Shown in pieces: positions 1 to 57,269 of a stretch of 57,269 nt of DNA. The notes beneath the pieces were generated by a model. The model did no database searches, was not told where the DNA came from, and saw only the letters and a program-made list of their open reading frames with translations. Origin of the DNA: Acidobacteriota bacterium (lineage in GTDB: Bacteria > Acidobacteriota > Blastocatellia > Chloracidobacteriales > JADJPF01); the NCBI GenBank assembly GCA_016213785.1, contig JACQZQ010000108.1, positions 1 to 57,269 on the forward strand. Direction: 5' to 3'. The position numbers and the translations under genes are program-made. Each line of letters starts with the position of its first letter. Positions within the stretch are counted from its first letter, which is position 1.

Positions 1-140
1 GCTCTTACTGCTATTTTTGGATTTTTCTTTGCTAACACTTTTGTTATTGCTGCTGTTAGTGTTGTTTTTCCGTGGTCTACGTGTCCTATTGTTCCTATGT
101 TTACGTGTGGTTTACTTCTATCAAATTTCTCTTTTGCCAT
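1..140 (-). CDS. tuf: Elongation factor Tu, N-terminal fragment (runs off left edge)
   Basis: Translating the minus strand from the ATG at 138-140 gives the EF-Tu N-terminus: a [16 protein letters not shown] start followed by GHVDHGKT, the G1 P-loop that binds GTP phosphates. EF-Tu delivers aminoacyl-tRNA to the ribosome. About 46 codons are present; the rest lies left of the window. An AGAGGA ribosome-binding site sits 7-15 bases upstream (minus-strand sense). The gene directly follows four tRNA genes on the same strand, as in the E. coli tufB operon, so it is probably processed from a tRNA-tuf transcript. Family identity is certain; whether a second tuf copy exists cannot be seen. Confidence 0.96.
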
Positions 141-195
141 TGCTAAGTTTTCCTCTAAAAAATGTTTTAATTTAATTTTGATGAAATAAATTTGA

Positions 196-268
<73 letters not shown>

Positions 269-320
269 ATACAAAAAGATTTGATTTAGTTTTCAGAAAA
301 CAAAACCTAATTATTAAAGA

Positions 321-393
321 AGCGGGCGACGAGGCTCGGACTCGCGACCCTCAGCTTGGAAGGCTGATGCTCTACCAACTGAGCTACGCCCGC
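321..393 (-). tRNA. tRNA-Gly(TCC)
   Basis: A 73-nt minus-strand cloverleaf with acceptor stem GCGGGCG/CGCCCGC. The anticodon loop reads CTTCCAA, giving TCC (glycine), and the discriminator base is T, as is usual for bacterial tRNA-Gly. No CCA is encoded. It lies between tRNA-Tyr and tRNA-Thr(GGT) in the cluster. Confidence 0.95.
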
Positions 394-420
394 AAGATAA
401 AAACTTTAGTATATAGAGAA

Positions 421-504
421 TGCAGGAGGAAGGATTCGAACCTTCGTAACGCGTAGCGTGTCAGATTTACAGTCTGATGCCTTTAACCTCTCGGCCACCC
501 CTGC
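421..504 (-). tRNA. tRNA-Tyr(GTA)
   Basis: An 84-nt class II tRNA on the minus strand with a long variable arm. The acceptor stem is GCAGGGG/CTCCTGC with one G-T pair. The anticodon loop CTGTAAA gives GTA, and the T-arm contains GGTTCGAATCC. The discriminator is A and no CCA is encoded. Confidence 0.95.
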
Positions 505-523
505 AAAGTACTTAAGTTTTTAA

Positions 524-596
524 AGCCGGTGAAGGGACTTGAACCCCCGACCCTCTGATTACAAATCAGATGCTCTACCAGCTGAGCTACACCGGC
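524..596 (-). tRNA. tRNA-Thr(TGT)
   Basis: A 73-nt minus-strand cloverleaf with acceptor stem GCCGGTG/CACCGGC. The anticodon loop TTTGTAA gives TGT (threonine). The T-arm includes GTTCAAGTC. It is the first gene of the tRNA-tuf transcription unit; the unit's promoter must lie to the right, between 597 and 700. Confidence 0.95.
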
Positions 597-652
597 ATAA
601 ATAATATATGATTAGAAAAATCAAAAATTGACGGTTTGAGCGAAATTTGGAT

Positions 653-679
653 GCTATAACAAAAGCCTTTTTTTGTCGA
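653..679 (-). promoter_or_regulatory. Possible promoter of the tRNA-tuf operon
   Basis: On the minus strand, TCGACA (674-679) and TATAGC (653-658) are separated by 15 bases, with a GC-containing discriminator after the -10. The spacing is shorter than ideal, so this is only a candidate. Transcription would start about 50 bases before tRNA-Thr(TGT). Confidence 0.27.
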
Positions 680-872
680 GCCAAACTTTCCTTTTTTTGC
701 GAGTTTTTTGCTAAGTGTTTTGTTAAACAAGCCTATCCAAAAGAAAGTTGAGATACTAATTTAATTCTTTTTTCTTGAAAAGTCTTTTTTCCTATAAATA
801 TGCTTAAACTGCGGGTAAGAGAGTGAAACAAAGTAATTAAACATTTTTACTAAAACAACTTGCGAGCTAATT

Positions 873-902
873 TTGACACTTCTCTAAAGGATCTTTTATT
901 AT
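873..902 (+). promoter_or_regulatory. Sigma-70-like promoter for the nnr-tsaE run
   Basis: A perfect TTGACA at 873-878 is followed after 18 bases by TATTAT at 897-902, five of six bases matching the -10 consensus. This predicts a start near 909, about 28 bases before the ATG at 937. Confidence 0.55.
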
Positions 903-936
903 CCGAAACATTATTAATAAGGTTGAGTTTAATTGA

Positions 937-2544
937 ATGAAAATTCTTACAGCTTCTCAGATGCAACAAGTTGATCGCCTTACTACAGAGCAGTTTGGGG
1001 TTTTAGGGCTTACTTTAATGGAAACGGCTGGTAGTAGCGCTACTATTGCCATAATAAATCAATTTAGCACATTAAAATATGTACAGATCTTTTGTGGCAA
1101 AGGCAATAATGGTGGTGATGGTGCAGTAATTGCGCGTCATTTATGGTTAAAAGGTATAAAAGTTGATCTCTTTCTTATAGGCAAACTTGAAGAGACAAAA
1201 GGCGACGCTTATATAAATTTTGCAGCGATCAAAAATTTAGCAGCGGTAGAAACCACAAGTTTAACCTACCAAGAAATAGAGTCTCTTAGTGATTTATATA
1301 AAACCCTTCAAAAACCCTGTGATCTTTATGTAGATGCGCTTTTTGGTACAGGAGCATCACGGCCACTTGCTGGCATTTATCAAGAGCTAGTAGAATTATT
1401 AAACAGAAGTACTACTCCTATTGTAGCAATAGATATTCCTTCGGGTCTAAATGCAGATAGCAGTCAAATTATAGGAACAACTATAAAAGCGGCTTTAACC
1501 ACAACTATGACTGCTCCAAAACTAGCTAATGTCTTGCCCCCTGCTATGCATTACAATGGTAATCTGGTAGTAATTCCTATTGGTTCACCCGATAGTCTTG
1601 TTAATAGTTGTGGTTCACAATTAAATTTAGTAGAGCAAAAAGATATTATTAAGTTTTTAGCTATTTCTCGTCGTAACAGCAATTATTTTAAGAATAATGT
1701 TGGACATGTTTTAGTTGTAGCAGGAGGACAGGGCAAAATTGGAGCAGCAGGGCTTACCTCTCAAGCAGTACTTCGTGCTGGTGCTGGGCTTGTAACGCTA
1801 GCTTCTCCTAAGAGTTGCCAACAGGCTTTATCAAGTAATATTGGATTAGAAATAATGACAGAAAGCCTAAGTGAAAACACCAAAGGTTTAATTTCAAATG
1901 ATGCACTAAAAACTATTCTAGATTTAGCAAATAATAAAAGTCTTATTGCAATAGGGCCTGGACTAGGAACAAGTGAAGATTCAGCTAAGTTGATGTTAGA
2001 GTTAATTAAAAATCGTCCTTGTCCTCTAGTAATAGATGCTGATGGGCTAAATTCTCTTTCACCCTGGCCTATAGGCTTAGAGGCAACAGAAGAAAAACCT
2101 ATTATTATTACCCCTCATCCTGGTGAAATGGCTAGGTTATTAGGAGTAAAAACTAGTGATGTAAATCACAATCGTCTAGATTTAGTACGTAAGCTAGCAA
2201 CTGACTATAAATTAATAGTAGTGCTTAAAGGCGAGCGAAGTTTAATTGCAGCACCAAATGGTGAGGTTTATATAAATACTACAGGCAATGCAGGAATGGC
2301 TACAGCTGGTTCTGGTGATGTATTAACAGGAATTATTGCTGGACTCCTTGCCCAAGCACCTAATGAAGCCCTTCTAGCTACTATTACAGGTGTTTATTTA
2401 CATGGTTTAGCGGGAGATTTAGCAGTTAATTTAGTTGGACAAAGAAGTTTAATTGCCTCTGATCTAACTAATCATTTAGCTCAAGCAATAATTCAAGTAG
2501 GAGGTGAGATTGAAAAACGCAATATTTCTAACTCACTCAGCTGA
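937..2544 (+). CDS. nnr: Bifunctional NAD(P)H-hydrate epimerase / ADP-dependent NAD(P)H-hydrate dehydratase
   Basis: This enzyme repairs NAD(P)HX, the hydrated damaged form of NAD(P)H. The N-terminal YjeF_N half (about residues 1-220) epimerises it and shows the GKGNNGGDGAVIAR motif near residue 55. The C-terminal YjeF_C half (about 250-525) is the ADP-dependent dehydratase, a ribokinase-like fold; GHVLVVAGGQGKIGAAG and NAGMATAGSGDVLTG are its conserved glycine-rich motifs. The length of 535 residues fits the fused bacterial form. It is the first gene of a plus-strand run and overlaps tsaE by about 35 bases, a neighbour pair also seen as yjeF-yjeE in E. coli, so the two are probably translated from one mRNA. 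Confidence 0.96.
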   Translation: MKILTASQMQQVDRLTTEQFGVLGLTLMETAGSSATIAIINQFSTLKYVQIFCGKGNNGGDGAVIARHLWLKGIKVDLFLIGKLEETKGDAYINFAAIKNLAAVETTSLTYQEIESLSDLYKTLQKPCDLYVDALFGTGASRPLAGIYQELVELLNRSTTPIVAIDIPSGLNADSSQIIGTTIKAALTTTMTAPKLANVLPPAMHYNGNLVVIPIGSPDSLVNSCGSQLNLVEQKDIIKFLAISRRNSNYFKNNVGHVLVVAGGQGKIGAAGLTSQAVLRAGAGLVTLASPKSCQQALSSNIGLEIMTESLSENTKGLISNDALKTILDLANNKSLIAIGPGLGTSEDSAKLMLELIKNRPCPLVIDADGLNSLSPWPIGLEATEEKPIIITPHPGEMARLLGVKTSDVNHNRLDLVRKLATDYKLIVVLKGERSLIAAPNGEVYINTTGNAGMATAGSGDVLTGIIAGLLAQAPNEALLATITGVYLHGLAGDLAVNLVGQRSLIASDLTNHLAQAIIQVGGEIEKRNISNSLS

Positions 2545-2944
2545 AGAAACCTTTGAGCTTGGCTATGAAATTGGTGAAAGCCTTAAAACACCCACTGTAA
2601 TTTTACTAGATGGTGAATTAGGAGCAGGTAAAACTGTCTTTACTAAAGGGCTTGCAGCAGGTTTAGATATTGATCCATCTGATGTAACTAGCCCGACTTT
2701 TACACTAGTAAATGAACATTTTGGACGTTTATTGTTAATTCATTTAGATCTTTACCGCTTGCCTGATGGAGTTGAGGCTGCAATGGGAATAGGATTGGGT
2801 GAAATTTTACTGCAAAAAGCTATTGTAGTAATTGAATGGAGTGAGAAATTAGGTAACTATTCTATTACTAATAGCTATAAGGTTAAAATAACCGAGTTAA
2901 GTGATAATGATCGACAAATAGAGATACAAGCCCAACATAACTAA
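2510..2944 (+). CDS. tsaE: tRNA threonylcarbamoyladenosine biosynthesis ATPase TsaE
   Basis: TsaE is the small P-loop ATPase that works with TsaB and TsaD to make the t6A modification at position 37 of ANN-decoding tRNAs. The Walker A motif GELGAGKT lies near residue 37, followed by TSPTFTLVNEH and HLDLYRL, both typical of the family. I chose the TTG at 2510 rather than the in-frame GTG at 2504: a perfect AGGAGG at 2499-2504 lies five bases before the TTG and cannot serve the GTG. The ribosome-binding site therefore lies inside the end of nnr, suggesting translational coupling. The length (about 144 residues) is normal. Confidence 0.94.
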   Translation: MKNAIFLTHSAEETFELGYEIGESLKTPTVILLDGELGAGKTVFTKGLAAGLDIDPSDVTSPTFTLVNEHFGRLLLIHLDLYRLPDGVEAAMGIGLGEILLQKAIVVIEWSEKLGNYSITNSYKVKITELSDNDRQIEIQAQHN

Positions 2945-2976
2945 TTCATAACTAATTATTTAGGAGAAACCATAGA

Positions 2977-3273
2977 ATGTCTATTACAAAACAAGATGTA
3001 GAAAAAATTGCTGGCCTTGCTAATCTAGCTCTTAGTGAAGAAGAAAAAGAGTGTTTTACTACTCAACTCTCTTCCATTGTAAGCTATATAGAAAAGCTTA
3101 ATAAGCTAGATACCGAAGATGTTTTACCTATGTCGCATAGTACTCTTTCTGGAGACACTCTTTATACAATGCGAGAAGATAAATTAGTGGCATCTTTAGG
3201 CCAATCCAAAGCTTTAGCTAATGCTCCTGATGGTGGAGAAGATCACTTTAGAGTGCCTAAGGTAATTGGATAG
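2977..3273 (+). CDS. gatC: Asp-tRNA(Asn)/Glu-tRNA(Gln) amidotransferase subunit C
   Basis: GatC is the small scaffold that holds GatA and GatB together in the amidotransferase converting Asp-tRNA(Asn) and/or Glu-tRNA(Gln) to the amidated forms. The family pattern is clear: DVEKIAGLANLALSEEE at the N-terminus, then the LNKLDTEDVLPMSH segment and the FRVPKVIG tail. Its 98 residues are the usual length. TAGGAGA lies eight or so bases before the ATG. gatA and gatB are not in the window. Because a GlnRS gene occurs at 52.2 kb, the complex may mainly serve Asn-tRNA formation here; that is inference. Confidence 0.95.
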   Translation: MSITKQDVEKIAGLANLALSEEEKECFTTQLSSIVSYIEKLNKLDTEDVLPMSHSTLSGDTLYTMREDKLVASLGQSKALANAPDGGEDHFRVPKVIG

Positions 3274-3277
3274 TCAA

Positions 3278-4426
3278 ATGTCAGCACTAGCTGGGCTTTA
3301 TTTACATATACCTTTTTGTCACTCAAAATGTACTTACTGTAGTTTTATTACTGGTAGCTATGAAGATTTATTAGTACAGCGCTATTTAACTGCTCTATTA
3401 AAAGAAATTGCCTCAACCTCTAAACTACTTCCTCCATTAGCACAAAAAATAGATACTATTTATCTTGGAGGAGGAACACCTTCAATTATTACCCCTGAAT
3501 GGATAGAAAGCCTGTTAAATGCTTGCTATAAACATTTCTTAGTTGATAGTTCTTCAGAAATTACTATAGAAATTAATCCAGCAGATATTAATCTTGAACG
3601 TCTTAAGTATTACAAAAATTTAGGAATTAACCGAGTAAGTGTTGGGGTTCAATCTTTTATTGATGAGCAATTAAAGGAAATAGGCCGGGATCATTCGTCT
3701 AAAGAAGCAATTTTAGCAATAGAAAATTTAAGAAAAGTGGGTTTTGATAATATTAGTTTAGATTTAATTGCAGGATTACCTAATCAAACTCTAAAGGAGT
3801 GGAAATATAATTTATCAAAAGCCTTAGAACTTAGCCCTGAGCACTTATCTATTTATTTACTAGAGGTTAAAGAAAAAACGACACTTTATGCTCAAATTCG
3901 TTCAGGGAAACTAAAAAAACCTGATGACGATTTAGCAGCAGAAATGTATGAAACTCTTCTTGAAAATTTGACTAATAATAATTATCAGCATTATGAGATT
4001 TCTAATTTTGCAAAATCTAGTGGTAATTTTCATTCTAAGCATAATAAAAAATACTGGTTAGATATTCCTTACTATGGCTTAGGGGTAAGTGCTCATTCTT
4101 ATTATAATCAAGTTCGTTATTCTAATGTTAAATCAACACATACTTATATTGAGAAAATTGAAAACTTTGGTCAAGCAATTGAAGAAAAAGTTTTTTTAGA
4201 TGATAGTGAACAAGTCCGTGAAGCAATTATGCTTAGGCTGCGTTTAATAGAAGGTATTAATTTAGAAGAGTTTAAGGCTACTTATAATTTTGATATTCTA
4301 GCTACTTATAAAGAAGCTTTTTCAGAGCTACTAGAAAATAATCTAATAGAAGTAACTAATGGTTATTTACGCTTAACACAAAGAGGAATACTTTTTTCTA
4401 ATGAGGTTTTTGTATTATTTGTTTAA
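3278..4426 (+). CDS. hemW: Radical SAM heme chaperone HemW-like protein
   Basis: The N-terminus LYLHIPFCHSKCTYCSF carries the CxxxCxxC cluster motif that binds the [4Fe-4S] centre of radical SAM enzymes. The following phenylalanine is the HemW signature; HemN coproporphyrinogen dehydrogenase has cysteine there. HemW binds heme and delivers it to membrane targets. Further family motifs are IDTIYLGGGTPS, VGVQSF and the HemN C-terminal domain from about residue 300. A TTG at 3266 is in frame, but the ATG at 3278 seems more natural; AAGGT at 3259-3263 is poorly spaced for either. It overlaps or abuts gatC, so it is co-transcribed. Confidence 0.92.
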   Translation: MSALAGLYLHIPFCHSKCTYCSFITGSYEDLLVQRYLTALLKEIASTSKLLPPLAQKIDTIYLGGGTPSIITPEWIESLLNACYKHFLVDSSSEITIEINPADINLERLKYYKNLGINRVSVGVQSFIDEQLKEIGRDHSSKEAILAIENLRKVGFDNISLDLIAGLPNQTLKEWKYNLSKALELSPEHLSIYLLEVKEKTTLYAQIRSGKLKKPDDDLAAEMYETLLENLTNNNYQHYEISNFAKSSGNFHSKHNKKYWLDIPYYGLGVSAHSYYNQVRYSNVKSTHTYIEKIENFGQAIEEKVFLDDSEQVREAIMLRLRLIEGINLEEFKATYNFDILATYKEAFSELLENNLIEVTNGYLRLTQRGILFSNEVFVLFV

Positions 4427-4493
4427 GCAAAAGTATCTGTGTAAAATACTAATTTTTCCATAAGTTGTTTATTTTAGGAGATAATATATAGAC

Positions 4494-5528
4494 ATGAAAA
4501 TAATAGATCTACGTAGTGATACGGTTACTAAACCTACTGCTAAAATGCGTGAAGCAATGAGTAATGCCGAAGTCGGTGATGATGTTTATTTAGAAGACCC
4601 TACGGTTAATCATTTAGAAAAACGTGCAGCAGAAATATTTGAACGTCAAGCAGCTTTATTTGTCCCTACTGGAAGTATGGGTAATTTAATTTGTGTAAAA
4701 CTACATACTGAGCCTGGACAGGAAGTAATTTTAGAATCCCGCAGCCATATTCTTAACTATGAAGTTTCTTCTATGGCAATGGTGGCTGGTGTTTTGCCTA
4801 GAGCAATTCCTACTAGCAATGGGTTACTGGAGTGGAAACAAATTGAGCAAGCTATTCGCCCTCAAATTTATTATTGTTCACAAACAGCCTTAATATGTTT
4901 AGAAAATACTCATAACATGGCTGGTGGAGCAGTTATGTCAAAAGCTCAAACCTATGAAATCTGCTTACAAGCTCGTGAAAGAAAAATTCCTATTCATCTT
5001 GATGGGGCAAGAGTCTTTAATGCTGCTGCTACTTTAGGAGAATCTGTAGCTGATTTAACACGTCATTTCGATTCGGTAATGTTTTGTTTATCAAAAGGTT
5101 TGGGTGCTCCGGTTGGTTCAATTATTGTTGGAAGCCGCGAGTTTATAGAAAAAGCTCGTATATTACGTAAACTTCTTGGTGGTGGAATGCGTCAAGTAGG
5201 AGTTTTAGCAGCAGCAGGATTAATAGCACTAGAAGAAATGCCTAATAGATTAAAAGAAGACCATAGTAATGCTAAATTTTTAGCTACAGCTTTAGCAGCT
5301 ATTGATAAAATAGAAATAGACCCTGAAAGTGTTCAATCAAATATTTTAATTTTTGATATTAGTAAAACAGGTCTAAATACTTCTGAATTTTCTGCGAAAC
5401 TAAAAGAACGTGGTATTCTAGCTAATGGTATTAATGCTACACAAATGCGAATGTTAACACATTATGATGTAGATAAAGAGGATTGTCAAAAAGCACTTAA
5501 AACCATTAAAGATCTTGTATTAAATTAA
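4494..5528 (+). CDS. ltaE: Low-specificity L-threonine aldolase
   Basis: A PLP enzyme that cleaves L-threonine or L-allo-threonine to glycine and acetaldehyde. The N-terminal IDLRSDTVTKPT and GDDVYLEDP motifs are diagnostic, and SKGLGAPVGS carries the PLP-binding Lys201. The HLDGARVFNAA segment holds the aspartate and arginine that contact the cofactor. The length of 344 residues matches the family. TTTTAGGAG precedes the ATG. It lies 67 bases after hemW on the same strand and may share its transcript. Confidence 0.95.
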   Translation: MKIIDLRSDTVTKPTAKMREAMSNAEVGDDVYLEDPTVNHLEKRAAEIFERQAALFVPTGSMGNLICVKLHTEPGQEVILESRSHILNYEVSSMAMVAGVLPRAIPTSNGLLEWKQIEQAIRPQIYYCSQTALICLENTHNMAGGAVMSKAQTYEICLQARERKIPIHLDGARVFNAAATLGESVADLTRHFDSVMFCLSKGLGAPVGSIIVGSREFIEKARILRKLLGGGMRQVGVLAAAGLIALEEMPNRLKEDHSNAKFLATALAAIDKIEIDPESVQSNILIFDISKTGLNTSEFSAKLKERGILANGINATQMRMLTHYDVDKEDCQKALKTIKDLVLN

Positions 5529-5644
5529 TTTATTTGCTTTTAGAACAATAAAAATAGTTAATGCGTAGTTTGCATTGCTAGATTCACAATCAACAAATTG
5601 TTAAGATGCATTTTCCTTTATAAATAATTTAGAGGTTAGTCAAT

Positions 5645-6682
5645 ATGTCCCCAGGAATGAAATTTCGTCGTAGTTGTAATAGTTGTAATACAACGTTTTT
5701 TGCTGAAGATCGTAAAGCGTTTCTTTGTCCTAAATGTGTTAAGAAAAAAGCCGCTGCTCCTGCTGTTGTTAGTAAACCTAGCTTTAGCAAGTCTAACTAT
5801 TCTAGTTATAACTCTAGTTCTAACCCTAGTTCTAGTTTTGGTTCTAAACCTAGTTCTAGCTTTAGTTCTAAGCCAGATACAGCTACTAGCAAAGTTTTTA
5901 AGCCTGCACAAAAAAAGTTTGTCAAACCTGGTAGTAAACCTAAGCCGAGAATTGCAAGACAACCTAAAACAGGTATATTAACTGATGAATTAAAAGACAA
6001 AATTATTACATCTTATTTAACAAGTAAGGATCTAGTAGACTCCATTAAGAAATTACATGCTAAGATCTCTCATGAGCTTTGGGTAAAGCCTAAACTAGTG
6101 GCTGATACTATTAATCATTTAAGAAAACAGGAAAAAGCCCTATCAGAGGTTTGTAGTCTATCAAATGAGGATAAAGAAAGAGTATTAAAAATTTACTTAA
6201 AACTAGTTCATGAGGATATCCGACCAATAGAAGGACGACGTAACCATATTGCTAATGAGCTTAACCTACCACCTAGAGAAGTAATTCTTGCTGTTAGAGA
6301 ATGGTCAAACAATATAATGGGGCAACTTAGCCGCCAACAGCTATTTTTAATAGAAAAAGAGTATTGGCGTATTATTACCCAAGAAAGATATCATACATTT
6401 GCTGACTTACCAAAAGTAATCTCCAAAAACTTAGATTTTGTTTCAATTGAACAAAGCTCTCGATGGTTAGATCAACTACATGATAATACTAAACTTGTTA
6501 AAGTTCCTCTTCCAGAAGAAGAAAAGCAAAAACAAATAATTGAAGCCTATAAGCAATATTTAGCTCAAGCAGAACCTCCTCCACAAGCGCTACATACTAC
6601 ATTTGCTAAGACTTTTGGGGTAAAAGCATTACAAGTACACAAGATTTTATGTGACTATCGCTGTCAACTAAAACCAGCTTAA
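5645..6682 (+). CDS. Zinc-ribbon protein with four repeated HTH-like helical modules (unknown function)
   Basis: I do not recognise a named family. Residues 11-31 form a CxxC...CPKC zinc ribbon (Cys11, 14, 28, 31). Residues 40-100 are a Ser/Lys/Pro-rich linker encoded by a degenerate CTAGTTCTA-type DNA repeat. The rest is four similar modules of about 48 residues (113-160, 173-220, 229-276, 290-338). Each has an early conserved Tyr and then a helix-turn-helix-like pattern; in module 2 this reads HIANELNLPPREVILAVREW. The basic linker, ribbon and HTH-like modules suggest nucleic-acid binding, but that is inference. The two other long ORFs over 5636-6000 are shadows of the low-complexity segment. 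Confidence 0.85.
   Translation: MSPGMKFRRSCNSCNTTFFAEDRKAFLCPKCVKKKAAAPAVVSKPSFSKSNYSSYNSSSNPSSSFGSKPSSSFSSKPDTATSKVFKPAQKKFVKPGSKPKPRIARQPKTGILTDELKDKIITSYLTSKDLVDSIKKLHAKISHELWVKPKLVADTINHLRKQEKALSEVCSLSNEDKERVLKIYLKLVHEDIRPIEGRRNHIANELNLPPREVILAVREWSNNIMGQLSRQQLFLIEKEYWRIITQERYHTFADLPKVISKNLDFVSIEQSSRWLDQLHDNTKLVKVPLPEEEKQKQIIEAYKQYLAQAEPPPQALHTTFAKTFGVKALQVHKILCDYRCQLKPA
5806..5876 (+). repeat. Degenerate tandem repeat inside a coding linker
   Basis: Repeated CTAGTTCTA / AGTTCTAA-like units encode a Ser-Ser-Phe-Ser-Ser-Lys-Pro pattern in the linker of the zinc-ribbon protein. The repeat opens long spurious frames on both strands. Its length could vary between strains without breaking the flanking domains. 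Confidence 0.65.
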
Positions 6683-6697
6683 CTTAATTATTTTCAA

Positions 6698-6737
6698 AAG
6701 TATTAGCAATTTTCCATCCTTGAAGTTGCTAATACTT
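6698..6737 (+). terminator. Hairpin after the zinc-ribbon gene
   Basis: A perfect 12-bp inverted repeat (6698-6709 with 6726-6737) with a 16-base loop lies 16 bases after the stop at 6682. There is no following T-tract, so termination is uncertain; it could be an RNA-stability hairpin. Confidence 0.35.
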
Positions 6738-6777
6738 AAAACCACAACCTGATAATTTTCTTAAGAGAGGTTTCTAT

Positions 6778-8136
6778 ATGCTACCACCAAAAGTGCCTAT
6801 TGCTATCCCACTTGCCACTTATCGAATGATAAAAAGCCCATATAAGTTATTTACAGAATGCTATAAAGAATATGGAGATATTTTTTCTTTAACAACTATT
6901 GCAGGAAATTTTGTTTTTGTCTCAGATTTAGATGTAATTAAAGACATTTTTTCTAAACATAGTAAAAAGTTTAATACTGGAGAAACAGTATTATTTCTTG
7001 AACCTTTTGTGGGTAAACACTCATTATTACTACTAGATGGGACAGAGCATGCTCGTCAGCGTAAACTTCTTACCCCTCCCTTTCATGGCGAGAAAATGAA
7101 GATGTTTACGGACTTAATGCGTGAGGCTTCTCATAAAATGGTAGACAACTGGAAAGTTGGACATACAATTATGATGCGTCAGGAAATGCAAGAAATTACC
7201 TTACGTATTATAGTAAAGAGTGTATTTGGTGAGGAAATGAGCCGTAGAACTCCAGAAATTATTGAAACCGTTAGAGGAGTTTTGCAACTACCTACATTTC
7301 TTACTTTTCTACCATTTTTAAGATTTAATTTAGGCAAATGGAGTCCTTGGGGAAAATTTTTAGTCTGGAGAGAAAAAATAGATAAGCTAATCTATGAAGA
7401 AATAGCCCGCCGTCGTGCAAATCCCCGACCTCAGCCAGAGGATGTAGTAGATATGATGATGCTTTCTCAAGATGAATCTGGCAATTTTATGACAGACAAA
7501 GAAATTCGTGATGAATGTCTAACACTTTTATTTGCTGGACATGAGACTACAGCCCTATCTCTTACCTGGATTTTTATTCCGCTACTGCAAAACCCTGATG
7601 TATTAAAAAAATTAGTTGCAGAAATTAATTCTGTTGTAGGTAATAGTCCTGTAACAGCAGAAATGATTCCCAAGCTTACTTATTTAGATGCAACAATAAA
7701 AGAGAGTATGAGGGTTAATAATCTCTTTCCAATAGTAGCTCGTAAAACTCTAGAACCTTTAGAGTTAAAAGGTTATGAAATACCTGTTGGATCGACTGTT
7801 GCGCCCTGTAATATGATAGTCCATCATTTAGAATCTATCTATCCTGAGCCTTTAGCTTTTCGTCCTGAACGTTTCCTAGATGATTCTCATCATCATCCAT
7901 ATAGTTGGCTGCCCTTTGGAGGCGGCAATCGACGCTGTATAGGCATGGCATTTGCTCAATATGAAATGAAGATTATATTAGCTAGTATCTTACCTCGAAT
8001 AGAGCTAGAATTAATTCCAGGTCAAGATTTCCGAGCAAAACGTTTAGGTCTAGCTTTAGCACCTCCAACAGGGGTTAAGGTAAAAGTTCTTTCTCTAAAA
8101 CCTGCTCCTAGCGAAGTTCTAGAACTAGTCCATTAA
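6778..8136 (+). CDS. Cytochrome P450
   Basis: A 452-residue heme-thiolate monooxygenase. The I-helix motif AGHETTALSL (near residue 252) carries the oxygen-activating acid/threonine pair. The ExxR motif appears as KESMR, and the heme loop FGGGNRRCIG places the axial cysteine at 387. There is no signal peptide, so it is cytosolic. No ferredoxin, ferredoxin reductase or terpene/polyketide gene is next to it, so the redox partner and substrate are unknown. AAGAGAGG precedes the ATG by about seven bases. The PP2C gene follows after 33 bases, which suggests co-transcription. The P450 subfamily cannot be set from reading alone. Confidence 0.96.
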   Translation: MLPPKVPIAIPLATYRMIKSPYKLFTECYKEYGDIFSLTTIAGNFVFVSDLDVIKDIFSKHSKKFNTGETVLFLEPFVGKHSLLLLDGTEHARQRKLLTPPFHGEKMKMFTDLMREASHKMVDNWKVGHTIMMRQEMQEITLRIIVKSVFGEEMSRRTPEIIETVRGVLQLPTFLTFLPFLRFNLGKWSPWGKFLVWREKIDKLIYEEIARRRANPRPQPEDVVDMMMLSQDESGNFMTDKEIRDECLTLLFAGHETTALSLTWIFIPLLQNPDVLKKLVAEINSVVGNSPVTAEMIPKLTYLDATIKESMRVNNLFPIVARKTLEPLELKGYEIPVGSTVAPCNMIVHHLESIYPEPLAFRPERFLDDSHHHPYSWLPFGGGNRRCIGMAFAQYEMKIILASILPRIELELIPGQDFRAKRLGLALAPPTGVKVKVLSLKPAPSEVLELVH

Positions 8137-8169
8137 ATTTATTAAGTAATTTACTGAAGAGGTGATCTG

Positions 8170-9258
8170 GTGAGCCTACTAGCCAATAGAACCGAGTTGC
8201 TGTTAAAGAGTGTTTTTCAAGTTTCAAAATCTGGTAATAATACTAATGAGTATAATAATGTTTATGATTATTCTCTTGAAGAACAACGTTTTGCAATTGC
8301 TGATGGTATAGGAGAGTCTTTTTATTCAAGGCTTTGGGCTAAAACTTTAGTAACAGGTTTAGTAGCTACTGCTCCATTTCAATTTCTAGAATCAGAGCAA
8401 GACTTAGTTGAATGGTTGGAACCAATGCAAATGACTTGGAAAAAAATAGTTGAATGGGAACAGTCTCCTCAAATAGCCTCTCACCAACTAGAATCAGGCA
8501 CTTTTTCAACTCTACTTGGACTCCAGCTTTTAGATCCTGAACCTGTTTCACCTCTACCGGGAACAAAACCTGCTGATGAACAAATGCGATGGCAAGCTAT
8601 TGCAATAGGAAATAGCTGCTTATTTCAAATAAGAAGAGATCATCTTAACTATGCATTTCCTCTAAATAGCTCAAATCAATTTAATAGCAATTCCTCATCT
8701 ATTTCTAGTGTGGCAAGTAAAAATCAACAAATTTGGCGGCAATTTCATCATTGCCAAGAGATTTGTTATGAGACAGATACTTTTTTTCTAATGACAGAAT
8801 CTTTAGCACAATGGTTTTTACTTGAATATGAACAAGAAAGAAAACCTTGGGCAGAGCTTTACTATTTACAAGACCAAGAAGATTTTCAAGACTTTATTAC
8901 TAATTTAAGAAATTCTGGAAAAATACGTAATACCGATGTTACTTTGTTAACCTTTCAGCTAGGTAAAGAAGATGTAAGTATTGCACCAGCTAATTATAGT
9001 GGAGTAGAAACAGTAGACTCAAGTCTACTTACTACACCTCTATCAGTAGATCCACAAGATAATCAACTAGGAACAACCTTTTTGGTTAAGGAACAGTCAA
9101 AAACTAACAGTAGAGAATCTAAAACAGATAAACATAAAACTGAAAAACAACCAACTATTAAACCACCTCAATTTGGCTCCTTAGATCAACCATCTGTACT
9201 CAAACAAATTGGTAAATCTATAATTGGTTTGTTAGGCAAGAAAGAAGACGAAGAATAA
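8170..9258 (+). CDS. Degenerate PP2C-family protein phosphatase of the TerY-P type
   Basis: The layout follows PP2C proteins found with TerY-P-type kinases: FAIADGIGES (41-50), GTFSTLLGLQL (110-120), AIAIGNSCLFQI, then FLMTESLAQWFL and IRNTDVTLL. In the family as I know it these read ADG, GDS, TDALAQWFL and RNDDVTLL. Here Asp45 of the first motif remains, but GD is GN (148), TD is TE (210) and DD is TD (255-256), so several metal-ligand positions are altered and catalysis may be weak or lost. The C-terminal 90 residues are low-complexity and basic. The GTG at 8170 follows a GAGGTGA site. The next gene encodes a matching pseudokinase. Confidence 0.82.
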   Translation: MSLLANRTELLLKSVFQVSKSGNNTNEYNNVYDYSLEEQRFAIADGIGESFYSRLWAKTLVTGLVATAPFQFLESEQDLVEWLEPMQMTWKKIVEWEQSPQIASHQLESGTFSTLLGLQLLDPEPVSPLPGTKPADEQMRWQAIAIGNSCLFQIRRDHLNYAFPLNSSNQFNSNSSSISSVASKNQQIWRQFHHCQEICYETDTFFLMTESLAQWFLLEYEQERKPWAELYYLQDQEDFQDFITNLRNSGKIRNTDVTLLTFQLGKEDVSIAPANYSGVETVDSSLLTTPLSVDPQDNQLGTTFLVKEQSKTNSRESKTDKHKTEKQPTIKPPQFGSLDQPSVLKQIGKSIIGLLGKKEDEE

Positions 9259-9439
9259 ATTAAATGCTCTTAATTAAAAGTGTTACCATTAGAGTAACAG
9301 AATAAAGAAATTAGAGGTTTAAAGATAATTTCTAAATGCCTCAAAATTTATAGCTAATCACTTATCTAATTTCTCTAAACCCTTAAAACCTATAACTTAT
9401 TAATAATTAGGTAATTAGAGGAGAAAGGTAGTAGATTTT
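9259..9439. other. Intergenic leader before the pseudokinase gene
   Basis: An AT-rich 181-base gap with a small 6-bp hairpin (TGTTAC/GTAACA, about 9278-9296) soon after the phosphatase stop. The long gap suggests separate initiation for the downstream gene, but I see no convincing -35/-10 pair. Confidence 0.4.
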
Positions 9440-11320
9440 ATGAATTGGCCTAGTATATCTGATTATCAAACAGCGATTCTAAACCCTAGTTTATGTTTTC
9501 AACTAGCAGAACTACGTTTAAGTCAAACTAGTCTGATGTCGGCTGGAACACCTAAAACACTTTCTGGTAATTCTGCTTGTGTATTTCAGCTTATATCAAC
9601 AGCTAGCCCTGTTAATCAATGGGCAATACGATGTTTTCTTAGACCTGTTTCTGACCAAGAGCGACGTTATCAACTACTTGACCAACATATAAACGCATCT
9701 CGTTTGCAAGGGCTTCTAGATGCTAAATATATTCCTCAAGCAATTTTAGTAAATAATCAGTGGTATCCTATTATTAAAATGCCCTGGGTAGAGGGTTTTA
9801 CCCTTGATCAGTTTATTGACCAATCTCTAAATTCTCCCTCTCAACTCTTAGATTTAGCCTCTAGATGGCGTATTTTAATTAGTAATTTATACTCTAATAG
9901 ACTAGCACATGGAAATTTAGAACATCGTAATATTATTGTTACAGCACAAAATAGCTTATACTTAGTTGATTATGATACTGCCTTTATACCTACATTAAGA
10001 GGAGAGAAATCTTTAGAACTAGGGAATGAAAATTTTCAAAGCCCTAGACGTACTTTAGATAATTTTGATGAAAAAATTGATAACTTTTCTGCTCTAGTTA
10101 TATACCTAAGTTTAAGAGCATTAGCCTATCAACCTAACTTATGGCAATTTTACCAAGGTGAAAATTTAATTTTCACTAAAAAGGATTACTTAAATCCTTA
10201 TCAATCATCATTATTTTACCAACTAAAAAGCAGCCCTGACGAAATAGTTCGTCAGCTAGCAGGGGTTTTAGAAAATATTTGTGTTAGCTCTAGTGTTATA
10301 GTACCTGAACTTGAGACAGTTCTAAGTAATTTCTCTATTAGTACAGGTGCTCAACAAACTTCACCAAATCAAGGTGCTGCTACATTACCAGAAACTAGGG
10401 TAGCATCTGTTAATCCTTTACAAAATCAACCTATTATTCCATTACCTAGTTGGCAAGGAACACCATCACAAATTAATCCTGTTGCTAATGCTAATGCTGT
10501 TAATCCTATTCAAGGACAGGTTAACCCAAACTTCCAAGTACCAGCAAACAATATAGTTAATCCTTTAGTACCACCTATTCAACAGCAAAATATTCAAAGC
10601 CTTGGTAATAGTCTACCTAATACAAATCTAAACACAAATCCAAAACCTAAATCATCTTTATTATTAAAGATATTTGCTGGAGCTAGCAGTGCAGTAGCAT
10701 TTTTCTTTTTCTGTCTTTCACTTTATCAAATATATTATTATGGAAAGCGGATTTCTTACCTTGAATCAGATGTTTCTTATTACAGTGGACAACTAAATTC
10801 TGAGCGAGAGAAAACAGCTAAACTTGAAAAAGAACTAGCTCAAGAAAAAGAACTTAGAGAAAAAATTCTTTTAAGTAAAAACCAAAGAGACATTGCATCA
10901 ATAACTGCTGGTATATTTGAGAGAGTTCTTTTGGGAACTAATGAAATAAAAAGAATTAATGCTAAAGTTGACTCTTTGAAGTTCTATGAAGGTGGAAACG
11001 AAGGTGTAGTTAGAGATTTAAGAAAATATTCATCAACTTTTACTACAGCAAGCCGCTTTGTTTACTTTGAGCTAAATTTATCTCATCCAAGTCGTTCGGT
11101 AAGAGATAATTTTGTTGTTCAACATATTTGGTATAAGGATAATGTAGAGTGGGCGCGAGGCACATTAAACACTTATCTTGAGCCGGCTTGGGTAAATAGC
11201 TATCATAATGATGGGCGTGGTTGGCCTGAAGCTTATAAATGGTCTGCGGGCAATTACCGCGTAGAGCTACTTGTAGATGGTGAAAAAGTTGCTATTGGAA
11301 ACTTTACTGTTACTCCTTAA
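9440..11320 (+). CDS. Membrane-anchored pseudokinase of the TerY-P kinase type
   Basis: Residues about 1-300 form a kinase-like domain close to TerY-P-module kinases. HGNLEHRNIIV (157-167) stands where the family has HGDLqHgN, and LVDYDTAFIPTLRG with LELGNENFQSPRR matches the DYDGmfVPaL...ELG..nYQHPrR region. The catalytic Asp is Asn159 and the usual AlK lysine is Arg64 (WAIRCF), so phosphotransfer is probably lost. A Pro/Asn/Gln-rich linker (305-405) leads to a transmembrane helix (407-434), a charged coiled coil (438-480) and a C-terminal beta-rich domain ending WSAGNYRVELLVDGEKVAIG, probably extracytoplasmic. AGAGGAGAAAGG precedes the ATG. Confidence 0.84.
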   Translation: MNWPSISDYQTAILNPSLCFQLAELRLSQTSLMSAGTPKTLSGNSACVFQLISTASPVNQWAIRCFLRPVSDQERRYQLLDQHINASRLQGLLDAKYIPQAILVNNQWYPIIKMPWVEGFTLDQFIDQSLNSPSQLLDLASRWRILISNLYSNRLAHGNLEHRNIIVTAQNSLYLVDYDTAFIPTLRGEKSLELGNENFQSPRRTLDNFDEKIDNFSALVIYLSLRALAYQPNLWQFYQGENLIFTKKDYLNPYQSSLFYQLKSSPDEIVRQLAGVLENICVSSSVIVPELETVLSNFSISTGAQQTSPNQGAATLPETRVASVNPLQNQPIIPLPSWQGTPSQINPVANANAVNPIQGQVNPNFQVPANNIVNPLVPPIQQQNIQSLGNSLPNTNLNTNPKPKSSLLLKIFAGASSAVAFFFFCLSLYQIYYYGKRISYLESDVSYYSGQLNSEREKTAKLEKELAQEKELREKILLSKNQRDIASITAGIFERVLLGTNEIKRINAKVDSLKFYEGGNEGVVRDLRKYSSTFTTASRFVYFELNLSHPSRSVRDNFVVQHIWYKDNVEWARGTLNTYLEPAWVNSYHNDGRGWPEAYKWSAGNYRVELLVDGEKVAIGNFTVTP

Positions 11321-11372
11321 GCCTTTATTTAAAAATTAATTACATAATTATATTTGGAGGAAGATAAGATAA

Positions 11373-11732
11373 ATGGCTCAGGCCAAACAAAATAAGCGCA
11401 TTTGGGTTGCAATAGAATGTATTAGGATTGGCGAAGTAATTACTCTTAGAGGAACTATGGCTGAGAGCGACTTTCTTGCAATTCTAGAGGGAGAATACAA
11501 AAAACCATTTGTTGAGATAAAAAGACTACATTGGACAGAATCGATTTGGAATGAAGAAGAAGGTCGTAACGAAATTAAATTTGTAGCACATGGCAAAGAT
11601 AGCCACTGGAAATGGCATACAGGATCATATCACTTACAAACAAATAGTATTTTTGCAATTGGTATTTTACAAGATTGCTCAAAACACCTTACAGAAACCT
11701 TTCAAGTTGAAGAAGTTTCTTGGGCACAATAA
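11373..11732 (+). CDS. Conserved-looking small protein of unknown function
   Basis: A 119-residue soluble protein with no signal peptide or membrane segment. It is rich in tryptophan and charged residues, with alternating hydrophobics that suggest a beta-rich fold (IWVAIECIRIGEVITLRG at the start, WHTGSYHLQTNSIFAIGIL later). TTTGGAGGAAG lies about 11 bases before the ATG. It follows the pseudokinase by 52 bases and precedes another small gene, so it may belong to the same transcript. I recognise no family. Confidence 0.75.
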   Translation: MAQAKQNKRIWVAIECIRIGEVITLRGTMAESDFLAILEGEYKKPFVEIKRLHWTESIWNEEEGRNEIKFVAHGKDSHWKWHTGSYHLQTNSIFAIGILQDCSKHLTETFQVEEVSWAQ

Positions 11733-11777
11733 ATTTGCCCTATAAAAGCCTGTAGCCAACCACTATGCGAGGTAAAA

Positions 11778-12008
11778 ATGTCTGAAAAATCAAAAAAGTT
11801 TATTACCTGGTCTTTAGATAGAGCATCTGGGCTAAATTGGGTAGTCTTTCAATTAGATGAATCTACATCTGAACCACCTAATCAAGGGATTATTCCTTCA
11901 GGACAAGAATTAGGCGAATATACTTCTTATGTAGAAGCACGAAAAGCCCACCCTGATGCACGTATTACCAATGATGCAGCAGAAGCAATTAAATATGGAA
12001 AAATCTAA
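11778..12008 (+). CDS. Small unknown protein (76 aa)
   Basis: A short soluble protein beginning MSEKSKKFITWSLDRASGL, with GAGGTAAAA directly before the ATG. Neither a transmembrane segment nor a known motif is visible; the C-terminus resembles a short helical segment (YVEARKAHPDARITNDAAEA). Its last codons overlap the likely start of the downstream cytochrome gene by 14 bases, which supports it being a real, translated gene in an operon. Confidence 0.68.
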   Translation: MSEKSKKFITWSLDRASGLNWVVFQLDESTSEPPNQGIIPSGQELGEYTSYVEARKAHPDARITNDAAEAIKYGKI

Positions 12009-12444
12009 AGTTGCTGCAAACTATTATCAAGAACTATTAAAGAAGCAGGGTTTAATTAAAAGCTATTATATTTTTCTAAGCTATTTATGTTTAGGGCTAC
12101 TATTAGTTAGCTGTACCGATAAAATAGAAGCAACTCTACCACCCTCACCAGCGCCAACACCGCAAGCAGCAAATGAAATCCCTATGCATCTAAAAAATAT
12201 TTTCCTAGCACGTTGTGCTTCTTGTCATGGTAGCGATGGCAAAAGCGGTGAAACTGGAACAATTTACCAAGCTCGTAGTCGTAGTCCTAAGAATTGGGCT
12301 ATGTTTTTAAAAAATCCTCAATCAGTTGATAAAAAAAGTAAAAAACAACCTGTTAAAGACCTAACTGAAGCTGAATATGCGGCTTTTGGTGAATGGTTAG
12401 CTAGAATAACAAAAGAAAATCGCTTAGATTTAGGAAGCAAATAA
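11995..12444 (+). CDS. Lipoprotein c-type cytochrome
   Basis: The N-terminus has a hydrophobic signal segment ending in LLLVSC, a lipobox whose Cys40 would be lipidated. A Pro/Ala linker follows (PPSPAPTPQ) and then CASCHG (Cys74, Cys77, His78), a single heme c-binding motif. The chain is about 149 residues. An in-frame ATG at 11956 gives a longer N-terminus, but the ATG at 11995 puts the signal segment in a normal place; neither start has a strong ribosome-binding site. It probably carries electrons at the periplasmic face of a membrane. The M28 gene begins three bases after its stop. Confidence 0.85.
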   Translation: MEKSKVAANYYQELLKKQGLIKSYYIFLSYLCLGLLLVSCTDKIEATLPPSPAPTPQAANEIPMHLKNIFLARCASCHGSDGKSGETGTIYQARSRSPKNWAMFLKNPQSVDKKSKKQPVKDLTEAEYAAFGEWLARITKENRLDLGSK

Positions 12445-12447
12445 ATT

Positions 12448-13440
12448 ATGAGAAAATCGCTTAATTTTTTATTTAATATCTCCTTAATATTTTTTATTTT
12501 TGCAGTTTCTAATCTATCTTTGGCACAAAATAAACCTCTACATCAAGAACCTAAACCGGAGCTACCTGAGGAAAAAAATTTGTCTTCTATAAAATTTGAT
12601 TCTAAACGTGCTTTTGAACATGTGCGCAAACAAGTAGAGTTTGGCCCTCGTTGTGCAGGATCACCTGCACTTAAAAACACTCGTACTTATCTGATTAACC
12701 AGTTATCTAGCTATGGCTTATCTGTTAAACAAGACTCTTTTCAAGCACATACCCCTAACCCTAGGTTTCCTACAGTAGAAATGGTTAATTTAATAGTTGA
12801 AATCCCAGGTAAAAAAGATGGCATTGTGATTTTAGCTAGCCATTATGATACTAAATGGTTTGCTGAAGAGCATTTTTTAGGAGCTAATGATGGCGGTTCT
12901 AGTACTGGTGTTTTAGTAGAATTAGCTAGAACTTTATCTAAGTCCAAGCCTGAGTATACTTTATGGTTAGTTTTTTTTGATGGCGAAGAAGCAATGAATG
13001 GTGAATGGCTTGGAACAGACCACACTTATGGCTCAACTCACCTAGTAAATAAATTACGTACTGAAGGTAACTTAAATAAAGTAAAAGCTATGATTTTGCT
13101 AGATATGATAGGAGATATGAATTTAACAGTGCGTCGCGATAGCGGTTCAACTCTTTGGCTTAAAGATATAATTTGGAACAGTGCAGCAAAATTATCTTAT
13201 GATAAAAACTTTGTTAATGAGATTGAAGATATAGAAGATGATCATACACCTTTTTTAAGGGCAGGAATTCCTGCTGTTGATATAATTGATTTTGAGTATG
13301 GAGAGGATAATGAGTATTGGCATACAGAAGAAGATACTTTAGACAAAATAAGCCCAAAAAGCCTACAAATCGTTGGAGAAACTGTTTTACATAGTTTACC
13401 TAAAATCTTTAATCACCTAAGTAGTACACCTAAACTATAA
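12448..13440 (+). CDS. Secreted M28-family zinc enzyme, glutaminyl-peptide cyclotransferase-like
   Basis: A 330-residue exported protein with a signal peptide ending near NLSLAQ. The M28 metal-site motifs are ASHYDTK (His132), GANDGGSS (Asp148), FFDGEEA (Glu180/181) and DHTPFL (His266), followed by WHTEEDTLDKIS. The combination VEFGPRCAGSP, DGEEA, DHTPFL and WHTEEDT resembles glutaminyl cyclases, which turn N-terminal Gln into pyroglutamate; aminopeptidase activity cannot be excluded. It starts three bases after the cytochrome gene, so the two exported proteins are made together. A perfect hairpin follows the stop. Confidence 0.88.
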   Translation: MRKSLNFLFNISLIFFIFAVSNLSLAQNKPLHQEPKPELPEEKNLSSIKFDSKRAFEHVRKQVEFGPRCAGSPALKNTRTYLINQLSSYGLSVKQDSFQAHTPNPRFPTVEMVNLIVEIPGKKDGIVILASHYDTKWFAEEHFLGANDGGSSTGVLVELARTLSKSKPEYTLWLVFFDGEEAMNGEWLGTDHTYGSTHLVNKLRTEGNLNKVKAMILLDMIGDMNLTVRRDSGSTLWLKDIIWNSAAKLSYDKNFVNEIEDIEDDHTPFLRAGIPAVDIIDFEYGEDNEYWHTEEDTLDKISPKSLQIVGETVLHSLPKIFNHLSSTPKL

Positions 13441-13479
13441 ATTTTCCTAAATAAACAAATTTGTCTAGCAATATTTCAT

Positions 13480-13528
13480 ATAAATAATAAAGGCTTGTAA
13501 TAATTAACTACAAGCCTTTATTATTTAT
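13480..13528. terminator. Perfect 20-bp inverted repeat terminator
   Basis: Bases 13480-13499 and 13509-13528 are exact reverse complements with a 9-base loop. The right arm is T-rich (CTTTATTATTTAT), so the structure would end transcription from the M28 operon; the core AGGCTTGTA/TACAAGCCT is the most stable part. Confidence 0.75.
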
Positions 13529-13554
13529 ATACTAAACACCTAAAGAGTTAAACA

Positions 13555-14139
13555 ATGGAAAAAGCATTAGCAAATCATCCTGATAAAATTAAATGGAATG
13601 AAAAATATTCTAGAGTTTTTAGGAAAGAATTTATACCCCACCCTATTTTAGAATCTATAAAAAACCTCTCACTCCCTTCTGCCCCTGTTTTAGAGCTAGC
13701 CTGCGGGTTATCTGGCAATGTTCTAGAGCTAGCAAGTTTAGGCTACAGGGTTTTAGCAGTTGATATTTCTGATGTGGCATTAGACTTACTAGCTAACCAG
13801 CTTAAGGAAAAGCAATTAGAGCCAAGGGTTAGTTTACTAATAGAAGACTTAAATAATTGGCAAGCGCCTAAAGAAACTTTTTCATTGGTTTTAGGGATAA
13901 AATATTGGGATAGAAAGTGTTTTCTAAATGCCTGTCAAGCTGTAATTAAAGGCGGTATTATTGCTTGGGAAACTTTTAATAAAAACCATTTATGTTATCA
14001 TCCTCATTTTCACCCTGAATGGTGTTTAGAGAAGGGCGAACCTGCAAATTTACTAACATCAGATTTTGAAATACTAATAGAACAAGATGTTGATAATGGT
14101 TTTAGTTCTACACATCGTTTGATTGCACGACGGCTTTAG
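13555..14139 (+). CDS. Class I SAM-dependent methyltransferase
   Basis: A 194-residue methyltransferase of the small TehB/TPMT-like type. Motif I appears as LELACGLSGNVLELASLG (about residue 46), and the acidic residue that binds the SAM ribose is in VLAVDISDVAL. A second motif region, LIEDLNNW, follows. The substrate is not evident; proteins of this type often act on small thiols, metalloids or metabolites. The ATG is 26 bases downstream of the preceding hairpin and has only a weak AAAGAG site. Confidence 0.86.
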   Translation: MEKALANHPDKIKWNEKYSRVFRKEFIPHPILESIKNLSLPSAPVLELACGLSGNVLELASLGYRVLAVDISDVALDLLANQLKEKQLEPRVSLLIEDLNNWQAPKETFSLVLGIKYWDRKCFLNACQAVIKGGIIAWETFNKNHLCYHPHFHPEWCLEKGEPANLLTSDFEILIEQDVDNGFSSTHRLIARRL

Positions 14140-14192
14140 TAAAAGCTTAGGTATTTATTTTTATAAAAGATATTAAATTTTAGGAGCACTTT

Positions 14193-15173
14193 ATGAAATA
14201 CATGAATTTAGGTCGTTCTGGCTTACAAGTTTCTCGTATTTGTTTGGGCTGTATGTCTTTTGGTAGCAAGAAATGGCGTGAATGGGTTATAGAAGAAGAA
14301 GACTCTAGACCTGTTATAAAAAAAGCTTTAGAACTAGGAATAAATTTTTTTGATACTGCTAATATGTATTCTGTAGGCGTTAGCGAAGAAATCACAGGAC
14401 GGGCATTAAAAGATTTTGCTCGTAGATCGGAAATAGTCCTTGCAACTAAAGTATACTTTCCAATGAATGAGTTACCTAATCAAGGTGGATTATCTCGCAA
14501 GCATATTTTTGAAGCGTTAGATGCTTCATTAAAGCGTTTAGGAACCGATTATGTAGACCTTTATCAAATCCACCGTTGGGATTATAACACTCCTATAGAA
14601 GAAACTATGGAAGCATTAAATGATTTAGTAAGAATGGGCAAAGTTCGTTATATTGGGGCTTCTAGTATGTTTGCTTGGCAAATGGCTAAAGCTGTTTATA
14701 CAGCTAAAAATCATAGTTGGGCTAATTTTGTCAGTATGCAAAATCACTATAATCTTGTGTATCGTGAAGAAGAGAGAGAAATGCTGCCACTTTGCCGTGA
14801 AGAAGGAATAGGTGTTATTCCTTGGAGTCCGCTAGCTCGTGGTGTTTTATCTGGTAATCGCACCAAAGATGGGCAAACTAAAACCCTACGTGGGGAAAAA
14901 GATGATTTTTCTACAAAACTTTATAATCTACCAGTAGATTTTGATATTGCAGAACGCCTAGCACAAATAGCAGCAAATAAAGGTGTTACATCTGTACAAT
15001 TAGCACTAGCTTGGCTATTAAGTAAACCTGCTGTAACTTCTCCCATTATTGGAACAAGTAAACCTGCACAACTAGAAGATGCTATTAAATCTGTAGATAT
15101 AAAAGTTTCAGAAGAAGAACAAAAATCACTAGAAGAACTCTATCAACCACATGCAGTCTTAGGGCATGTTTAA
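14193..15173 (+). CDS. Aldo/keto reductase
   Basis: An NADPH-dependent (alpha/beta)8-barrel reductase of 326 residues. The catalytic tetrad is readable: Asp in FFDTANMYS together with its Tyr, Lys in LATKVYFP and His in YQIHRWDYN. The nucleotide-binding end LLSKPAVTSPIIGTSKPAQLEDA is typical. Sequence style (MNLGRSGLQVSRICLGCMSFG) matches the AKR11/12-like YajO or Tas group acting on aldehydes and ketones. TTTTAGGAG precedes the ATG with good spacing. Confidence 0.95.
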   Translation: MKYMNLGRSGLQVSRICLGCMSFGSKKWREWVIEEEDSRPVIKKALELGINFFDTANMYSVGVSEEITGRALKDFARRSEIVLATKVYFPMNELPNQGGLSRKHIFEALDASLKRLGTDYVDLYQIHRWDYNTPIEETMEALNDLVRMGKVRYIGASSMFAWQMAKAVYTAKNHSWANFVSMQNHYNLVYREEEREMLPLCREEGIGVIPWSPLARGVLSGNRTKDGQTKTLRGEKDDFSTKLYNLPVDFDIAERLAQIAANKGVTSVQLALAWLLSKPAVTSPIIGTSKPAQLEDAIKSVDIKVSEEEQKSLEELYQPHAVLGHV

Positions 15174-15227
15174 TCGTTTCTAGCCAAGAGTTTAGCATTA
15201 GGTGTATGTATTGGAGGCTACAGAATA

Positions 15228-15827
15228 ATGACAAGTATATCTCCTAGTCAAAGGGAAGATTTAAGACAAGAGCTTTTGTCTTTGATTGAAGAAGATAATC
15301 GACTACGAGAAGAGCTAGCATCGAATGGCTCACTTTATGAGGGATATCATCCTAAAATGGAAGAAATACATATACGTAATGCTGCTCGTTTGGCTGAAAT
15401 TATTGATGAAATTGGATGGCCGTCAACAATCTATGTTGGGCAAGATGGCGCAGAAGCAGCTTGGTGTATTGCCCAACACGCCATTGGCAATCCTGGGCTT
15501 CAACGTAAATGCTTAGAAGCACTTAAGAAAAATGTAGTTCTTGGTTATGCACCTGCCTGGCAGGCAGCAATGCTTGAAGATCGAATACGTATGTTTGAAG
15601 GTAAACCGCAAATCTATGGAACTCAGTTAGAACCTGACCAAGATGGAAAAACTAGACCATATTGGACTCAAGAACCAGAACTTGTTGAAGAACGCCGTAA
15701 GAGCGTTGGGCTAGAGCCTTTAGCTGATCGATTAGCACGAGAACCGATTATTCCTATTCCATCAAATAAAGAACAATTTGAAAAGGAGTATCAAGAATGG
15801 CTTCGGCGTGTAGGATGGCGGTCATAA
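15228..15827 (+). CDS. DUF6624 domain protein
   Basis: The family pattern is clear though the function is unknown: RNAARLAEIIDEIGWPS, then VGQDGAEAAWCIAQHA, then LEDRIRMFEGKPQIYGTQL near residue 125-140. These recurring His/Trp/Gln/Asp residues suggest a conserved binding site. The protein is 199 residues, soluble and without a signal peptide. TTGGAGG lies about ten bases before the ATG. It ends 26 bases from the convergent CYTH gene. Confidence 0.82.
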   Translation: MTSISPSQREDLRQELLSLIEEDNRLREELASNGSLYEGYHPKMEEIHIRNAARLAEIIDEIGWPSTIYVGQDGAEAAWCIAQHAIGNPGLQRKCLEALKKNVVLGYAPAWQAAMLEDRIRMFEGKPQIYGTQLEPDQDGKTRPYWTQEPELVEERRKSVGLEPLADRLAREPIIPIPSNKEQFEKEYQEWLRRVGWRS

Positions 15828-15853
15828 ATTTTTTATTTTCTCTAGTAATTTCC

Positions 15854-16318
15854 CTACCATTTATGAAATGGATTAGTAACTAAGCTAGCATTAAAGTATT
15901 TAGGATCATCAGAAACTTCTTCCCCTACCCAGCTAGGAAGTTCTAGATAGTCTTTCTCATCATCAAGCTCAACTTCTGCAATGATTAAACCTTGATTTTC
16001 GCCTAAGTATTCATCTATTTCCCAAGTAAAGCCTGCAAAATCTAGTTTATGTCTTAGTTTTTCAATTATTGGACGTTCACAGAGTTGATCTAACATTTGG
16101 TTAGCGTCTAAGAGTGGGATTTCATACTCAAATTCTACTCTAGTTAGCCCTTTTGTTAGCCCTTTTACTGTAAGATAGGCATTTTCGCCAACTACACGAA
16201 CTCTTACAGTTCGCTCAGGGATAGTGGATAAATAGCCTTGTCTATATAAAATACCTTTAGTAAGTTTGCGCCATTCTTCATTTTTTATTAAAAACTTTCG
16301 TTCTATTTCATGTGCCAA
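15854..16318 (-). CDS. CYTH-domain (triphosphate tunnel) protein
   Basis: A 154-residue protein whose N-terminus HEIERKFLI contains the ExExK signature of CYTH enzymes. These fold as an eight-stranded tunnel binding triphosphates with divalent metal. Further tunnel residues are RVRV, YLTVKG, EFEYEIP and IAEVELDDE. Bacterial members of this size mostly hydrolyse inorganic triphosphate or nucleoside triphosphates; adenylate cyclase activity is possible but less common. The start is a TTG at 16316-16318 with AGGGGGA about eight bases upstream; no in-frame ATG is available there. Confidence 0.9.
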   Translation of the reverse strand: MAHEIERKFLIKNEEWRKLTKGILYRQGYLSTIPERTVRVRVVGENAYLTVKGLTKGLTRVEFEYEIPLLDANQMLDQLCERPIIEKLRHKLDFAGFTWEIDEYLGENQGLIIAEVELDDEKDYLELPSWVGEEVSDDPKYFNASLVTNPFHKW

Positions 16319-16491
16319 AATCTTTTCCCCCTATTTTAACAATGGTTAAAAAGAATCAAAATAATAACAAAAGCCATATTTATTTACCAAAATAAGATTG
16401 CTATAAAGAGAGCGCTAAAGCTAAAATCAAAACTCCAAACCGATATTCTAAGCTAACTAGCTAAATTAATTGTATTATGGAGGTATGTTAA

Positions 16492-17307
16492 ATGCTAACT
16501 CCTAGCAAAAAACTTGTTCTAATTCTTACTTTTTGTTTTATTTCTATTATTAGTTTTTCTACCATAGCTTCTGCATCAGATCTAGGAAACTCAAATAGAG
16601 TTACTAGCAGCAATAAAGCGTCAAAAACATATGATAAAGCTCTAGTAATTGCAGCTAAAGAAAAAGATTATCTAAAAGTGAAAAATTTAATTGATTCTGG
16701 TATTCATCCTGATTCTAGAGATGATCAAGGATGGACGGCTTTAATGTATTTAGCGGCTCAAGGAGATATAGAGTCTGTAAATTCACTTATTGCTCAAGAT
16801 GCTGATGTTAATGCACAAAATAAAACTGGATGGACTGCATTAATGTTTGCTGCTGGTTGGGGGCGAAATGAGGTTATAGATATTTTGCTTAGCGCTGGTG
16901 CTGATGTTAATGCTAAAAGCCATTATGGGTGGACTGCTTTAACTTTTGCAACAAAAAATAGTGAAACTGTTACTATGCAAAAGCTCTTAGAGCTAGGGGC
17001 TGATCCTAGTATTAGTTTAGCCTGGGGTTGGACTCCTTTAATGATTGCAGCTATGGAAGGGCATGTTTCTACAGTTAAAACCTTAATTATTGCAGGGGTT
17101 AACGTAAATGCCACTATGCCATCAACAGGACAAACAGCTTTAATGTATGCGGCTAGAGCAGGTAAAAAAGATAATGTGCTTGCTTTAATAGGTGGTAATG
17201 CTGATATTAATGCTAGAGATTTTCAAGGCTCTACTCCCTTAAAAGAAGCTATGCGTAGCTTAAACACAGAAGTCTTTACAATTCTCATAAGAGCCGGTGC
17301 TCAGTAA
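16492..17307 (+). CDS. Exported ankyrin-repeat protein
   Basis: Residues 1-28 form a signal peptide (hydrophobic run LVLILTFCFISIISFSTIA). About seven ankyrin repeats follow from residue 47, recognisable by GWTALMYLAAQGDIESV, GWTALMFAAGWGRNEVI and later G-T-PL/ALM-A-G patterns separated by about 33 residues. Ankyrin repeats bind protein partners, so it is likely a periplasmic interaction or inhibitor protein. No enzymatic domain is visible. GGAGG precedes the ATG and a clear terminator follows. Confidence 0.92.
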   Translation: MLTPSKKLVLILTFCFISIISFSTIASASDLGNSNRVTSSNKASKTYDKALVIAAKEKDYLKVKNLIDSGIHPDSRDDQGWTALMYLAAQGDIESVNSLIAQDADVNAQNKTGWTALMFAAGWGRNEVIDILLSAGADVNAKSHYGWTALTFATKNSETVTMQKLLELGADPSISLAWGWTPLMIAAMEGHVSTVKTLIIAGVNVNATMPSTGQTALMYAARAGKKDNVLALIGGNADINARDFQGSTPLKEAMRSLNTEVFTILIRAGAQ

Positions 17308-17391
17308 AATTTTAATAAATAACTTTACTTACACTAGATCTATTTCTTAAAGTTTCTACATAGTCAAACTAATATTTATTATTAGTTATTT

Positions 17392-17417
17392 GCCCCTATT
17401 TTAGGGGCTATTTTTTT
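17392..17417 (+). terminator. Rho-independent terminator
   Basis: GCCCCTA (17392-17398) pairs with TAGGGGC (17402-17408) around a three-base loop and is followed by TA and seven T residues. It ends the ankyrin-gene transcript. Confidence 0.88.
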
Positions 17418-17576
17418 GCAAAACACTTTTCCTTACTGGGGATTTTTGCCCCACCCAAAATGCTACAACTTGATCAAAAAATTTTTCTCTAAAATTTTTC
17501 TTTAACATTAACTTACTGAATATTAATTAGTTAGTATTAATATTTTTTCTATTAGCTATGGCCTAACAATTGCTTG

Positions 17577-17606
17577 TTGAAAAACCATAGTTTTTGATTA
17601 GATAAA
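17577..17606 (+). promoter_or_regulatory. Possible promoter of the DUF4388/DnaJ-like gene
   Basis: TTGAAA at 17577-17582 and GATAAA at 17601-17606 are 18 bases apart. Both boxes are imperfect, so confidence is limited. Confidence 0.33.
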
Positions 17607-17727
17607 ATGCTTTGCCCCCAAATAATTCATAAAACAATAACTAACTCATAAAAACAAAATTTTGAAAAAATTTAGAAAAGAGTTTAGGAAAAGTTAAGTG
17701 AAGTATTTAGTAAAAGGAGCCATTACT

Positions 17728-19842
17728 ATGAATACAAACCAAAACATCCTAAAAGCAGAATCTAAATTCCGTAAATCTCCATCCTTTTCACAAAAATATT
17801 CTCAAAATAAAATAAGTTCTGTACTTGAAATCTTAAGCGATTACTACAGAACAAAAACTACAGGAACACTAACTCTTAAAAGCAACAATATTATTAAAAG
17901 CATTAGTTTTAATTCTGGAAATATTATCTTTGCAACTAGTAATCTTCCTAGAGAACAGTTTAGTGAGTTTCTTATTAGTTCTGGACAAATAAGTTATCAG
18001 CAAGTCAAAACAGCTAGTAGATTTGTACAAGAACATCAAATGCATATAGGTCAGGCTTTAGTTAATTTAGGGTATATTAAAGAAAATAAACTAAAAGATT
18101 TAACTACTACTTTAATATCAAATATTATTTACTCAACTTTAGCTTGGCAATCTCCTGAAATCACTTTTCAAAATCACCAACAGCCAAGCTATGAACTAGA
18201 TTTCTCAATGTCAACAATACAACTTTTATATAAAGGAGTTTCTTACATTGAAAACCCTGATTTAATTAAACAAATGATAGGTAATTTAGACGCAGATTTA
18301 TATCTTAATAAAACACCTAGTGAGATACGTCAATTATTAAATCTACAGCCTGAAGAAAATTTTATTATATCTTGTTTAGATAGTATGCCTTACACAACAC
18401 AAGAATTGATTAATATGGGTTCTATTAATGATTTTGTTGTGCTAAGAACTGTTTGTGGTCTACTTAAAACTGCTATAGTGAAAAATTCAGTTTGCAGTGA
18501 AAAACCTGTCTTATCAATAAATAATACAGTAAATGATAATAGGATTTTTGATACTGGCTATGTTATAGAATTTTGTAAGGCAATTGACTTAAAGACAAAA
18601 GCTATTGACTCTGGGGCTTCAATTTATGAGCTTTTAGAAGTCTCTAACAATGCTGGCATTGATCAAGTAAAAGAATCCTATCAACGGCTAGCTTGTAAGT
18701 TTCACCCTTCACAACAAACTAAATTAGATTTCTACAGATTAGATTTTAGTCGTGAATTAGAGTATATATTTCAAAAACTTGCTCAAGCATTAAATAAGTT
18801 TACTAGTGCTGAAAATAATTCTAATGTTTCTACTACAAACGTTAAAAAAACTTTCCATAATATAAATACAAGAGTTGATGATAAAACTACTCAAAATCGC
18901 CCAGTTCAGAATAATAAACCTGAGAATCCACAAAGAGAAATTATGCAATTATGTTATGAAATTGAGAGTAAATATAATGCCATTAAAACTGGTGCCACCC
19001 TTTATCAAATACTAGGCGTAGAACGAGATTCCTCTCAAACAGCTATTAATTCTGCCTTTAATTCTTTATCTAAACGATTTACTCTAGAAAATCATTCTAA
19101 GCTATTAACCTATGGAATAAACCTAGAGCTACAACTCGAAGAAATAATGATGCAGTTAAATAAAGCGTTTATAATTTTAAGCAATCCTGTTAGTAAACAA
19201 AAATATAATAGTCAAATAGGAATGACTCTTCTTTGTAAAACCAATGCAAATAATAATGAGATAGCAAACAAAAACACTTTGAAGCAAGAGCATAAGTTTC
19301 TTATTATAGATAACTTATCTGAGCAAGCAATTTCTAACTCTGCTGAAAACCTAATAGTAGATCAAGAAACTAAAATCATAATAAACCAGGATGATAACTG
19401 TAATGGTGATAAGCTTGAAAGTATTGAACCTAATAAGTTTAATCAAAATGATTCTATAAAATATCATTTACCAAAAAACCAAGAAAAAGATAAAAGTAAT
19501 TCGCCCTTAGCATCAACCTATTATTTACAAAGTATGGAATTTTGTGTTAGAGGAGAACCTGAAAAAGCGATTATAACCCTACGAAAAGCTATAAAAATGG
19601 CACCTGATAACTCTGAATATTGGCTAGAATTAGGTAGAATTTATAGTAATATGCCTAACTATAGTTTAGAACTCGTTGAATCTACTTATAAGGAAGCTAT
19701 GGCACGTAATATTGCAGATGCAAGCTATCCTACAGAACTAGGTTTAATTTATCAAAAAGATAGAAATTATATAAAAGCAAGAGAATACTTTGAAAAAGCA
19801 TTAGCTATAAACCCTAAACAAACCACTGCAAACAAGGGTTAG
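17728..19842 (+). CDS. DUF4388 / two degenerate J-like domains / TPR protein, 3' end frameshifted
   Basis: Residues about 15-170 match the DUF4388 (PatA-like) domain of bacterial signalling proteins. Two DnaJ-like segments follow, IYELLEVSNNAG...YQRLACKFHPSQ and LYQILGVERDSS...YNSQ, both lacking an HPD tripeptide (FHPSQ and FTLEN instead), so Hsp70 stimulation is unlikely. The C-terminus has TPR-like helices (about 600-700). The ATG at 17728 has AAGGAG eight bases upstream, better than the GTG at 17698. The frame stops at 19842, but the -1 frame continues with 29 sensible codons ending at 19922, so one base appears to be missing near 19830. Confidence 0.85.
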   Translation: MNTNQNILKAESKFRKSPSFSQKYSQNKISSVLEILSDYYRTKTTGTLTLKSNNIIKSISFNSGNIIFATSNLPREQFSEFLISSGQISYQQVKTASRFVQEHQMHIGQALVNLGYIKENKLKDLTTTLISNIIYSTLAWQSPEITFQNHQQPSYELDFSMSTIQLLYKGVSYIENPDLIKQMIGNLDADLYLNKTPSEIRQLLNLQPEENFIISCLDSMPYTTQELINMGSINDFVVLRTVCGLLKTAIVKNSVCSEKPVLSINNTVNDNRIFDTGYVIEFCKAIDLKTKAIDSGASIYELLEVSNNAGIDQVKESYQRLACKFHPSQQTKLDFYRLDFSRELEYIFQKLAQALNKFTSAENNSNVSTTNVKKTFHNINTRVDDKTTQNRPVQNNKPENPQREIMQLCYEIESKYNAIKTGATLYQILGVERDSSQTAINSAFNSLSKRFTLENHSKLLTYGINLELQLEEIMMQLNKAFIILSNPVSKQKYNSQIGMTLLCKTNANNNEIANKNTLKQEHKFLIIDNLSEQAISNSAENLIVDQETKIIINQDDNCNGDKLESIEPNKFNQNDSIKYHLPKNQEKDKSNSPLASTYYLQSMEFCVRGEPEKAIITLRKAIKMAPDNSEYWLELGRIYSNMPNYSLELVESTYKEAMARNIADASYPTELGLIYQKDRNYIKAREYFEKALAINPKQTTANKG

Positions 19843-19922
19843 AAGATATAGAAAAAGTACTTAATCAAGAAAAAACAGGTAAATTAGAAGGGTTTTGGGC
19901 TAAGCTTGGATTTGGAAAATAA
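19833..19922 (+). pseudogene. Displaced 3' end of the DUF4388/TPR gene
   Basis: Reading from 19833 in the -1 frame relative to the upstream ORF gives QGLEDIEKVLNQEKTGK followed by LEGFWAKLGFGK and a TAA at 19920-19922. This continues the upstream TPR (ALAINPKQTTAN) naturally and ends in a compact basic tail. A one-base deletion between about 19825 and 19836 explains it. It may be a sequencing or assembly error rather than a real mutation. Confidence 0.7.
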
Positions 19923-19950
19923 GTAGCTAATCCATTATTTACTTTTTACC

Positions 19951-20024
19951 CTATAAATTACTATAAATTACTATAAATATTATAGCTGCTATAAATATTA
20001 TAGCTGCTATAAATACTATAATAC
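19951..20024. repeat. Intergenic short tandem repeats
   Basis: Two copies of CTATAAATTA (19951-19970) are followed by two exact copies of an 18-base unit CTATAAATATTATAGCTG (19971-20006) and a third diverged copy. Each 18-mer contains the palindrome CTATAAATATTATAG. The array lies between convergent stop codons and could also form terminator hairpins. Confidence 0.85.
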
Positions 20025-20027
20025 TTA

Positions 20028-23000
20028 TTACATAGTTTGTTCTACAAACTCGGTTTTATCAGATTCGTGTTTCCATTCTTCTCGTGCTTTTTCGATATTT
20101 AAGTAACAATTTTGACCATCACGCATTTTTTCTACCATACGTTTAATAGTAAAAGCAATTAAGCGATATGCTTCTGATTTAGGAAACCCTACAATTAATT
20201 TTTCCAAGTCTTCATAAGAAACAAATGGGCCAATAATTGCTTCTAAATTACGTTTTTTAGGAATCACCGTTCCTTTAGGTAAAGACTCATAAGTCCCTCC
20301 TAAATACATAGGTAGAATACCTATTTTATGATTAATAGCAAGGTAGCCTAAGGTAGGTTTAAAATCCTGCATTTCGCCAGATATTGAGCGAGTGCCTTCT
20401 GGGAAAATCAGCATGTTATAGCCTTGCATTAGAAAATGCCCTGCCCAGCGTAGAGACTTACGTAGTGATCCGCTACGATCTAATGGAACCACATTAGTAA
20501 AGTTTTCAAAATAAGCACGTTTATATTTATTATCAAAGAAGTAATCTGCTGCACCTAAAGCTACAAGTTCTTTGCCTGCCTCGCCTAAAGCAACTTTAGT
20601 TAAGCCCATATCTAAGTGTGAACAATGATTAGGAGCAACTATAAAGTTAGTATGTAGAGGAATATGGCTTCGCCCTTTAAATTTTGAATCAAAGATTTTC
20701 TCATAAAGTAGGACTTGCCCTAGGTCTATTAACTTACCTCCTATTTCAGCAACAGCAGGTGGAATATAAATCTCATCCTCTTTTTCATCATCTTTATCTT
20801 TCTTTGCTTCACTACGGTGAGCTAATTGATTGCGTTTAACCATAGCAGCAAGTTCACGCATATCAGTAATACCTGCTAGGGCATCAGCTGAAGGGAAAGT
20901 GCCTCCAGCAGCCTCTATAGCTACGCCTAGCTCTGTATACATAAGACTATCAAAGCCTAGCTCAGCTAATTTAGTATGAATATTAATTAAACCACGATGT
21001 TTATTTGATACAGAGGCTACGACATCAAAGAGCCATCCAAGTTCATCATCTGCACCTATTTCGCGTGCTGATGATGCAGCTTTTACAGCTTTTTGTAGTC
21101 TAATAAGTATGTCTATTACTTCACGGCGTTTAACTTTACGGGTAGCGGTTCTAGGCAATTCAATATCAGTAAATTGCAAAGTCTTAACTCGTTTATGGAA
21201 AGGTAGCGGGTTTGAAATTTGGCGGAAATGTTCTTCAATACGAGCACGAACATCATCTCTAGATAAATTTTTATCCCTTTCATAATCAGGAACAGCTAAA
21301 CAAGCTACTCTTTCAGCAGATCCATCAGGTAAACCGACTACACTTAATTCTTTGATAAATTCATAGTTACCATAAAGTTCTTCTATTTCATCGGGGTAAA
21401 TATTCTTACCATTATTATCTACAATTATATCTTTAGAGCGTCCCATTAAATAAAGATTACCATCTTCGTTAATATGGCCTAAGTCGCCTGTATGGAGCCA
21501 CTTATCAACAAGTACTGATTTTGTTGCAGCTTCATTATTATAGTAGCCTAACATTACATTTGGCCCTCTAGCCACAACTTCGCCTACGCCGCGATCATCA
21601 GGGTTAATAATCATTAGATCAACCCCTGGCAAGGCTTTGCCTACGCTACCTGGTAGCATTTTATTGCTACGACGAGTTACGGTTATTACAGGAGAAGCTT
21701 CGGTTAGTCCATAACCTTCTAAAAGGGTAAAACCTAAACCATGAAAGCCTTTTAGAACGTTTTCAGAGAGTGCTGAACCTCCGCTAATTAGGTAGCGGAT
21801 ATTTCCACCTAAGCCTTTATGCACAGGATAAAAGACTATTGGCCCTAAATTAATTGGGGTTTTATCTCGTAATTTACTGTTTAGCTCCATCATTGCTTTA
21901 ACAGTGCGCTCTAGCCAAATAGATTTATCTGAAAACTTGTTCATAATTCGGCGGTGAAGTAGTTCCCAAAGTGCTGGAACTCCAACAATTGCGCTAACAT
22001 GTTGTTTTTTAAGGGTATCTGAGAGAGCATCGCCTGTTAGCTCAGGTAAATAAGTAATTTGTGCGCCAACACTTAGAGGGACTAAAAAACCAGCAGAAAA
22101 CTCAAAGGTATGATGAAGCGGTAAAACACTTAACATTCCATCGTGTTCATTTAAGTCAAATACGCTAGAGAGTTTTGACACTAAGCTAGTAAAGTTTTTA
22201 TGTGAAAGCATTACGCCTTTAGGTAGTCCTGTAGTACCTGAAGTAAAAATAAGTGATGCCATAGCATTAGTTGAAATTCGGCTAGGCAATTTAGCAATAT
22301 TCTTTTCTTCGCTTTCTTCATCAGTTAGCTTAAAGATTTGATTAAATGTCCATATGCGAGTAGACAATCCTGCAACAACTAATCTATCTTGTAACTCTAA
22401 AAATTTATTTAGCAACAGATCATCGCTTGTAATAATACCTATAGGAGTTCCAGAACGAGAAATATTAACTACTTCATCTACAGTAGATTTAGAGTCAACA
22501 GGGATACAAACTACGCCAGCTTTTAGCGCACCAAAATAGCACATACCCCATTCTGGGCAGTTTTCTGCAAGTAGCATAATCCTTTCGCCTGGTAAAACAT
22601 TTTGGCTAACTAAAAAAGCTCCTGCTCTAGTAGCTAATTCACGTACTTCAGCATAGGTATAACGTTCTTCTACACCATCACGCTCAATTCGCATAGCAAC
22701 CCGACGTGCATGACGTTTAGTAGTAGTTTCAAATAATTCTATTAAATCTCTATAGGTATAAACTCTCTTTGGTTTTTCCTCTAAATCCTCTTCAAAAGTT
22801 GGGAATACCCATTTTTCAAGCCCTGGAATATGAATTTCCATCCAGTATCTATACCAATCTATTTGAGCAGGTGTCCAAGAGAGAAGATGTTGCTCATCAG
22901 GGGAAATTCTTCCCATTAGCTTACGGGTATTATCGCATCTAAAAACATATTGATTTTCATTAGTAAAAGGGCGGAAAAGGTCAAAGGCTTCTTTAGTTTC

Positions 23001-24422
23001 GCTGGTAAATTTCTCTACTTTATCAACGCTCTCTTTTACTTGATCAATAAATTGAGTAACTTTTCCTCCACCCCAACGAGGACGAATATTATCTAACCAA
23101 GAAGAAACCTTTTTAGCCGCTTTGTTATACATTGGCAGCGAAGTACGGTTAAAATGCTCTGTTGTAACGGTTCGTGCTTCAAGTCTAGCTATTATTTCAT
23201 TAAACCATTTATTTCCAGTTTCTTTATCTTGGAAATATTTACGTTTATAAAGCCCTAGAAGAGTAACAATTCTCTCCATTCGATTAGGATTACTATCACC
23301 GCTAGCAAGTTGAAAAACTTGTTGGGATTTTTCTACACAGACTTGGACAGCAGTGCCTAGAACAGCTGAAGCAATATGATCTACTGGAATAATATCTAGA
23401 ATAAGTTTGTTTTCTGCTGGAAATTTAGTTTGTCCTTTAAGCGCTAAGAAAATTAGAGGGGCAGTAGTAGTAAAACCTTCGTTCCAACCTGGAAATGGAA
23501 AGGCTTCTGCGCTCTCTACAATAGAAGGACGTACTATTGCCCAAGCAATATCTTTTTCTACAGCAACTACTTGTTCACCTAAGCTTTTAGTGTAAGTATA
23601 AATATTAGGCCAACCCCACCATTTAGCTCTTTCAGCACCTAGATCTGTAAGCCGCTCGCGTATCCAAACTTTACGCTCGCGTAAAATAGCCGTTTGAAGT
23701 GAGCGCTCATCATCAGGGTCGCGGCCTTCATCTATCAAGCGTTGACGGGCATCTTCGCGAAAACGGGCGTTAATTACAACATCTGTAGACTCTTCTTGAA
23801 CACGTTTTTTTATAGCATCACAGTCTCGTAATTCTTTATCAAAAGAAAAATCAGCTTGTATTTCTTGATGCCTAGGAAAATAGCCTATTACTTTATCATC
23901 TTCCCAAACCGAACCTGAGCGATTACCAGCAACAAAGCATGTAGAAACATGCACTAGGGCGGGTCGTTTCATTCGTTTAGCAAAAGCTACAACGTTTTGA
24001 GTGCCTATTACATTGGTACGAAGTGCTGCATCTAAAGCAGGATTAAAAGTAACATTACCTGAACTATTGATAATAACATCAACATCAGTAGCAAGCATTT
24101 GAGCAAAATCTTCTGAGTAGCCTAAATTAGGTTCACCAATATCTCCGCCAACAATTATTACTTTTTCACGTAAAAAACCTTCCATTGCATTACCATAGCG
24201 TTCGCGTAAAAGGTCAAAAACAGGAGAAGAATTAACAATATCCCAAAATCTTGCTGCACTATCAGCATCTGAGCCTGCACGTACCATAACATAAATACGT
24301 GCAATGTTTGGAAAACGGTAAAGTAGCATACAAAGGCAAACTTTGCCTAAAAAGCCAGTGCTACCCAATAAAAAAACCTTACGGTTATTAAAAATTTCTG
24401 TAGGTGAAAGTTGTGTATCCAT
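20028..24422 (-). CDS. elbD: ElbD-like multidomain enzyme: acyl reductase, AMP-ligase, ACP, acyltransferase
   Basis: This 1464-residue protein has four domains in order. An NAD-binding fatty-acyl reductase domain (about 10-400) shows GSTGFLG at 20-26 and YTYTK near 275. An acyl-AMP ligase (about 560-1120) shows FTSGTTGLPKG near 727 and EGYGLTEASP near 903. An ACP segment carries LGFDSL, whose serine near 1157 would hold phosphopantetheine. A PlsC-type acyltransferase follows, with NHCSHLDMG near 1266 and FPEGTRS near 1340. This domain set is what I recall for ElbD, the multifunctional ether-lipid enzyme of Myxococcus xanthus. It would activate, tether, reduce and transfer acyl chains at the cytoplasmic membrane face. 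It is last in a four-gene minus-strand operon. The substrate is inferred. Confidence 0.88.
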   Translation of the reverse strand: MDTQLSPTEIFNNRKVFLLGSTGFLGKVCLCMLLYRFPNIARIYVMVRAGSDADSAARFWDIVNSSPVFDLLRERYGNAMEGFLREKVIIVGGDIGEPNLGYSEDFAQMLATDVDVIINSSGNVTFNPALDAALRTNVIGTQNVVAFAKRMKRPALVHVSTCFVAGNRSGSVWEDDKVIGYFPRHQEIQADFSFDKELRDCDAIKKRVQEESTDVVINARFREDARQRLIDEGRDPDDERSLQTAILRERKVWIRERLTDLGAERAKWWGWPNIYTYTKSLGEQVVAVEKDIAWAIVRPSIVESAEAFPFPGWNEGFTTTAPLIFLALKGQTKFPAENKLILDIIPVDHIASAVLGTAVQVCVEKSQQVFQLASGDSNPNRMERIVTLLGLYKRKYFQDKETGNKWFNEIIARLEARTVTTEHFNRTSLPMYNKAAKKVSSWLDNIRPRWGGGKVTQFIDQVKESVDKVEKFTSETKEAFDLFRPFTNENQYVFRCDNTRKLMGRISPDEQHLLSWTPAQIDWYRYWMEIHIPGLEKWVFPTFEEDLEEKPKRVYTYRDLIELFETTTKRHARRVAMRIERDGVEERYTYAEVRELATRAGAFLVSQNVLPGERIMLLAENCPEWGMCYFGALKAGVVCIPVDSKSTVDEVVNISRSGTPIGIITSDDLLLNKFLELQDRLVVAGLSTRIWTFNQIFKLTDEESEEKNIAKLPSRISTNAMASLIFTSGTTGLPKGVMLSHKNFTSLVSKLSSVFDLNEHDGMLSVLPLHHTFEFSAGFLVPLSVGAQITYLPELTGDALSDTLKKQHVSAIVGVPALWELLHRRIMNKFSDKSIWLERTVKAMMELNSKLRDKTPINLGPIVFYPVHKGLGGNIRYLISGGSALSENVLKGFHGLGFTLLEGYGLTEASPVITVTRRSNKMLPGSVGKALPGVDLMIINPDDRGVGEVVARGPNVMLGYYNNEAATKSVLVDKWLHTGDLGHINEDGNLYLMGRSKDIIVDNNGKNIYPDEIEELYGNYEFIKELSVVGLPDGSAERVACLAVPDYERDKNLSRDDVRARIEEHFRQISNPLPFHKRVKTLQFTDIELPRTATRKVKRREVIDILIRLQKAVKAASSAREIGADDELGWLFDVVASVSNKHRGLINIHTKLAELGFDSLMYTELGVAIEAAGGTFPSADALAGITDMRELAAMVKRNQLAHRSEAKKDKDDEKEDEIYIPPAVAEIGGKLIDLGQVLLYEKIFDSKFKGRSHIPLHTNFIVAPNHCSHLDMGLTKVALGEAGKELVALGAADYFFDNKYKRAYFENFTNVVPLDRSGSLRKSLRWAGHFLMQGYNMLIFPEGTRSISGEMQDFKPTLGYLAINHKIGILPMYLGGTYESLPKGTVIPKKRNLEAIIGPFVSYEDLEKLIVGFPKSEAYRLIAFTIKRMVEKMRDGQNCYLNIEKAREEWKHESDKTEFVEQTM

Positions 24423-24470
24423 TGAAAATAATTCTTTTTTAAATCTCTAGTCTAAGTACAATAAAATCTA

Positions 24471-25238
24471 TTAAATAGAGTCTGGATCTATACCTAATGA
24501 TTTAAGCTTTTCCCTAAGTTTTTCTTTTTCAAGACGTTCTTGTTCGGCTATAGCTACAGCTTCTTTAGCTTTAGTTGTAGCTTCTTCAGCTTTAATTCTG
24601 GCTTCCTCAGCTTTAGCTGTAGCTTCCTCAGCTTTAGCTATAGCCAAAGCTTTTTCTTGGCGCTCTTGTGCAAATAAGGCTTGAAGTTCTGGAAAAGATA
24701 AGAAAGGCTCGCCATCAGTATGAAAAATTTTAAGTTTTCTATCAATAAATTGAAAACGAATACCAAGCAAAGGACTAACCCAGCCTCCAACAAACTCCAT
24801 TTGTTTTAAGCTCTCAGAATCTCTAGTATAAACAAGGAGTTCCTCCTTATCTGGATCAAAAACATAATACTCCTTTACTCCATAAAGGCTATAGTAGTCT
24901 AATTTTTTTAGCATCTCATTGGGAGTATTAGAATTAGAAAGAATCTCAAAAACTATTTGTGGAGCAACATTTCCTTCTTTCCATTGTTTATAAGAAAGTC
25001 TATGGCCTTTTGGGCGGTTAAAGGCCACCATTACATCAGGAGCTTGGACAATTTTAGGTTTACCTTCAACTGGATACCAAAAAAGGTCTGCTGCTACAAA
25101 ATCATTAGGACGTTCTAAATCTAACCCTTCTTTGATAGTTACAATCCACTCATATTGTAACGTGTTATCAGCCATAGGTTTACCATCTCCCGAAGGATAA
25201 AAAATTTCGTCATCAAAAAGATATTTACTAGTTGACAT
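24471..25238 (-). CDS. Uma2-family (DUF820) PD-(D/E)XK protein
   Basis: A 255-residue protein whose first 185 residues fit the Uma2 restriction-endonuclease-like fold: PDVMVAF carries the active-site Asp, IVFEILSNSN the Glu, and KKLDYYSLYGVKEYYVFDP the conserved helix-strand. The last 65 residues are a charged coiled coil of KAEEA repeats (AKAEEATAKAEEARIKAEEA). AAAGGA precedes the ATG. These proteins are common and often multicopy in cyanobacteria and Acidobacteriota; their biological role is not well known. It is odd as the third gene of what looks like a lipid operon and may be a passenger. Confidence 0.88.
   Translation of the reverse strand: MSTSKYLFDDEIFYPSGDGKPMADNTLQYEWIVTIKEGLDLERPNDFVAADLFWYPVEGKPKIVQAPDVMVAFNRPKGHRLSYKQWKEGNVAPQIVFEILSNSNTPNEMLKKLDYYSLYGVKEYYVFDPDKEELLVYTRDSESLKQMEFVGGWVSPLLGIRFQFIDRKLKIFHTDGEPFLSFPELQALFAQERQEKALAIAKAEEATAKAEEARIKAEEATTKAKEAVAIAEQERLEKEKLREKLKSLGIDPDSI
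24560..24660 (-). repeat. Coding tandem repeat (KAEEA units)
   Basis: Repeats of about 21 bases (GCTTCTTCAGCTTTAGCT-like on the plus strand) encode the coiled-coil tail of the Uma2 protein. Unit number probably varies between strains. Confidence 0.7.
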
Positions 25239-25249
25239 AGAACTTTCCT

Positions 25250-26911
25250 TTATCTAGAAGAAACACTAATTACTTCGCTATGTGCTTTTTGTAATTGATG
25301 TTTGCTTTGTGGTGCATCAACATCAGCCATAATAATTGAGGGCTGATGGAACATAGTAATTTCAGCGCCTCGGCCATGCTCACCACGAGCCATTGCAATT
25401 GCTTCACTAAGAGAGTCAGCACGTTCCCAACCTAAAATAGCTGGAATATGTGCGTTTTCTGCGCCTGCAACAATTACTTTACCAACATGCTGACGACCAT
25501 TTTCGCCCCAATACCACATAAAGAATGGATGGACTCCATGATAAGCATTTCCCCTACGGTACATTTCAATATAGCTAGGATTATGAGCAAACTCTAACTC
25601 ATACTTATGGCGTAGTTTAAATGCATCACGAGTTTCTGGAAGTAAGCGATGGAAAAACTCTATATAGCTAGGATGAAAATTATGATCAAAATCATCATAA
25701 CAAGGATGGGTAATAATCATTGTGCCACCTTTTTTAATGAGGGGCTTACCTCGATACATATTAAAGAAATAGCCTAAGGCCATTACCTGAACAAGTAATG
25801 GGTTAAGAACTGCATTAACATTGTAAGGAGAAATATGAGGAATACCACAAATTAAAATATCAGCTTGACCTTTTACCTCTACTGCATATTGCTCATAGCA
25901 TTTTTCTAGAATTCTTGCGTGTACAGGCTCGGTTCTACCTGCATGACAGGCTATTAGCTCATAATGAGAAGGGATAGAGTGAAAAATTTTATTTTTAGCT
26001 CTCCAAGGTAATTTTTTTAGTGACCATCTAATGCCCTCAAATTTTAGTCTATCTGTAGCTGTAAAATCGTCCTCTTTTTTAGCTAAAAAATCCATTTGCC
26101 CTTCATACATTTTATTATTAAGAGCGGTCTCAATATGGAAAACATTCATATGCTTATCAACTAGTTTTCCTAATCTAACACACTTAGTATTAAGCGCTGA
26201 GGCAGGAGGATCCATATAACTATGGCTATCTCGAATAGTTTGAGGTTCATGGTGAGCGCGTAAGCTTTCATAATCACAAAGACCTACAGCTACAGATTTA
26301 TGTCCGCCGTCCATAGGAACTAGATTTATATTTACATAGATAACTAAGTCGCTTTCGGCTGCTCTACGATTAATATTAAGGACTTCGTTATGATCGGTTT
26401 TACCAAGACTAACCATTCCTTCAGCCCATTCTGCATCATGGTTATAATAGCGATCCGGGTAAAATTCCTTATGGATTTTTGAGCCTACCATTCGTTTCAT
26501 TTCACTTTCAGTCATACGACGGTGAAGTGAATTAGCAACAATAATATGAATATCATCAATATGATTAGCAGCAAGCATTTCTAGTAGAATTTCTAGAATA
26601 GTTTGGCGAATATCAGGTGTAACCATTGGAGGGAGTGGCAAACTAATATCATCTACTGCAATAGTTATTTTCATGCCTGGTTTTAGTTGAGCATAAAGAG
26701 GTGGACAGTCATGAGGATGATTAAGAGCATAACGAATTGCAGCCTCTCGATTAGGAACACCCTTAATTGGGGGCTTAGGATAAATTACCCTAGTGCCTAC
26801 TGGGAGATCTTCTAGTAAGAAATCCTCTCCATAAGGAACAATACGAGGTGCAGAATCGCTATCAATATAGACTATAGATTCATCTAGTTTACGGCGTAGT
26901 GTAGGACTCAT
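25250..26911 (-). CDS. Lactate racemase LarA-like (DUF2088) protein
   Basis: A 553-residue homologue of LarA, the nickel-pincer lactate racemase. Recognisable motifs (numbered from the ATG at 26911) are [12 protein letters not shown] near 85-96, equivalent to the VsDhTRPtP motif; [16 protein letters not shown] with His130; a YNHDAEW segment with His158; and [10 protein letters not shown] with Lys205, where LarA's cofactor-binding lysine sits. The core active site thus seems kept. LarA-family proteins also act on other 2-hydroxy acids and sugar acids. I preferred 26911 over the ATG at 26974, which would overlap the HAD gene and lacks a ribosome-binding site. No larB, larC or larE cofactor genes are in the window. 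Confidence 0.85.
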
Positions 26912-26949
26912 AATAAAATTATAACCTTTAATTTTTAACTTTGGTGTAA

Positions 26950-27612
26950 TTACTTTAAGTCTAAGATAGGCCAATCATGGTGTAGAGCAGTAACACGTAA
27001 TCGCCTATCTGGATTAACCACTGCTGGATGACCAACTACAGAAAGCATAGGTAAATCGCTCATACTATCAGTATAAGCATAACTATCATTTAGGTTTATT
27101 GCTTCGCGTTCAGCATAAGTTCTAATCCAAGAAGCTTTTGTAGCACTAGCAAGTATAGGAGGAAGCAATCTTCCTGTAGCACGACCATTAACAAATTCTA
27201 AGCGATTAGCAACATAATCATCTACTTTTAAGTAATCCATCAGTTTTCTAACCATTATATCTACTGCACCTGTAACAATAACTTGACGCAAGCCTAGACT
27301 ACGAGATTTAGCTAGTAATTCTGGAGCACCGGGAAAAATATTTGGTTTTAGAACATCCTCAAAAATTTCTTCTGATAAATAACGTAGTCTGTCTTCAGAT
27401 TCGCCCTTATAGTGCTTAAAGAGCATATCATTAAAAACCCTACGATTATATTGATCAGCAACAAAAAACGCAGGAACATTAAAAATAGTATTAGCTGTTT
27501 TAACAACACTTTGCCAAAGACCTTGTTGATTTTTTGAAAAAAAGTACAAGGCATGAACTAAATTAGTACTAATCAAAGTTCCTTCTAAATCATAAAAAGC
27601 GGCAGCAACCAC
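26950..27612 (-). CDS. HAD-IB family phosphatase-like hydrolase
   Basis: A 220-residue haloacid-dehalogenase enzyme of the SerB-like IB type. Motif I is FYDLEGTL, with nucleophile Asp8 and Glu10 in place of the second Asp; motif II is VIVTGA, the motif III lysine is in SATKASW and motif IV is [11 protein letters not shown]. It probably removes phosphate from a small molecule or lipid headgroup precursor. The start is a GTG at 27612 with AAGGGGA four bases before it. It is first in the operon leading to the ElbD-like gene, so a role in phospholipid or lysolipid dephosphorylation is an attractive guess, not shown. Confidence 0.88.
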
Positions 27613-28124
27613 AAAATCCCCTTAACTTATCTATAATTACCTATAGTTTTAATAAATGATAGTATGTGAAACAAACGATTATAGCCAAAAAATCCCTCAT
27701 TTGTGAAATCAGGTTGCAGAAAAATTAGTTCTTAGTCTCTAAACTAATATTAAATCTCTAGTTTTATTATTGTACGTATTTACGCTATTTTACAATTTTA
27801 GAACTTAAGAGTAAAACTCTAGAAAATCTAAAGCGGTCTAAAAGATATTTCTAATTTGTTTTTATAACAATTTATTTACCCTAAATAGTCTCTAAAATCT
27901 TCTTAAAAAGATCTTCTTAAAAAACCTGTAAATTCTTTAAAAGAAATCAAATAACTAGGTAGTTTAATTTATTTTGTGTAAATACTTATAATTATGCTTT
28001 GACATCTAGTTAAATTTATGATAATTCTTTGTTTACTTCTTACGCACTTTAATCCAATTAAAATAACCAAAAATAATTAATAAATAAAACTAAACACTTA
28101 GCTTGCCTAAAAGGAGTATTTTTT
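27613..28124. other. Divergent intergenic region between the HAD operon and the first TonB receptor
   Basis: A 512-base AT-rich stretch with no credible gene. It must carry promoters for both directions. One plus-strand candidate is listed at 27999-28026. A short direct repeat of TCTTCTTAAAA occurs near 27897-27922. I see no riboswitch-like fold. Confidence 0.55.
27999..28026 (+). promoter_or_regulatory. Candidate promoter of the first TonB receptor gene
   Basis: A perfect TTGACA at 27999-28004 is followed by TGATAAT, giving GATAAT at 28020-28025 after 15 bases, or ATAATT after 16. The spacing is slightly short. Transcription would start about 90 bases before the ATG. Confidence 0.42.
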
Positions 28125-30872
28125 ATGTATAACAAACTTCTACGGAAGACTTTAGGGGCAGCATTTTTAAGCTTATTTCTTGCTGCAACTAATTACGCCC
28201 AACATACTAGTGGCAAAGCCGATTTGGTAGGAACTATTAGAGATTCTGAAGGTGCGATCCTCTCAGGTGCTACTATTACACTAATTAACCCCTCTACTGG
28301 AATAAAAAAAGAAATGGCTAGTGATGATAAAGGAAATTATTCATTTTCAACCATTGAGCCAGGTAGTTACAATATACAAATTGAAAATCAAGGGTTTGCT
28401 ACTGCAACTTATAAGGACATTCGTGTTCCTGTAGGTCAATCAGTAGTCGTAAATGTTGAGTTAAAAGTGGGTGGTTTACAAGAAATGGTTACTGTAGAAG
28501 CTAAACCACCATTAATAGATCTACGCCAAAGCCAAGTAGCCTATTATGTAGACCAAATCCAAATAGAGGAACTCCCTGTTCCATTTGGTGGATTTATAGA
28601 TTTTGCTGCATTAGTTCCAGGAATTACTCCTAGTTTTTCCCGTGCTGGTGGCTCTTTTTCTATTGGTGCTATTTCTGCAAATGGAATAGATAACCGCTTT
28701 ACTAATTTTACAGTTGATGGTGCACCAAATAATGATATTTTCGTAGGACAATTTGCATCAGCACAATGTAATATCCCTACAGAATCAATTAGAGAGTTTC
28801 AAGTAATCCCTAACCTGGCTTCGGCAGAATATGGTAGAAATGCTAGTGCTGTTTTTAATGCTGTAACTAAATCTGGAACAAATGATTTTCATTTTGCAGC
28901 TTATGGATTTTTACGTAATCAGCGGTTACAGACTAAAAATGAATTTACTAAAAGAGCTAAATTGCCTAAACCTCTTTTTAATCAAACACAAGTAGGTCTA
29001 AGTACAAGCGGGCCAATAAAGAAAGATCGTACATTCTTTTTTGGGAATTTTGAATATGTAGTGTTAAAACTTGGGCAATCTGTCTTAGTCCCAGGACGAC
29101 CAGATTTAACAGTTAGTGGGACTAATATTTTTCGTGTAGAAGATTATTTTGTACGTGTAGATCATAAAATCAACGAAAATAACTCACTTAAAGCTCGTTA
29201 TGCAACAGAGCTTTCACCAGGCTTTTTCCAAGGCTTAAGTGCTACAGTACTGCCAGAAAACACAACTACAGAAAATGACCGTGATCAACAAATTGTAGTA
29301 GCTCTTACCTCAACTCTTGGAACAAATAAAGTTAATGAGTTACGTTTTTCATTAACTCGTGAAGATATTGGTTTTAAGCCACAAATTGCAAGCCCATTAA
29401 AACCTGAAGAATTGCGCCCTAATTTCCGCGCTGGTAGCCCTAATTTTATTGCTGGAACAAATTTTGAAATCCCTGTTAATTGGAATACTCAAGACTTACA
29501 ATTTGAGGATAATTTCCAATATAGCTTTGGTCAGCATGATACTAAATTTGGTGTTTCTTATTTTCGTAGCAGGCTTGATCGCCGTTTCCAAGACCGTTTA
29601 GGGCAATTTCTCTTTAACACAAATGCGGCTTTTGATCCACGCAATGCTAGTACTTATCCTGTAGAATATAGAGCTAGGGTAGGGCCTATTAGATATTTAG
29701 AACATAATGATTATTTCTCTGTATTTATTGCAGATAAATGGCAGCCTAAAGAAAACTTAACACTTAACCTAGGAATTCGTTATGAGCGTGAATCACTTAC
29801 TCCAGATCCTTATAATTTTGCACCTAGAATTGGGATAGTTTATTCTCCTGGAAAAGAAAACAAAACTGTTATACGTGCTGCTGGGGGACTTTACTATAGC
29901 CAAGCATTATTTCAATTTATTGAGCGTACTACTTTATTTAGCCCTATTGGGGCAGTAAATTTTGTAGCTCGTGATAATGGGCCTTTAGTTGGACAACTGC
30001 CAGTTAACCCAATACTTAGAAATTTCCCTAATGTGCCTAAACTAGATAGAGCTAGTTTTCCTTTTAACCCTAATCCAGAACTTGCCCAACCCAATAGGAG
30101 ATTACCTTATGTTGCAACTGCGAGTTTTGGTATTCAACATCAATTAACAAATGATCTTGGAATAAAAATAGATTATGTTTTCTCTAGAGGCATAAGCCTA
30201 TTTCGTTCTCGTGACTTAAATGCATTTAATCTTAAGACCCAAACTCGCCCAGATCCTAGATTTGGCCGTATTCTACAGTATGAAAGCACTGCTAATTCTT
30301 ATTACAATGCAATGCTTGTATCTGTTGAAAAGCGTTATGCTAAGAACTTTTATATTCAAGGGGCTTATACGCTTTCTAAAACCATTAATGAGGCTGATAC
30401 ACCGTTTCAATTGCCAAATAATGAGTTTAATTTACGTGATGATCGGGGTTTAGCTAGTTTTGATGCAACACATATTCTAGCAGTACAAGGACTCTATAAT
30501 TTTAACCTAAGCCCAATTTGGAACTTCACCATTAGTGGTATAGGTAGAGCAATTTCTGGTCAACCATTTTCCCCTATTACTAACCGAGATGATAATAGAA
30601 ATTTTGTAACTGATCGGCTAGCAGGTTTTAGCAGAAATACTTTTAGAGGGCCTGGTTTTGGAACTCTAGATTTACGTTTTACTCATGAACCAAAATTAAG
30701 CGAACGCTTCAAATTTAAGTTTACCCTTGATGTAATTAATCTTACTAACCGCGTTAACTTTATTAATATTAACAACAATGTAACAGGAACAACCCTACCT
30801 GCTACTTTTGGCGTACCACGTGCATCACTAGATGGTAGAGTATTTCAATTTGGGGTAAGAATTGAGCGTTAG
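28125..30872 (+). CDS. TonB-dependent receptor, Oar-like, with carboxypeptidase-regulatory domain
   Basis: A 915-residue outer-membrane protein. A signal peptide ends near NYAQ (26). Residues about 33-115 form a carboxypeptidase-regulatory-like beta domain (GTIRDSEGAILSGATITL). A plug region follows, with IDNRFTNFTVDGAPNND and EFQVIPNLASAEYGRNASAVFNAVTKSGTN, typical of Oar proteins. The rest is beta-barrel with frequent aromatic-ended strands and a C-terminal FQFGVRIER. Oar-type receptors import or export large ligands across the outer membrane with TonB energy. No SusD partner follows. AAAGGAG precedes the ATG. Ligand unknown. Confidence 0.93.
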   Translation: MYNKLLRKTLGAAFLSLFLAATNYAQHTSGKADLVGTIRDSEGAILSGATITLINPSTGIKKEMASDDKGNYSFSTIEPGSYNIQIENQGFATATYKDIRVPVGQSVVVNVELKVGGLQEMVTVEAKPPLIDLRQSQVAYYVDQIQIEELPVPFGGFIDFAALVPGITPSFSRAGGSFSIGAISANGIDNRFTNFTVDGAPNNDIFVGQFASAQCNIPTESIREFQVIPNLASAEYGRNASAVFNAVTKSGTNDFHFAAYGFLRNQRLQTKNEFTKRAKLPKPLFNQTQVGLSTSGPIKKDRTFFFGNFEYVVLKLGQSVLVPGRPDLTVSGTNIFRVEDYFVRVDHKINENNSLKARYATELSPGFFQGLSATVLPENTTTENDRDQQIVVALTSTLGTNKVNELRFSLTREDIGFKPQIASPLKPEELRPNFRAGSPNFIAGTNFEIPVNWNTQDLQFEDNFQYSFGQHDTKFGVSYFRSRLDRRFQDRLGQFLFNTNAAFDPRNASTYPVEYRARVGPIRYLEHNDYFSVFIADKWQPKENLTLNLGIRYERESLTPDPYNFAPRIGIVYSPGKENKTVIRAAGGLYYSQALFQFIERTTLFSPIGAVNFVARDNGPLVGQLPVNPILRNFPNVPKLDRASFPFNPNPELAQPNRRLPYVATASFGIQHQLTNDLGIKIDYVFSRGISLFRSRDLNAFNLKTQTRPDPRFGRILQYESTANSYYNAMLVSVEKRYAKNFYIQGAYTLSKTINEADTPFQLPNNEFNLRDDRGLASFDATHILAVQGLYNFNLSPIWNFTISGIGRAISGQPFSPITNRDDNRNFVTDRLAGFSRNTFRGPGFGTLDLRFTHEPKLSERFKFKFTLDVINLTNRVNFININNNVTGTTLPATFGVPRASLDGRVFQFGVRIER

Positions 30873-30905
30873 AAGTAGTTTAAGAAAATAGGCGTAACTA
30901 AAAAC

Positions 30906-30938
30906 AAAAGGTAGCTTGTGGCTACCTTTTATTTTTTT
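30906..30938 (+). terminator. Rho-independent terminator of the TonB receptor gene
   Basis: AAAAGGTAGC (30906-30915) and GCTACCTTTT (30921-30930) form a perfect 10-bp stem with a five-base loop, followed by A and seven T residues. The A-rich left side lets it also work for the convergent bcp gene. Confidence 0.92.
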
Positions 30939-30960
30939 AATAATTTAATAACTTAATAAT

Positions 30961-31404
30961 TTAGAGCATTGCTAAAGCTTCTTGAGGATGATTAATAGCA
31001 TCAACTTTACCAAAAGAGAATTTAATAGTCCCATCAGGAGCAATTAAGTAAGAAATACGTTTAGCATTAGCAGTTTGAGGATCATCGCAAGCACCATAAG
31101 CCATTCCTATTTCTCGCTTAGTATCACATAGTAAGGGAAAATTAAAGTCAAACTTTTCTGCAAAAGCTTTATTTTCTTCTACTGTATCAAAACTTACACC
31201 TAGTATCTCAACACCCTTTTGCCCAAACTCAGCTTTTTTGTCTCTAAAACTACATCCTTCTTTTGTACAACCTGGAGTATCAGCTTTAGGATAAAACCAT
31301 AACAAAACAGCTTTGCCGCGAAAATCTGAAAGTCTAATATCTTCTCCCGTATGTGATTTTACGCAAAAATCAGGGGCCACATCACCAGCAGAAAGAAGTC
31401 CCAT
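30961..31404 (-). CDS. bcp: Thiol peroxidase of the Bcp/PrxQ type
   Basis: A 147-residue peroxiredoxin that reduces hydrogen peroxide and organic hydroperoxides using thioredoxin-like donors. The active site PKADTPGCTKEGC holds the peroxidatic Cys46 and the resolving Cys51, the C-x4-C arrangement of atypical two-cysteine PrxQ enzymes. Other family motifs are APDF near the start and VSFDTVEENKAFAEKF. No signal peptide, so cytosolic. A strong TAGGAGGT site precedes the ATG. Confidence 0.95.
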   Translation of the reverse strand: MGLLSAGDVAPDFCVKSHTGEDIRLSDFRGKAVLLWFYPKADTPGCTKEGCSFRDKKAEFGQKGVEILGVSFDTVEENKAFAEKFDFNFPLLCDTKREIGMAYGACDDPQTANAKRISYLIAPDGTIKFSFGKVDAINHPQEALAML

Positions 31405-31564
31405 TTTACCTCCTAAATTATTTTCCTTAAAATTTATGCTATAAAACTTATTTTTAGCATTACACCTAGCCCTGTTATAAACGATTTAAGTAATAAATGC
31501 TATTAAAACTTGCTAATGATAACTTATAATGCTCTTTATTATCTAAAACCAGATTTCTAAAATT

Positions 31565-33622
31565 ATGAAAAATAATAGCGATAGTTTTTCCTTTAACGAA
31601 GAGATATTAAGATTAAAAAAACAGCTTGAAGAAACCATTAAGGCTAAAGAAGTAGCTGAAGAAGCCGTTAAGGTAAAATCTAATTTTCTTGCCAATATGA
31701 GTCATGAGATTCGTACTCCAATGAATGCCATAATAGGGATAACAGGATTACTCTTAGATACAGAACTTGGTTCAGAGCAAAGAGACTTTATTGAAACTAT
31801 TAGAAGTAGTGGAGAAACTCTATTAACAATCATTAATGATATTTTAGACTTCTCTAAAATAGAAACAGGAAAACTAGAGCTAGAACAATTCCCTTTTGAC
31901 CTACGAGATTGTATTGAAGAGTCTATGGCTCTACTTTCGCCAAAAACAACAGAAAAAGGCTTAGATTTTGGTTATGTTATTTCTCCTAATACTCCCCCAA
32001 CTTTAACCAGTGATGTAACTCGTTTTCGACAAATCCTAGTTAATTTACTAAGTAATGCGGTTAAATTTACTTCTAAAGGAGAAGTTTTAATTACTGTTAA
32101 TTCAAAATTAATCCAAGATTCTACTTATGAAATTCATTGCTCAGTTAGTGATACAGGTGTAGGAATACCAAGTGATCGAATCAATTTATTATTCCAAGCT
32201 TTTAACCAAGTTGATGCTTCAACTACACGCCATTTTGGTGGTACAGGGTTAGGTCTAGCTATTAGTAAAAAATTAGCTGAAATGATGGATGGAAGTATTT
32301 GGGTAGAAAGTCAATTAGGAGAAGGATCTACATTTCATTTTACTGTTATAGCTCAAGCAAATAATACTTATAAACACCCTCATCTTTATAGAGAAGTCCC
32401 TTGTTTAAAAAATAAGCGCATTCTAATAGTAACCGATAACTCTCTTACTCAGCATATATTTAAGGAACAAAGTATATCTTGGGGGATGTTGCCTAAAGTT
32501 TCTTCTTTAGTAGAAGAGGCAATTTTTTGGATTAACAATGGTGAGCTTTTTGACTTAGCTATTGTTGACTTAAATTCATCTCCAAATGATAACTTATATT
32601 TTGCTAATCAACTTCGCCAATTTTATGATAAAGATGATTTACCTTTAGTTTTATTACTGCCTTTGGGAACAAAAGAAGTAGCTAGACAAGCAAAATTATT
32701 CTCTGCCTTTATTAATAAGCCTATTAGGATTTCACAAGTTTATGACTCTTTAGTAGGACTTTTTGATCCACAAGCAAGAAAAGCTTATTCAACTGGATCA
32801 TTTACCTTAAATATTTCCCCTAGTGTTAAAACACCACTTAGAATTCTTGTAGCAGAAGATAATGTAGTAAATCAAAAGGTAGCTGTTAATATGCTTAAGC
32901 GTCTTGGATATCGTGCAGATGTTGTAGCTAATGGGTTTGAGGTTTTAGATGCTCTAAAGCGGCAAACTTATGATGTAATTTTGATGGATGTACATATGCC
33001 TGATATGGATGGGCTAAAGGCAACCCAGCAGATAAGAAAAGATTTTATTGGGAAAATTTCTCCTAGAATTATTGCAATGACAGCTAGTTCTATGCAGGGA
33101 GATAAGGAAAAATGCTTAGCCGCTGGAATGGATGATTATATTAGTAAACCTGTTGGTATTAAAGAATTACAGCTAGCTTTACAAAAATGCCATAATCAAG
33201 ATTCTAATGCTCCATCCAAAACCCTTACTAGCCCTACTAGTAGAAATGAAAATGTATCTGAGCCAATACTTAACTACAAAACATTAGAAGGGTTAAAGCA
33301 ATTAGCTGCGCTTCAAGATGAAGGAGAGCCAAGTTTAGTTATTGAGTTAATAGAGTTGTTTTTAGAAGATACTCCTAAAAAAATAGCTTTAATTAAACAA
33401 GCAATAATTGAAGAAAATGCTAAAGAACTAGAACTCTCAGCACATGCACTTAAATCTAGTACGGCTAATTTAGGAGCTACTCAAATGACAGCTTATTGTC
33501 AAGAGTTAGAAAAGTTAGGCAAAGAGGCTTCTACAAAAGGTTCAAAAGAGATTTTAGTTAAGCTAGAAAAAAATTTTCAAGAAGTAAGTAATTTATTATT
33601 AAAAGAAAAAAATAATCTATAA
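31565..33622 (+). CDS. Hybrid histidine kinase with two receiver domains and Hpt
   Basis: A 685-residue soluble kinase. A short coiled-coil N-terminus (about 10-38) leads to HisKA with His47 in NMSHEIRTP, then an ATPase domain (N box [10 protein letters not shown] boxes DTGVGI and GTGLGLAI). The first receiver (about 278-395) is partly degenerate: its acidic pair reads VTDN, though Asp335 remains. The second (about 425-545) is canonical with VAEDN and phospho-acceptor Asp475. A C-terminal Hpt domain has His627 in SAHALKSS. There is no sensor or membrane domain, so its input must come from a partner protein. No good ribosome-binding site is visible. Confidence 0.94.
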
Positions 33623-33626
33623 AAGT

Positions 33627-33686
33627 TTATTTAAGACTTATTTAAGACTTATTTAAGACTTATTTAAGACTTATTTAAGACTTATT
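33627..33686. repeat. 11-bp tandem repeat, five copies
   Basis: Five exact copies of TTATTTAAGAC run from 33627 to 33681, followed by a partial copy whose TTA is the (reverse) stop codon of the FHA gene. It fills the whole gap between two convergent genes. Confidence 0.95.
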
Positions 33687-34161
33687 CATTATTATATAAA
33701 ACAATTTTCATAGAAAATTTTGGGCCTAAGCGTAGTTTATCACCAGAATTTATATCAGCCCTTGTTATGCGACAATCATTAACAAATGTTCCATTAAGTG
33801 AGGTATCAAATATTTCCGCTCTACCATCAGTATGTATAATTACAGAACAGTGCCGGCGGGAAAGCATTCTTTCTTCATCATAAATAACAATATCATTATC
33901 AGTAAAACGCCCAATAGTATTACAGCCAATTTTTAATCTATGTAAAACTGTTCCTGTCATTAAAACAAAACCTGAATCATTAGGAGAAGCAAATTTAGGT
34001 TCTTCAACAACAACTGATCCTACAGGCACATCTGGGTATTCATCAGATAATGTAATTGTTTGTGTCCCAATAGTTTGCAACATTAAATCTCGCATTAGAC
34101 GAAACTGCTCATGTCTAATACCTTGCAAATGGGAACCATCTAGTCTTTCATAAATGTTCAT
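33682..34161 (-). CDS. FHA-domain protein
   Basis: A 159-residue soluble protein. The C-terminal 100 residues form a forkhead-associated domain: IGRFTDNDIVI with the phosphopeptide-binding Gly-Arg, LSRRHCSVI with the Ser/His pair, and SLNGTFVN with the Asn-Gly turn. FHA domains bind phosphothreonine, so it probably reads phosphorylation by a Ser/Thr kinase. The N-terminal 55 residues look helical and are unassigned. It is followed on the same strand by the upstream PP2C phosphatase gene, 227 bases away, a functional pairing common in bacteria. Confidence 0.92.
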   Translation of the reverse strand: MNIYERLDGSHLQGIRHEQFRLMRDLMLQTIGTQTITLSDEYPDVPVGSVVVEEPKFASPNDSGFVLMTGTVLHRLKIGCNTIGRFTDNDIVIYDEERMLSRRHCSVIIHTDGRAEIFDTSLNGTFVNDCRITRADINSGDKLRLGPKFSMKIVLYNNE

Positions 34162-34388
34162 ACTGTTAAATTCTTAATACACTTACTTTATTAAATTTTG
34201 TAATTGATTGAGATTATTAAAATTTAGATTGTAGAAAAAACAACTCTTTATTTTTTTGTAATTTTTAGAGTTATTATATTTATAGGATAAAATTCTAAAA
34301 ACCCCTATTTTATTGTTTTATTATAAGCTTGGAAAAATTGTTTTGCAATTTTAAGATTAGGTTAAAAAGGAAACTTTAGTTTTAAAAG

Positions 34389-35294
34389 TTAGTTGATAGG
34401 AGAAATAACGCTAGTCAAATCCTCAAGCTCATCTGAAAAGTCTATTCCATCTGTAGTTTCTGAAAGAAGTAGAGTAGCCGAAGCTTCTGCCTTGGCAAAA
34501 GCATCACCCTCAACTATTGCTACTATTGCTGTAACATTATCATCCGCAGTTAGTTCATTTGCCGCATTAATTAAAGATTGAGAAGCTATTACAACATCTT
34601 CTTGACTAGTAAGAATCTCTAGCATTGTTTCTTCAGGTAAATTTTTACTTAATCCATCAGAACAGAGTAGCAGTATATCTTTTTGTGCTAGCTCTAAACT
34701 TGTTATAACAGGAGCGACGGAAAATTTTGCACCAAGTGATTGTAAGACAATATTACGATAAGGGTGACTTTTTGCTGTATCAGGAGTAATTACACCACCA
34801 TCCAATAAAATTTGAACCATAGATTGATCTTTGGTAACTTGTCTAATAGTTCCTTCCCTGACCAAATAACAACGAGAATCACCAACTTCTAGAATATAAA
34901 CTAGTGGAGGAAGTACTAAAGCAGCAGTTAAAGTGCTAGCCATTCCAGCAATTGAAGGGTTGCTATTAGAACATTTCCAAATAATTTCATTAGCCTTATT
35001 AGCTGCATCAATTAAACGTTCCCCTACATGCATTTCTTCTTTATCTTCGGAAAATATTTCTTTTAGAAAAATATCTATTGCTAATTTAGCGGCAATTTCC
35101 CCTCTACCATCACCTCCAGAACCATCACAAACTAACATTAAACAGCCTTCTTTTTTTACTTCCCCTTCATAACTGTTAAGACTATTTTTTGTATCTAAAT
35201 TAGTAATAGAAAACTTATCTTCATTAAGCTTACGCACTTTACCTATATCACTAAACCCATGTACTTTTATAAAAGCTGATTCACTTATAGCCAC
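34389..35294 (-). CDS. PP2C-type Ser/Thr protein phosphatase
   Basis: A 301-residue metal-dependent phosphatase like Stp/PrpC. Motifs in order are GKVRKLNEDKF, LVCDGSGGDGRGE with the metal-binding aspartate, GMASTLTAAL, VGDSRCYLVREG, LLCSDGLSKNL and TADDNVTAIV. All principal metal-ligand aspartates are present, so it should be active, in contrast with the degenerate homologue at 8.2 kb. The usual GMGG is GSGG. The start codon is GTG and no strong ribosome-binding site precedes it. It probably acts with an FHA protein and a Ser/Thr kinase located elsewhere. Confidence 0.94.
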   Translation of the reverse strand: MAISESAFIKVHGFSDIGKVRKLNEDKFSITNLDTKNSLNSYEGEVKKEGCLMLVCDGSGGDGRGEIAAKLAIDIFLKEIFSEDKEEMHVGERLIDAANKANEIIWKCSNSNPSIAGMASTLTAALVLPPLVYILEVGDSRCYLVREGTIRQVTKDQSMVQILLDGGVITPDTAKSHPYRNIVLQSLGAKFSVAPVITSLELAQKDILLLCSDGLSKNLPEETMLEILTSQEDVVIASQSLINAANELTADDNVTAIVAIVEGDAFAKAEASATLLLSETTDGIDFSDELEDLTSVISPIN

Positions 35295-35846
35295 AGAAGT
35301 TTTTCTCTACCTTAAGCCAAATTTTTATTAAGTAATAGCACAAATACATATTCAAAAGTAAATCATTATCTTACTACTTTTTGAATACCTAGTCAAATAT
35401 ATCTACTATATACAACCTACGCATATAAGCTAGTACAAGTCAAATCTACTAAATTAGTTTAGAGTTTTAACAGCTTAATAGCTTAATTTTTTAAGTCTAA
35501 AAATGTTGAAGGGTTAATTTTAATATTTGTAGAAGGTAATAGATAAATTAAATCAATTAAATCAGTGGCTCTATTATATCCATAAGAAGATCTAAAAGTA
35601 TATTTTTATTAAAACTAAAAGAAAAATCTTTTTCTTTTTAGAAAACTTATAAATCTTCTAAGTTAAAACTTAATTCTTTTTAATTTCTTAACTAGCGCCT
35701 AAAGTCTAGTACTATCAAATATCTACATAAAGTTTTAAGTTGCACTAGAGCAGATCAATATTTTACTATTACCTTCATTAAACTAACTCTTCCATAAATA
35801 AAAAGTAACAAAAAATAACTAGCTAGGAAAGTAAGGCATTATAACT
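35295..35846. other. Divergent intergenic region, no gene seen
   Basis: A 552-base AT-rich gap between the divergent PP2C and TPR/receiver genes, with stop codons frequent in all frames. A weak plus-strand promoter candidate, TTGCAC (35740-35745) and TACTAT (35764-35769) with an 18-base spacer, is the only signal I can point to. Confidence 0.5.
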
Positions 35847-37193
35847 ATGGCACTTTTTGATAAAGTTTGGCAACAAATGAGTAGCCGTTTAGATCAAGCC
35901 AAACTTACTAAAGAAATAGAGCGTCTACAGCTAATTATACAAACTAAGCCTAATGACACAGAAGCACTACGCCAATTAGGAACACTTTATGAGACTTGTG
36001 CAATGACACAAGAGGCAATAGGGCAATTTGTTCATCTTGCACAAGCTTACTCTCAAATAAATCAATCACAACTAGCAATTGCCTATTATCAAAAAGCTGA
36101 GCGTTTATCTAAAGATGAACAACGGGCTTCACTACTTAAAGAGATAGAAAAAATTTATCACCAAACTAACCAATATGATGAAGCTTACAAAGTAGCTCGC
36201 CAAGTTATAGAAATCTATCTTGAATTAAATCAAAAAGAAGCGGCTCGTGGCTTTGTTCAATCTCTTTCTAGTTATGGCGAAAAAGATGCTATTTACCGTA
36301 AAGAACTTAAGGAAATAATAGGGGAAAAAGATGAATCCTGGGCTCAAGGCGCTAGAGGAAGTTGGATAAGTGAAAATACTATTAGGCCAACACAAAATCT
36401 TACAGCCTTACCTGGTTATTCATCAGCTAAAGTGCCTATAAGTAGTGATAAAGAAAAAGAGCGCTTTTCTCAACTTAAAGTTTTAATTGTAGATGATGAT
36501 GCAGGAATTATTAAGATAATGACTGCAATGCTTAAAATGATTGGATGCCAAATAGTTGCAGCCTTTGATGGGCAAGAAGGGTTAGAAAAAGCTTTAGAAC
36601 ATCTACCTGATCTTATAATTTCTGATTTACTTATGCCTAAAATGGATGGAAGCCAGCTTTTTGATCGACTTAGAGAGTTTCCCAAAACTGCTTCTATTCC
36701 CTTTGTATGTCTTACTTCTCGCGGCCAAGAGGATGAAAAATTAGCGGCATTTGAAAAAGGCGTAGAAGATTATTGGGTAAAACCTTTTGTTATTTCCGAA
36801 CTTTCAATGAAGACAAAAAAAATCCTTCTTAGACAATTAGAAAAATCTCAAAAAGAAATTTCCATAACTCCTGCCCTTGCTTCTAGCTTAGGTCAAACAG
36901 TAGATTTAGCAGGCAATCTAGCTACAACACCTCTACCTCAATTATTAAGAATAATTGAATATATGTCTAAAACAGGAATCTTAACCTTACAGGATAATAA
37001 GGAAGGAAAAATATTCTTCCAACAAGGCATAATTTATCATGCAAGCTACGAAGATTTCCAAGGAGAATCTGCTATATTAGCTTTACTCCCTTTAACTGAT
37101 GGAACTTTTAGCTTTTTTTCTCAGTCCATAACAGTTAGCCGCACCATTTTCTCTTCTTTAGATGATCTTTTTAAAAAATTAAATGAATGTTAA
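35847..37193 (+). CDS. TPR / response-regulator receiver / DUF4388 protein
   Basis: A 448-residue three-part signalling protein. Residues about 20-155 are TPR-like helices (LGTLYETCAMTQEAI, AIAYYQKAERL). A CheY-like receiver occupies about 210-330: LIVDDDAG at its start, Asp260 in LIISDLLMPKMDG, and WVKPF with the conserved lysine. The C-terminal 100 residues match DUF4388 (PatA-like), with GNLATTPLPQLLRIIEY and GKIFFQQGIIYHA. There is no DNA-binding domain, so output is probably protein interaction, as proposed for PatA-type regulators. It shares DUF4388 with the protein at 17.7 kb. The hybrid kinase at 31.6 kb is a possible phosphodonor. Confidence 0.93.
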   Translation: MALFDKVWQQMSSRLDQAKLTKEIERLQLIIQTKPNDTEALRQLGTLYETCAMTQEAIGQFVHLAQAYSQINQSQLAIAYYQKAERLSKDEQRASLLKEIEKIYHQTNQYDEAYKVARQVIEIYLELNQKEAARGFVQSLSSYGEKDAIYRKELKEIIGEKDESWAQGARGSWISENTIRPTQNLTALPGYSSAKVPISSDKEKERFSQLKVLIVDDDAGIIKIMTAMLKMIGCQIVAAFDGQEGLEKALEHLPDLIISDLLMPKMDGSQLFDRLREFPKTASIPFVCLTSRGQEDEKLAAFEKGVEDYWVKPFVISELSMKTKKILLRQLEKSQKEISITPALASSLGQTVDLAGNLATTPLPQLLRIIEYMSKTGILTLQDNKEGKIFFQQGIIYHASYEDFQGESAILALLPLTDGTFSFFSQSITVSRTIFSSLDDLFKKLNEC

Positions 37194-37251
37194 TAAAGCT
37201 TTAATCAGGGTTTAGCCTTAGTAAAAAAACATTCAAAATACTAGTTAATCC

Positions 37252-39312
37252 CTAATCTTTGCTATCTTTTGATTGTTTAAGTTCTTTTAACAGGTCTAGA
37301 AATTCCTGTTTATTTCTAAGCTCAAAAAAATAAGCCCACCCATTACTTAAACGCATATAAATACCAGGGGAGAAAAAAGCAAAAGTCAGTGGAACACACT
37401 TCCAAATACGGCTAGATAGCCAAACACTAGAAAATGGTTGTAAGGAAATTTCTTTGATTTCATTTAATGGAACTAGTTTTGAGCGATAAGAAAAATATTT
37501 TATTGCTAAACCATCATTAAAAAGTAGCAATTTACTTGGCAAGCGAGCTATTAAAAGCATAAAAAGAACAAGCGAAACTACTCCCATTAATGCAAAAATT
37601 GCCCATTGAATCCAAAAACTCTCAATACTAAGAATAAAATTAAAGACAAGCCACTGATAAATAAAATATAAAAACTGACCACCAATAGCTAAAACAACTA
37701 AAAATAAAATAATTACCAGTAACCTAGTAAGCAACGACATGCGAAAACGCGCAATATAACGAAGGCGTGCAATAGGTAATGCACTAAGTAAGTAACGACG
37801 TGTAACACTAAGAGTAATCACCAGGAGTAATACACCTAAGGCTGCAAATATTCCTTGGCTAAGAGGATTAACATAATAGACTTCTAGGATTTGTTTTTCA
37901 CGAACTAAATGTTTAAGGGCAAATTCTTCTAATTCATCTTTAGTATAATTCTTAAAGATAGCTACTAAATCAGGAAAATCTGTATGTCGCTCAGGATTGT
38001 AAAAAGAACCTGAAACCCATTGTTCTAAATCTTTTGATGAACTATTCATTACACATAATTTGTTTATTATTGCAGCTTTTTCAGTTTGAAAAACTTCTTC
38101 CTTAAGAGTTTTATTACGTAAGCTTTCTATTTCTTTTTCAATAACTCCACGAGCAAAAGTATATTCACTTTCCTTAAGATTTCCTAGAATCTGAAGTATT
38201 GCAGCATTCCCGCGTTGAGCAATGGGTGTTACCATACCATAAGTAGCTTTACGCTCTCCATAACGAAGCTGTTCATTTAAGCGGTTTTGTAACAATTGGC
38301 TAATAAAGATGACCATAAACTGCTCTTCTTTTGTTAAGTCATAAAACTTAAATCCATTAAAGTAAAAGATATTAGCGCTAAAACTCCAGCTATAAAGTTG
38401 CCAAAAACGGTTTGGATTCTTCAACTTAATTTTTGATTCATATGGAGGATGTGATTCTAGCCTAGCAAAAGTACTATTAATTTTTTCTAAAATTTCATCT
38501 TTTGATAAATTACCAATTATTGTTAAAGTCATACCTTTTGGGGTGTAATAAGTATTATAAAAGTCTTTTAGATCTTTAGAGGTAATTTTATGTAAACTTT
38601 CGTAAGGATACCAATCTCTTGTTGGAAAAACATTTTCACCAAATTCTCTAGTCCAAAAATCAGCAGGACGCAACCAATAAGGATTAAGATAATAAGCATC
38701 AATCCAATCAAATAATTCCCTTTTTCTTGCTCTAACCTCTATGGCTACAGGTTCGCGCTGACGCTCCACTATTTTCTCATCCATAGTATGTGGAGAAATA
38801 ACCTTATAGAGCCATTCTAAGGCAAAGAGTCCATATTGTTTATCTATTCTTACAAAATAAAATGTATGGTCTGTATATGTATAGGCATTACGAACACCTC
38901 CTAAATCTTCTACTTCCTTTTTTATTTGTTCTTCTGTACGACCAAGATGATCACTAAAAAGCATATGTTCAGTAAAATGTGCTAATTGCTCTTTGCCAAT
39001 TGGGTCTTGGTCTGAACCCCAAGGAACAGTAACGCTAAGCGAAACATTAGAATCTGTAGGCAAGTGTTTATACCAGATTTTCAGCCCATTAGGCAGTACT
39101 ATTGTTTCAAAATTAGCAAAAGGGTTTTTTACTGCTTTTTCTTCTACTTTTTCTTCTACTTTTTCTTCGGCTAGTAAAGGTCTTGAAAAAAGCCCTAAGA
39201 TTATAATTAATATAAGAGCCTTAACTATATTTCTCTTTTCATAGTAAATATACAGTAACACTGCTTTTAGTAATAAAAAAGATATTTCTAATAATTTAAG
39301 AGTTGGTTTCAT
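37252..39312 (-). CDS. Membrane-anchored M16 peptidase with C-terminal PH-like domain
   Basis: The N-terminus has one or two hydrophobic segments, the second (VKALILIIILGLFSRPLLA) resembling a signal peptide. Residues about 65-440 are a single M16 unit: the inverted zinc motif HFTEH at 112-116 and, about 76 residues on, the third ligand region REPVAIEVRARKRE. Then come transmembrane segments (about 470-490, 525-550 and 560-590) and a cytosolic-looking beta domain (LPSKLLLFNDGLAIKYFSYRSKLVPLNEIKEI) resembling bacterial PH-like domains. I chose the ATG at 39312 because TAGG precedes it; the upstream ATG at 39330 is also in frame. The usual second, inactive M16 half is absent. Confidence 0.87.
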   Translation of the reverse strand: MKPTLKLLEISFLLLKAVLLYIYYEKRNIVKALILIIILGLFSRPLLAEEKVEEKVEEKAVKNPFANFETIVLPNGLKIWYKHLPTDSNVSLSVTVPWGSDQDPIGKEQLAHFTEHMLFSDHLGRTEEQIKKEVEDLGGVRNAYTYTDHTFYFVRIDKQYGLFALEWLYKVISPHTMDEKIVERQREPVAIEVRARKRELFDWIDAYYLNPYWLRPADFWTREFGENVFPTRDWYPYESLHKITSKDLKDFYNTYYTPKGMTLTIIGNLSKDEILEKINSTFARLESHPPYESKIKLKNPNRFWQLYSWSFSANIFYFNGFKFYDLTKEEQFMVIFISQLLQNRLNEQLRYGERKATYGMVTPIAQRGNAAILQILGNLKESEYTFARGVIEKEIESLRNKTLKEEVFQTEKAAIINKLCVMNSSSKDLEQWVSGSFYNPERHTDFPDLVAIFKNYTKDELEEFALKHLVREKQILEVYYVNPLSQGIFAALGVLLLVITLSVTRRYLLSALPIARLRYIARFRMSLLTRLLVIILFLVVLAIGGQFLYFIYQWLVFNFILSIESFWIQWAIFALMGVVSLVLFMLLIARLPSKLLLFNDGLAIKYFSYRSKLVPLNEIKEISLQPFSSVWLSSRIWKCVPLTFAFFSPGIYMRLSNGWAYFFELRNKQEFLDLLKELKQSKDSKD

Positions 39313-39773
39313 ATAGCAGCCTACACCCATAATTTGTTTAGCTTAATTTAGCTTAATTTAGCTTAAAACCCTTCAAAAATTAAGTAATATTTTTGGTGAG
39401 TTTGCTTGTAAGTGATCTAATCATAATGTTATGACCATATTAAATACGTATTAATCCTAAATATCAAATAATCCTGAAAATAAGCTATCTTCTTATAGAC
39501 TATAAAAGTAAATAAAGTATATAATCTTGCTAGTAAGAATCAACTAAAAGCTTTACCCTAAGAAAACAAAAGAGTTAGTCTTTTATTCTATTAACTAAAA
39601 ATACATCTCCAATAAAAATCAATTACTTTTAATGATTAAGTATCTTAAGTTTTTCTATCCTCACTTAAACCTTTAATGATACTTTCTTTGTTTTGCATAT
39701 TTCTATGTAGCAAAGATTTTTATAGTTAGTATTCTAAGCGTATATTACTTTAACCTGAGGGAGTTTACTTAAA
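39313..39773. other. Divergent intergenic region with a short repeat
   Basis: About 460 AT-rich bases between the M16 gene and the second TonB receptor. It holds the tandem repeat at 39337-39369. I see no gene and no convincing promoter boxes; a CTGAGGGAG ribosome-binding site lies just before the receptor's ATG. Confidence 0.5.
39337..39369. repeat. 10-bp tandem repeat upstream of the M16 gene
   Basis: GCTTAATTTA occurs at 39341-39350 and 39351-39360, with partial copies on both sides (TTTA before, GCTTAAAA after). It lies in the 5' leader of the M16 peptidase gene. Confidence 0.8.
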
Positions 39774-42749
39774 ATGAGAAAATTTTTTACTTCTTTAACT
39801 CTAGCACTGCTTTTAGCATTTGGCTCTGGTCAAGCGGTAAAAGCACAATCTGCTGGTGCAACTACTAGTAGTTTAACTGGCAGTGTTATAGATGAACAAG
39901 GAAACACCATTCCTGGAGCAATAATATCTGTTAAAAATTTACAAACAAATTTTGTTCGTGAAATTCGCGCTCAAGAAGATGGCTCTTACCTAGTCACACA
40001 ACTTAATCCTGGTAATTATGAGTTAACTATCTCAGCAGATGGTTTTAATACACAAACTACTCGTCTTGATTTAGTCTTAGGGTCTACTTCATTAGTTAAT
40101 TTTTCTATGAAAATTGGCACAACTTCAGATATTATTGAAGTTATAGCAAGTGCAACAATCGATGAAGGGAAAACTGAAAGCAGCAACAACATTGATAGAG
40201 GCAATATAGACTCATTACCCATTAATCGTCGTAATTTCTTAGATTTTTCACTTACTACACCCCGTGCAGTAACAGATAGAACCCCTCAACAGGGTATTAC
40301 TGTTAGCTCTATGCTAGCTTTTAACGGCCAAAACGCTCGTTTTAATAATATTACTACTGATGGACTAGATAATAATGAGCCTGTTGGAGGTTCAGTTAGA
40401 TCTAATTTTAGTCAAGATTCTGTACAAGAATTTCAAGTTGTTTCTGATAGCTTCTCTGCTGAGTTTGGCCGTGCTACAGCAGGCATTGTTAATATTGTTA
40501 CTCGTGGAGGCGGTAATGATTTTCACGGTAGCTCTTTTTTATTTTTACGTAATGAAGCTATTGCTGCTCGTGATGCTTTTGCAGCTATTGACCCTGAATT
40601 TAAGCAATATCAATTTGGTAGTTTACTAAGCGGGCCAATCAAAAAGGATAAAGCATTTTTCTTTCTCTCTTTTGAACGCTTATCTGTAAAACAAAATAAT
40701 ATTGTCACAATTAATGATCAATCTGTTGATGCAGCACGTCGTCAAGGATTTTTCTTACGTAATGGGCCTGTTCCTGTAGGTCAAGCTAATACATCAATAC
40801 TAGCTCGTACAGACCTACGTTTAACTCCTAATGATACTCTATGGGTACGCTATAACTATGGAGGCTCATTTAATGGTTCAATTGAGCCTTTTGGAGGGCT
40901 AATAGGTGAAACCAATGGCGGAGTACAAGAAGCAGCAGAAAACGCTTTAGCAGCAAATAATACTTATATAAATGTAGGGCTTAATTTAGTAAATGAAACT
41001 CGTATTTTGCTTAGTGAACGAGATCTAGATATTTCTACTATTGGCAATGACCCTCAAGTACAACTATTTGCCCCAGAAGGTAGAATAGTTTTTGGTCGTA
41101 GCTCTTTCTTGCCTCAATTTAGAGAGCTAGATACGGGTCAATTTGTTAACAATACTTCTCTTTCAAAAGGTCGCCATCAAATAAAATTTGGTATTGACTT
41201 AAAGTACCTTACTTTCACTGCACCTCTATCATTTTTTGCTACAGGTTTATCTGTTTTTGCTCCTCTAGATTTATCTGCTCTTACTGGGACAACAACGGTT
41301 TTATCAGGGCTTCAAGCCTTTGATCCTCAATCTCGTACTCCTAGCCAGAGAGCAACATTAATGACCCTTTCACAAACTCTACCTCAACAAGTACAAGGTT
41401 TTCCTAGTAATGTTCCTTTAGCTGACCTAGCTTTTCCATCTTTTATAGCCCAAGGGTTTTCTGACCTATTTGTACAATCTGTTCCAGGTAGATATTATTC
41501 AACCTTTGTTCAAGATGATATAAAAATTAAATCTAACCTAACCCTTAAACTAGGCTTACGCTATGACTTAACTCGTATAAGCTTTATGCCTAGTAATGAT
41601 GGTAATTTTAGCCCTAGAGTAGGATTTGCCTATCAACCTAAGCGACTGCCAAATGCCAGAATATATGGCTCTTATGGAATATTTGTAGGTACACCAATTT
41701 ATGCAATACCTTTTACCTTAGAACTACTTAAGCGTAAGCAAATACAAGTCTTAGTAACTCCATTTCCATTCTCAGTATTAACTTTTGCTCTTCCTGGTCA
41801 TGGGCTTCCTGAATCGCCTAAAATTCCTGATGGGGTTCCATTTATTCCTCAACTTAGCCAAGATTTGGTTTATGATAAAAACGTACGTAGTAGCTATACT
41901 CAACAAGTAAATTTTGGTATAGATTATACATATAAAAAATCAAATATTTCTCTAAGCTATGCATTTGTTAGAGGGTTAAAATTTTTATCTAACCGTAATA
42001 TTAACCCTGTAGTTAGACCTACCCCAGGCAATCCTGTTGCAAGCTCTATTTCAGGTCGTGTTGATACAACTCAAGGCGATTTATTTGAGTTTGAATCAGC
42101 TTTTGATAGTTATTACAATGCTTTTACTCTTAGCTATAAGCAAAAAGTTACAGGACGCTTTAATATATTTGCTCACTATACTTTTGCTAAAGCAATAGAT
42201 AACTTTGTAGATTTTCGTATTGATGTAAATCAATTTAATGATAGCTTAAAACCTGCATTAGAACGCTCTTTGTCTGTTCAAGATTTGCGCAGCCGTTTTG
42301 TTTTATCTGGTTCTGTGGATATTGGATATGGAAAAAGTAAGCTTTTAAGGGATTTCCGCCTCTCAACTATAGTCAATGCTGAATCTGGCCGCCCATATAA
42401 TATTACAGCAGGAGCAGACTTAAATTTATCAGGAGATTTTCCACCTAGTGATAGACCTCTTGGTTTAGGCCGAAATACTGGTATTTCTCCTGGGTTCTTT
42501 GGCGTAGACCTACGTTTAGAACGCAAAATTACAGTTAAAGAACGTGTACAAGTACAAGGATTTTTAGAGGTCTTTAATCTCTTTAATAGAGTAAATATCA
42601 GTGAAATAGATGGTATATTCCCAGCCGATGCTCAGGGTAATTTTAATTTACCTAAAAAAGATGGAAGCCGTTTTATTGCACCTCCTGAGCGTTTCCGTAG
42701 CGCATTTGCTCCTCGCCAAGTCCAACTTGGATTTAGATTTTCCTTCTAA
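39774..42749 (+). CDS. TonB-dependent receptor, Oar-like (second copy)
   Basis: A 991-residue outer-membrane protein built like the receptor at 28.1 kb. The signal peptide ends near AVKAQ (25). A carboxypeptidase-regulatory-like domain follows (GSVIDEQGNTIPGAIISV, about 36-115), then plug motifs ARFNNITTDGLDNNE and EFQVVSDSFSAEFGRATAGIVN with NIVTRGGGNDFHG. The barrel ends in RQVQLGFRFSF, a terminal Phe as expected for outer-membrane assembly. The two receptors differ strongly in sequence, so they probably serve different ligands. No SusD-like lipoprotein is adjacent. Regulation is not visible. Confidence 0.93.
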   Translation: MRKFFTSLTLALLLAFGSGQAVKAQSAGATTSSLTGSVIDEQGNTIPGAIISVKNLQTNFVREIRAQEDGSYLVTQLNPGNYELTISADGFNTQTTRLDLVLGSTSLVNFSMKIGTTSDIIEVIASATIDEGKTESSNNIDRGNIDSLPINRRNFLDFSLTTPRAVTDRTPQQGITVSSMLAFNGQNARFNNITTDGLDNNEPVGGSVRSNFSQDSVQEFQVVSDSFSAEFGRATAGIVNIVTRGGGNDFHGSSFLFLRNEAIAARDAFAAIDPEFKQYQFGSLLSGPIKKDKAFFFLSFERLSVKQNNIVTINDQSVDAARRQGFFLRNGPVPVGQANTSILARTDLRLTPNDTLWVRYNYGGSFNGSIEPFGGLIGETNGGVQEAAENALAANNTYINVGLNLVNETRILLSERDLDISTIGNDPQVQLFAPEGRIVFGRSSFLPQFRELDTGQFVNNTSLSKGRHQIKFGIDLKYLTFTAPLSFFATGLSVFAPLDLSALTGTTTVLSGLQAFDPQSRTPSQRATLMTLSQTLPQQVQGFPSNVPLADLAFPSFIAQGFSDLFVQSVPGRYYSTFVQDDIKIKSNLTLKLGLRYDLTRISFMPSNDGNFSPRVGFAYQPKRLPNARIYGSYGIFVGTPIYAIPFTLELLKRKQIQVLVTPFPFSVLTFALPGHGLPESPKIPDGVPFIPQLSQDLVYDKNVRSSYTQQVNFGIDYTYKKSNISLSYAFVRGLKFLSNRNINPVVRPTPGNPVASSISGRVDTTQGDLFEFESAFDSYYNAFTLSYKQKVTGRFNIFAHYTFAKAIDNFVDFRIDVNQFNDSLKPALERSLSVQDLRSRFVLSGSVDIGYGKSKLLRDFRLSTIVNAESGRPYNITAGADLNLSGDFPPSDRPLGLGRNTGISPGFFGVDLRLERKITVKERVQVQGFLEVFNLFNRVNISEIDGIFPADAQGNFNLPKKDGSRFIAPPERFRSAFAPRQVQLGFRFSF

Positions 42750-42755
42750 AAATAA

Positions 42756-42793
42756 AAAGGTAGTAGAATAAAGCCATTGTTTCTACTACCTTT
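42756..42793 (+). terminator. Hairpin terminator of the second TonB receptor gene
   Basis: A perfect 13-bp stem (42756-42768 with 42781-42793) with a 12-base loop. The right arm ends in TTT without a longer T-tract, so termination may be partial. Confidence 0.65.
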
Positions 42794-42949
42794 CAAACTC
42801 TTAATTTTAATCAAATTTAGTTTATTCTTTTCTTTTAGCTATACATCTTTCTACCTAACTTAACCATCCAAAATGCGCTTATATGTCGTATTTAATTATA
42901 TAATGTGTTATACAATGGCCGAAAAATTCACCTACAAGGAGAAAATTAA

Positions 42950-43324
42950 ATGAAAAAAACAAAAATCTTTGCGCTTGCTATGGTTGTCTTTGCCCTCTGT
43001 CTTACTTTAATTAGCCCTGTTATGGGTCAAAAGAAAAGTACGGGTAAAAAAGGTGGTAGTGCAGCATCTTTAGGAGTAAAAATCTTTAATAGAGAATGCA
43101 CAGCTTGCCATCCTGGTGGAACAAACACAATTGAATCAGAAAAAACCTTAAAAGCCGATGCACTTAAGAAATTTGGCTTTACTAGTGTTGCAGACGTAAA
43201 AAAACGCGTAGAAAATGGGGCTGGCGTTATGCCAATTTATAAAGATACTCTTAAACCTGCTGAAATTGACGCTGTAGCCAATTATGTTTGGACTAAATCT
43301 CAAAAGAACGGATGGCCTAAATAA
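42950..43324 (+). CDS. Exported class I c-type cytochrome
   Basis: A 124-residue protein with a signal peptide ending around VMGQ (27). CTACH (Cys50, Cys53, His54) binds one heme c, and VMPIY places Met94 as the likely sixth ligand, followed by the final helix LKPAEIDAVANYVW. It looks like a small soluble cytochrome of the c6/c551 type serving periplasmic electron transfer. CAAGGAG precedes the ATG and a strong terminator follows, so it is probably a single-gene unit. Confidence 0.93.
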   Translation: MKKTKIFALAMVVFALCLTLISPVMGQKKSTGKKGGSAASLGVKIFNRECTACHPGGTNTIESEKTLKADALKKFGFTSVADVKKRVENGAGVMPIYKDTLKPAEIDAVANYVWTKSQKNGWPK

Positions 43325-43360
43325 TTATTACCTAGTTTTAATTAGTTCGTAAATAGCCCG

Positions 43361-43397
43361 TAAGCTGAGAATAAAAGCCTCTCAGCTTTATTTTTTT
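43361..43397 (+). terminator. Rho-independent terminator of the cytochrome gene
   Basis: AAGCTGAGA (43362-43370) pairs with TCTCAGCTT (43380-43388) around a nine-base loop; TA and seven T residues follow. Confidence 0.92.
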
Positions 43398-43454
43398 ATA
43401 GCTATAAAAGTGGAATTTTTCTCACTTTACACTTTATATATTTGGTAAAAATCT

Positions 43455-43769
43455 TTACTCCTCATGTAAATAAGGCCAAGCTGAATACTTATCAATAAGT
43501 TGTAAACCTATTCGAGTTTTTATTGCAGAATTTTCTTCATTATAATCTGTAATAACATTTGTTACTTCTCCTTTAGCAGCTAAGTCACCTCCTATATATA
43601 TGCTTATTATAGAGTTAACTTCAAAAGGAAATCTTGTATGTAAACACGCTCCTGAATAACTTACATCTGTCATTAAAGCCTCTAATCTTTCATGTCCATA
43701 TAAATCATGCCCTTTAACTAAGATAAATACTTTAGTTTCTTCTCTAGGTTCTTCGCGTTGATAGTCCAT
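43455..43769 (-). CDS. PilZ-domain protein
   Basis: A 104-residue single-domain protein. The N-terminus YQREEPREE holds the arginine-containing segment and DVSYSGACLHT is the DxSxxG motif; together they bind cyclic di-GMP in PilZ domains. The N-terminal motif is REEPRE rather than the usual RxxxR, so binding is plausible but not sure. It would act as a small cyclic-di-GMP effector, for example on motility or surface polysaccharide. AAGGAGG precedes the ATG with ideal spacing. Confidence 0.85.
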   Translation of the reverse strand: MDYQREEPREETKVFILVKGHDLYGHERLEALMTDVSYSGACLHTRFPFEVNSIISIYIGGDLAAKGEVTNVITDYNEENSAIKTRIGLQLIDKYSAWPYLHEE

Positions 43770-43856
43770 TATTTCCTCCTTAAAAATAGCTTTTACTCTT
43801 TCTTGCGCTATTCTTAAAATATACCGAGCAAAACTTATACCCTATATACTTTCTAG

Positions 43857-45485
43857 CTATTTTTTATCATTTACAGACAAAACCATTAAGTTAAAGTCTG
43901 GGTTATGATATAAAAGTTTTTTGCCCAAAATACTAGTGCCTAACACAGTAGTTTTAGGCAAGTTTATTTCTGTTTTTACAAGATATTTTACATTAAAAGC
44001 TTCAAAATCTCTTTCTGTTACCACTAAAGTTTTTCTTTTTGTATAAAGAAAAACTAGAGCAGGGTTATCTGTAGTAATTACACTATCTATCGGTGTTTTC
44101 TCATTAATATAAGTAAACATTTCTAGATATACCCGATTAAGGTAAATCCATTGAGGTTGGTCTTTAGGGTTTGTTTGTTTTTTTGCTTGAATATAGCCTA
44201 AGTGATCATAAAAACTTACAATTAGTAGAAAAAGTAAAAAAATTTTGGCTATTAACCATTCATCATTAAAACTTACTAGATTCTTAATTTTAGATAACCA
44301 TAACTGTAACTGTTGAAATGTAGTTAGTGCATAAAAAACTAAAAAAGGAAATAGTGTAAGAATAAAACGAAAGGGCAACCAAGGCCAAGCAATAATTAGT
44401 GTAAGCGACATCAAAACAACAAGTTCGGCTAAAGTTAACCCTGAGCGTAACGATAAAGCAAAACCTAAAGCTATTATTATTGCAAAAGTCCAAGAAAAAA
44501 CTTTTGTTCCAAGATTTCCATCCATAACTCCTGTCATTCCTAAAACTTCTTCTCCGCTTTCTCTTGCACCACGAAAGGCAATGGGCAAAAGCATTCCACC
44601 TATATTTAGCTCAGATATTTGCTGTATGTTTTTTAAAAATCTTGCTGGTAAATCGGCTACAGTGATTCGCTCTAAAGATCCTGCACGTAATTTCCAAAAC
44701 TCATCATTATAATTTGTAACACCATATTGTTTTGTAACTAAAGGGTTTAGAGGTTCTTGAAAAGTGACTTTTTTATACACTGTCCAAGGTAAAATACATA
44801 TAACGACACCTAAAATAAAAACAGCAACTCCTGTCCAAAGCCTTTTAGTAGCCAAAAATAAAACCGAGGCTCCTATTATAACTACTCCTATTGTTCTTGT
44901 TAAAAATGCACTTGAGGCTAAAAATGCACCTAGTAAGACTAAGTAAGGAAATTTTGAATAGCTAGCTTTTTTAACATAAGTTTCAATAACTAAAATCGTC
45001 GCAATTTGTAGTGCAGTAAAAAAACACTCTGACATTAAAGTAGAAGTAGCCAAAAACACAAAGGCTGGGCAAATAACTGTAACTAAAGCAATTCCAAGAG
45101 AGGGGAGTTTAGCAAGATTCCTATATTTTTGAAAATAGTAATAAATCATTATCCCTAAAAAAAACATAGAAACTATTGATACTGATTTAAGTAGCCAAAT
45201 ATTTTCTGGGAATTTTGGATTTAAGTAACAAATAAAAGCTAAGACTGTAGGCATTCCAGGAGGATAAACAGGAGTAATACCTAATAAAGGGAAATTAAGC
45301 AGTTGATAACCATTACCACTTGAAATAGATTGAGCTAGTAATAAATACCAAGCATCATCCTTAAATAGTCCAACTGCTGAATTTAGACGCAAGATATAAA
45401 TCAATAAACAAATTATTAAAGAAACTATTCCAACAAATTTTTCTCTTCTATAAAAAGAAAATTTAAGTGTTTCGGATTCAGACAT
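43857..45485 (-). CDS. GT-C fold membrane glycosyltransferase (PMT/ArnT-like)
   Basis: A 542-residue integral membrane protein with about ten to twelve hydrophobic helices. KDDAWYLLLAQSISSGNGY in the first periplasmic loop carries the acidic pair typical of GT-C mannosyl- and arabinosyl-transferases, which use polyprenyl-phosphate sugars. PVYPPGMPTVLA continues the family pattern. It probably glycosylates a lipid or protein on the outer face of the cytoplasmic membrane. The last 100 residues form a soluble domain. The gene is followed after 33 bases (upstream in transcription) by the glutamate dehydrogenase homologue on the same strand. Confidence 0.85.
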   Translation of the reverse strand: MSESETLKFSFYRREKFVGIVSLIICLLIYILRLNSAVGLFKDDAWYLLLAQSISSGNGYQLLNFPLLGITPVYPPGMPTVLAFICYLNPKFPENIWLLKSVSIVSMFFLGIMIYYYFQKYRNLAKLPSLGIALVTVICPAFVFLATSTLMSECFFTALQIATILVIETYVKKASYSKFPYLVLLGAFLASSAFLTRTIGVVIIGASVLFLATKRLWTGVAVFILGVVICILPWTVYKKVTFQEPLNPLVTKQYGVTNYNDEFWKLRAGSLERITVADLPARFLKNIQQISELNIGGMLLPIAFRGARESGEEVLGMTGVMDGNLGTKVFSWTFAIIIALGFALSLRSGLTLAELVVLMSLTLIIAWPWLPFRFILTLFPFLVFYALTTFQQLQLWLSKIKNLVSFNDEWLIAKIFLLFLLIVSFYDHLGYIQAKKQTNPKDQPQWIYLNRVYLEMFTYINEKTPIDSVITTDNPALVFLYTKRKTLVVTERDFEAFNVKYLVKTEINLPKTTVLGTSILGKKLLYHNPDFNLMVLSVNDKK

Positions 45486-45518
45486 AACTTATGTTACTTA
45501 AGATATTTAGATTATTTT

Positions 45519-46787
45519 TTAAGCATATATTCCACGTAGCTTTATTTCTGCGGCTACACGATCAATTGCACGCATATAGGCTGCTGTACGTGTATCAACA
45601 GAGTGTTTTTCTGAATAATTTAGCATTTCTTGAAAACTATCTAATAGTTTATTTTTAATGTTTTCTAAGATTTCTTGTTTTTTCCAAAAAAAGCCTGTTC
45701 GATTTTGTACCCATTCTAAGTGTCTAGCAACTGCGCCACCAGAATTAGCCAGTAAATCAGGAATAACAAAAATGCCTTTTTCATAAAGAATAGGGTCTGC
45801 TTGTGAAGTAGTAGAGCCATCAGCCGCTTCACAAAGAATTTTACATTTAATATTATCAGCATTTTGACTAGTAATTTGCTCGTGTAAAGCAGCAGGAATT
45901 AAAACCTCACAATCTATTGCTAAAAGCATATTAGGGTTAATATGCTCTGCGGCTTCATAATTATTAAAAGTTCTATGTAGCGCAAAATATTCTAGAGCTT
46001 CGACTACATTTAACCCCTCAGCATTATAAATTCCATCATCAACATCTGATATGGCTACAACTTTATAACCGGCTTCATAAAGTAACTTAGCAGCACTGCC
46101 CCCACGACGGCCTGCACCCTGAATAGCAACACGAGTTTGCGAAGGTTCTAGTTGAAAGCTCTTTAACGCCTCACTTACCAAACAAAGCACCCCATAACCT
46201 GTAGCAGTATTTCCAACAGGTGAACCGCCCATTTGAACAGGCTTTCCTGTAACTATTGCAGTGACATTATGACGAGCATGCATTGAATATGTATCCATTA
46301 CCCAAGCCATTACTTGTTCATTAGTATTAATATCAGGAGTAATAATATCACGCTCAGGGCCTAAAATATCTAACATATCAGCTGTATAGCGCCTAGTAAT
46401 TCGTTCTATCTCTATAGGTTGTAGCGCTTTTGGATTACAAACTACACCACCTTGTGAACCCCCAAAAGGAATATCGACTAAAGCACATTTATAAGTACTC
46501 CAAGCCGCTCCTGCACGCATTTCATCTAAAGTTATATTTGGCCCAAAGCGCAAGCCTCCTTGTAGAGCGCCTCTTGCTAAATTGTACTGCACCCGATAAG
46601 CCTTAAATATTTCTGTATCGCCATTAACACGTTGAATAGGCAAATAAGCAGAAATTTCTCGGCTTGGGCTTCGTAAAATTTTATATAAATTAGGCTCTAA
46701 GCTTAAAAGTTCTGCTGCACGGTCAAAACGTGCCATTGTTGATTCAAAAGGACTATACTCATCATAGCTTTGGGGTATATAAGACAT
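45519..46787 (-). CDS. Glu/Leu/Phe/Val dehydrogenase homologue with altered active-site lysines
   Basis: The 422-residue sequence has the full amino-acid dehydrogenase layout, with an N-terminal catalytic domain and a C-terminal NAD(P) domain (AIQGAGRRGGSAAKLL). However, the substrate-lysine motif PxKGGxRF reads ALQGGLRF (Gln76), and GGxKGG, which carries the catalytic lysine, reads GGSQGG (Gln112). Lys100 (TYKCA) and Asp152 (TPDINTNEQ) remain. Both changes are CAA codons, one base from AAA. It may be a non-catalytic regulatory subunit or act on another substrate. The ATG at 46787 has GGAG nine bases upstream; the longer frame to 46862 lacks support. Confidence 0.93.
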   Translation of the reverse strand: MSYIPQSYDEYSPFESTMARFDRAAELLSLEPNLYKILRSPSREISAYLPIQRVNGDTEIFKAYRVQYNLARGALQGGLRFGPNITLDEMRAGAAWSTYKCALVDIPFGGSQGGVVCNPKALQPIEIERITRRYTADMLDILGPERDIITPDINTNEQVMAWVMDTYSMHARHNVTAIVTGKPVQMGGSPVGNTATGYGVLCLVSEALKSFQLEPSQTRVAIQGAGRRGGSAAKLLYEAGYKVVAISDVDDGIYNAEGLNVVEALEYFALHRTFNNYEAAEHINPNMLLAIDCEVLIPAALHEQITSQNADNIKCKILCEAADGSTTSQADPILYEKGIFVIPDLLANSGGAVARHLEWVQNRTGFFWKKQEILENIKNKLLDSFQEMLNYSEKHSVDTRTAAYMRAIDRVAAEIKLRGIYA

Positions 46788-46883
46788 TTTTCTATTCTCC
46801 AAAATATTAAGAAAAAATAACTTAAGCAGGCTATTATATTTAATCAAACTTATTATTATCAACTACACTATATAATTTAACTG

Positions 46884-46916
46884 ATTCTTTAGAAATTCTT
46901 TAGAAATTCTTTAGAA
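46884..46916. repeat. 11-bp tandem repeat upstream of the dehydrogenase gene
   Basis: Three exact copies of ATTCTTTAGAA are followed by ATTTCTAAA, which makes the last copy part of a palindrome (TTTAGAAATTTCTAAA). Confidence 0.9.
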
Positions 46917-46949
46917 ATTTCTAAAAAAATCCTTGCAAAACTTTCAATC

Positions 46950-46980
46950 AAAAAAGGCAGAGCTATAACTCTGCCTTTTT
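46950..46980 (-). terminator. Terminator of the pentapeptide-repeat gene
   Basis: AAAAAGGCAGAG (46951-46962) and CTCTGCCTTTTT (46969-46980) form a perfect 12-bp stem with a six-base loop. Read on the minus strand, the T-tract follows the stem, so it ends the transcript of the gene at 47.0-49.5 kb. Confidence 0.88.
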
Positions 46981-47039
46981 AATGGACTTAATGGACTTAA
47001 TTTACTTAATTTACTTTTATTTACTTTTATTTACTTTTA
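46981..47039. repeat. Compound 9-10 bp tandem repeats after a stop codon
   Basis: AATGGACTT twice, AATTTACTT twice, then TTATTTACTT twice plus a partial copy. The array begins directly at the stop codon of the pentapeptide gene and ends at its terminator hairpin. Confidence 0.9.
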
Positions 47040-49517
47040 TTAATTGATTTCTTTCTTCATCGCTTGAATACGAACATCTAGCTCTAGTTGGAAGTAGTCA
47101 AACTCATCTCGAATTTGCCTAGATATTTGACGTTCATACTCTTTACGAGCACTTGCTAATTGCTCTTTCATTGCTTCATAAAAAGTACCCTTACGTAAAG
47201 ATTCTTGTACTAGTTTACGATTAGAGGCAAACATTTGAGAAACCAATCCTCGTGCTGTATGTCTAGCTTTCTTTCTCTCTTCGGTTTCAGGAGGAAGTTT
47301 TACAGGTTTAGGATTAGTGTTTGTCATTCGCTGAGGTCTTTCTGTCCCTCTAGACTCATTAGCTTCTGCTGGAGTTAAAGGAATAATCTTTGAAGATGGC
47401 TGTGACGACGATAAACGATTTTTAGCTATTTCTATTTGCTCAGGTGAAGGTAGAGACTGCATTTCATCGTTTAACCCTAATATATCAGCTAAAGAGCTTG
47501 TCCCAATTGTCTCTGGTTTTAGCGGAATAGTATCAGAACGTTCAACTACGGGGCTACCTACCCCTGTCTTATCTTTTGTCAAAGCTATTGTTGCTTCAAA
47601 GGCTTGTGCTTGCTCCTCTGGTAATTCTTCTAAAGTCAACTGCTCTTCTACTGCTGGTTTTTCAATTGGTAGGGCTGGAGCATCAGATTGAGGCTTTCCT
47701 TCTTCAACTACTTCTGCTTTAACTTCTGTGCTTTGTGCTTCTACTTCTACTTGTGATGGCTCTGCATTTTGGCTTTCTGCTAGGATAATAGGAGTCTCTG
47801 CTATTACTACTGTAGGAGCTTCAAGGTCTATAACTTCACTGGGCAGAGCCTCTTGAGCGGTTACTTCTGGAGTTTTGGCTTCAACTGTTTCAACTGCTGG
47901 TGTTTCAACTACTAGGACTTTTACTACTGGGGCTTCTACTACTGGGGTTTCTACTAGTGAGACTTGTGTTTCAGCTTCTAAAGTTTCAACTACTGAAGTT
48001 TCGACCACTGGTGCTTCTGCAACTTGGGGAGTAGAACTCTCCACAACGAGTTCTACTATAGGGGGTTCCTTAACTTCAACTACTTCAGCTACAGGAGATG
48101 GAGAGCTTTCTTCTATTTGTGTAGGTTCAGTAGACATAGAAATCCCGCTCATAGCCATAAACAAAGTAGCTAGATCGGCACCTGATAGATCGGCACCTGA
48201 TAGATCGGCCTCTGATAGGTTTGCCCCTGCTAGATTTGCTTCTTGTAGGGCTGCTTCGCTTAAGTTTGCTTTTGTTAAAATTGCACCACTAAAGTTTACT
48301 TGGCTTAAATTTGCCTTACTTAAATTTGCTTGAGATAAATTAGAACCTGTAAAATTAGCCTCTCTAAGGTCTACACCTGAAAGATTACCTTCTGTTAAAG
48401 AAGCATGTTCGACAATGGCATTTTGTAGATTTCCCCCGCTTAAATTAACATTATCTAGTTTAGAATGTGAGAAATTAGCCCGTTGAGCTTGGAGAGCAGT
48501 TAGGTTTGCCCCTGTTAAATCAGTATTACTAAAATCTGCTTTTTCTAAATTAGCGCCCTCAGCACCTAAACCTCTTAAATTAGCTCCACTAAAATTAGTA
48601 TGAGAGAGATTAGCTTTAGAGAAATTTGCTCCTATAGCTACAACGTTTTTAAGATGGGCTTCTTTAAGATCTGCTGTTTCTAAAATTGCATCAGTTAAAT
48701 TAGATTTTTCTAAGTTACTACCAGATAAAAGGGCATTATGTAGATCTGCTGTTTGCAAAGAAGCCTCTATTAAATGGGCCTTTATCAGTTTGGCACTACT
48801 CAATTTTGCGCCTTGAAAATTAATATGCTCACCTTTTAATTCTGTTAGATTGGCATTTGTAAGATCAGCACCTTCAAAAATTGCCTTATGAGCTTCGGCC
48901 TTCTCTAGGTTTGCCTCTGATAAAACAGCTTGGTTAAACTTTGTACCAGATAATTTAGTTTGCTCTAGATTAGCTTTTAGTAAATTTGCTTGAGATAAAT
49001 TAGCATTGCTAAGTTCTGCATGACTTGCTTGAACTTCAGATAAATCAGCACCTTTTAAGTTAGTCTCTGTTAGGTGGGCTTTTGAAAGATTTGCTTTACT
49101 TAAATTGGCAGACTGAAGATTGACGTTTGCTAGTTTTGCTTCACTAAGATTTGCTTCTGCTAAATTTGCTTCAACTAAGTTAGACTCATTTAAGTTACAA
49201 TTACTTAATTCTGCTCCCTGTAAATTAGCCTTACTAAGATTTGCTTTAGTTAAAGTAGCTGCTGATAAATTAATTGAATGTAGATTTGCACCACTTAAAT
49301 TACTTTCGCTTAAATTTGCACCAGAAAGATTTGCTTTTTGTAAATTTGCGCCAACTAATTCTGTTTTTATCAGTGTAGCGCCACTTAAGTTTGCACCAAC
49401 AAAACTTGCCCCATTGAGCTTAGCATTACTAAAATTTACTCTTTGTAAATTTGCACCTTGCAGGTTTGCTCGTTGAGGCTCTGCACTTTTTTGTCCTTCT
49501 TTGCCAGAAAGAGACAT
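47040..49517 (-). CDS. Large pentapeptide-repeat protein with Val/Glu/Pro linker and C-terminal helical domain
   Basis: Residues about 15-455 are around 85 pentapeptide repeats of the A(N/D/S)LxxA type (GANLSGATLIKTELVGANL and so on), which fold as a long right-handed quadrilateral beta-helix. Residues 460-640 are a low-complexity acidic linker with repeated VVETP/VVEAP units. The last 85 residues form a charged helical domain, ARHTARGLVSQMFASNRKLVQ ending in an amphipathic helix; a similar tail occurs, as I recall, on other signalling proteins of Acidobacteriota and Deltaproteobacteria. There is no signal peptide, so it is cytosolic. AGGAGGG precedes the ATG. Long opposite-strand frames here are repeat artefacts. 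Function unknown. Confidence 0.92.
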   Translation of the reverse strand: MSLSGKEGQKSAEPQRANLQGANLQRVNFSNAKLNGASFVGANLSGATLIKTELVGANLQKANLSGANLSESNLSGANLHSINLSAATLTKANLSKANLQGAELSNCNLNESNLVEANLAEANLSEAKLANVNLQSANLSKANLSKAHLTETNLKGADLSEVQASHAELSNANLSQANLLKANLEQTKLSGTKFNQAVLSEANLEKAEAHKAIFEGADLTNANLTELKGEHINFQGAKLSSAKLIKAHLIEASLQTADLHNALLSGSNLEKSNLTDAILETADLKEAHLKNVVAIGANFSKANLSHTNFSGANLRGLGAEGANLEKADFSNTDLTGANLTALQAQRANFSHSKLDNVNLSGGNLQNAIVEHASLTEGNLSGVDLREANFTGSNLSQANLSKANLSQVNFSGAILTKANLSEAALQEANLAGANLSEADLSGADLSGADLATLFMAMSGISMSTEPTQIEESSPSPVAEVVEVKEPPIVELVVESSTPQVAEAPVVETSVVETLEAETQVSLVETPVVEAPVVKVLVVETPAVETVEAKTPEVTAQEALPSEVIDLEAPTVVIAETPIILAESQNAEPSQVEVEAQSTEVKAEVVEEGKPQSDAPALPIEKPAVEEQLTLEELPEEQAQAFEATIALTKDKTGVGSPVVERSDTIPLKPETIGTSSLADILGLNDEMQSLPSPEQIEIAKNRLSSSQPSSKIIPLTPAEANESRGTERPQRMTNTNPKPVKLPPETEERKKARHTARGLVSQMFASNRKLVQESLRKGTFYEAMKEQLASARKEYERQISRQIRDEFDYFQLELDVRIQAMKKEIN

Positions 49518-49691
49518 GAGACAGCCCTCCTAAATTTTAGGTATGTATTGCGTTATATTACTAATATAAATTATTAATCACTTAAGGGAAGTAACAAGTA
49601 GGCTATCTTAGCAGTAAGCTTAAACACAAGCAAGTAGGTTCTATTTTTAAAATTTTCTCTTAAAAAATAACTTTTAAAGTAACCTTAAAAT

Positions 49692-49724
49692 AAAAATAGC
49701 TAGTAGTTTTCCACTACTAGCTAT
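49692..49724 (-). terminator. Terminator of the small exported-protein gene
   Basis: A perfect 12-bp stem (49696-49707 with 49713-49724) and five-base loop. On the minus strand the stem is followed by TTTTATTTTA, giving a Rho-independent terminator for the gene at 49761-50135. Confidence 0.85.
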
Positions 49725-49760
49725 CAATTCTCCTCGTTTGCCCTTATCTTATGCCCTATT

Positions 49761-50135
49761 TTATTGAGGAGTAACATTTACAGTTTCGTCACCAAGCAAA
49801 ATTGTCTCATCTTGACCTTCTAAAATAATCCCTCTAAGTACACTACTATTATCTCGTTTTACTATCATCACCTCTGTAGTAATAGCCTTTGTCTTGCGCT
49901 GACCTTTGCGAGCCTTAGTCTTTGCCACTAGCTTATCCCCTTGCCAAAGGCTCATTTCACTTGTTTCATCATTAAACTTAACCGTATACTTACCTTTTTT
50001 TACTTCTGTACCATTTACTACTACATCACGAGTAAATTCTACTTTTTTCCCTTTTCCTTCTTGGGCAAAAGCCAAACTATTTGAAAATACAAAAGTTGCT
50101 ACCAATATCATAATTACACTAGCTAGTCTTTTCAT
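49761..50135 (-). CDS. Small exported protein of unknown function
   Basis: A 124-residue protein with a clear signal peptide (MKRLASVIMILVATFVF...AFAQ, cleavage near 25). The mature part is basic and beta-rich: VNGTEVKKGKYTVKF and LILEGQDETILLG-like strands suggest a small all-beta periplasmic domain. No cysteines or catalytic motif are seen. I recall similar GTEVKxGKYxVxF exported proteins in Acidobacteriota but no assigned function. AAGGAGAA precedes the ATG and a terminator follows, so it is a monocistronic unit. Confidence 0.85.
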   Translation of the reverse strand: MKRLASVIMILVATFVFSNSLAFAQEGKGKKVEFTRDVVVNGTEVKKGKYTVKFNDETSEMSLWQGDKLVAKTKARKGQRKTKAITTEVMIVKRDNSSVLRGIILEGQDETILLGDETVNVTPQ

Positions 50136-50466
50136 AAGATTCTCCTTCGGTTATTAACTGAGTTGATTTATTAAATGATGTTTTTTGAATTAACGTTCCC
50201 AAGTAACTTAACACCGTTAACGAGAATAAAAAAGAAAAGTTCACGAAGTTTTGGAAAAAATAAAAATTTTCCCAGAAACTAAAAATTTTTTCTGTTATTA
50301 TCCTTTTGCCTAGAAAAACCATCTATAAACAAATTAAAAAGTTCAAATGTAGTAGCATAAAAAATTTGCTTATATATTTTATGGTTTATTAAAATTTACT
50401 AATAATTATACTCTTAATATATTTTTATAGAGTGAATTTGCTAAACACTTATTGAGGAGTAATTTT
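50136..50466. other. Divergent intergenic region, no gene seen
   Basis: About 330 AT-rich bases between the small exported-protein gene and the lipocalin-like gene. A 67-codon minus-strand frame crosses it but lacks a ribosome-binding site and has biased Phe/Ser composition. I see no clear promoter boxes. Confidence 0.5.
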
Positions 50467-51630
50467 GTGCTTGATCAAATTCTACAAGATTTAGAAAAAG
50501 CAGCAACGCAAGTTGTTGACACAGTTGTAGATGCTATTTTTGGCCCAGCCGAAAATTTATCAAAGCCTAGCCCTGAGCGAGCAATTGAGCTACCTAAAGA
50601 TACTTTTGCTCATAATGATGTTCAAACCGAATGGTGGTATTACACAGGTCATCTTGAGTCAGAAGAATCAAAATTTGGGTTTGAATTAGTTTTTTTTAAG
50701 CGTCAAACTGCATTAGATCGCTTAGGTAAAATTATTCCTATGCGAGTTCTTACACCTATAAGTTATTATGCACATTTTGCACTTACAGATATAAACGCAA
50801 AACAATTTCGTTATGCCCATCGCCGTTCACTAGATGGAAGCCGCCCAGCAGGTGCTCAAACCTCCTGTCATGACATATGGCTAGATAATTGGAGAGTTAG
50901 AGAGTTAAATGATCACCATATTTTAACTGCAACAATGAATAAGACTCAGCTAGAGTTAGTACTTAAGCCAACTAAGTCAATTGTTAAACAAGGTTTAGAT
51001 GGACTTAGTTATAAAGATGAAGGTGAAGCGTCTTATTATCTTTCCTATACGCGTATGGAAGCAAGTGGAGAGCTATTTATAGGAGAAAAGCATTATCAAG
51101 TCACAGGTTCAGCTTGGATGGATCATGAGTTTGGAACCTGGACAATGAAAGAAAAAATACAGGGCTGGGACTGGTTTGCGCTACAACTTGATAATAATCA
51201 AGAAATTATGGCATTCTTTATTCGTGGTGTAGATGGAAAGCCAACTAAATTTTCAGAACTGACTTTAATTGACTCTGATGCAGCAACCCGACGCTTTGCC
51301 TTAGATGAATTTTCTATTATCCCTACAGGGGAATGGACTAGCCCAATAACTAACACATCTTATCCTAGTGGTTGGAAATTATATATTCCTTCTTTAGAAG
51401 CAGAATTTAACATTGATCCTGTTTTGAAATGTCAAGAATTAGATACTCGTGGCTCAACTATGATAGTTTATTGGGAAGGAGCTAACATAGTTACAGGAAA
51501 AATGCTTGGAAAATCCACAAGTGGAAAAGCTTATGTAGAGTTAGTAGGTTATGATCGTTCTCATGAAGACTTAACACTTTATGATTATTTTTTAAGTGAA
51601 GTTCAATTTCGTGCTTTAGGTTTCTACTAA
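50467..51630 (+). CDS. Lipocalin-like (CrtC/AttH family) domain protein
   Basis: About 387 residues. The motifs NDVQTEWWYYTGHL, GFELVFFKRQ, AHFALTD and later SAWMDHEFGTW with GWDWFALQLDN are the signature of the carotenoid 1,2-hydratase (CrtC)/AttH family, a double lipocalin-like barrel. Most bacterial relatives are exported lipoproteins; this one has no signal peptide and instead a short amphipathic N-terminus. No carotenoid gene is near, so a general hydrophobic-ligand role is as likely as hydration. The start is the GTG at 50467, seven bases after GAGGAG; an upstream in-frame TTG at 50452 overlaps that site and is unlikely. Confidence 0.87.
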   Translation: MLDQILQDLEKAATQVVDTVVDAIFGPAENLSKPSPERAIELPKDTFAHNDVQTEWWYYTGHLESEESKFGFELVFFKRQTALDRLGKIIPMRVLTPISYYAHFALTDINAKQFRYAHRRSLDGSRPAGAQTSCHDIWLDNWRVRELNDHHILTATMNKTQLELVLKPTKSIVKQGLDGLSYKDEGEASYYLSYTRMEASGELFIGEKHYQVTGSAWMDHEFGTWTMKEKIQGWDWFALQLDNNQEIMAFFIRGVDGKPTKFSELTLIDSDAATRRFALDEFSIIPTGEWTSPITNTSYPSGWKLYIPSLEAEFNIDPVLKCQELDTRGSTMIVYWEGANIVTGKMLGKSTSGKAYVELVGYDRSHEDLTLYDYFLSEVQFRALGFY

Positions 51631-51677
51631 AACTATGTTATTTTGCCCTAACAAAATTAAAAAGGATGGCTTAACTT

Positions 51678-52097
51678 ATGGCTAGTTTCGACCGTCTAAA
51701 ACTAAAAAATGCTGAGTGTATTTCTTTAGGAGATAACCGCTGGCATCTAAAAGTTACTGTTAGTATTTATGATGAAATTCATGTTGGCGAAGCAATTTCT
51801 CATTCAGAAGATAATAACTTTGAAGCTATGGCAGTAGCAGCACTAAACGCCGTTAGCCCTCTACTTCCTCCAACTATAAATTTAACACTAGCGGATGCTG
51901 GTCAAACTTATTCTCATAAAACTGAATTAGGTGTTTTTATTGTAGTTATTCAGTTACAAGAAAATAACCGTTCTAAATATATTTCTGGTAGTAGTTTGGT
52001 TGCCCTACCAATTATGCATACTCCTGTAAAAGCCGTATTTAGTGCAATTAACCGAACTCTAACTAAATATTTACCTGAAAAAACTAAATTTTATTAA
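51678..52097 (+). CDS. Small soluble protein of unknown function
   Basis: A 139-residue protein with an alternating strand/helix pattern: two similar halves, each with a hydrophobic strand and then an amphipathic helix (EAMAVAALNAVSPLL in the first, VKAVFSAINRTLTKYL in the second). This resembles a duplicated ferredoxin-like or LeuA-dimer-like alpha/beta fold, but I cannot name the family. It begins 47 bases after the lipocalin-like gene, with AAAAGGATGG upstream of the ATG, and probably shares its transcript. A convergent terminator follows. Confidence 0.78.
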   Translation: MASFDRLKLKNAECISLGDNRWHLKVTVSIYDEIHVGEAISHSEDNNFEAMAVAALNAVSPLLPPTINLTLADAGQTYSHKTELGVFIVVIQLQENNRSKYISGSSLVALPIMHTPVKAVFSAINRTLTKYLPEKTKFY

Positions 52098-52122
52098 AGC
52101 TTAGAAATAAGCCTTAAAATAA

Positions 52123-52149
52123 TTAGACCTAGGTTTTTGCTAGGTCTAA
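52123..52149. terminator. Bidirectional hairpin between convergent genes
   Basis: TTAGACCTAG (52123-52132) and CTAGGTCTAA (52140-52149) form a perfect 10-bp stem with a GTTTTTG loop. It lies midway between two convergent stop codons. There is no strong T-tract on either side. Confidence 0.6.
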
Positions 52150-52175
52150 CTATAGTTCTTATAAGAAAACAACTT

Positions 52176-53903
52176 TTATTTATTTTTCTTTTCCGTTTTA
52201 GCCCAAGAATCTTTTAAGCCTACTGTACGGTTAAATACTAGTTTTCCTTCTTTAGAATCTGGATCTAAACAAAAATATCCTTGTCTTAAAAATTGATATG
52301 GTTTACCTAGTGGAGCATTGGCTAAACTTGGCTCAACTTTACAAGAATTTATTATTTGTAAAGAATTAGGATTTAAGTAAGTTTTATAATCCAATCCATC
52401 TTTTTCTTCATTAGGATTAGCTTTAGTAAAAAGATGTTCATATAGCCTAACTTCTGCATCTAAAGCAGATTTAGCACATACCCAATGTAGAGTGCCTTTT
52501 ACCATACGCTCATCTTTAGACCACCCTCCTTTAGTTTCTGGGTCATAAGTACAATGAACTTCTGTAATTTCACCTGATTCATTTTTTACTACATTAACAC
52601 AAGTAATATAGTAGGCATGCTTAAGCCGAACTTCTTTACCTGGAGAGAGGCGAAAAAAGCCTTTAGGGGGGATTTCTTGGAAATCGCTACGTTCAATATA
52701 GATTTCTTTTGAAAAAGGAACTTTGCGAGTACCTGCATTTGAATCCTCAGGATTATTTACTGCATCAAGCTCTTCTTGTGTATCTGCTGGGTAGTTATCA
52801 ATTACAACTTTTAGTGGATCAAGCACGGCCATTACACGTTCAGCACAAAGATTTAGGTTTTCTCTAAGACAATGCTCTAGAAGAGCAATATCAACCATAC
52901 TTTCGCGTTTAGCTACACCTATACGCTCACAAAAAGTTCTAATAGCTGTTGGTGTATAACCTCGTCTTCTCATCCCTGAAATAGTAGGCATTCGTGGATC
53001 ATCCCAGCCATTAACATAATTTTGTTTAACAAGTTCTAATAGTTTTCTTTTACTTAATACAGTATTGCTAATATTAAGACGAGCAAACTCTATTTGTTGT
53101 GGATGGCATTCAACTCTTAATTCATCAAGTATCCAATCATAAAGTGGGCGGTGATCTTCAAATTCTAATGTACAAATTGAGTGAGTAATTCTTTCTATAG
53201 AATCGCTTAAACAATGAGCATAGTCATACATTGGATAGATACACCATTTATTATCAGTACGATGATGAGAGGCTTTTAAGATACGATAAATAACAGGATC
53301 TCTCATATTTAGATTTGGTGAAGCCATATCAATTTTTGCTCTTAGTACATATTTACCTTCTTCAAATTCTCCTGCTTTCATTCGCTCAAAAAGGTCTAAA
53401 TTCTCCTCTACTGATCGGTTACGGTAAGGGCTATTTTTTCCTGGCTCTGTTAAAGTTCCTCTATATTCTCTAACTTCCTGTTGGTTTAAGCCACAAACAT
53501 AAGCTTTATCTTCTTTAATCATTTGTACCGCATAATTATAAAGTTGTTGAAAATAATCTGATGCATAGTAAAGATGCTCATTCCAATCAAACCCTAGCCA
53601 TTTAACGTCAGTCATAATTGACTCTACATATTCGGTTTCTTCTTTGCTTGGGTTTGTATCATCAAATCTTAAGTGACAAACCCCTGAAGGGTTTTCGCCT
53701 GCAATACCAAAATTTATACATATAGATTTGGCGTGTCCAATATGAAGATATCCATTTGGTTCTGGGGGAAACCTAGTGGCTACACGTCCTTTATGTTTAT
53801 TTGAAGCTAAATCTTGTGCAACTATTTCTCTAATAAAGTCGCTTGCAGAACTTGTAGAAGTAGTTTCTGTAGTTGCTTTTTCATTTTTATTTGCTGTTTC
53901 CAT
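52176..53903 (-). CDS. glnS: Glutaminyl-tRNA synthetase
   Basis: A 575-residue class I synthetase charging tRNA(Gln) with glutamine. [17 protein letters not shown] carries the HIGH motif, and NTVLSKRKL is the KMSKS-type loop. [14 protein letters not shown] and [17 protein letters not shown] are GlnRS-specific, and the C-terminal anticodon-binding beta-barrel domains are present (about 350-560). The ATG at 53903 has AGAGGA about seven bases upstream; the ATG at 53933 lacks one. Its N-terminal 20 residues are a Thr/Ser-rich tail. It is divergent from gltX, and gatC also occurs in the window. Confidence 0.96.
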
Positions 53904-54161
53904 GCTTTTTCCTCTGGCAATTAAATTAACCATAGCTTGAAGATATTAATAAGTGATTTACTAAAAATTTTCAAAGAAAAGCTACGGAATAATAGGTTTA
54001 TTTTTTTATCTAAACTCTGCTCTTCCACAATCAATTGCAGAGATTAAACTCTTGGGCTATTCTCACCAAACACAAAATGTAAGACCAACAAATTTAATAG
54101 TTTATAATTTAATATTTATTAAAATTGTTGTACGCTGGTTAAATTACGTAGGACATAACTT

Positions 54162-55865
54162 ATGGATAAGAAAGAAACTCAATTTACATCTACAGAGTTA
54201 CAAACTTTAGCAGAATTAATCTTTCCTAATTGGCAAAAACTTCCTTCACTTGAAGAGTTAGATAAAAGATATCCAAAAAGGGAGCTACCTTTTGGGGCTA
54301 TAGTTAATAGAGTTGCACCTAGCCCAACAGGGATGATGCATATTGGAGGTCTTTATGTAGCGCTAGTAAATAGACGACTTGCAAAACAAACTCAAGGTGT
54401 ATTTTTCCTTAGGATAGAAGACACTGATCAAGAACGTGCCGTTGTAGGAGCATATGAAACAATAGTAAATTCTTTAGCTGATTATGGGCTCTCTCCTGAT
54501 GAAGGGCCTATGCATAATAGTGATGGAGAGATTGTAGAAGAAGGTAACTATGGGCCTTATGTTCAAACTTCTCGCAAAGAAATTTATCATGCTTGTGCAT
54601 TTGATATGTTAAAACGAGGTGCAATCTATCCTTGTTTTATGACTAAAGAAGAGCTTGATAAACAAAGAGAAGAACAACAAAAACTAGAAGTTCGCACAGG
54701 CGTTTATAAAGAATGGGCACTAGGGCGTTATTTATCTTTTCAAGAAATCGAGTCAAAAATAAAAGCTGGCATACCCTATGTCTTACGTCTAAGGGCTTTA
54801 GGAGAAATTGATAAAACTATTAGCTGGGAAGATGAAATTAGAGGAACTCTTACAGTACCAGAAAATATTGTTGATACAGTACTAATTAAATCTGATGGTA
54901 TTCCTACCTATCATTTTGCTCATTTAGTAGATGATCATTTTATGAGAACAACTCATATTATTCGCGCTGATGAATGGATTTCTTCTGTTCCCTTGCATTT
55001 GCAATTATTTTCTGCAATGGGTTGGGAACCGCCTTTTTACACACATGTTTCAGCTATTCAAAAAATGGCTGAAACAGGAAAAAGAAAATTATCTAAACGC
55101 CATGACCCTGAAGCTAGTGTTAGCTATTACTGGGAAAATGGTTTTCCACGTCAAGCAGTAATTGAATATCTCTTAAACCTTGCAAACTCTGAATTTGAAG
55201 ACTGGCGAAGAGTCAACCCTACTAGTGATTATACTGAATTTAGAATCTCGCTTGGTAAAATGGGACAGGCTGGCCCGCTAGCAGATTTAATAAAATTAGA
55301 AAGTATCAGCCGAGATATTCTTTCTAGAATGCCTATAGAAGCACTTTATAAAGTGTCTTATGCCTGGGCATTTACTTACGATAAAGAACTAGCTGAAGAG
55401 ATGGCAAAAGACCCACTCTATAGCCAAAGAGCATTAGATATTGAAAGAGACTCAGAAAAAGGAGCTAAACGCCTTTCAACCTTAAAAGATCTTCGTCCAC
55501 AACTTGCACCATTTTTTGACCATTTTCTACCCCCTGCAAATGAATTACCTTTTCCTGATAATGTAAAGGCAGAAGATCGTAAGGCTATTTTAGAGCTTGT
55601 TAAAGAACGTTTTAAGGATTCTGATCCACCTGAACAATTTTTTGAAAACCTTAAACTAATCTCTGCTGAACTAGGCTTTGCAGGCGCAGTTAAAGACTTT
55701 AAGAAGAATCCTCAAATGTATAAAGGCCATGTAGGCGATGTAGCAAGTATAGTTAGGGTAGCAATGTTTGGGAGTACTCGCTCCCCTGATTTAGGCCAAG
55801 TATTAAAAGTATTAGGCAATCAAACAGTCGTAAATCGTTGTAACCGAGCTATTTCTGTTAACTAG
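54162..55865 (+). CDS. gltX: Glutamate-tRNA ligase, clostridial-type with N-terminal extension
   Basis: A 567-residue class I synthetase. APSPTGMMHIGGLYVALV holds the HIGH-type motif and FLRIEDTDQERAV the glutamate-binding region, while GKRKLSKRHDP is the KMSKS loop. Compared with ordinary bacterial GluRS it has an extra N-terminal stretch of about 45 residues (AELIFPNWQKLPSLEEL) and a different helical C-terminus (VASIVRVAMFGSTRSPDLGQVLKVLG). This matches, as I recall, a GluRS form common in Clostridia. Whether it charges only tRNA(Glu) or also tRNA(Gln) cannot be read. TAGGA lies about nine bases before the ATG. Confidence 0.93.
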   Translation: MDKKETQFTSTELQTLAELIFPNWQKLPSLEELDKRYPKRELPFGAIVNRVAPSPTGMMHIGGLYVALVNRRLAKQTQGVFFLRIEDTDQERAVVGAYETIVNSLADYGLSPDEGPMHNSDGEIVEEGNYGPYVQTSRKEIYHACAFDMLKRGAIYPCFMTKEELDKQREEQQKLEVRTGVYKEWALGRYLSFQEIESKIKAGIPYVLRLRALGEIDKTISWEDEIRGTLTVPENIVDTVLIKSDGIPTYHFAHLVDDHFMRTTHIIRADEWISSVPLHLQLFSAMGWEPPFYTHVSAIQKMAETGKRKLSKRHDPEASVSYYWENGFPRQAVIEYLLNLANSEFEDWRRVNPTSDYTEFRISLGKMGQAGPLADLIKLESISRDILSRMPIEALYKVSYAWAFTYDKELAEEMAKDPLYSQRALDIERDSEKGAKRLSTLKDLRPQLAPFFDHFLPPANELPFPDNVKAEDRKAILELVKERFKDSDPPEQFFENLKLISAELGFAGAVKDFKKNPQMYKGHVGDVASIVRVAMFGSTRSPDLGQVLKVLGNQTVVNRCNRAISVN

Positions 55866-55875
55866 TATCTTTATT

Positions 55876-55901
55876 ATTAATTTTTTTTATTAATTTTTTT
55901 T
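55876..55901. repeat. 13-bp duplicated T-rich repeat at the sirtuin start
   Basis: ATTAATTTTTTTT occurs twice, exactly, at 55876-55888 and 55889-55901. The second copy runs into the putative TTG start of the sirtuin gene. Homopolymer runs like these are prone to sequencing indels. Confidence 0.85.
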
Positions 55902-56643
55902 GGGAAAAATCTTAGAAAACATAATACCAAGTGAAATTACAACTAAGCTAAATAAAATAAATAGCTTAGTTATTTTTACTGGGGCAGGGATTTCAGCTAG
56001 TGCTAAAATCCCTACTTTAACTGGGCCAGGATGCTCACCTGTTTGGGAATATAATTTTATTAATGATCTGCTTTCAAAAGAAAAAATTTCTAGTAAAACT
56101 ATACTGCACTTGCGTTTACTAGATAATCTATTGGAAAAAGTAAGATTAGCCTATCCTACTCCAGCACATTTAGCTATAGATAAAATAGCAAGTAGATTCT
56201 CCAGTTTTAATGTTATTTCACAAAATTTTGATGACCTACATCTACGTAATAACTTAAGTACCTGTTTAATGTTACATGGTGAAATCACTAAAGCACGTTG
56301 TTTAGAATGTAATTTGTTAAAGGCTATTGAAACAAGCTATAAAGAGCATTGGAAGACAAAATGCATTTGTGGTGGGGCTTGGAAGCCAGACCTACTTTTA
56401 TTTGATGAAGTAATGGCTAAAGAACTTTGGCAAAAGGCAGAAAACTTAGCTCAAAGTTGTGAAATGTTTATTTCCATTGGAAGTTCTGGACAGGTTTTGC
56501 CAGGCGGTCTATTACCAGCTATTGCTAGAGGCAAAGGAGCTTTTTTAGTAGAAATTAATTTAATTCCTACAGAAATAACCCCACATTTTCATTATACAGT
56601 TTTAGGTAAAAGCGATGAAATTGTGCCTAGACTTTTTACTTAA
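55900..56643 (+). CDS. Divergent Sir2-family NAD-dependent deacylase
   Basis: A sirtuin-fold protein of about 247 residues. Seen motifs are VIFTGAGISA (25-34), SQNFDDLH in place of the usual TQNIDGLH, and LHGEI with catalytic His126. Zinc-type cysteines are at 134, 137, 155 and 157, the last pair spaced CxC rather than CxxC. GAGISASAKIPTLTG replaces the usual SGIPtFR, so the acyl- or NAD-pocket is altered. The start is uncertain: only a TTG at 55900 inside a T-run is available, with no ribosome-binding site. Its stop overlaps the convergent kinase gene by eight bases. Confidence 0.85.
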   Translation: MGKILENIIPSEITTKLNKINSLVIFTGAGISASAKIPTLTGPGCSPVWEYNFINDLLSKEKISSKTILHLRLLDNLLEKVRLAYPTPAHLAIDKIASRFSSFNVISQNFDDLHLRNNLSTCLMLHGEITKARCLECNLLKAIETSYKEHWKTKCICGGAWKPDLLLFDEVMAKELWQKAENLAQSCEMFISIGSSGQVLPGGLLPAIARGKGAFLVEINLIPTEITPHFHYTVLGKSDEIVPRLFT

Positions 56644-57269
56644 GTGGGATTAAAAGATGAAACTTACTACCTTTTCCTATACCCTCTGATTCTGCCCAAA
56701 TTTTCCCTTTATGAACATCGACATAGCTTTTAGCAATCGCTAAGCCTAAACCTGTTCCACGAGCGCCAAATTCAAATTTCCCTGAGCTATGATGCAAAGG
56801 GTCTTCGCCTGTATAGAATTTGTCAAAAATCTTTTCTAATTCTATAGATTTAATACCTATACCTGTATCTTCTACAATAATGTGAACTAATTCTTTTTCT
56901 TGACTTAAAGTAATATTTATTTCGCCATAATCATGAGTAAATTTTATTGCATTTTGTATTAAATTTAACATTATTAATCTGATTTTTTCAGTATCAACAA
57001 AGACTTTAGGGATTGGGCTAGTAGCAGTTAATTTAAGTGTTTGATTGCGACGTTCTACAAATCCTCTTAGATCTTCTACTATTTCTTCAACCAAAGCTAG
57101 AAGATCAACTGAAGAAGTTTTAAGGATAATTTGCCCTTCTGATATTTTAAGCATTTCTAAAATATCATTAGCAATAATAATTAATCTATCAATAGTACGC
57201 TGACAAACAGATAAAGAGCGTTGTTGCATTTGAGTTAATGAACTAGAAGAAGCACTTAATAAAACATCA
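56636..57269 (-). CDS. Sensor histidine kinase, C-terminal part (runs off right edge)
   Basis: The minus-strand frame is open to the window edge, so the gene's 5' part (sensor and phospho-acceptor His) lies outside. Seen are the second HisKA helix (QRTIDRLIIIANDILEMLK) and the ATPase domain: N box NLIQNAIKFT, G1 EDTGIGI, F box FDKFYTG and G2 [10 protein letters not shown]. The ATG at 57229 is internal, since coding continues upstream as LLSASSSSLTQ. The 3' end overlaps the sirtuin stop in a shared TTACTTAA. Partner regulator unknown. Confidence 0.93.
   Translation of the reverse strand, partial: DVLLSASSSSLTQMQQRSLSVCQRTIDRLIIIANDILEMLKISEGQIILKTSSVDLLALVEEIVEDLRGFVERRNQTLKLTATSPIPKVFVDTEKIRLIMLNLIQNAIKFTHDYGEINITLSQEKELVHIIVEDTGIGIKSIELEKIFDKFYTGEDPLHHSSGKFEFGARGTGLGLAIAKSYVDVHKGKIWAESEGIGKGSKFHLLIPLK

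What the first reader, a model, noticed from the sequence alone, without database searches (positions are those of the whole stretch)
8170..11320. Paired degenerate phosphatase and membrane pseudokinase resembling a TerY-P module
Both proteins match the PP2C and kinase of TerY-P triads over several motifs, yet both have lost key catalytic residues: GN, TE and TD in the phosphatase; Arg64 and Asn159 in the kinase. The kinase has gained a transmembrane helix, coiled coil and extracytoplasmic beta domain. No VWA gene is adjacent. This looks like a repurposed sensing or scaffold pair, possibly tied to the P450 just upstream.
Basis: partly seen in the sequence, partly recalled or inferred. Interest (0 to 1): 0.66.

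Follow-up and report, generated by a model that had tools for sequence, protein, structure and literature searches.

The report
Dead phosphatase paired with membrane kinase
A bacterial phosphatase-kinase gene pair descended from a known three-gene signalling and anti-phage module has lost its third gene and the phosphatase active site, yet selection still preserves it, which suggests the dead phosphatase now works as a binding partner of a membrane-anchored kinase-like sensor.

Summary
Window 8170-9258 encodes a PP2C-fold protein and 9440-11320 a kinase-like membrane protein; both match the PADLOC TerY-P models (PP2C 6e-27, STK_OB 9e-63). The phosphatase has lost four metal-site aspartates (N30, N148, E210, T255) that all 19 comparison triad phosphatases keep. 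The congener G001 has lost the same four, partly to different residues, so this is a fixed pseudophosphatase under purifying selection (dN/dS about 0.12). No TerY-type vWA gene was found in either genome (controls 1e-145). All 20 comparison kinases sit near a vWA gene. The kinase half of the claim is weaker: Arg64 is normal for the family (17 of 20), Asn159 is private to this genome (G001 and all 20 others keep Asp), and a post-kinase membrane segment is usual. New here is the C-terminal Ig-like beta-sandwich, a mobile module also fused to a caspase, a transglutaminase and a canonical kinase. The P450 neighbour is conserved, but only two genomes can test it. PP2C/kinase divergence is reversed (0.55, against 0.93-2.71 in 117 triad pairs). 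Best reading: a TerY-P-derived, vWA-less membrane signalling pair with a TAB1-like pseudophosphatase; mechanism inferred.

The parts
8170..9258 (+). PP2C-like pseudophosphatase, 362 aa; PP2C domain aa 1-265, low-complexity tail aa 266-362
   Evidence: PADLOC PP2C 6.4e-27; AlphaFold2 pLDDT 88.7, PP2C fold Z 18.9 to 6ae9 and Z 14.9-15.1 to TAB1; four metal-site Asp lost here and in G001; dN/dS 0.12 for the domain
9440..11320 (+). TerY-P-type membrane kinase homologue, 626 aa
   Evidence: PADLOC STK_OB 8.9e-63 over aa 1-311; 67% identical ortholog in G001
9440..10372 (+). kinase-like domain (aa 1-311): Arg64 at the VAIK position, Asn159 at the HxD position, Asn164 and Asp177 kept
   Evidence: alignment with 20 comparison kinases
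10657..10745 (+). transmembrane segment (about aa 406-435)
   Evidence: hydropathy maximum 1.99; same position relative to the kinase domain as in triad kinases
10745..10910 (+). helical, coiled-coil-like stalk (about aa 436-490)
   Evidence: best heptad register 61% hydrophobic at a/d; helix aa 472-498 in the model, pLDDT only 62-65
10952..11317 (+). C-terminal Ig-like beta-sandwich domain (aa 505-626)
   Evidence: AlphaFold2 pLDDT above 90 from about aa 501 on; Z 9.7-10.4 to Wzt carbohydrate-binding domain, xylosyltransferase and GH2 Ig-like domains; homologues in unrelated proteins
6778..8136 (+). cytochrome P450, 33 nt upstream of the PP2C gene; conserved neighbour in G001 (90% identical)
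   Evidence: PF00067 1.1e-89; G001 order and 35 nt gap; next best P450 in relatives only 33%

Best explanation
This is a two-gene remnant of a TerY-P triad (vWA + PP2C + kinase) that lost the vWA gene and was rebuilt as a membrane signalling pair. Shown: family membership of both proteins, loss of the PP2C metal site in both congeners, continued purifying selection, no TerY-type vWA found in either genome, and an Ig-like beta-sandwich behind the transmembrane segment. Inferred: the kinase domain faces the cytosol and the beta domain the outside; the beta domain binds a ligand or partner; the signal passes through the stalk and membrane to the kinase-like domain; the PP2C-like protein no longer dephosphorylates but binds the kinase-like domain as a regulatory or scaffold subunit, as the PP2C-fold pseudophosphatase TAB1 does for TAK1. 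In the congener the kinase keeps its catalytic Asp and may still phosphorylate; in the window species Asp159->Asn and Phe45->Ser suggest that catalysis is weak or lost and that the complex works by binding.
For: Family. Intact triads as baseline: vWA near all 20 comparison kinases, PP2C as well near 19. Metal-site Asp conserved in 19 of 19 triad PP2Cs and lost at the same four positions in window and G001, partly to different residues. PP2C fold retained, Z 18.9, and fold-level structural residues kept. dN/dS 0.12 for the PP2C domain and 0.16 for the kinase domain. Divergence ratio PP2C/kinase 0.55, below all 117 triad pairs (0.93-2.71, median 1.40): the dead phosphatase is unusually constrained relative to the kinase. 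No TerY-type vWA in G000 or G001 (E 0.85 and 0.10, against 1e-145 to 1e-151 in four positive-control genomes). Beta domain shared with a canonical kinase, behind a hydrophobic segment, in G412.
Against: No interaction, expression or activity data. Only two genomes carry the pair, so the divergence-ratio reversal rests on one pair of orthologs. G001's contig ends about 400 bases past the kinase and that genome is 87% complete, so its vWA absence is less firm. Asn159 is one transition in one assembly and could be an error or a polymorphism. Metal sites can shift: PHLPP2 still binds one Zn (PMC12002173), so metal binding is not excluded. The 181-nt gap between the two genes leaves room for separate transcription.
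Confidence: 0.5

Rival explanations
1. Still an enzyme pair: an active but atypical membrane kinase regulated by a metal-poor PP2C, functionally an ordinary TerY-P derivative (stress signalling or phage defence) that tolerates loss of vWA; Asn159 is an assembly error or a strain-level mutation.
For: G001 keeps Asp159, Asn164 and Asp177, and Arg64 is the family norm; TerY-P works as a defence system in cells (PMC10889362, PMC7699616); kinase-domain dN/dS 0.16.
Against: Four metal ligands lost in both species; no vWA found genome-wide in both; the kinase has also changed family-invariant motifs in both (LQHGN to LEHRN, YDG to YDT, YQHP to FQSP or FQNP).
Confidence: 0.25
2. A decaying module: the triad was acquired, lost vWA and is drifting towards loss, with no present function.
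For: Active-site residues lost in the PP2C and partly in the kinase; narrow distribution: in the class the profile finds this pair only in the two congeners.
Against: Open frames with intact starts and plausible ribosome-binding sites; dN/dS 0.12-0.19 across the folded domains of both proteins, the beta domain included; conserved order and spacing.
Confidence: 0.1
3. The pair forms one operon with the P450 and senses or regulates that enzyme's substrate or product.
For: Same order 345-aa gene, P450, PP2C, kinase in G001; 33-35 nt gap between P450 and PP2C; P450 90% identical in G001 while the next best P450 in relatives is 33%, so the cassette looks gained or lost as a unit.
Against: Only two congeners; neighbour order can persist by descent alone; promoter and terminator scans find no more than shuffles.
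Confidence: 0.25

Closest known systems
TerY-P triad (vWA + PP2C + Ser/Thr kinase with C-terminal OB fold or Zn ribbon; Anantharaman et al. 2012 and Gao et al. 2020, as described in PMC11090510)
   Same: PP2C and kinase proteins match the family models and lie side by side; Arg at the VAIK position; hydrophobic segment behind the kinase domain.
   Different: No vWA gene found in the genome, PP2C metal site gone, no OB fold or Zn-ribbon tail found; instead an Ig-like beta-sandwich; catalytic Asp replaced by Asn in this species.
TAB1-TAK1 (eukaryotic PP2C pseudophosphatase that regulates a kinase; PMC5297835, PMC3245275)
   Same: PP2C fold with lost metal ligands, inferred partner of a kinase; TAB1 structures appear among the structural matches (2irm, 2pop).
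   Different: No common origin claimed; the interaction is untested here; TAB1 and TAK1 are not membrane-spanning proteins (own knowledge).
Membrane-anchored bacterial eSTKs such as PknB (own knowledge) and the canonical kinase in G412 (L089)
   Same: Kinase domain, membrane segment and C-terminal beta domain; L089 carries the same beta-domain family.
   Different: L089 has a normal HRDxKPDN catalytic loop and matches Pkinase strongly; the window kinase belongs to the TerY-P branch and is paired with a pseudo-PP2C.

Membership tests
TerY-P triad | kinase of the STK_OB/TerY-P family | tested here: met
   PDLC02223 8.9e-63, aa 1-311 of the protein to profile 1-310 of 562
TerY-P triad | adjacent PP2C of the family | tested here: met
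   PDLC02222 6.4e-27; adjacent, same strand
TerY-P triad | TerY-like vWA protein encoded with them | tested here: not met
   none adjacent; none in G000 or G001 by profile A5, with four positive controls
TerY-P triad | C-terminal OB fold or Zn-ribbon/Ada-like tail on the kinase | tested here: not met
   profile match ends at 310 of 562; no cysteine-rich tail; tail predicted as an Ig-like beta-sandwich
PP2C/PPM phosphatase | PP2C fold | tested here: met
   predicted model pLDDT 88.7, Z 18.9 to 6ae9, 202 aligned residues
PP2C/PPM phosphatase | set of metal-binding aspartates | tested here: not met
   N30, N148, E210, T255 in place of Asp; Asp45 and Asp256 kept
active Ser/Thr kinase | HxD catalytic Asp | tested here: not met
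   Asn159 in the window; Asp in G001 and 20 of 20 others
active Ser/Thr kinase | VAIK Lys | tested here: not met
   Arg64, but Arg is the rule in 17 of 20 comparison kinases, so not diagnostic in this family
active Ser/Thr kinase | metal-binding Asn and DFG-type Asp | tested here: met
   Asn164 and Asp177
TAB1-like regulatory pseudophosphatase | binds and regulates a kinase without phosphatase activity | not testable with these tools
   needs binding and activity assays

The most novel reading that the evidence does not exclude
A bacterial counterpart of TAB1-TAK1: a phosphatase that evolved into a regulatory subunit of its former opponent kinase after the metal-sensing vWA partner was lost, forming a transmembrane receptor with an Ig-like ligand-binding domain, in which the kinase itself is starting to lose catalysis in one species.
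Probability: 0.25. Interest if true: 0.65.

Novelty: new variant of a known kind. Interest (0 to 1): 0.42.

Why it matters
If true, it shows how an anti-phage or stress triad can be turned into a receptor by losing one gene and one active site. It offers a natural pair of sister species, one kinase with the catalytic Asp and one without, to test whether the kinase needs catalysis once its phosphatase has become a scaffold. It would be a bacterial instance of a PP2C pseudophosphatase paired with a kinase.

Tried and rejected
Reading Arg64 as a sign of degeneration was rejected, because Arg is the family norm. Reading the transmembrane helix as a gain was rejected, because a hydrophobic segment follows the kinase domain in nearly all comparison kinases. 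Simple decay of the pair was disfavoured by dN/dS. The OB-fold tail was sought and not found. No Pfam model matched the beta domain, and the only PDB sequence match was a chance-level nanobody hit. A viral-contig scan with the kinase profile gave no confirmed relative and phage records gave none; plasmids gave two cyanobacterial loci: vWA and PP2C are annotated beside the kinase in Acaryochloris, and in Calothrix, where all genes are annotated as hypothetical, I assign them by position and motifs. The own-genome vWA search with a single sequence had no positive control and was replaced by the profile search with controls. Literature searches combining TerY with PP2C and tellurium/tellurite terms found nothing. 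The 20-genome PP2C search added nothing.

Full report
Observation. Curated libraries barely see them: Pfam and NCBIfam give nothing for the first and only sub-threshold kinase hits for the second. PADLOC, however, assigns them to its PP2C model (6.4e-27) and its STK_OB model (8.9e-63, profile positions 1-310 of 562), the models that also match the triad members tested here. The rest of the STK_OB profile, where by its name the OB fold should lie, does not match.

Baseline. With the STK_OB profile and the window proteins I collected 20 kinases of this family outside the genus: members of the same class and phylum, three loci from named metagenome-assembled genomes and two cyanobacterial plasmids. 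All 20 lie near a TerY-like vWA gene, and 19 of them also near a PP2C gene. L046, a distant member, has a vWA gene but no PP2C found. In L044 the vWA gene lies about 2.5 kb away.

Phosphatase. Aligned to the 19 triad PP2Cs, the window protein has Asn, Asn, Glu and Thr where the others have the Asp of the ED, GD, (T/S)D and first D of the DD motifs (residues 30, 148, 210, 255); Asp45 of ADG and Asp256 stay. The congener G001 has Asn, Asn, Ser and Asn at the same places. Two of the four sites differ in their replacement, which fits release of the site before the split and drift since (inference). The fold is intact by prediction (pLDDT 88.7; Z 18.9 to a PP2C phosphatase; TAB1 among the matches). 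The correspondence of these positions to metal ligands follows from established PP2C motifs, not from a structure solved here.

Kinase. Arg64 at the VAIK position is Arg in 17 of 20 comparators and Lys in three, so it is no sign of decay. Asn159 at the HxD position is a single-base change, AAT for GAT: G001 and all 20 others have Asp. The window species also has Ser45 for an otherwise conserved Gly-loop Phe, which G001 keeps. Both congeners changed LQHGN to LEHRN, YDG to YDT, and YQHP to FQSP or FQNP. The kinase domain is therefore diverged in the genus, and its catalytic Asp is lost only in the window species.

Selection. Between window and G001, dN/dS is 0.06 for the P450, 0.12 for the PP2C domain, 0.16 for the kinase domain and 0.19 for the beta domain (counting method, dS near 1, so approximate). 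In 117 pairs of triads the PP2C usually diverges more than the kinase (ratio 0.93-2.71, median 1.40); in this pair the ratio is 0.55. The dead phosphatase is more conserved than the kinase, the reverse of the family pattern. This is one pair of orthologs, so it is suggestive only.

Missing partner. A profile of eight TerY-type vWA proteins finds its target at 1e-145 to 1e-151 in four control genomes, and nothing in G000 (E 0.85) or G001 (E 0.10). G000 is 96% and G001 87% complete.

C-terminal part. A hydrophobic segment follows the kinase domain in nearly all comparison kinases, so the membrane anchor is probably inherited, not gained. The last 120 residues are predicted with high confidence as an Ig-like beta-sandwich, closest in fold to the Wzt carbohydrate-binding domain, the xylosyltransferase C-terminal domain and GH2 Ig-like domains (Z 9.7-10.4). 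This is a common fold and says nothing certain about a ligand. The domain is not found in the other TerY-P kinases but occurs in unrelated proteins of the phylum: a transglutaminase-like protein, a caspase-domain protein, an AAA+ protein and a canonical kinase. It is thus a mobile module, and kinase-membrane-beta architectures seem to have arisen at least twice. That it lies outside the cell is inferred; the AAA+ fusion suggests that the domain is not always secreted.

Neighbourhood. The order 345-aa gene, P450, PP2C, kinase is the same in G001, with a 33 to 35 nt gap between P450 and PP2C. Among the relatives searched this P450 has a close ortholog (90%) only in G001; others have P450s at about 33%. 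In the class, the pair was found only in the two congeners, and the two other genomes held for the family lack it. Co-inheritance is plausible, but two congeners cannot separate function from shared descent. The gene after the kinase differs between the two genomes.

Interpretation. The most economical account is a TerY-P triad that lost vWA, turned its phosphatase into a non-catalytic subunit and gained a new sensing domain. TAB1, a PP2C-fold pseudophosphatase that regulates TAK1 (PMC5297835, PMC3245275), is the closest working analogy; PHLPP2 (PMC12002173) shows that diverged metal ligands go with loss of activity while a single metal can remain bound. TerY-P itself is a demonstrated anti-phage system (PMC10889362, PMC7699616) and is hypothesized to be a metal-sensing phosphorylation-dependent switch (PMC11090510). 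Whether the present pair still serves defence is unknown. By the membership rule it is not a TerY-P triad (vWA and tail features not met) but a derivative of one.

Trees place window and G001 together with full support, on a long stem, inside the TerY-P family and outside the main clade of class members, most of which have cysteine-containing (Ada-like) tails.

Noticed in passing
L012:6728-8461 (-) in G000:C31: The N-terminal ~125 residues of a TerY-P kinase (N-lobe only) are fused to a DnaJ C-terminal domain and a membrane segment (PDLC02223 4.8e-12, DnaJ_C 1.3e-34). A kinase N-lobe without a C-lobe, on a chaperone scaffold, in the same genome.
   Followed up: partly
window 10952-11317; L081, L082, L084-L087, L089, L096: An Ig-like beta domain without a Pfam model, mobile across transglutaminase, caspase, kinase, AAA+ and other multidomain proteins, sometimes in tandem copies.
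   Followed up: partly
L050:3484-8636 (G186): A TerY-P locus with three vWA genes around one PP2C and one kinase.
   Followed up: no
window 17698-19842: Protein combining DUF4388, a DnaJ domain and TPR repeats.
   Followed up: no
window 9258-9440: 181-nt gap between the PP2C and kinase genes, against 91 nt in G001; the window gap holds a short inverted repeat (GTTAC...GTAAC).
   Followed up: no
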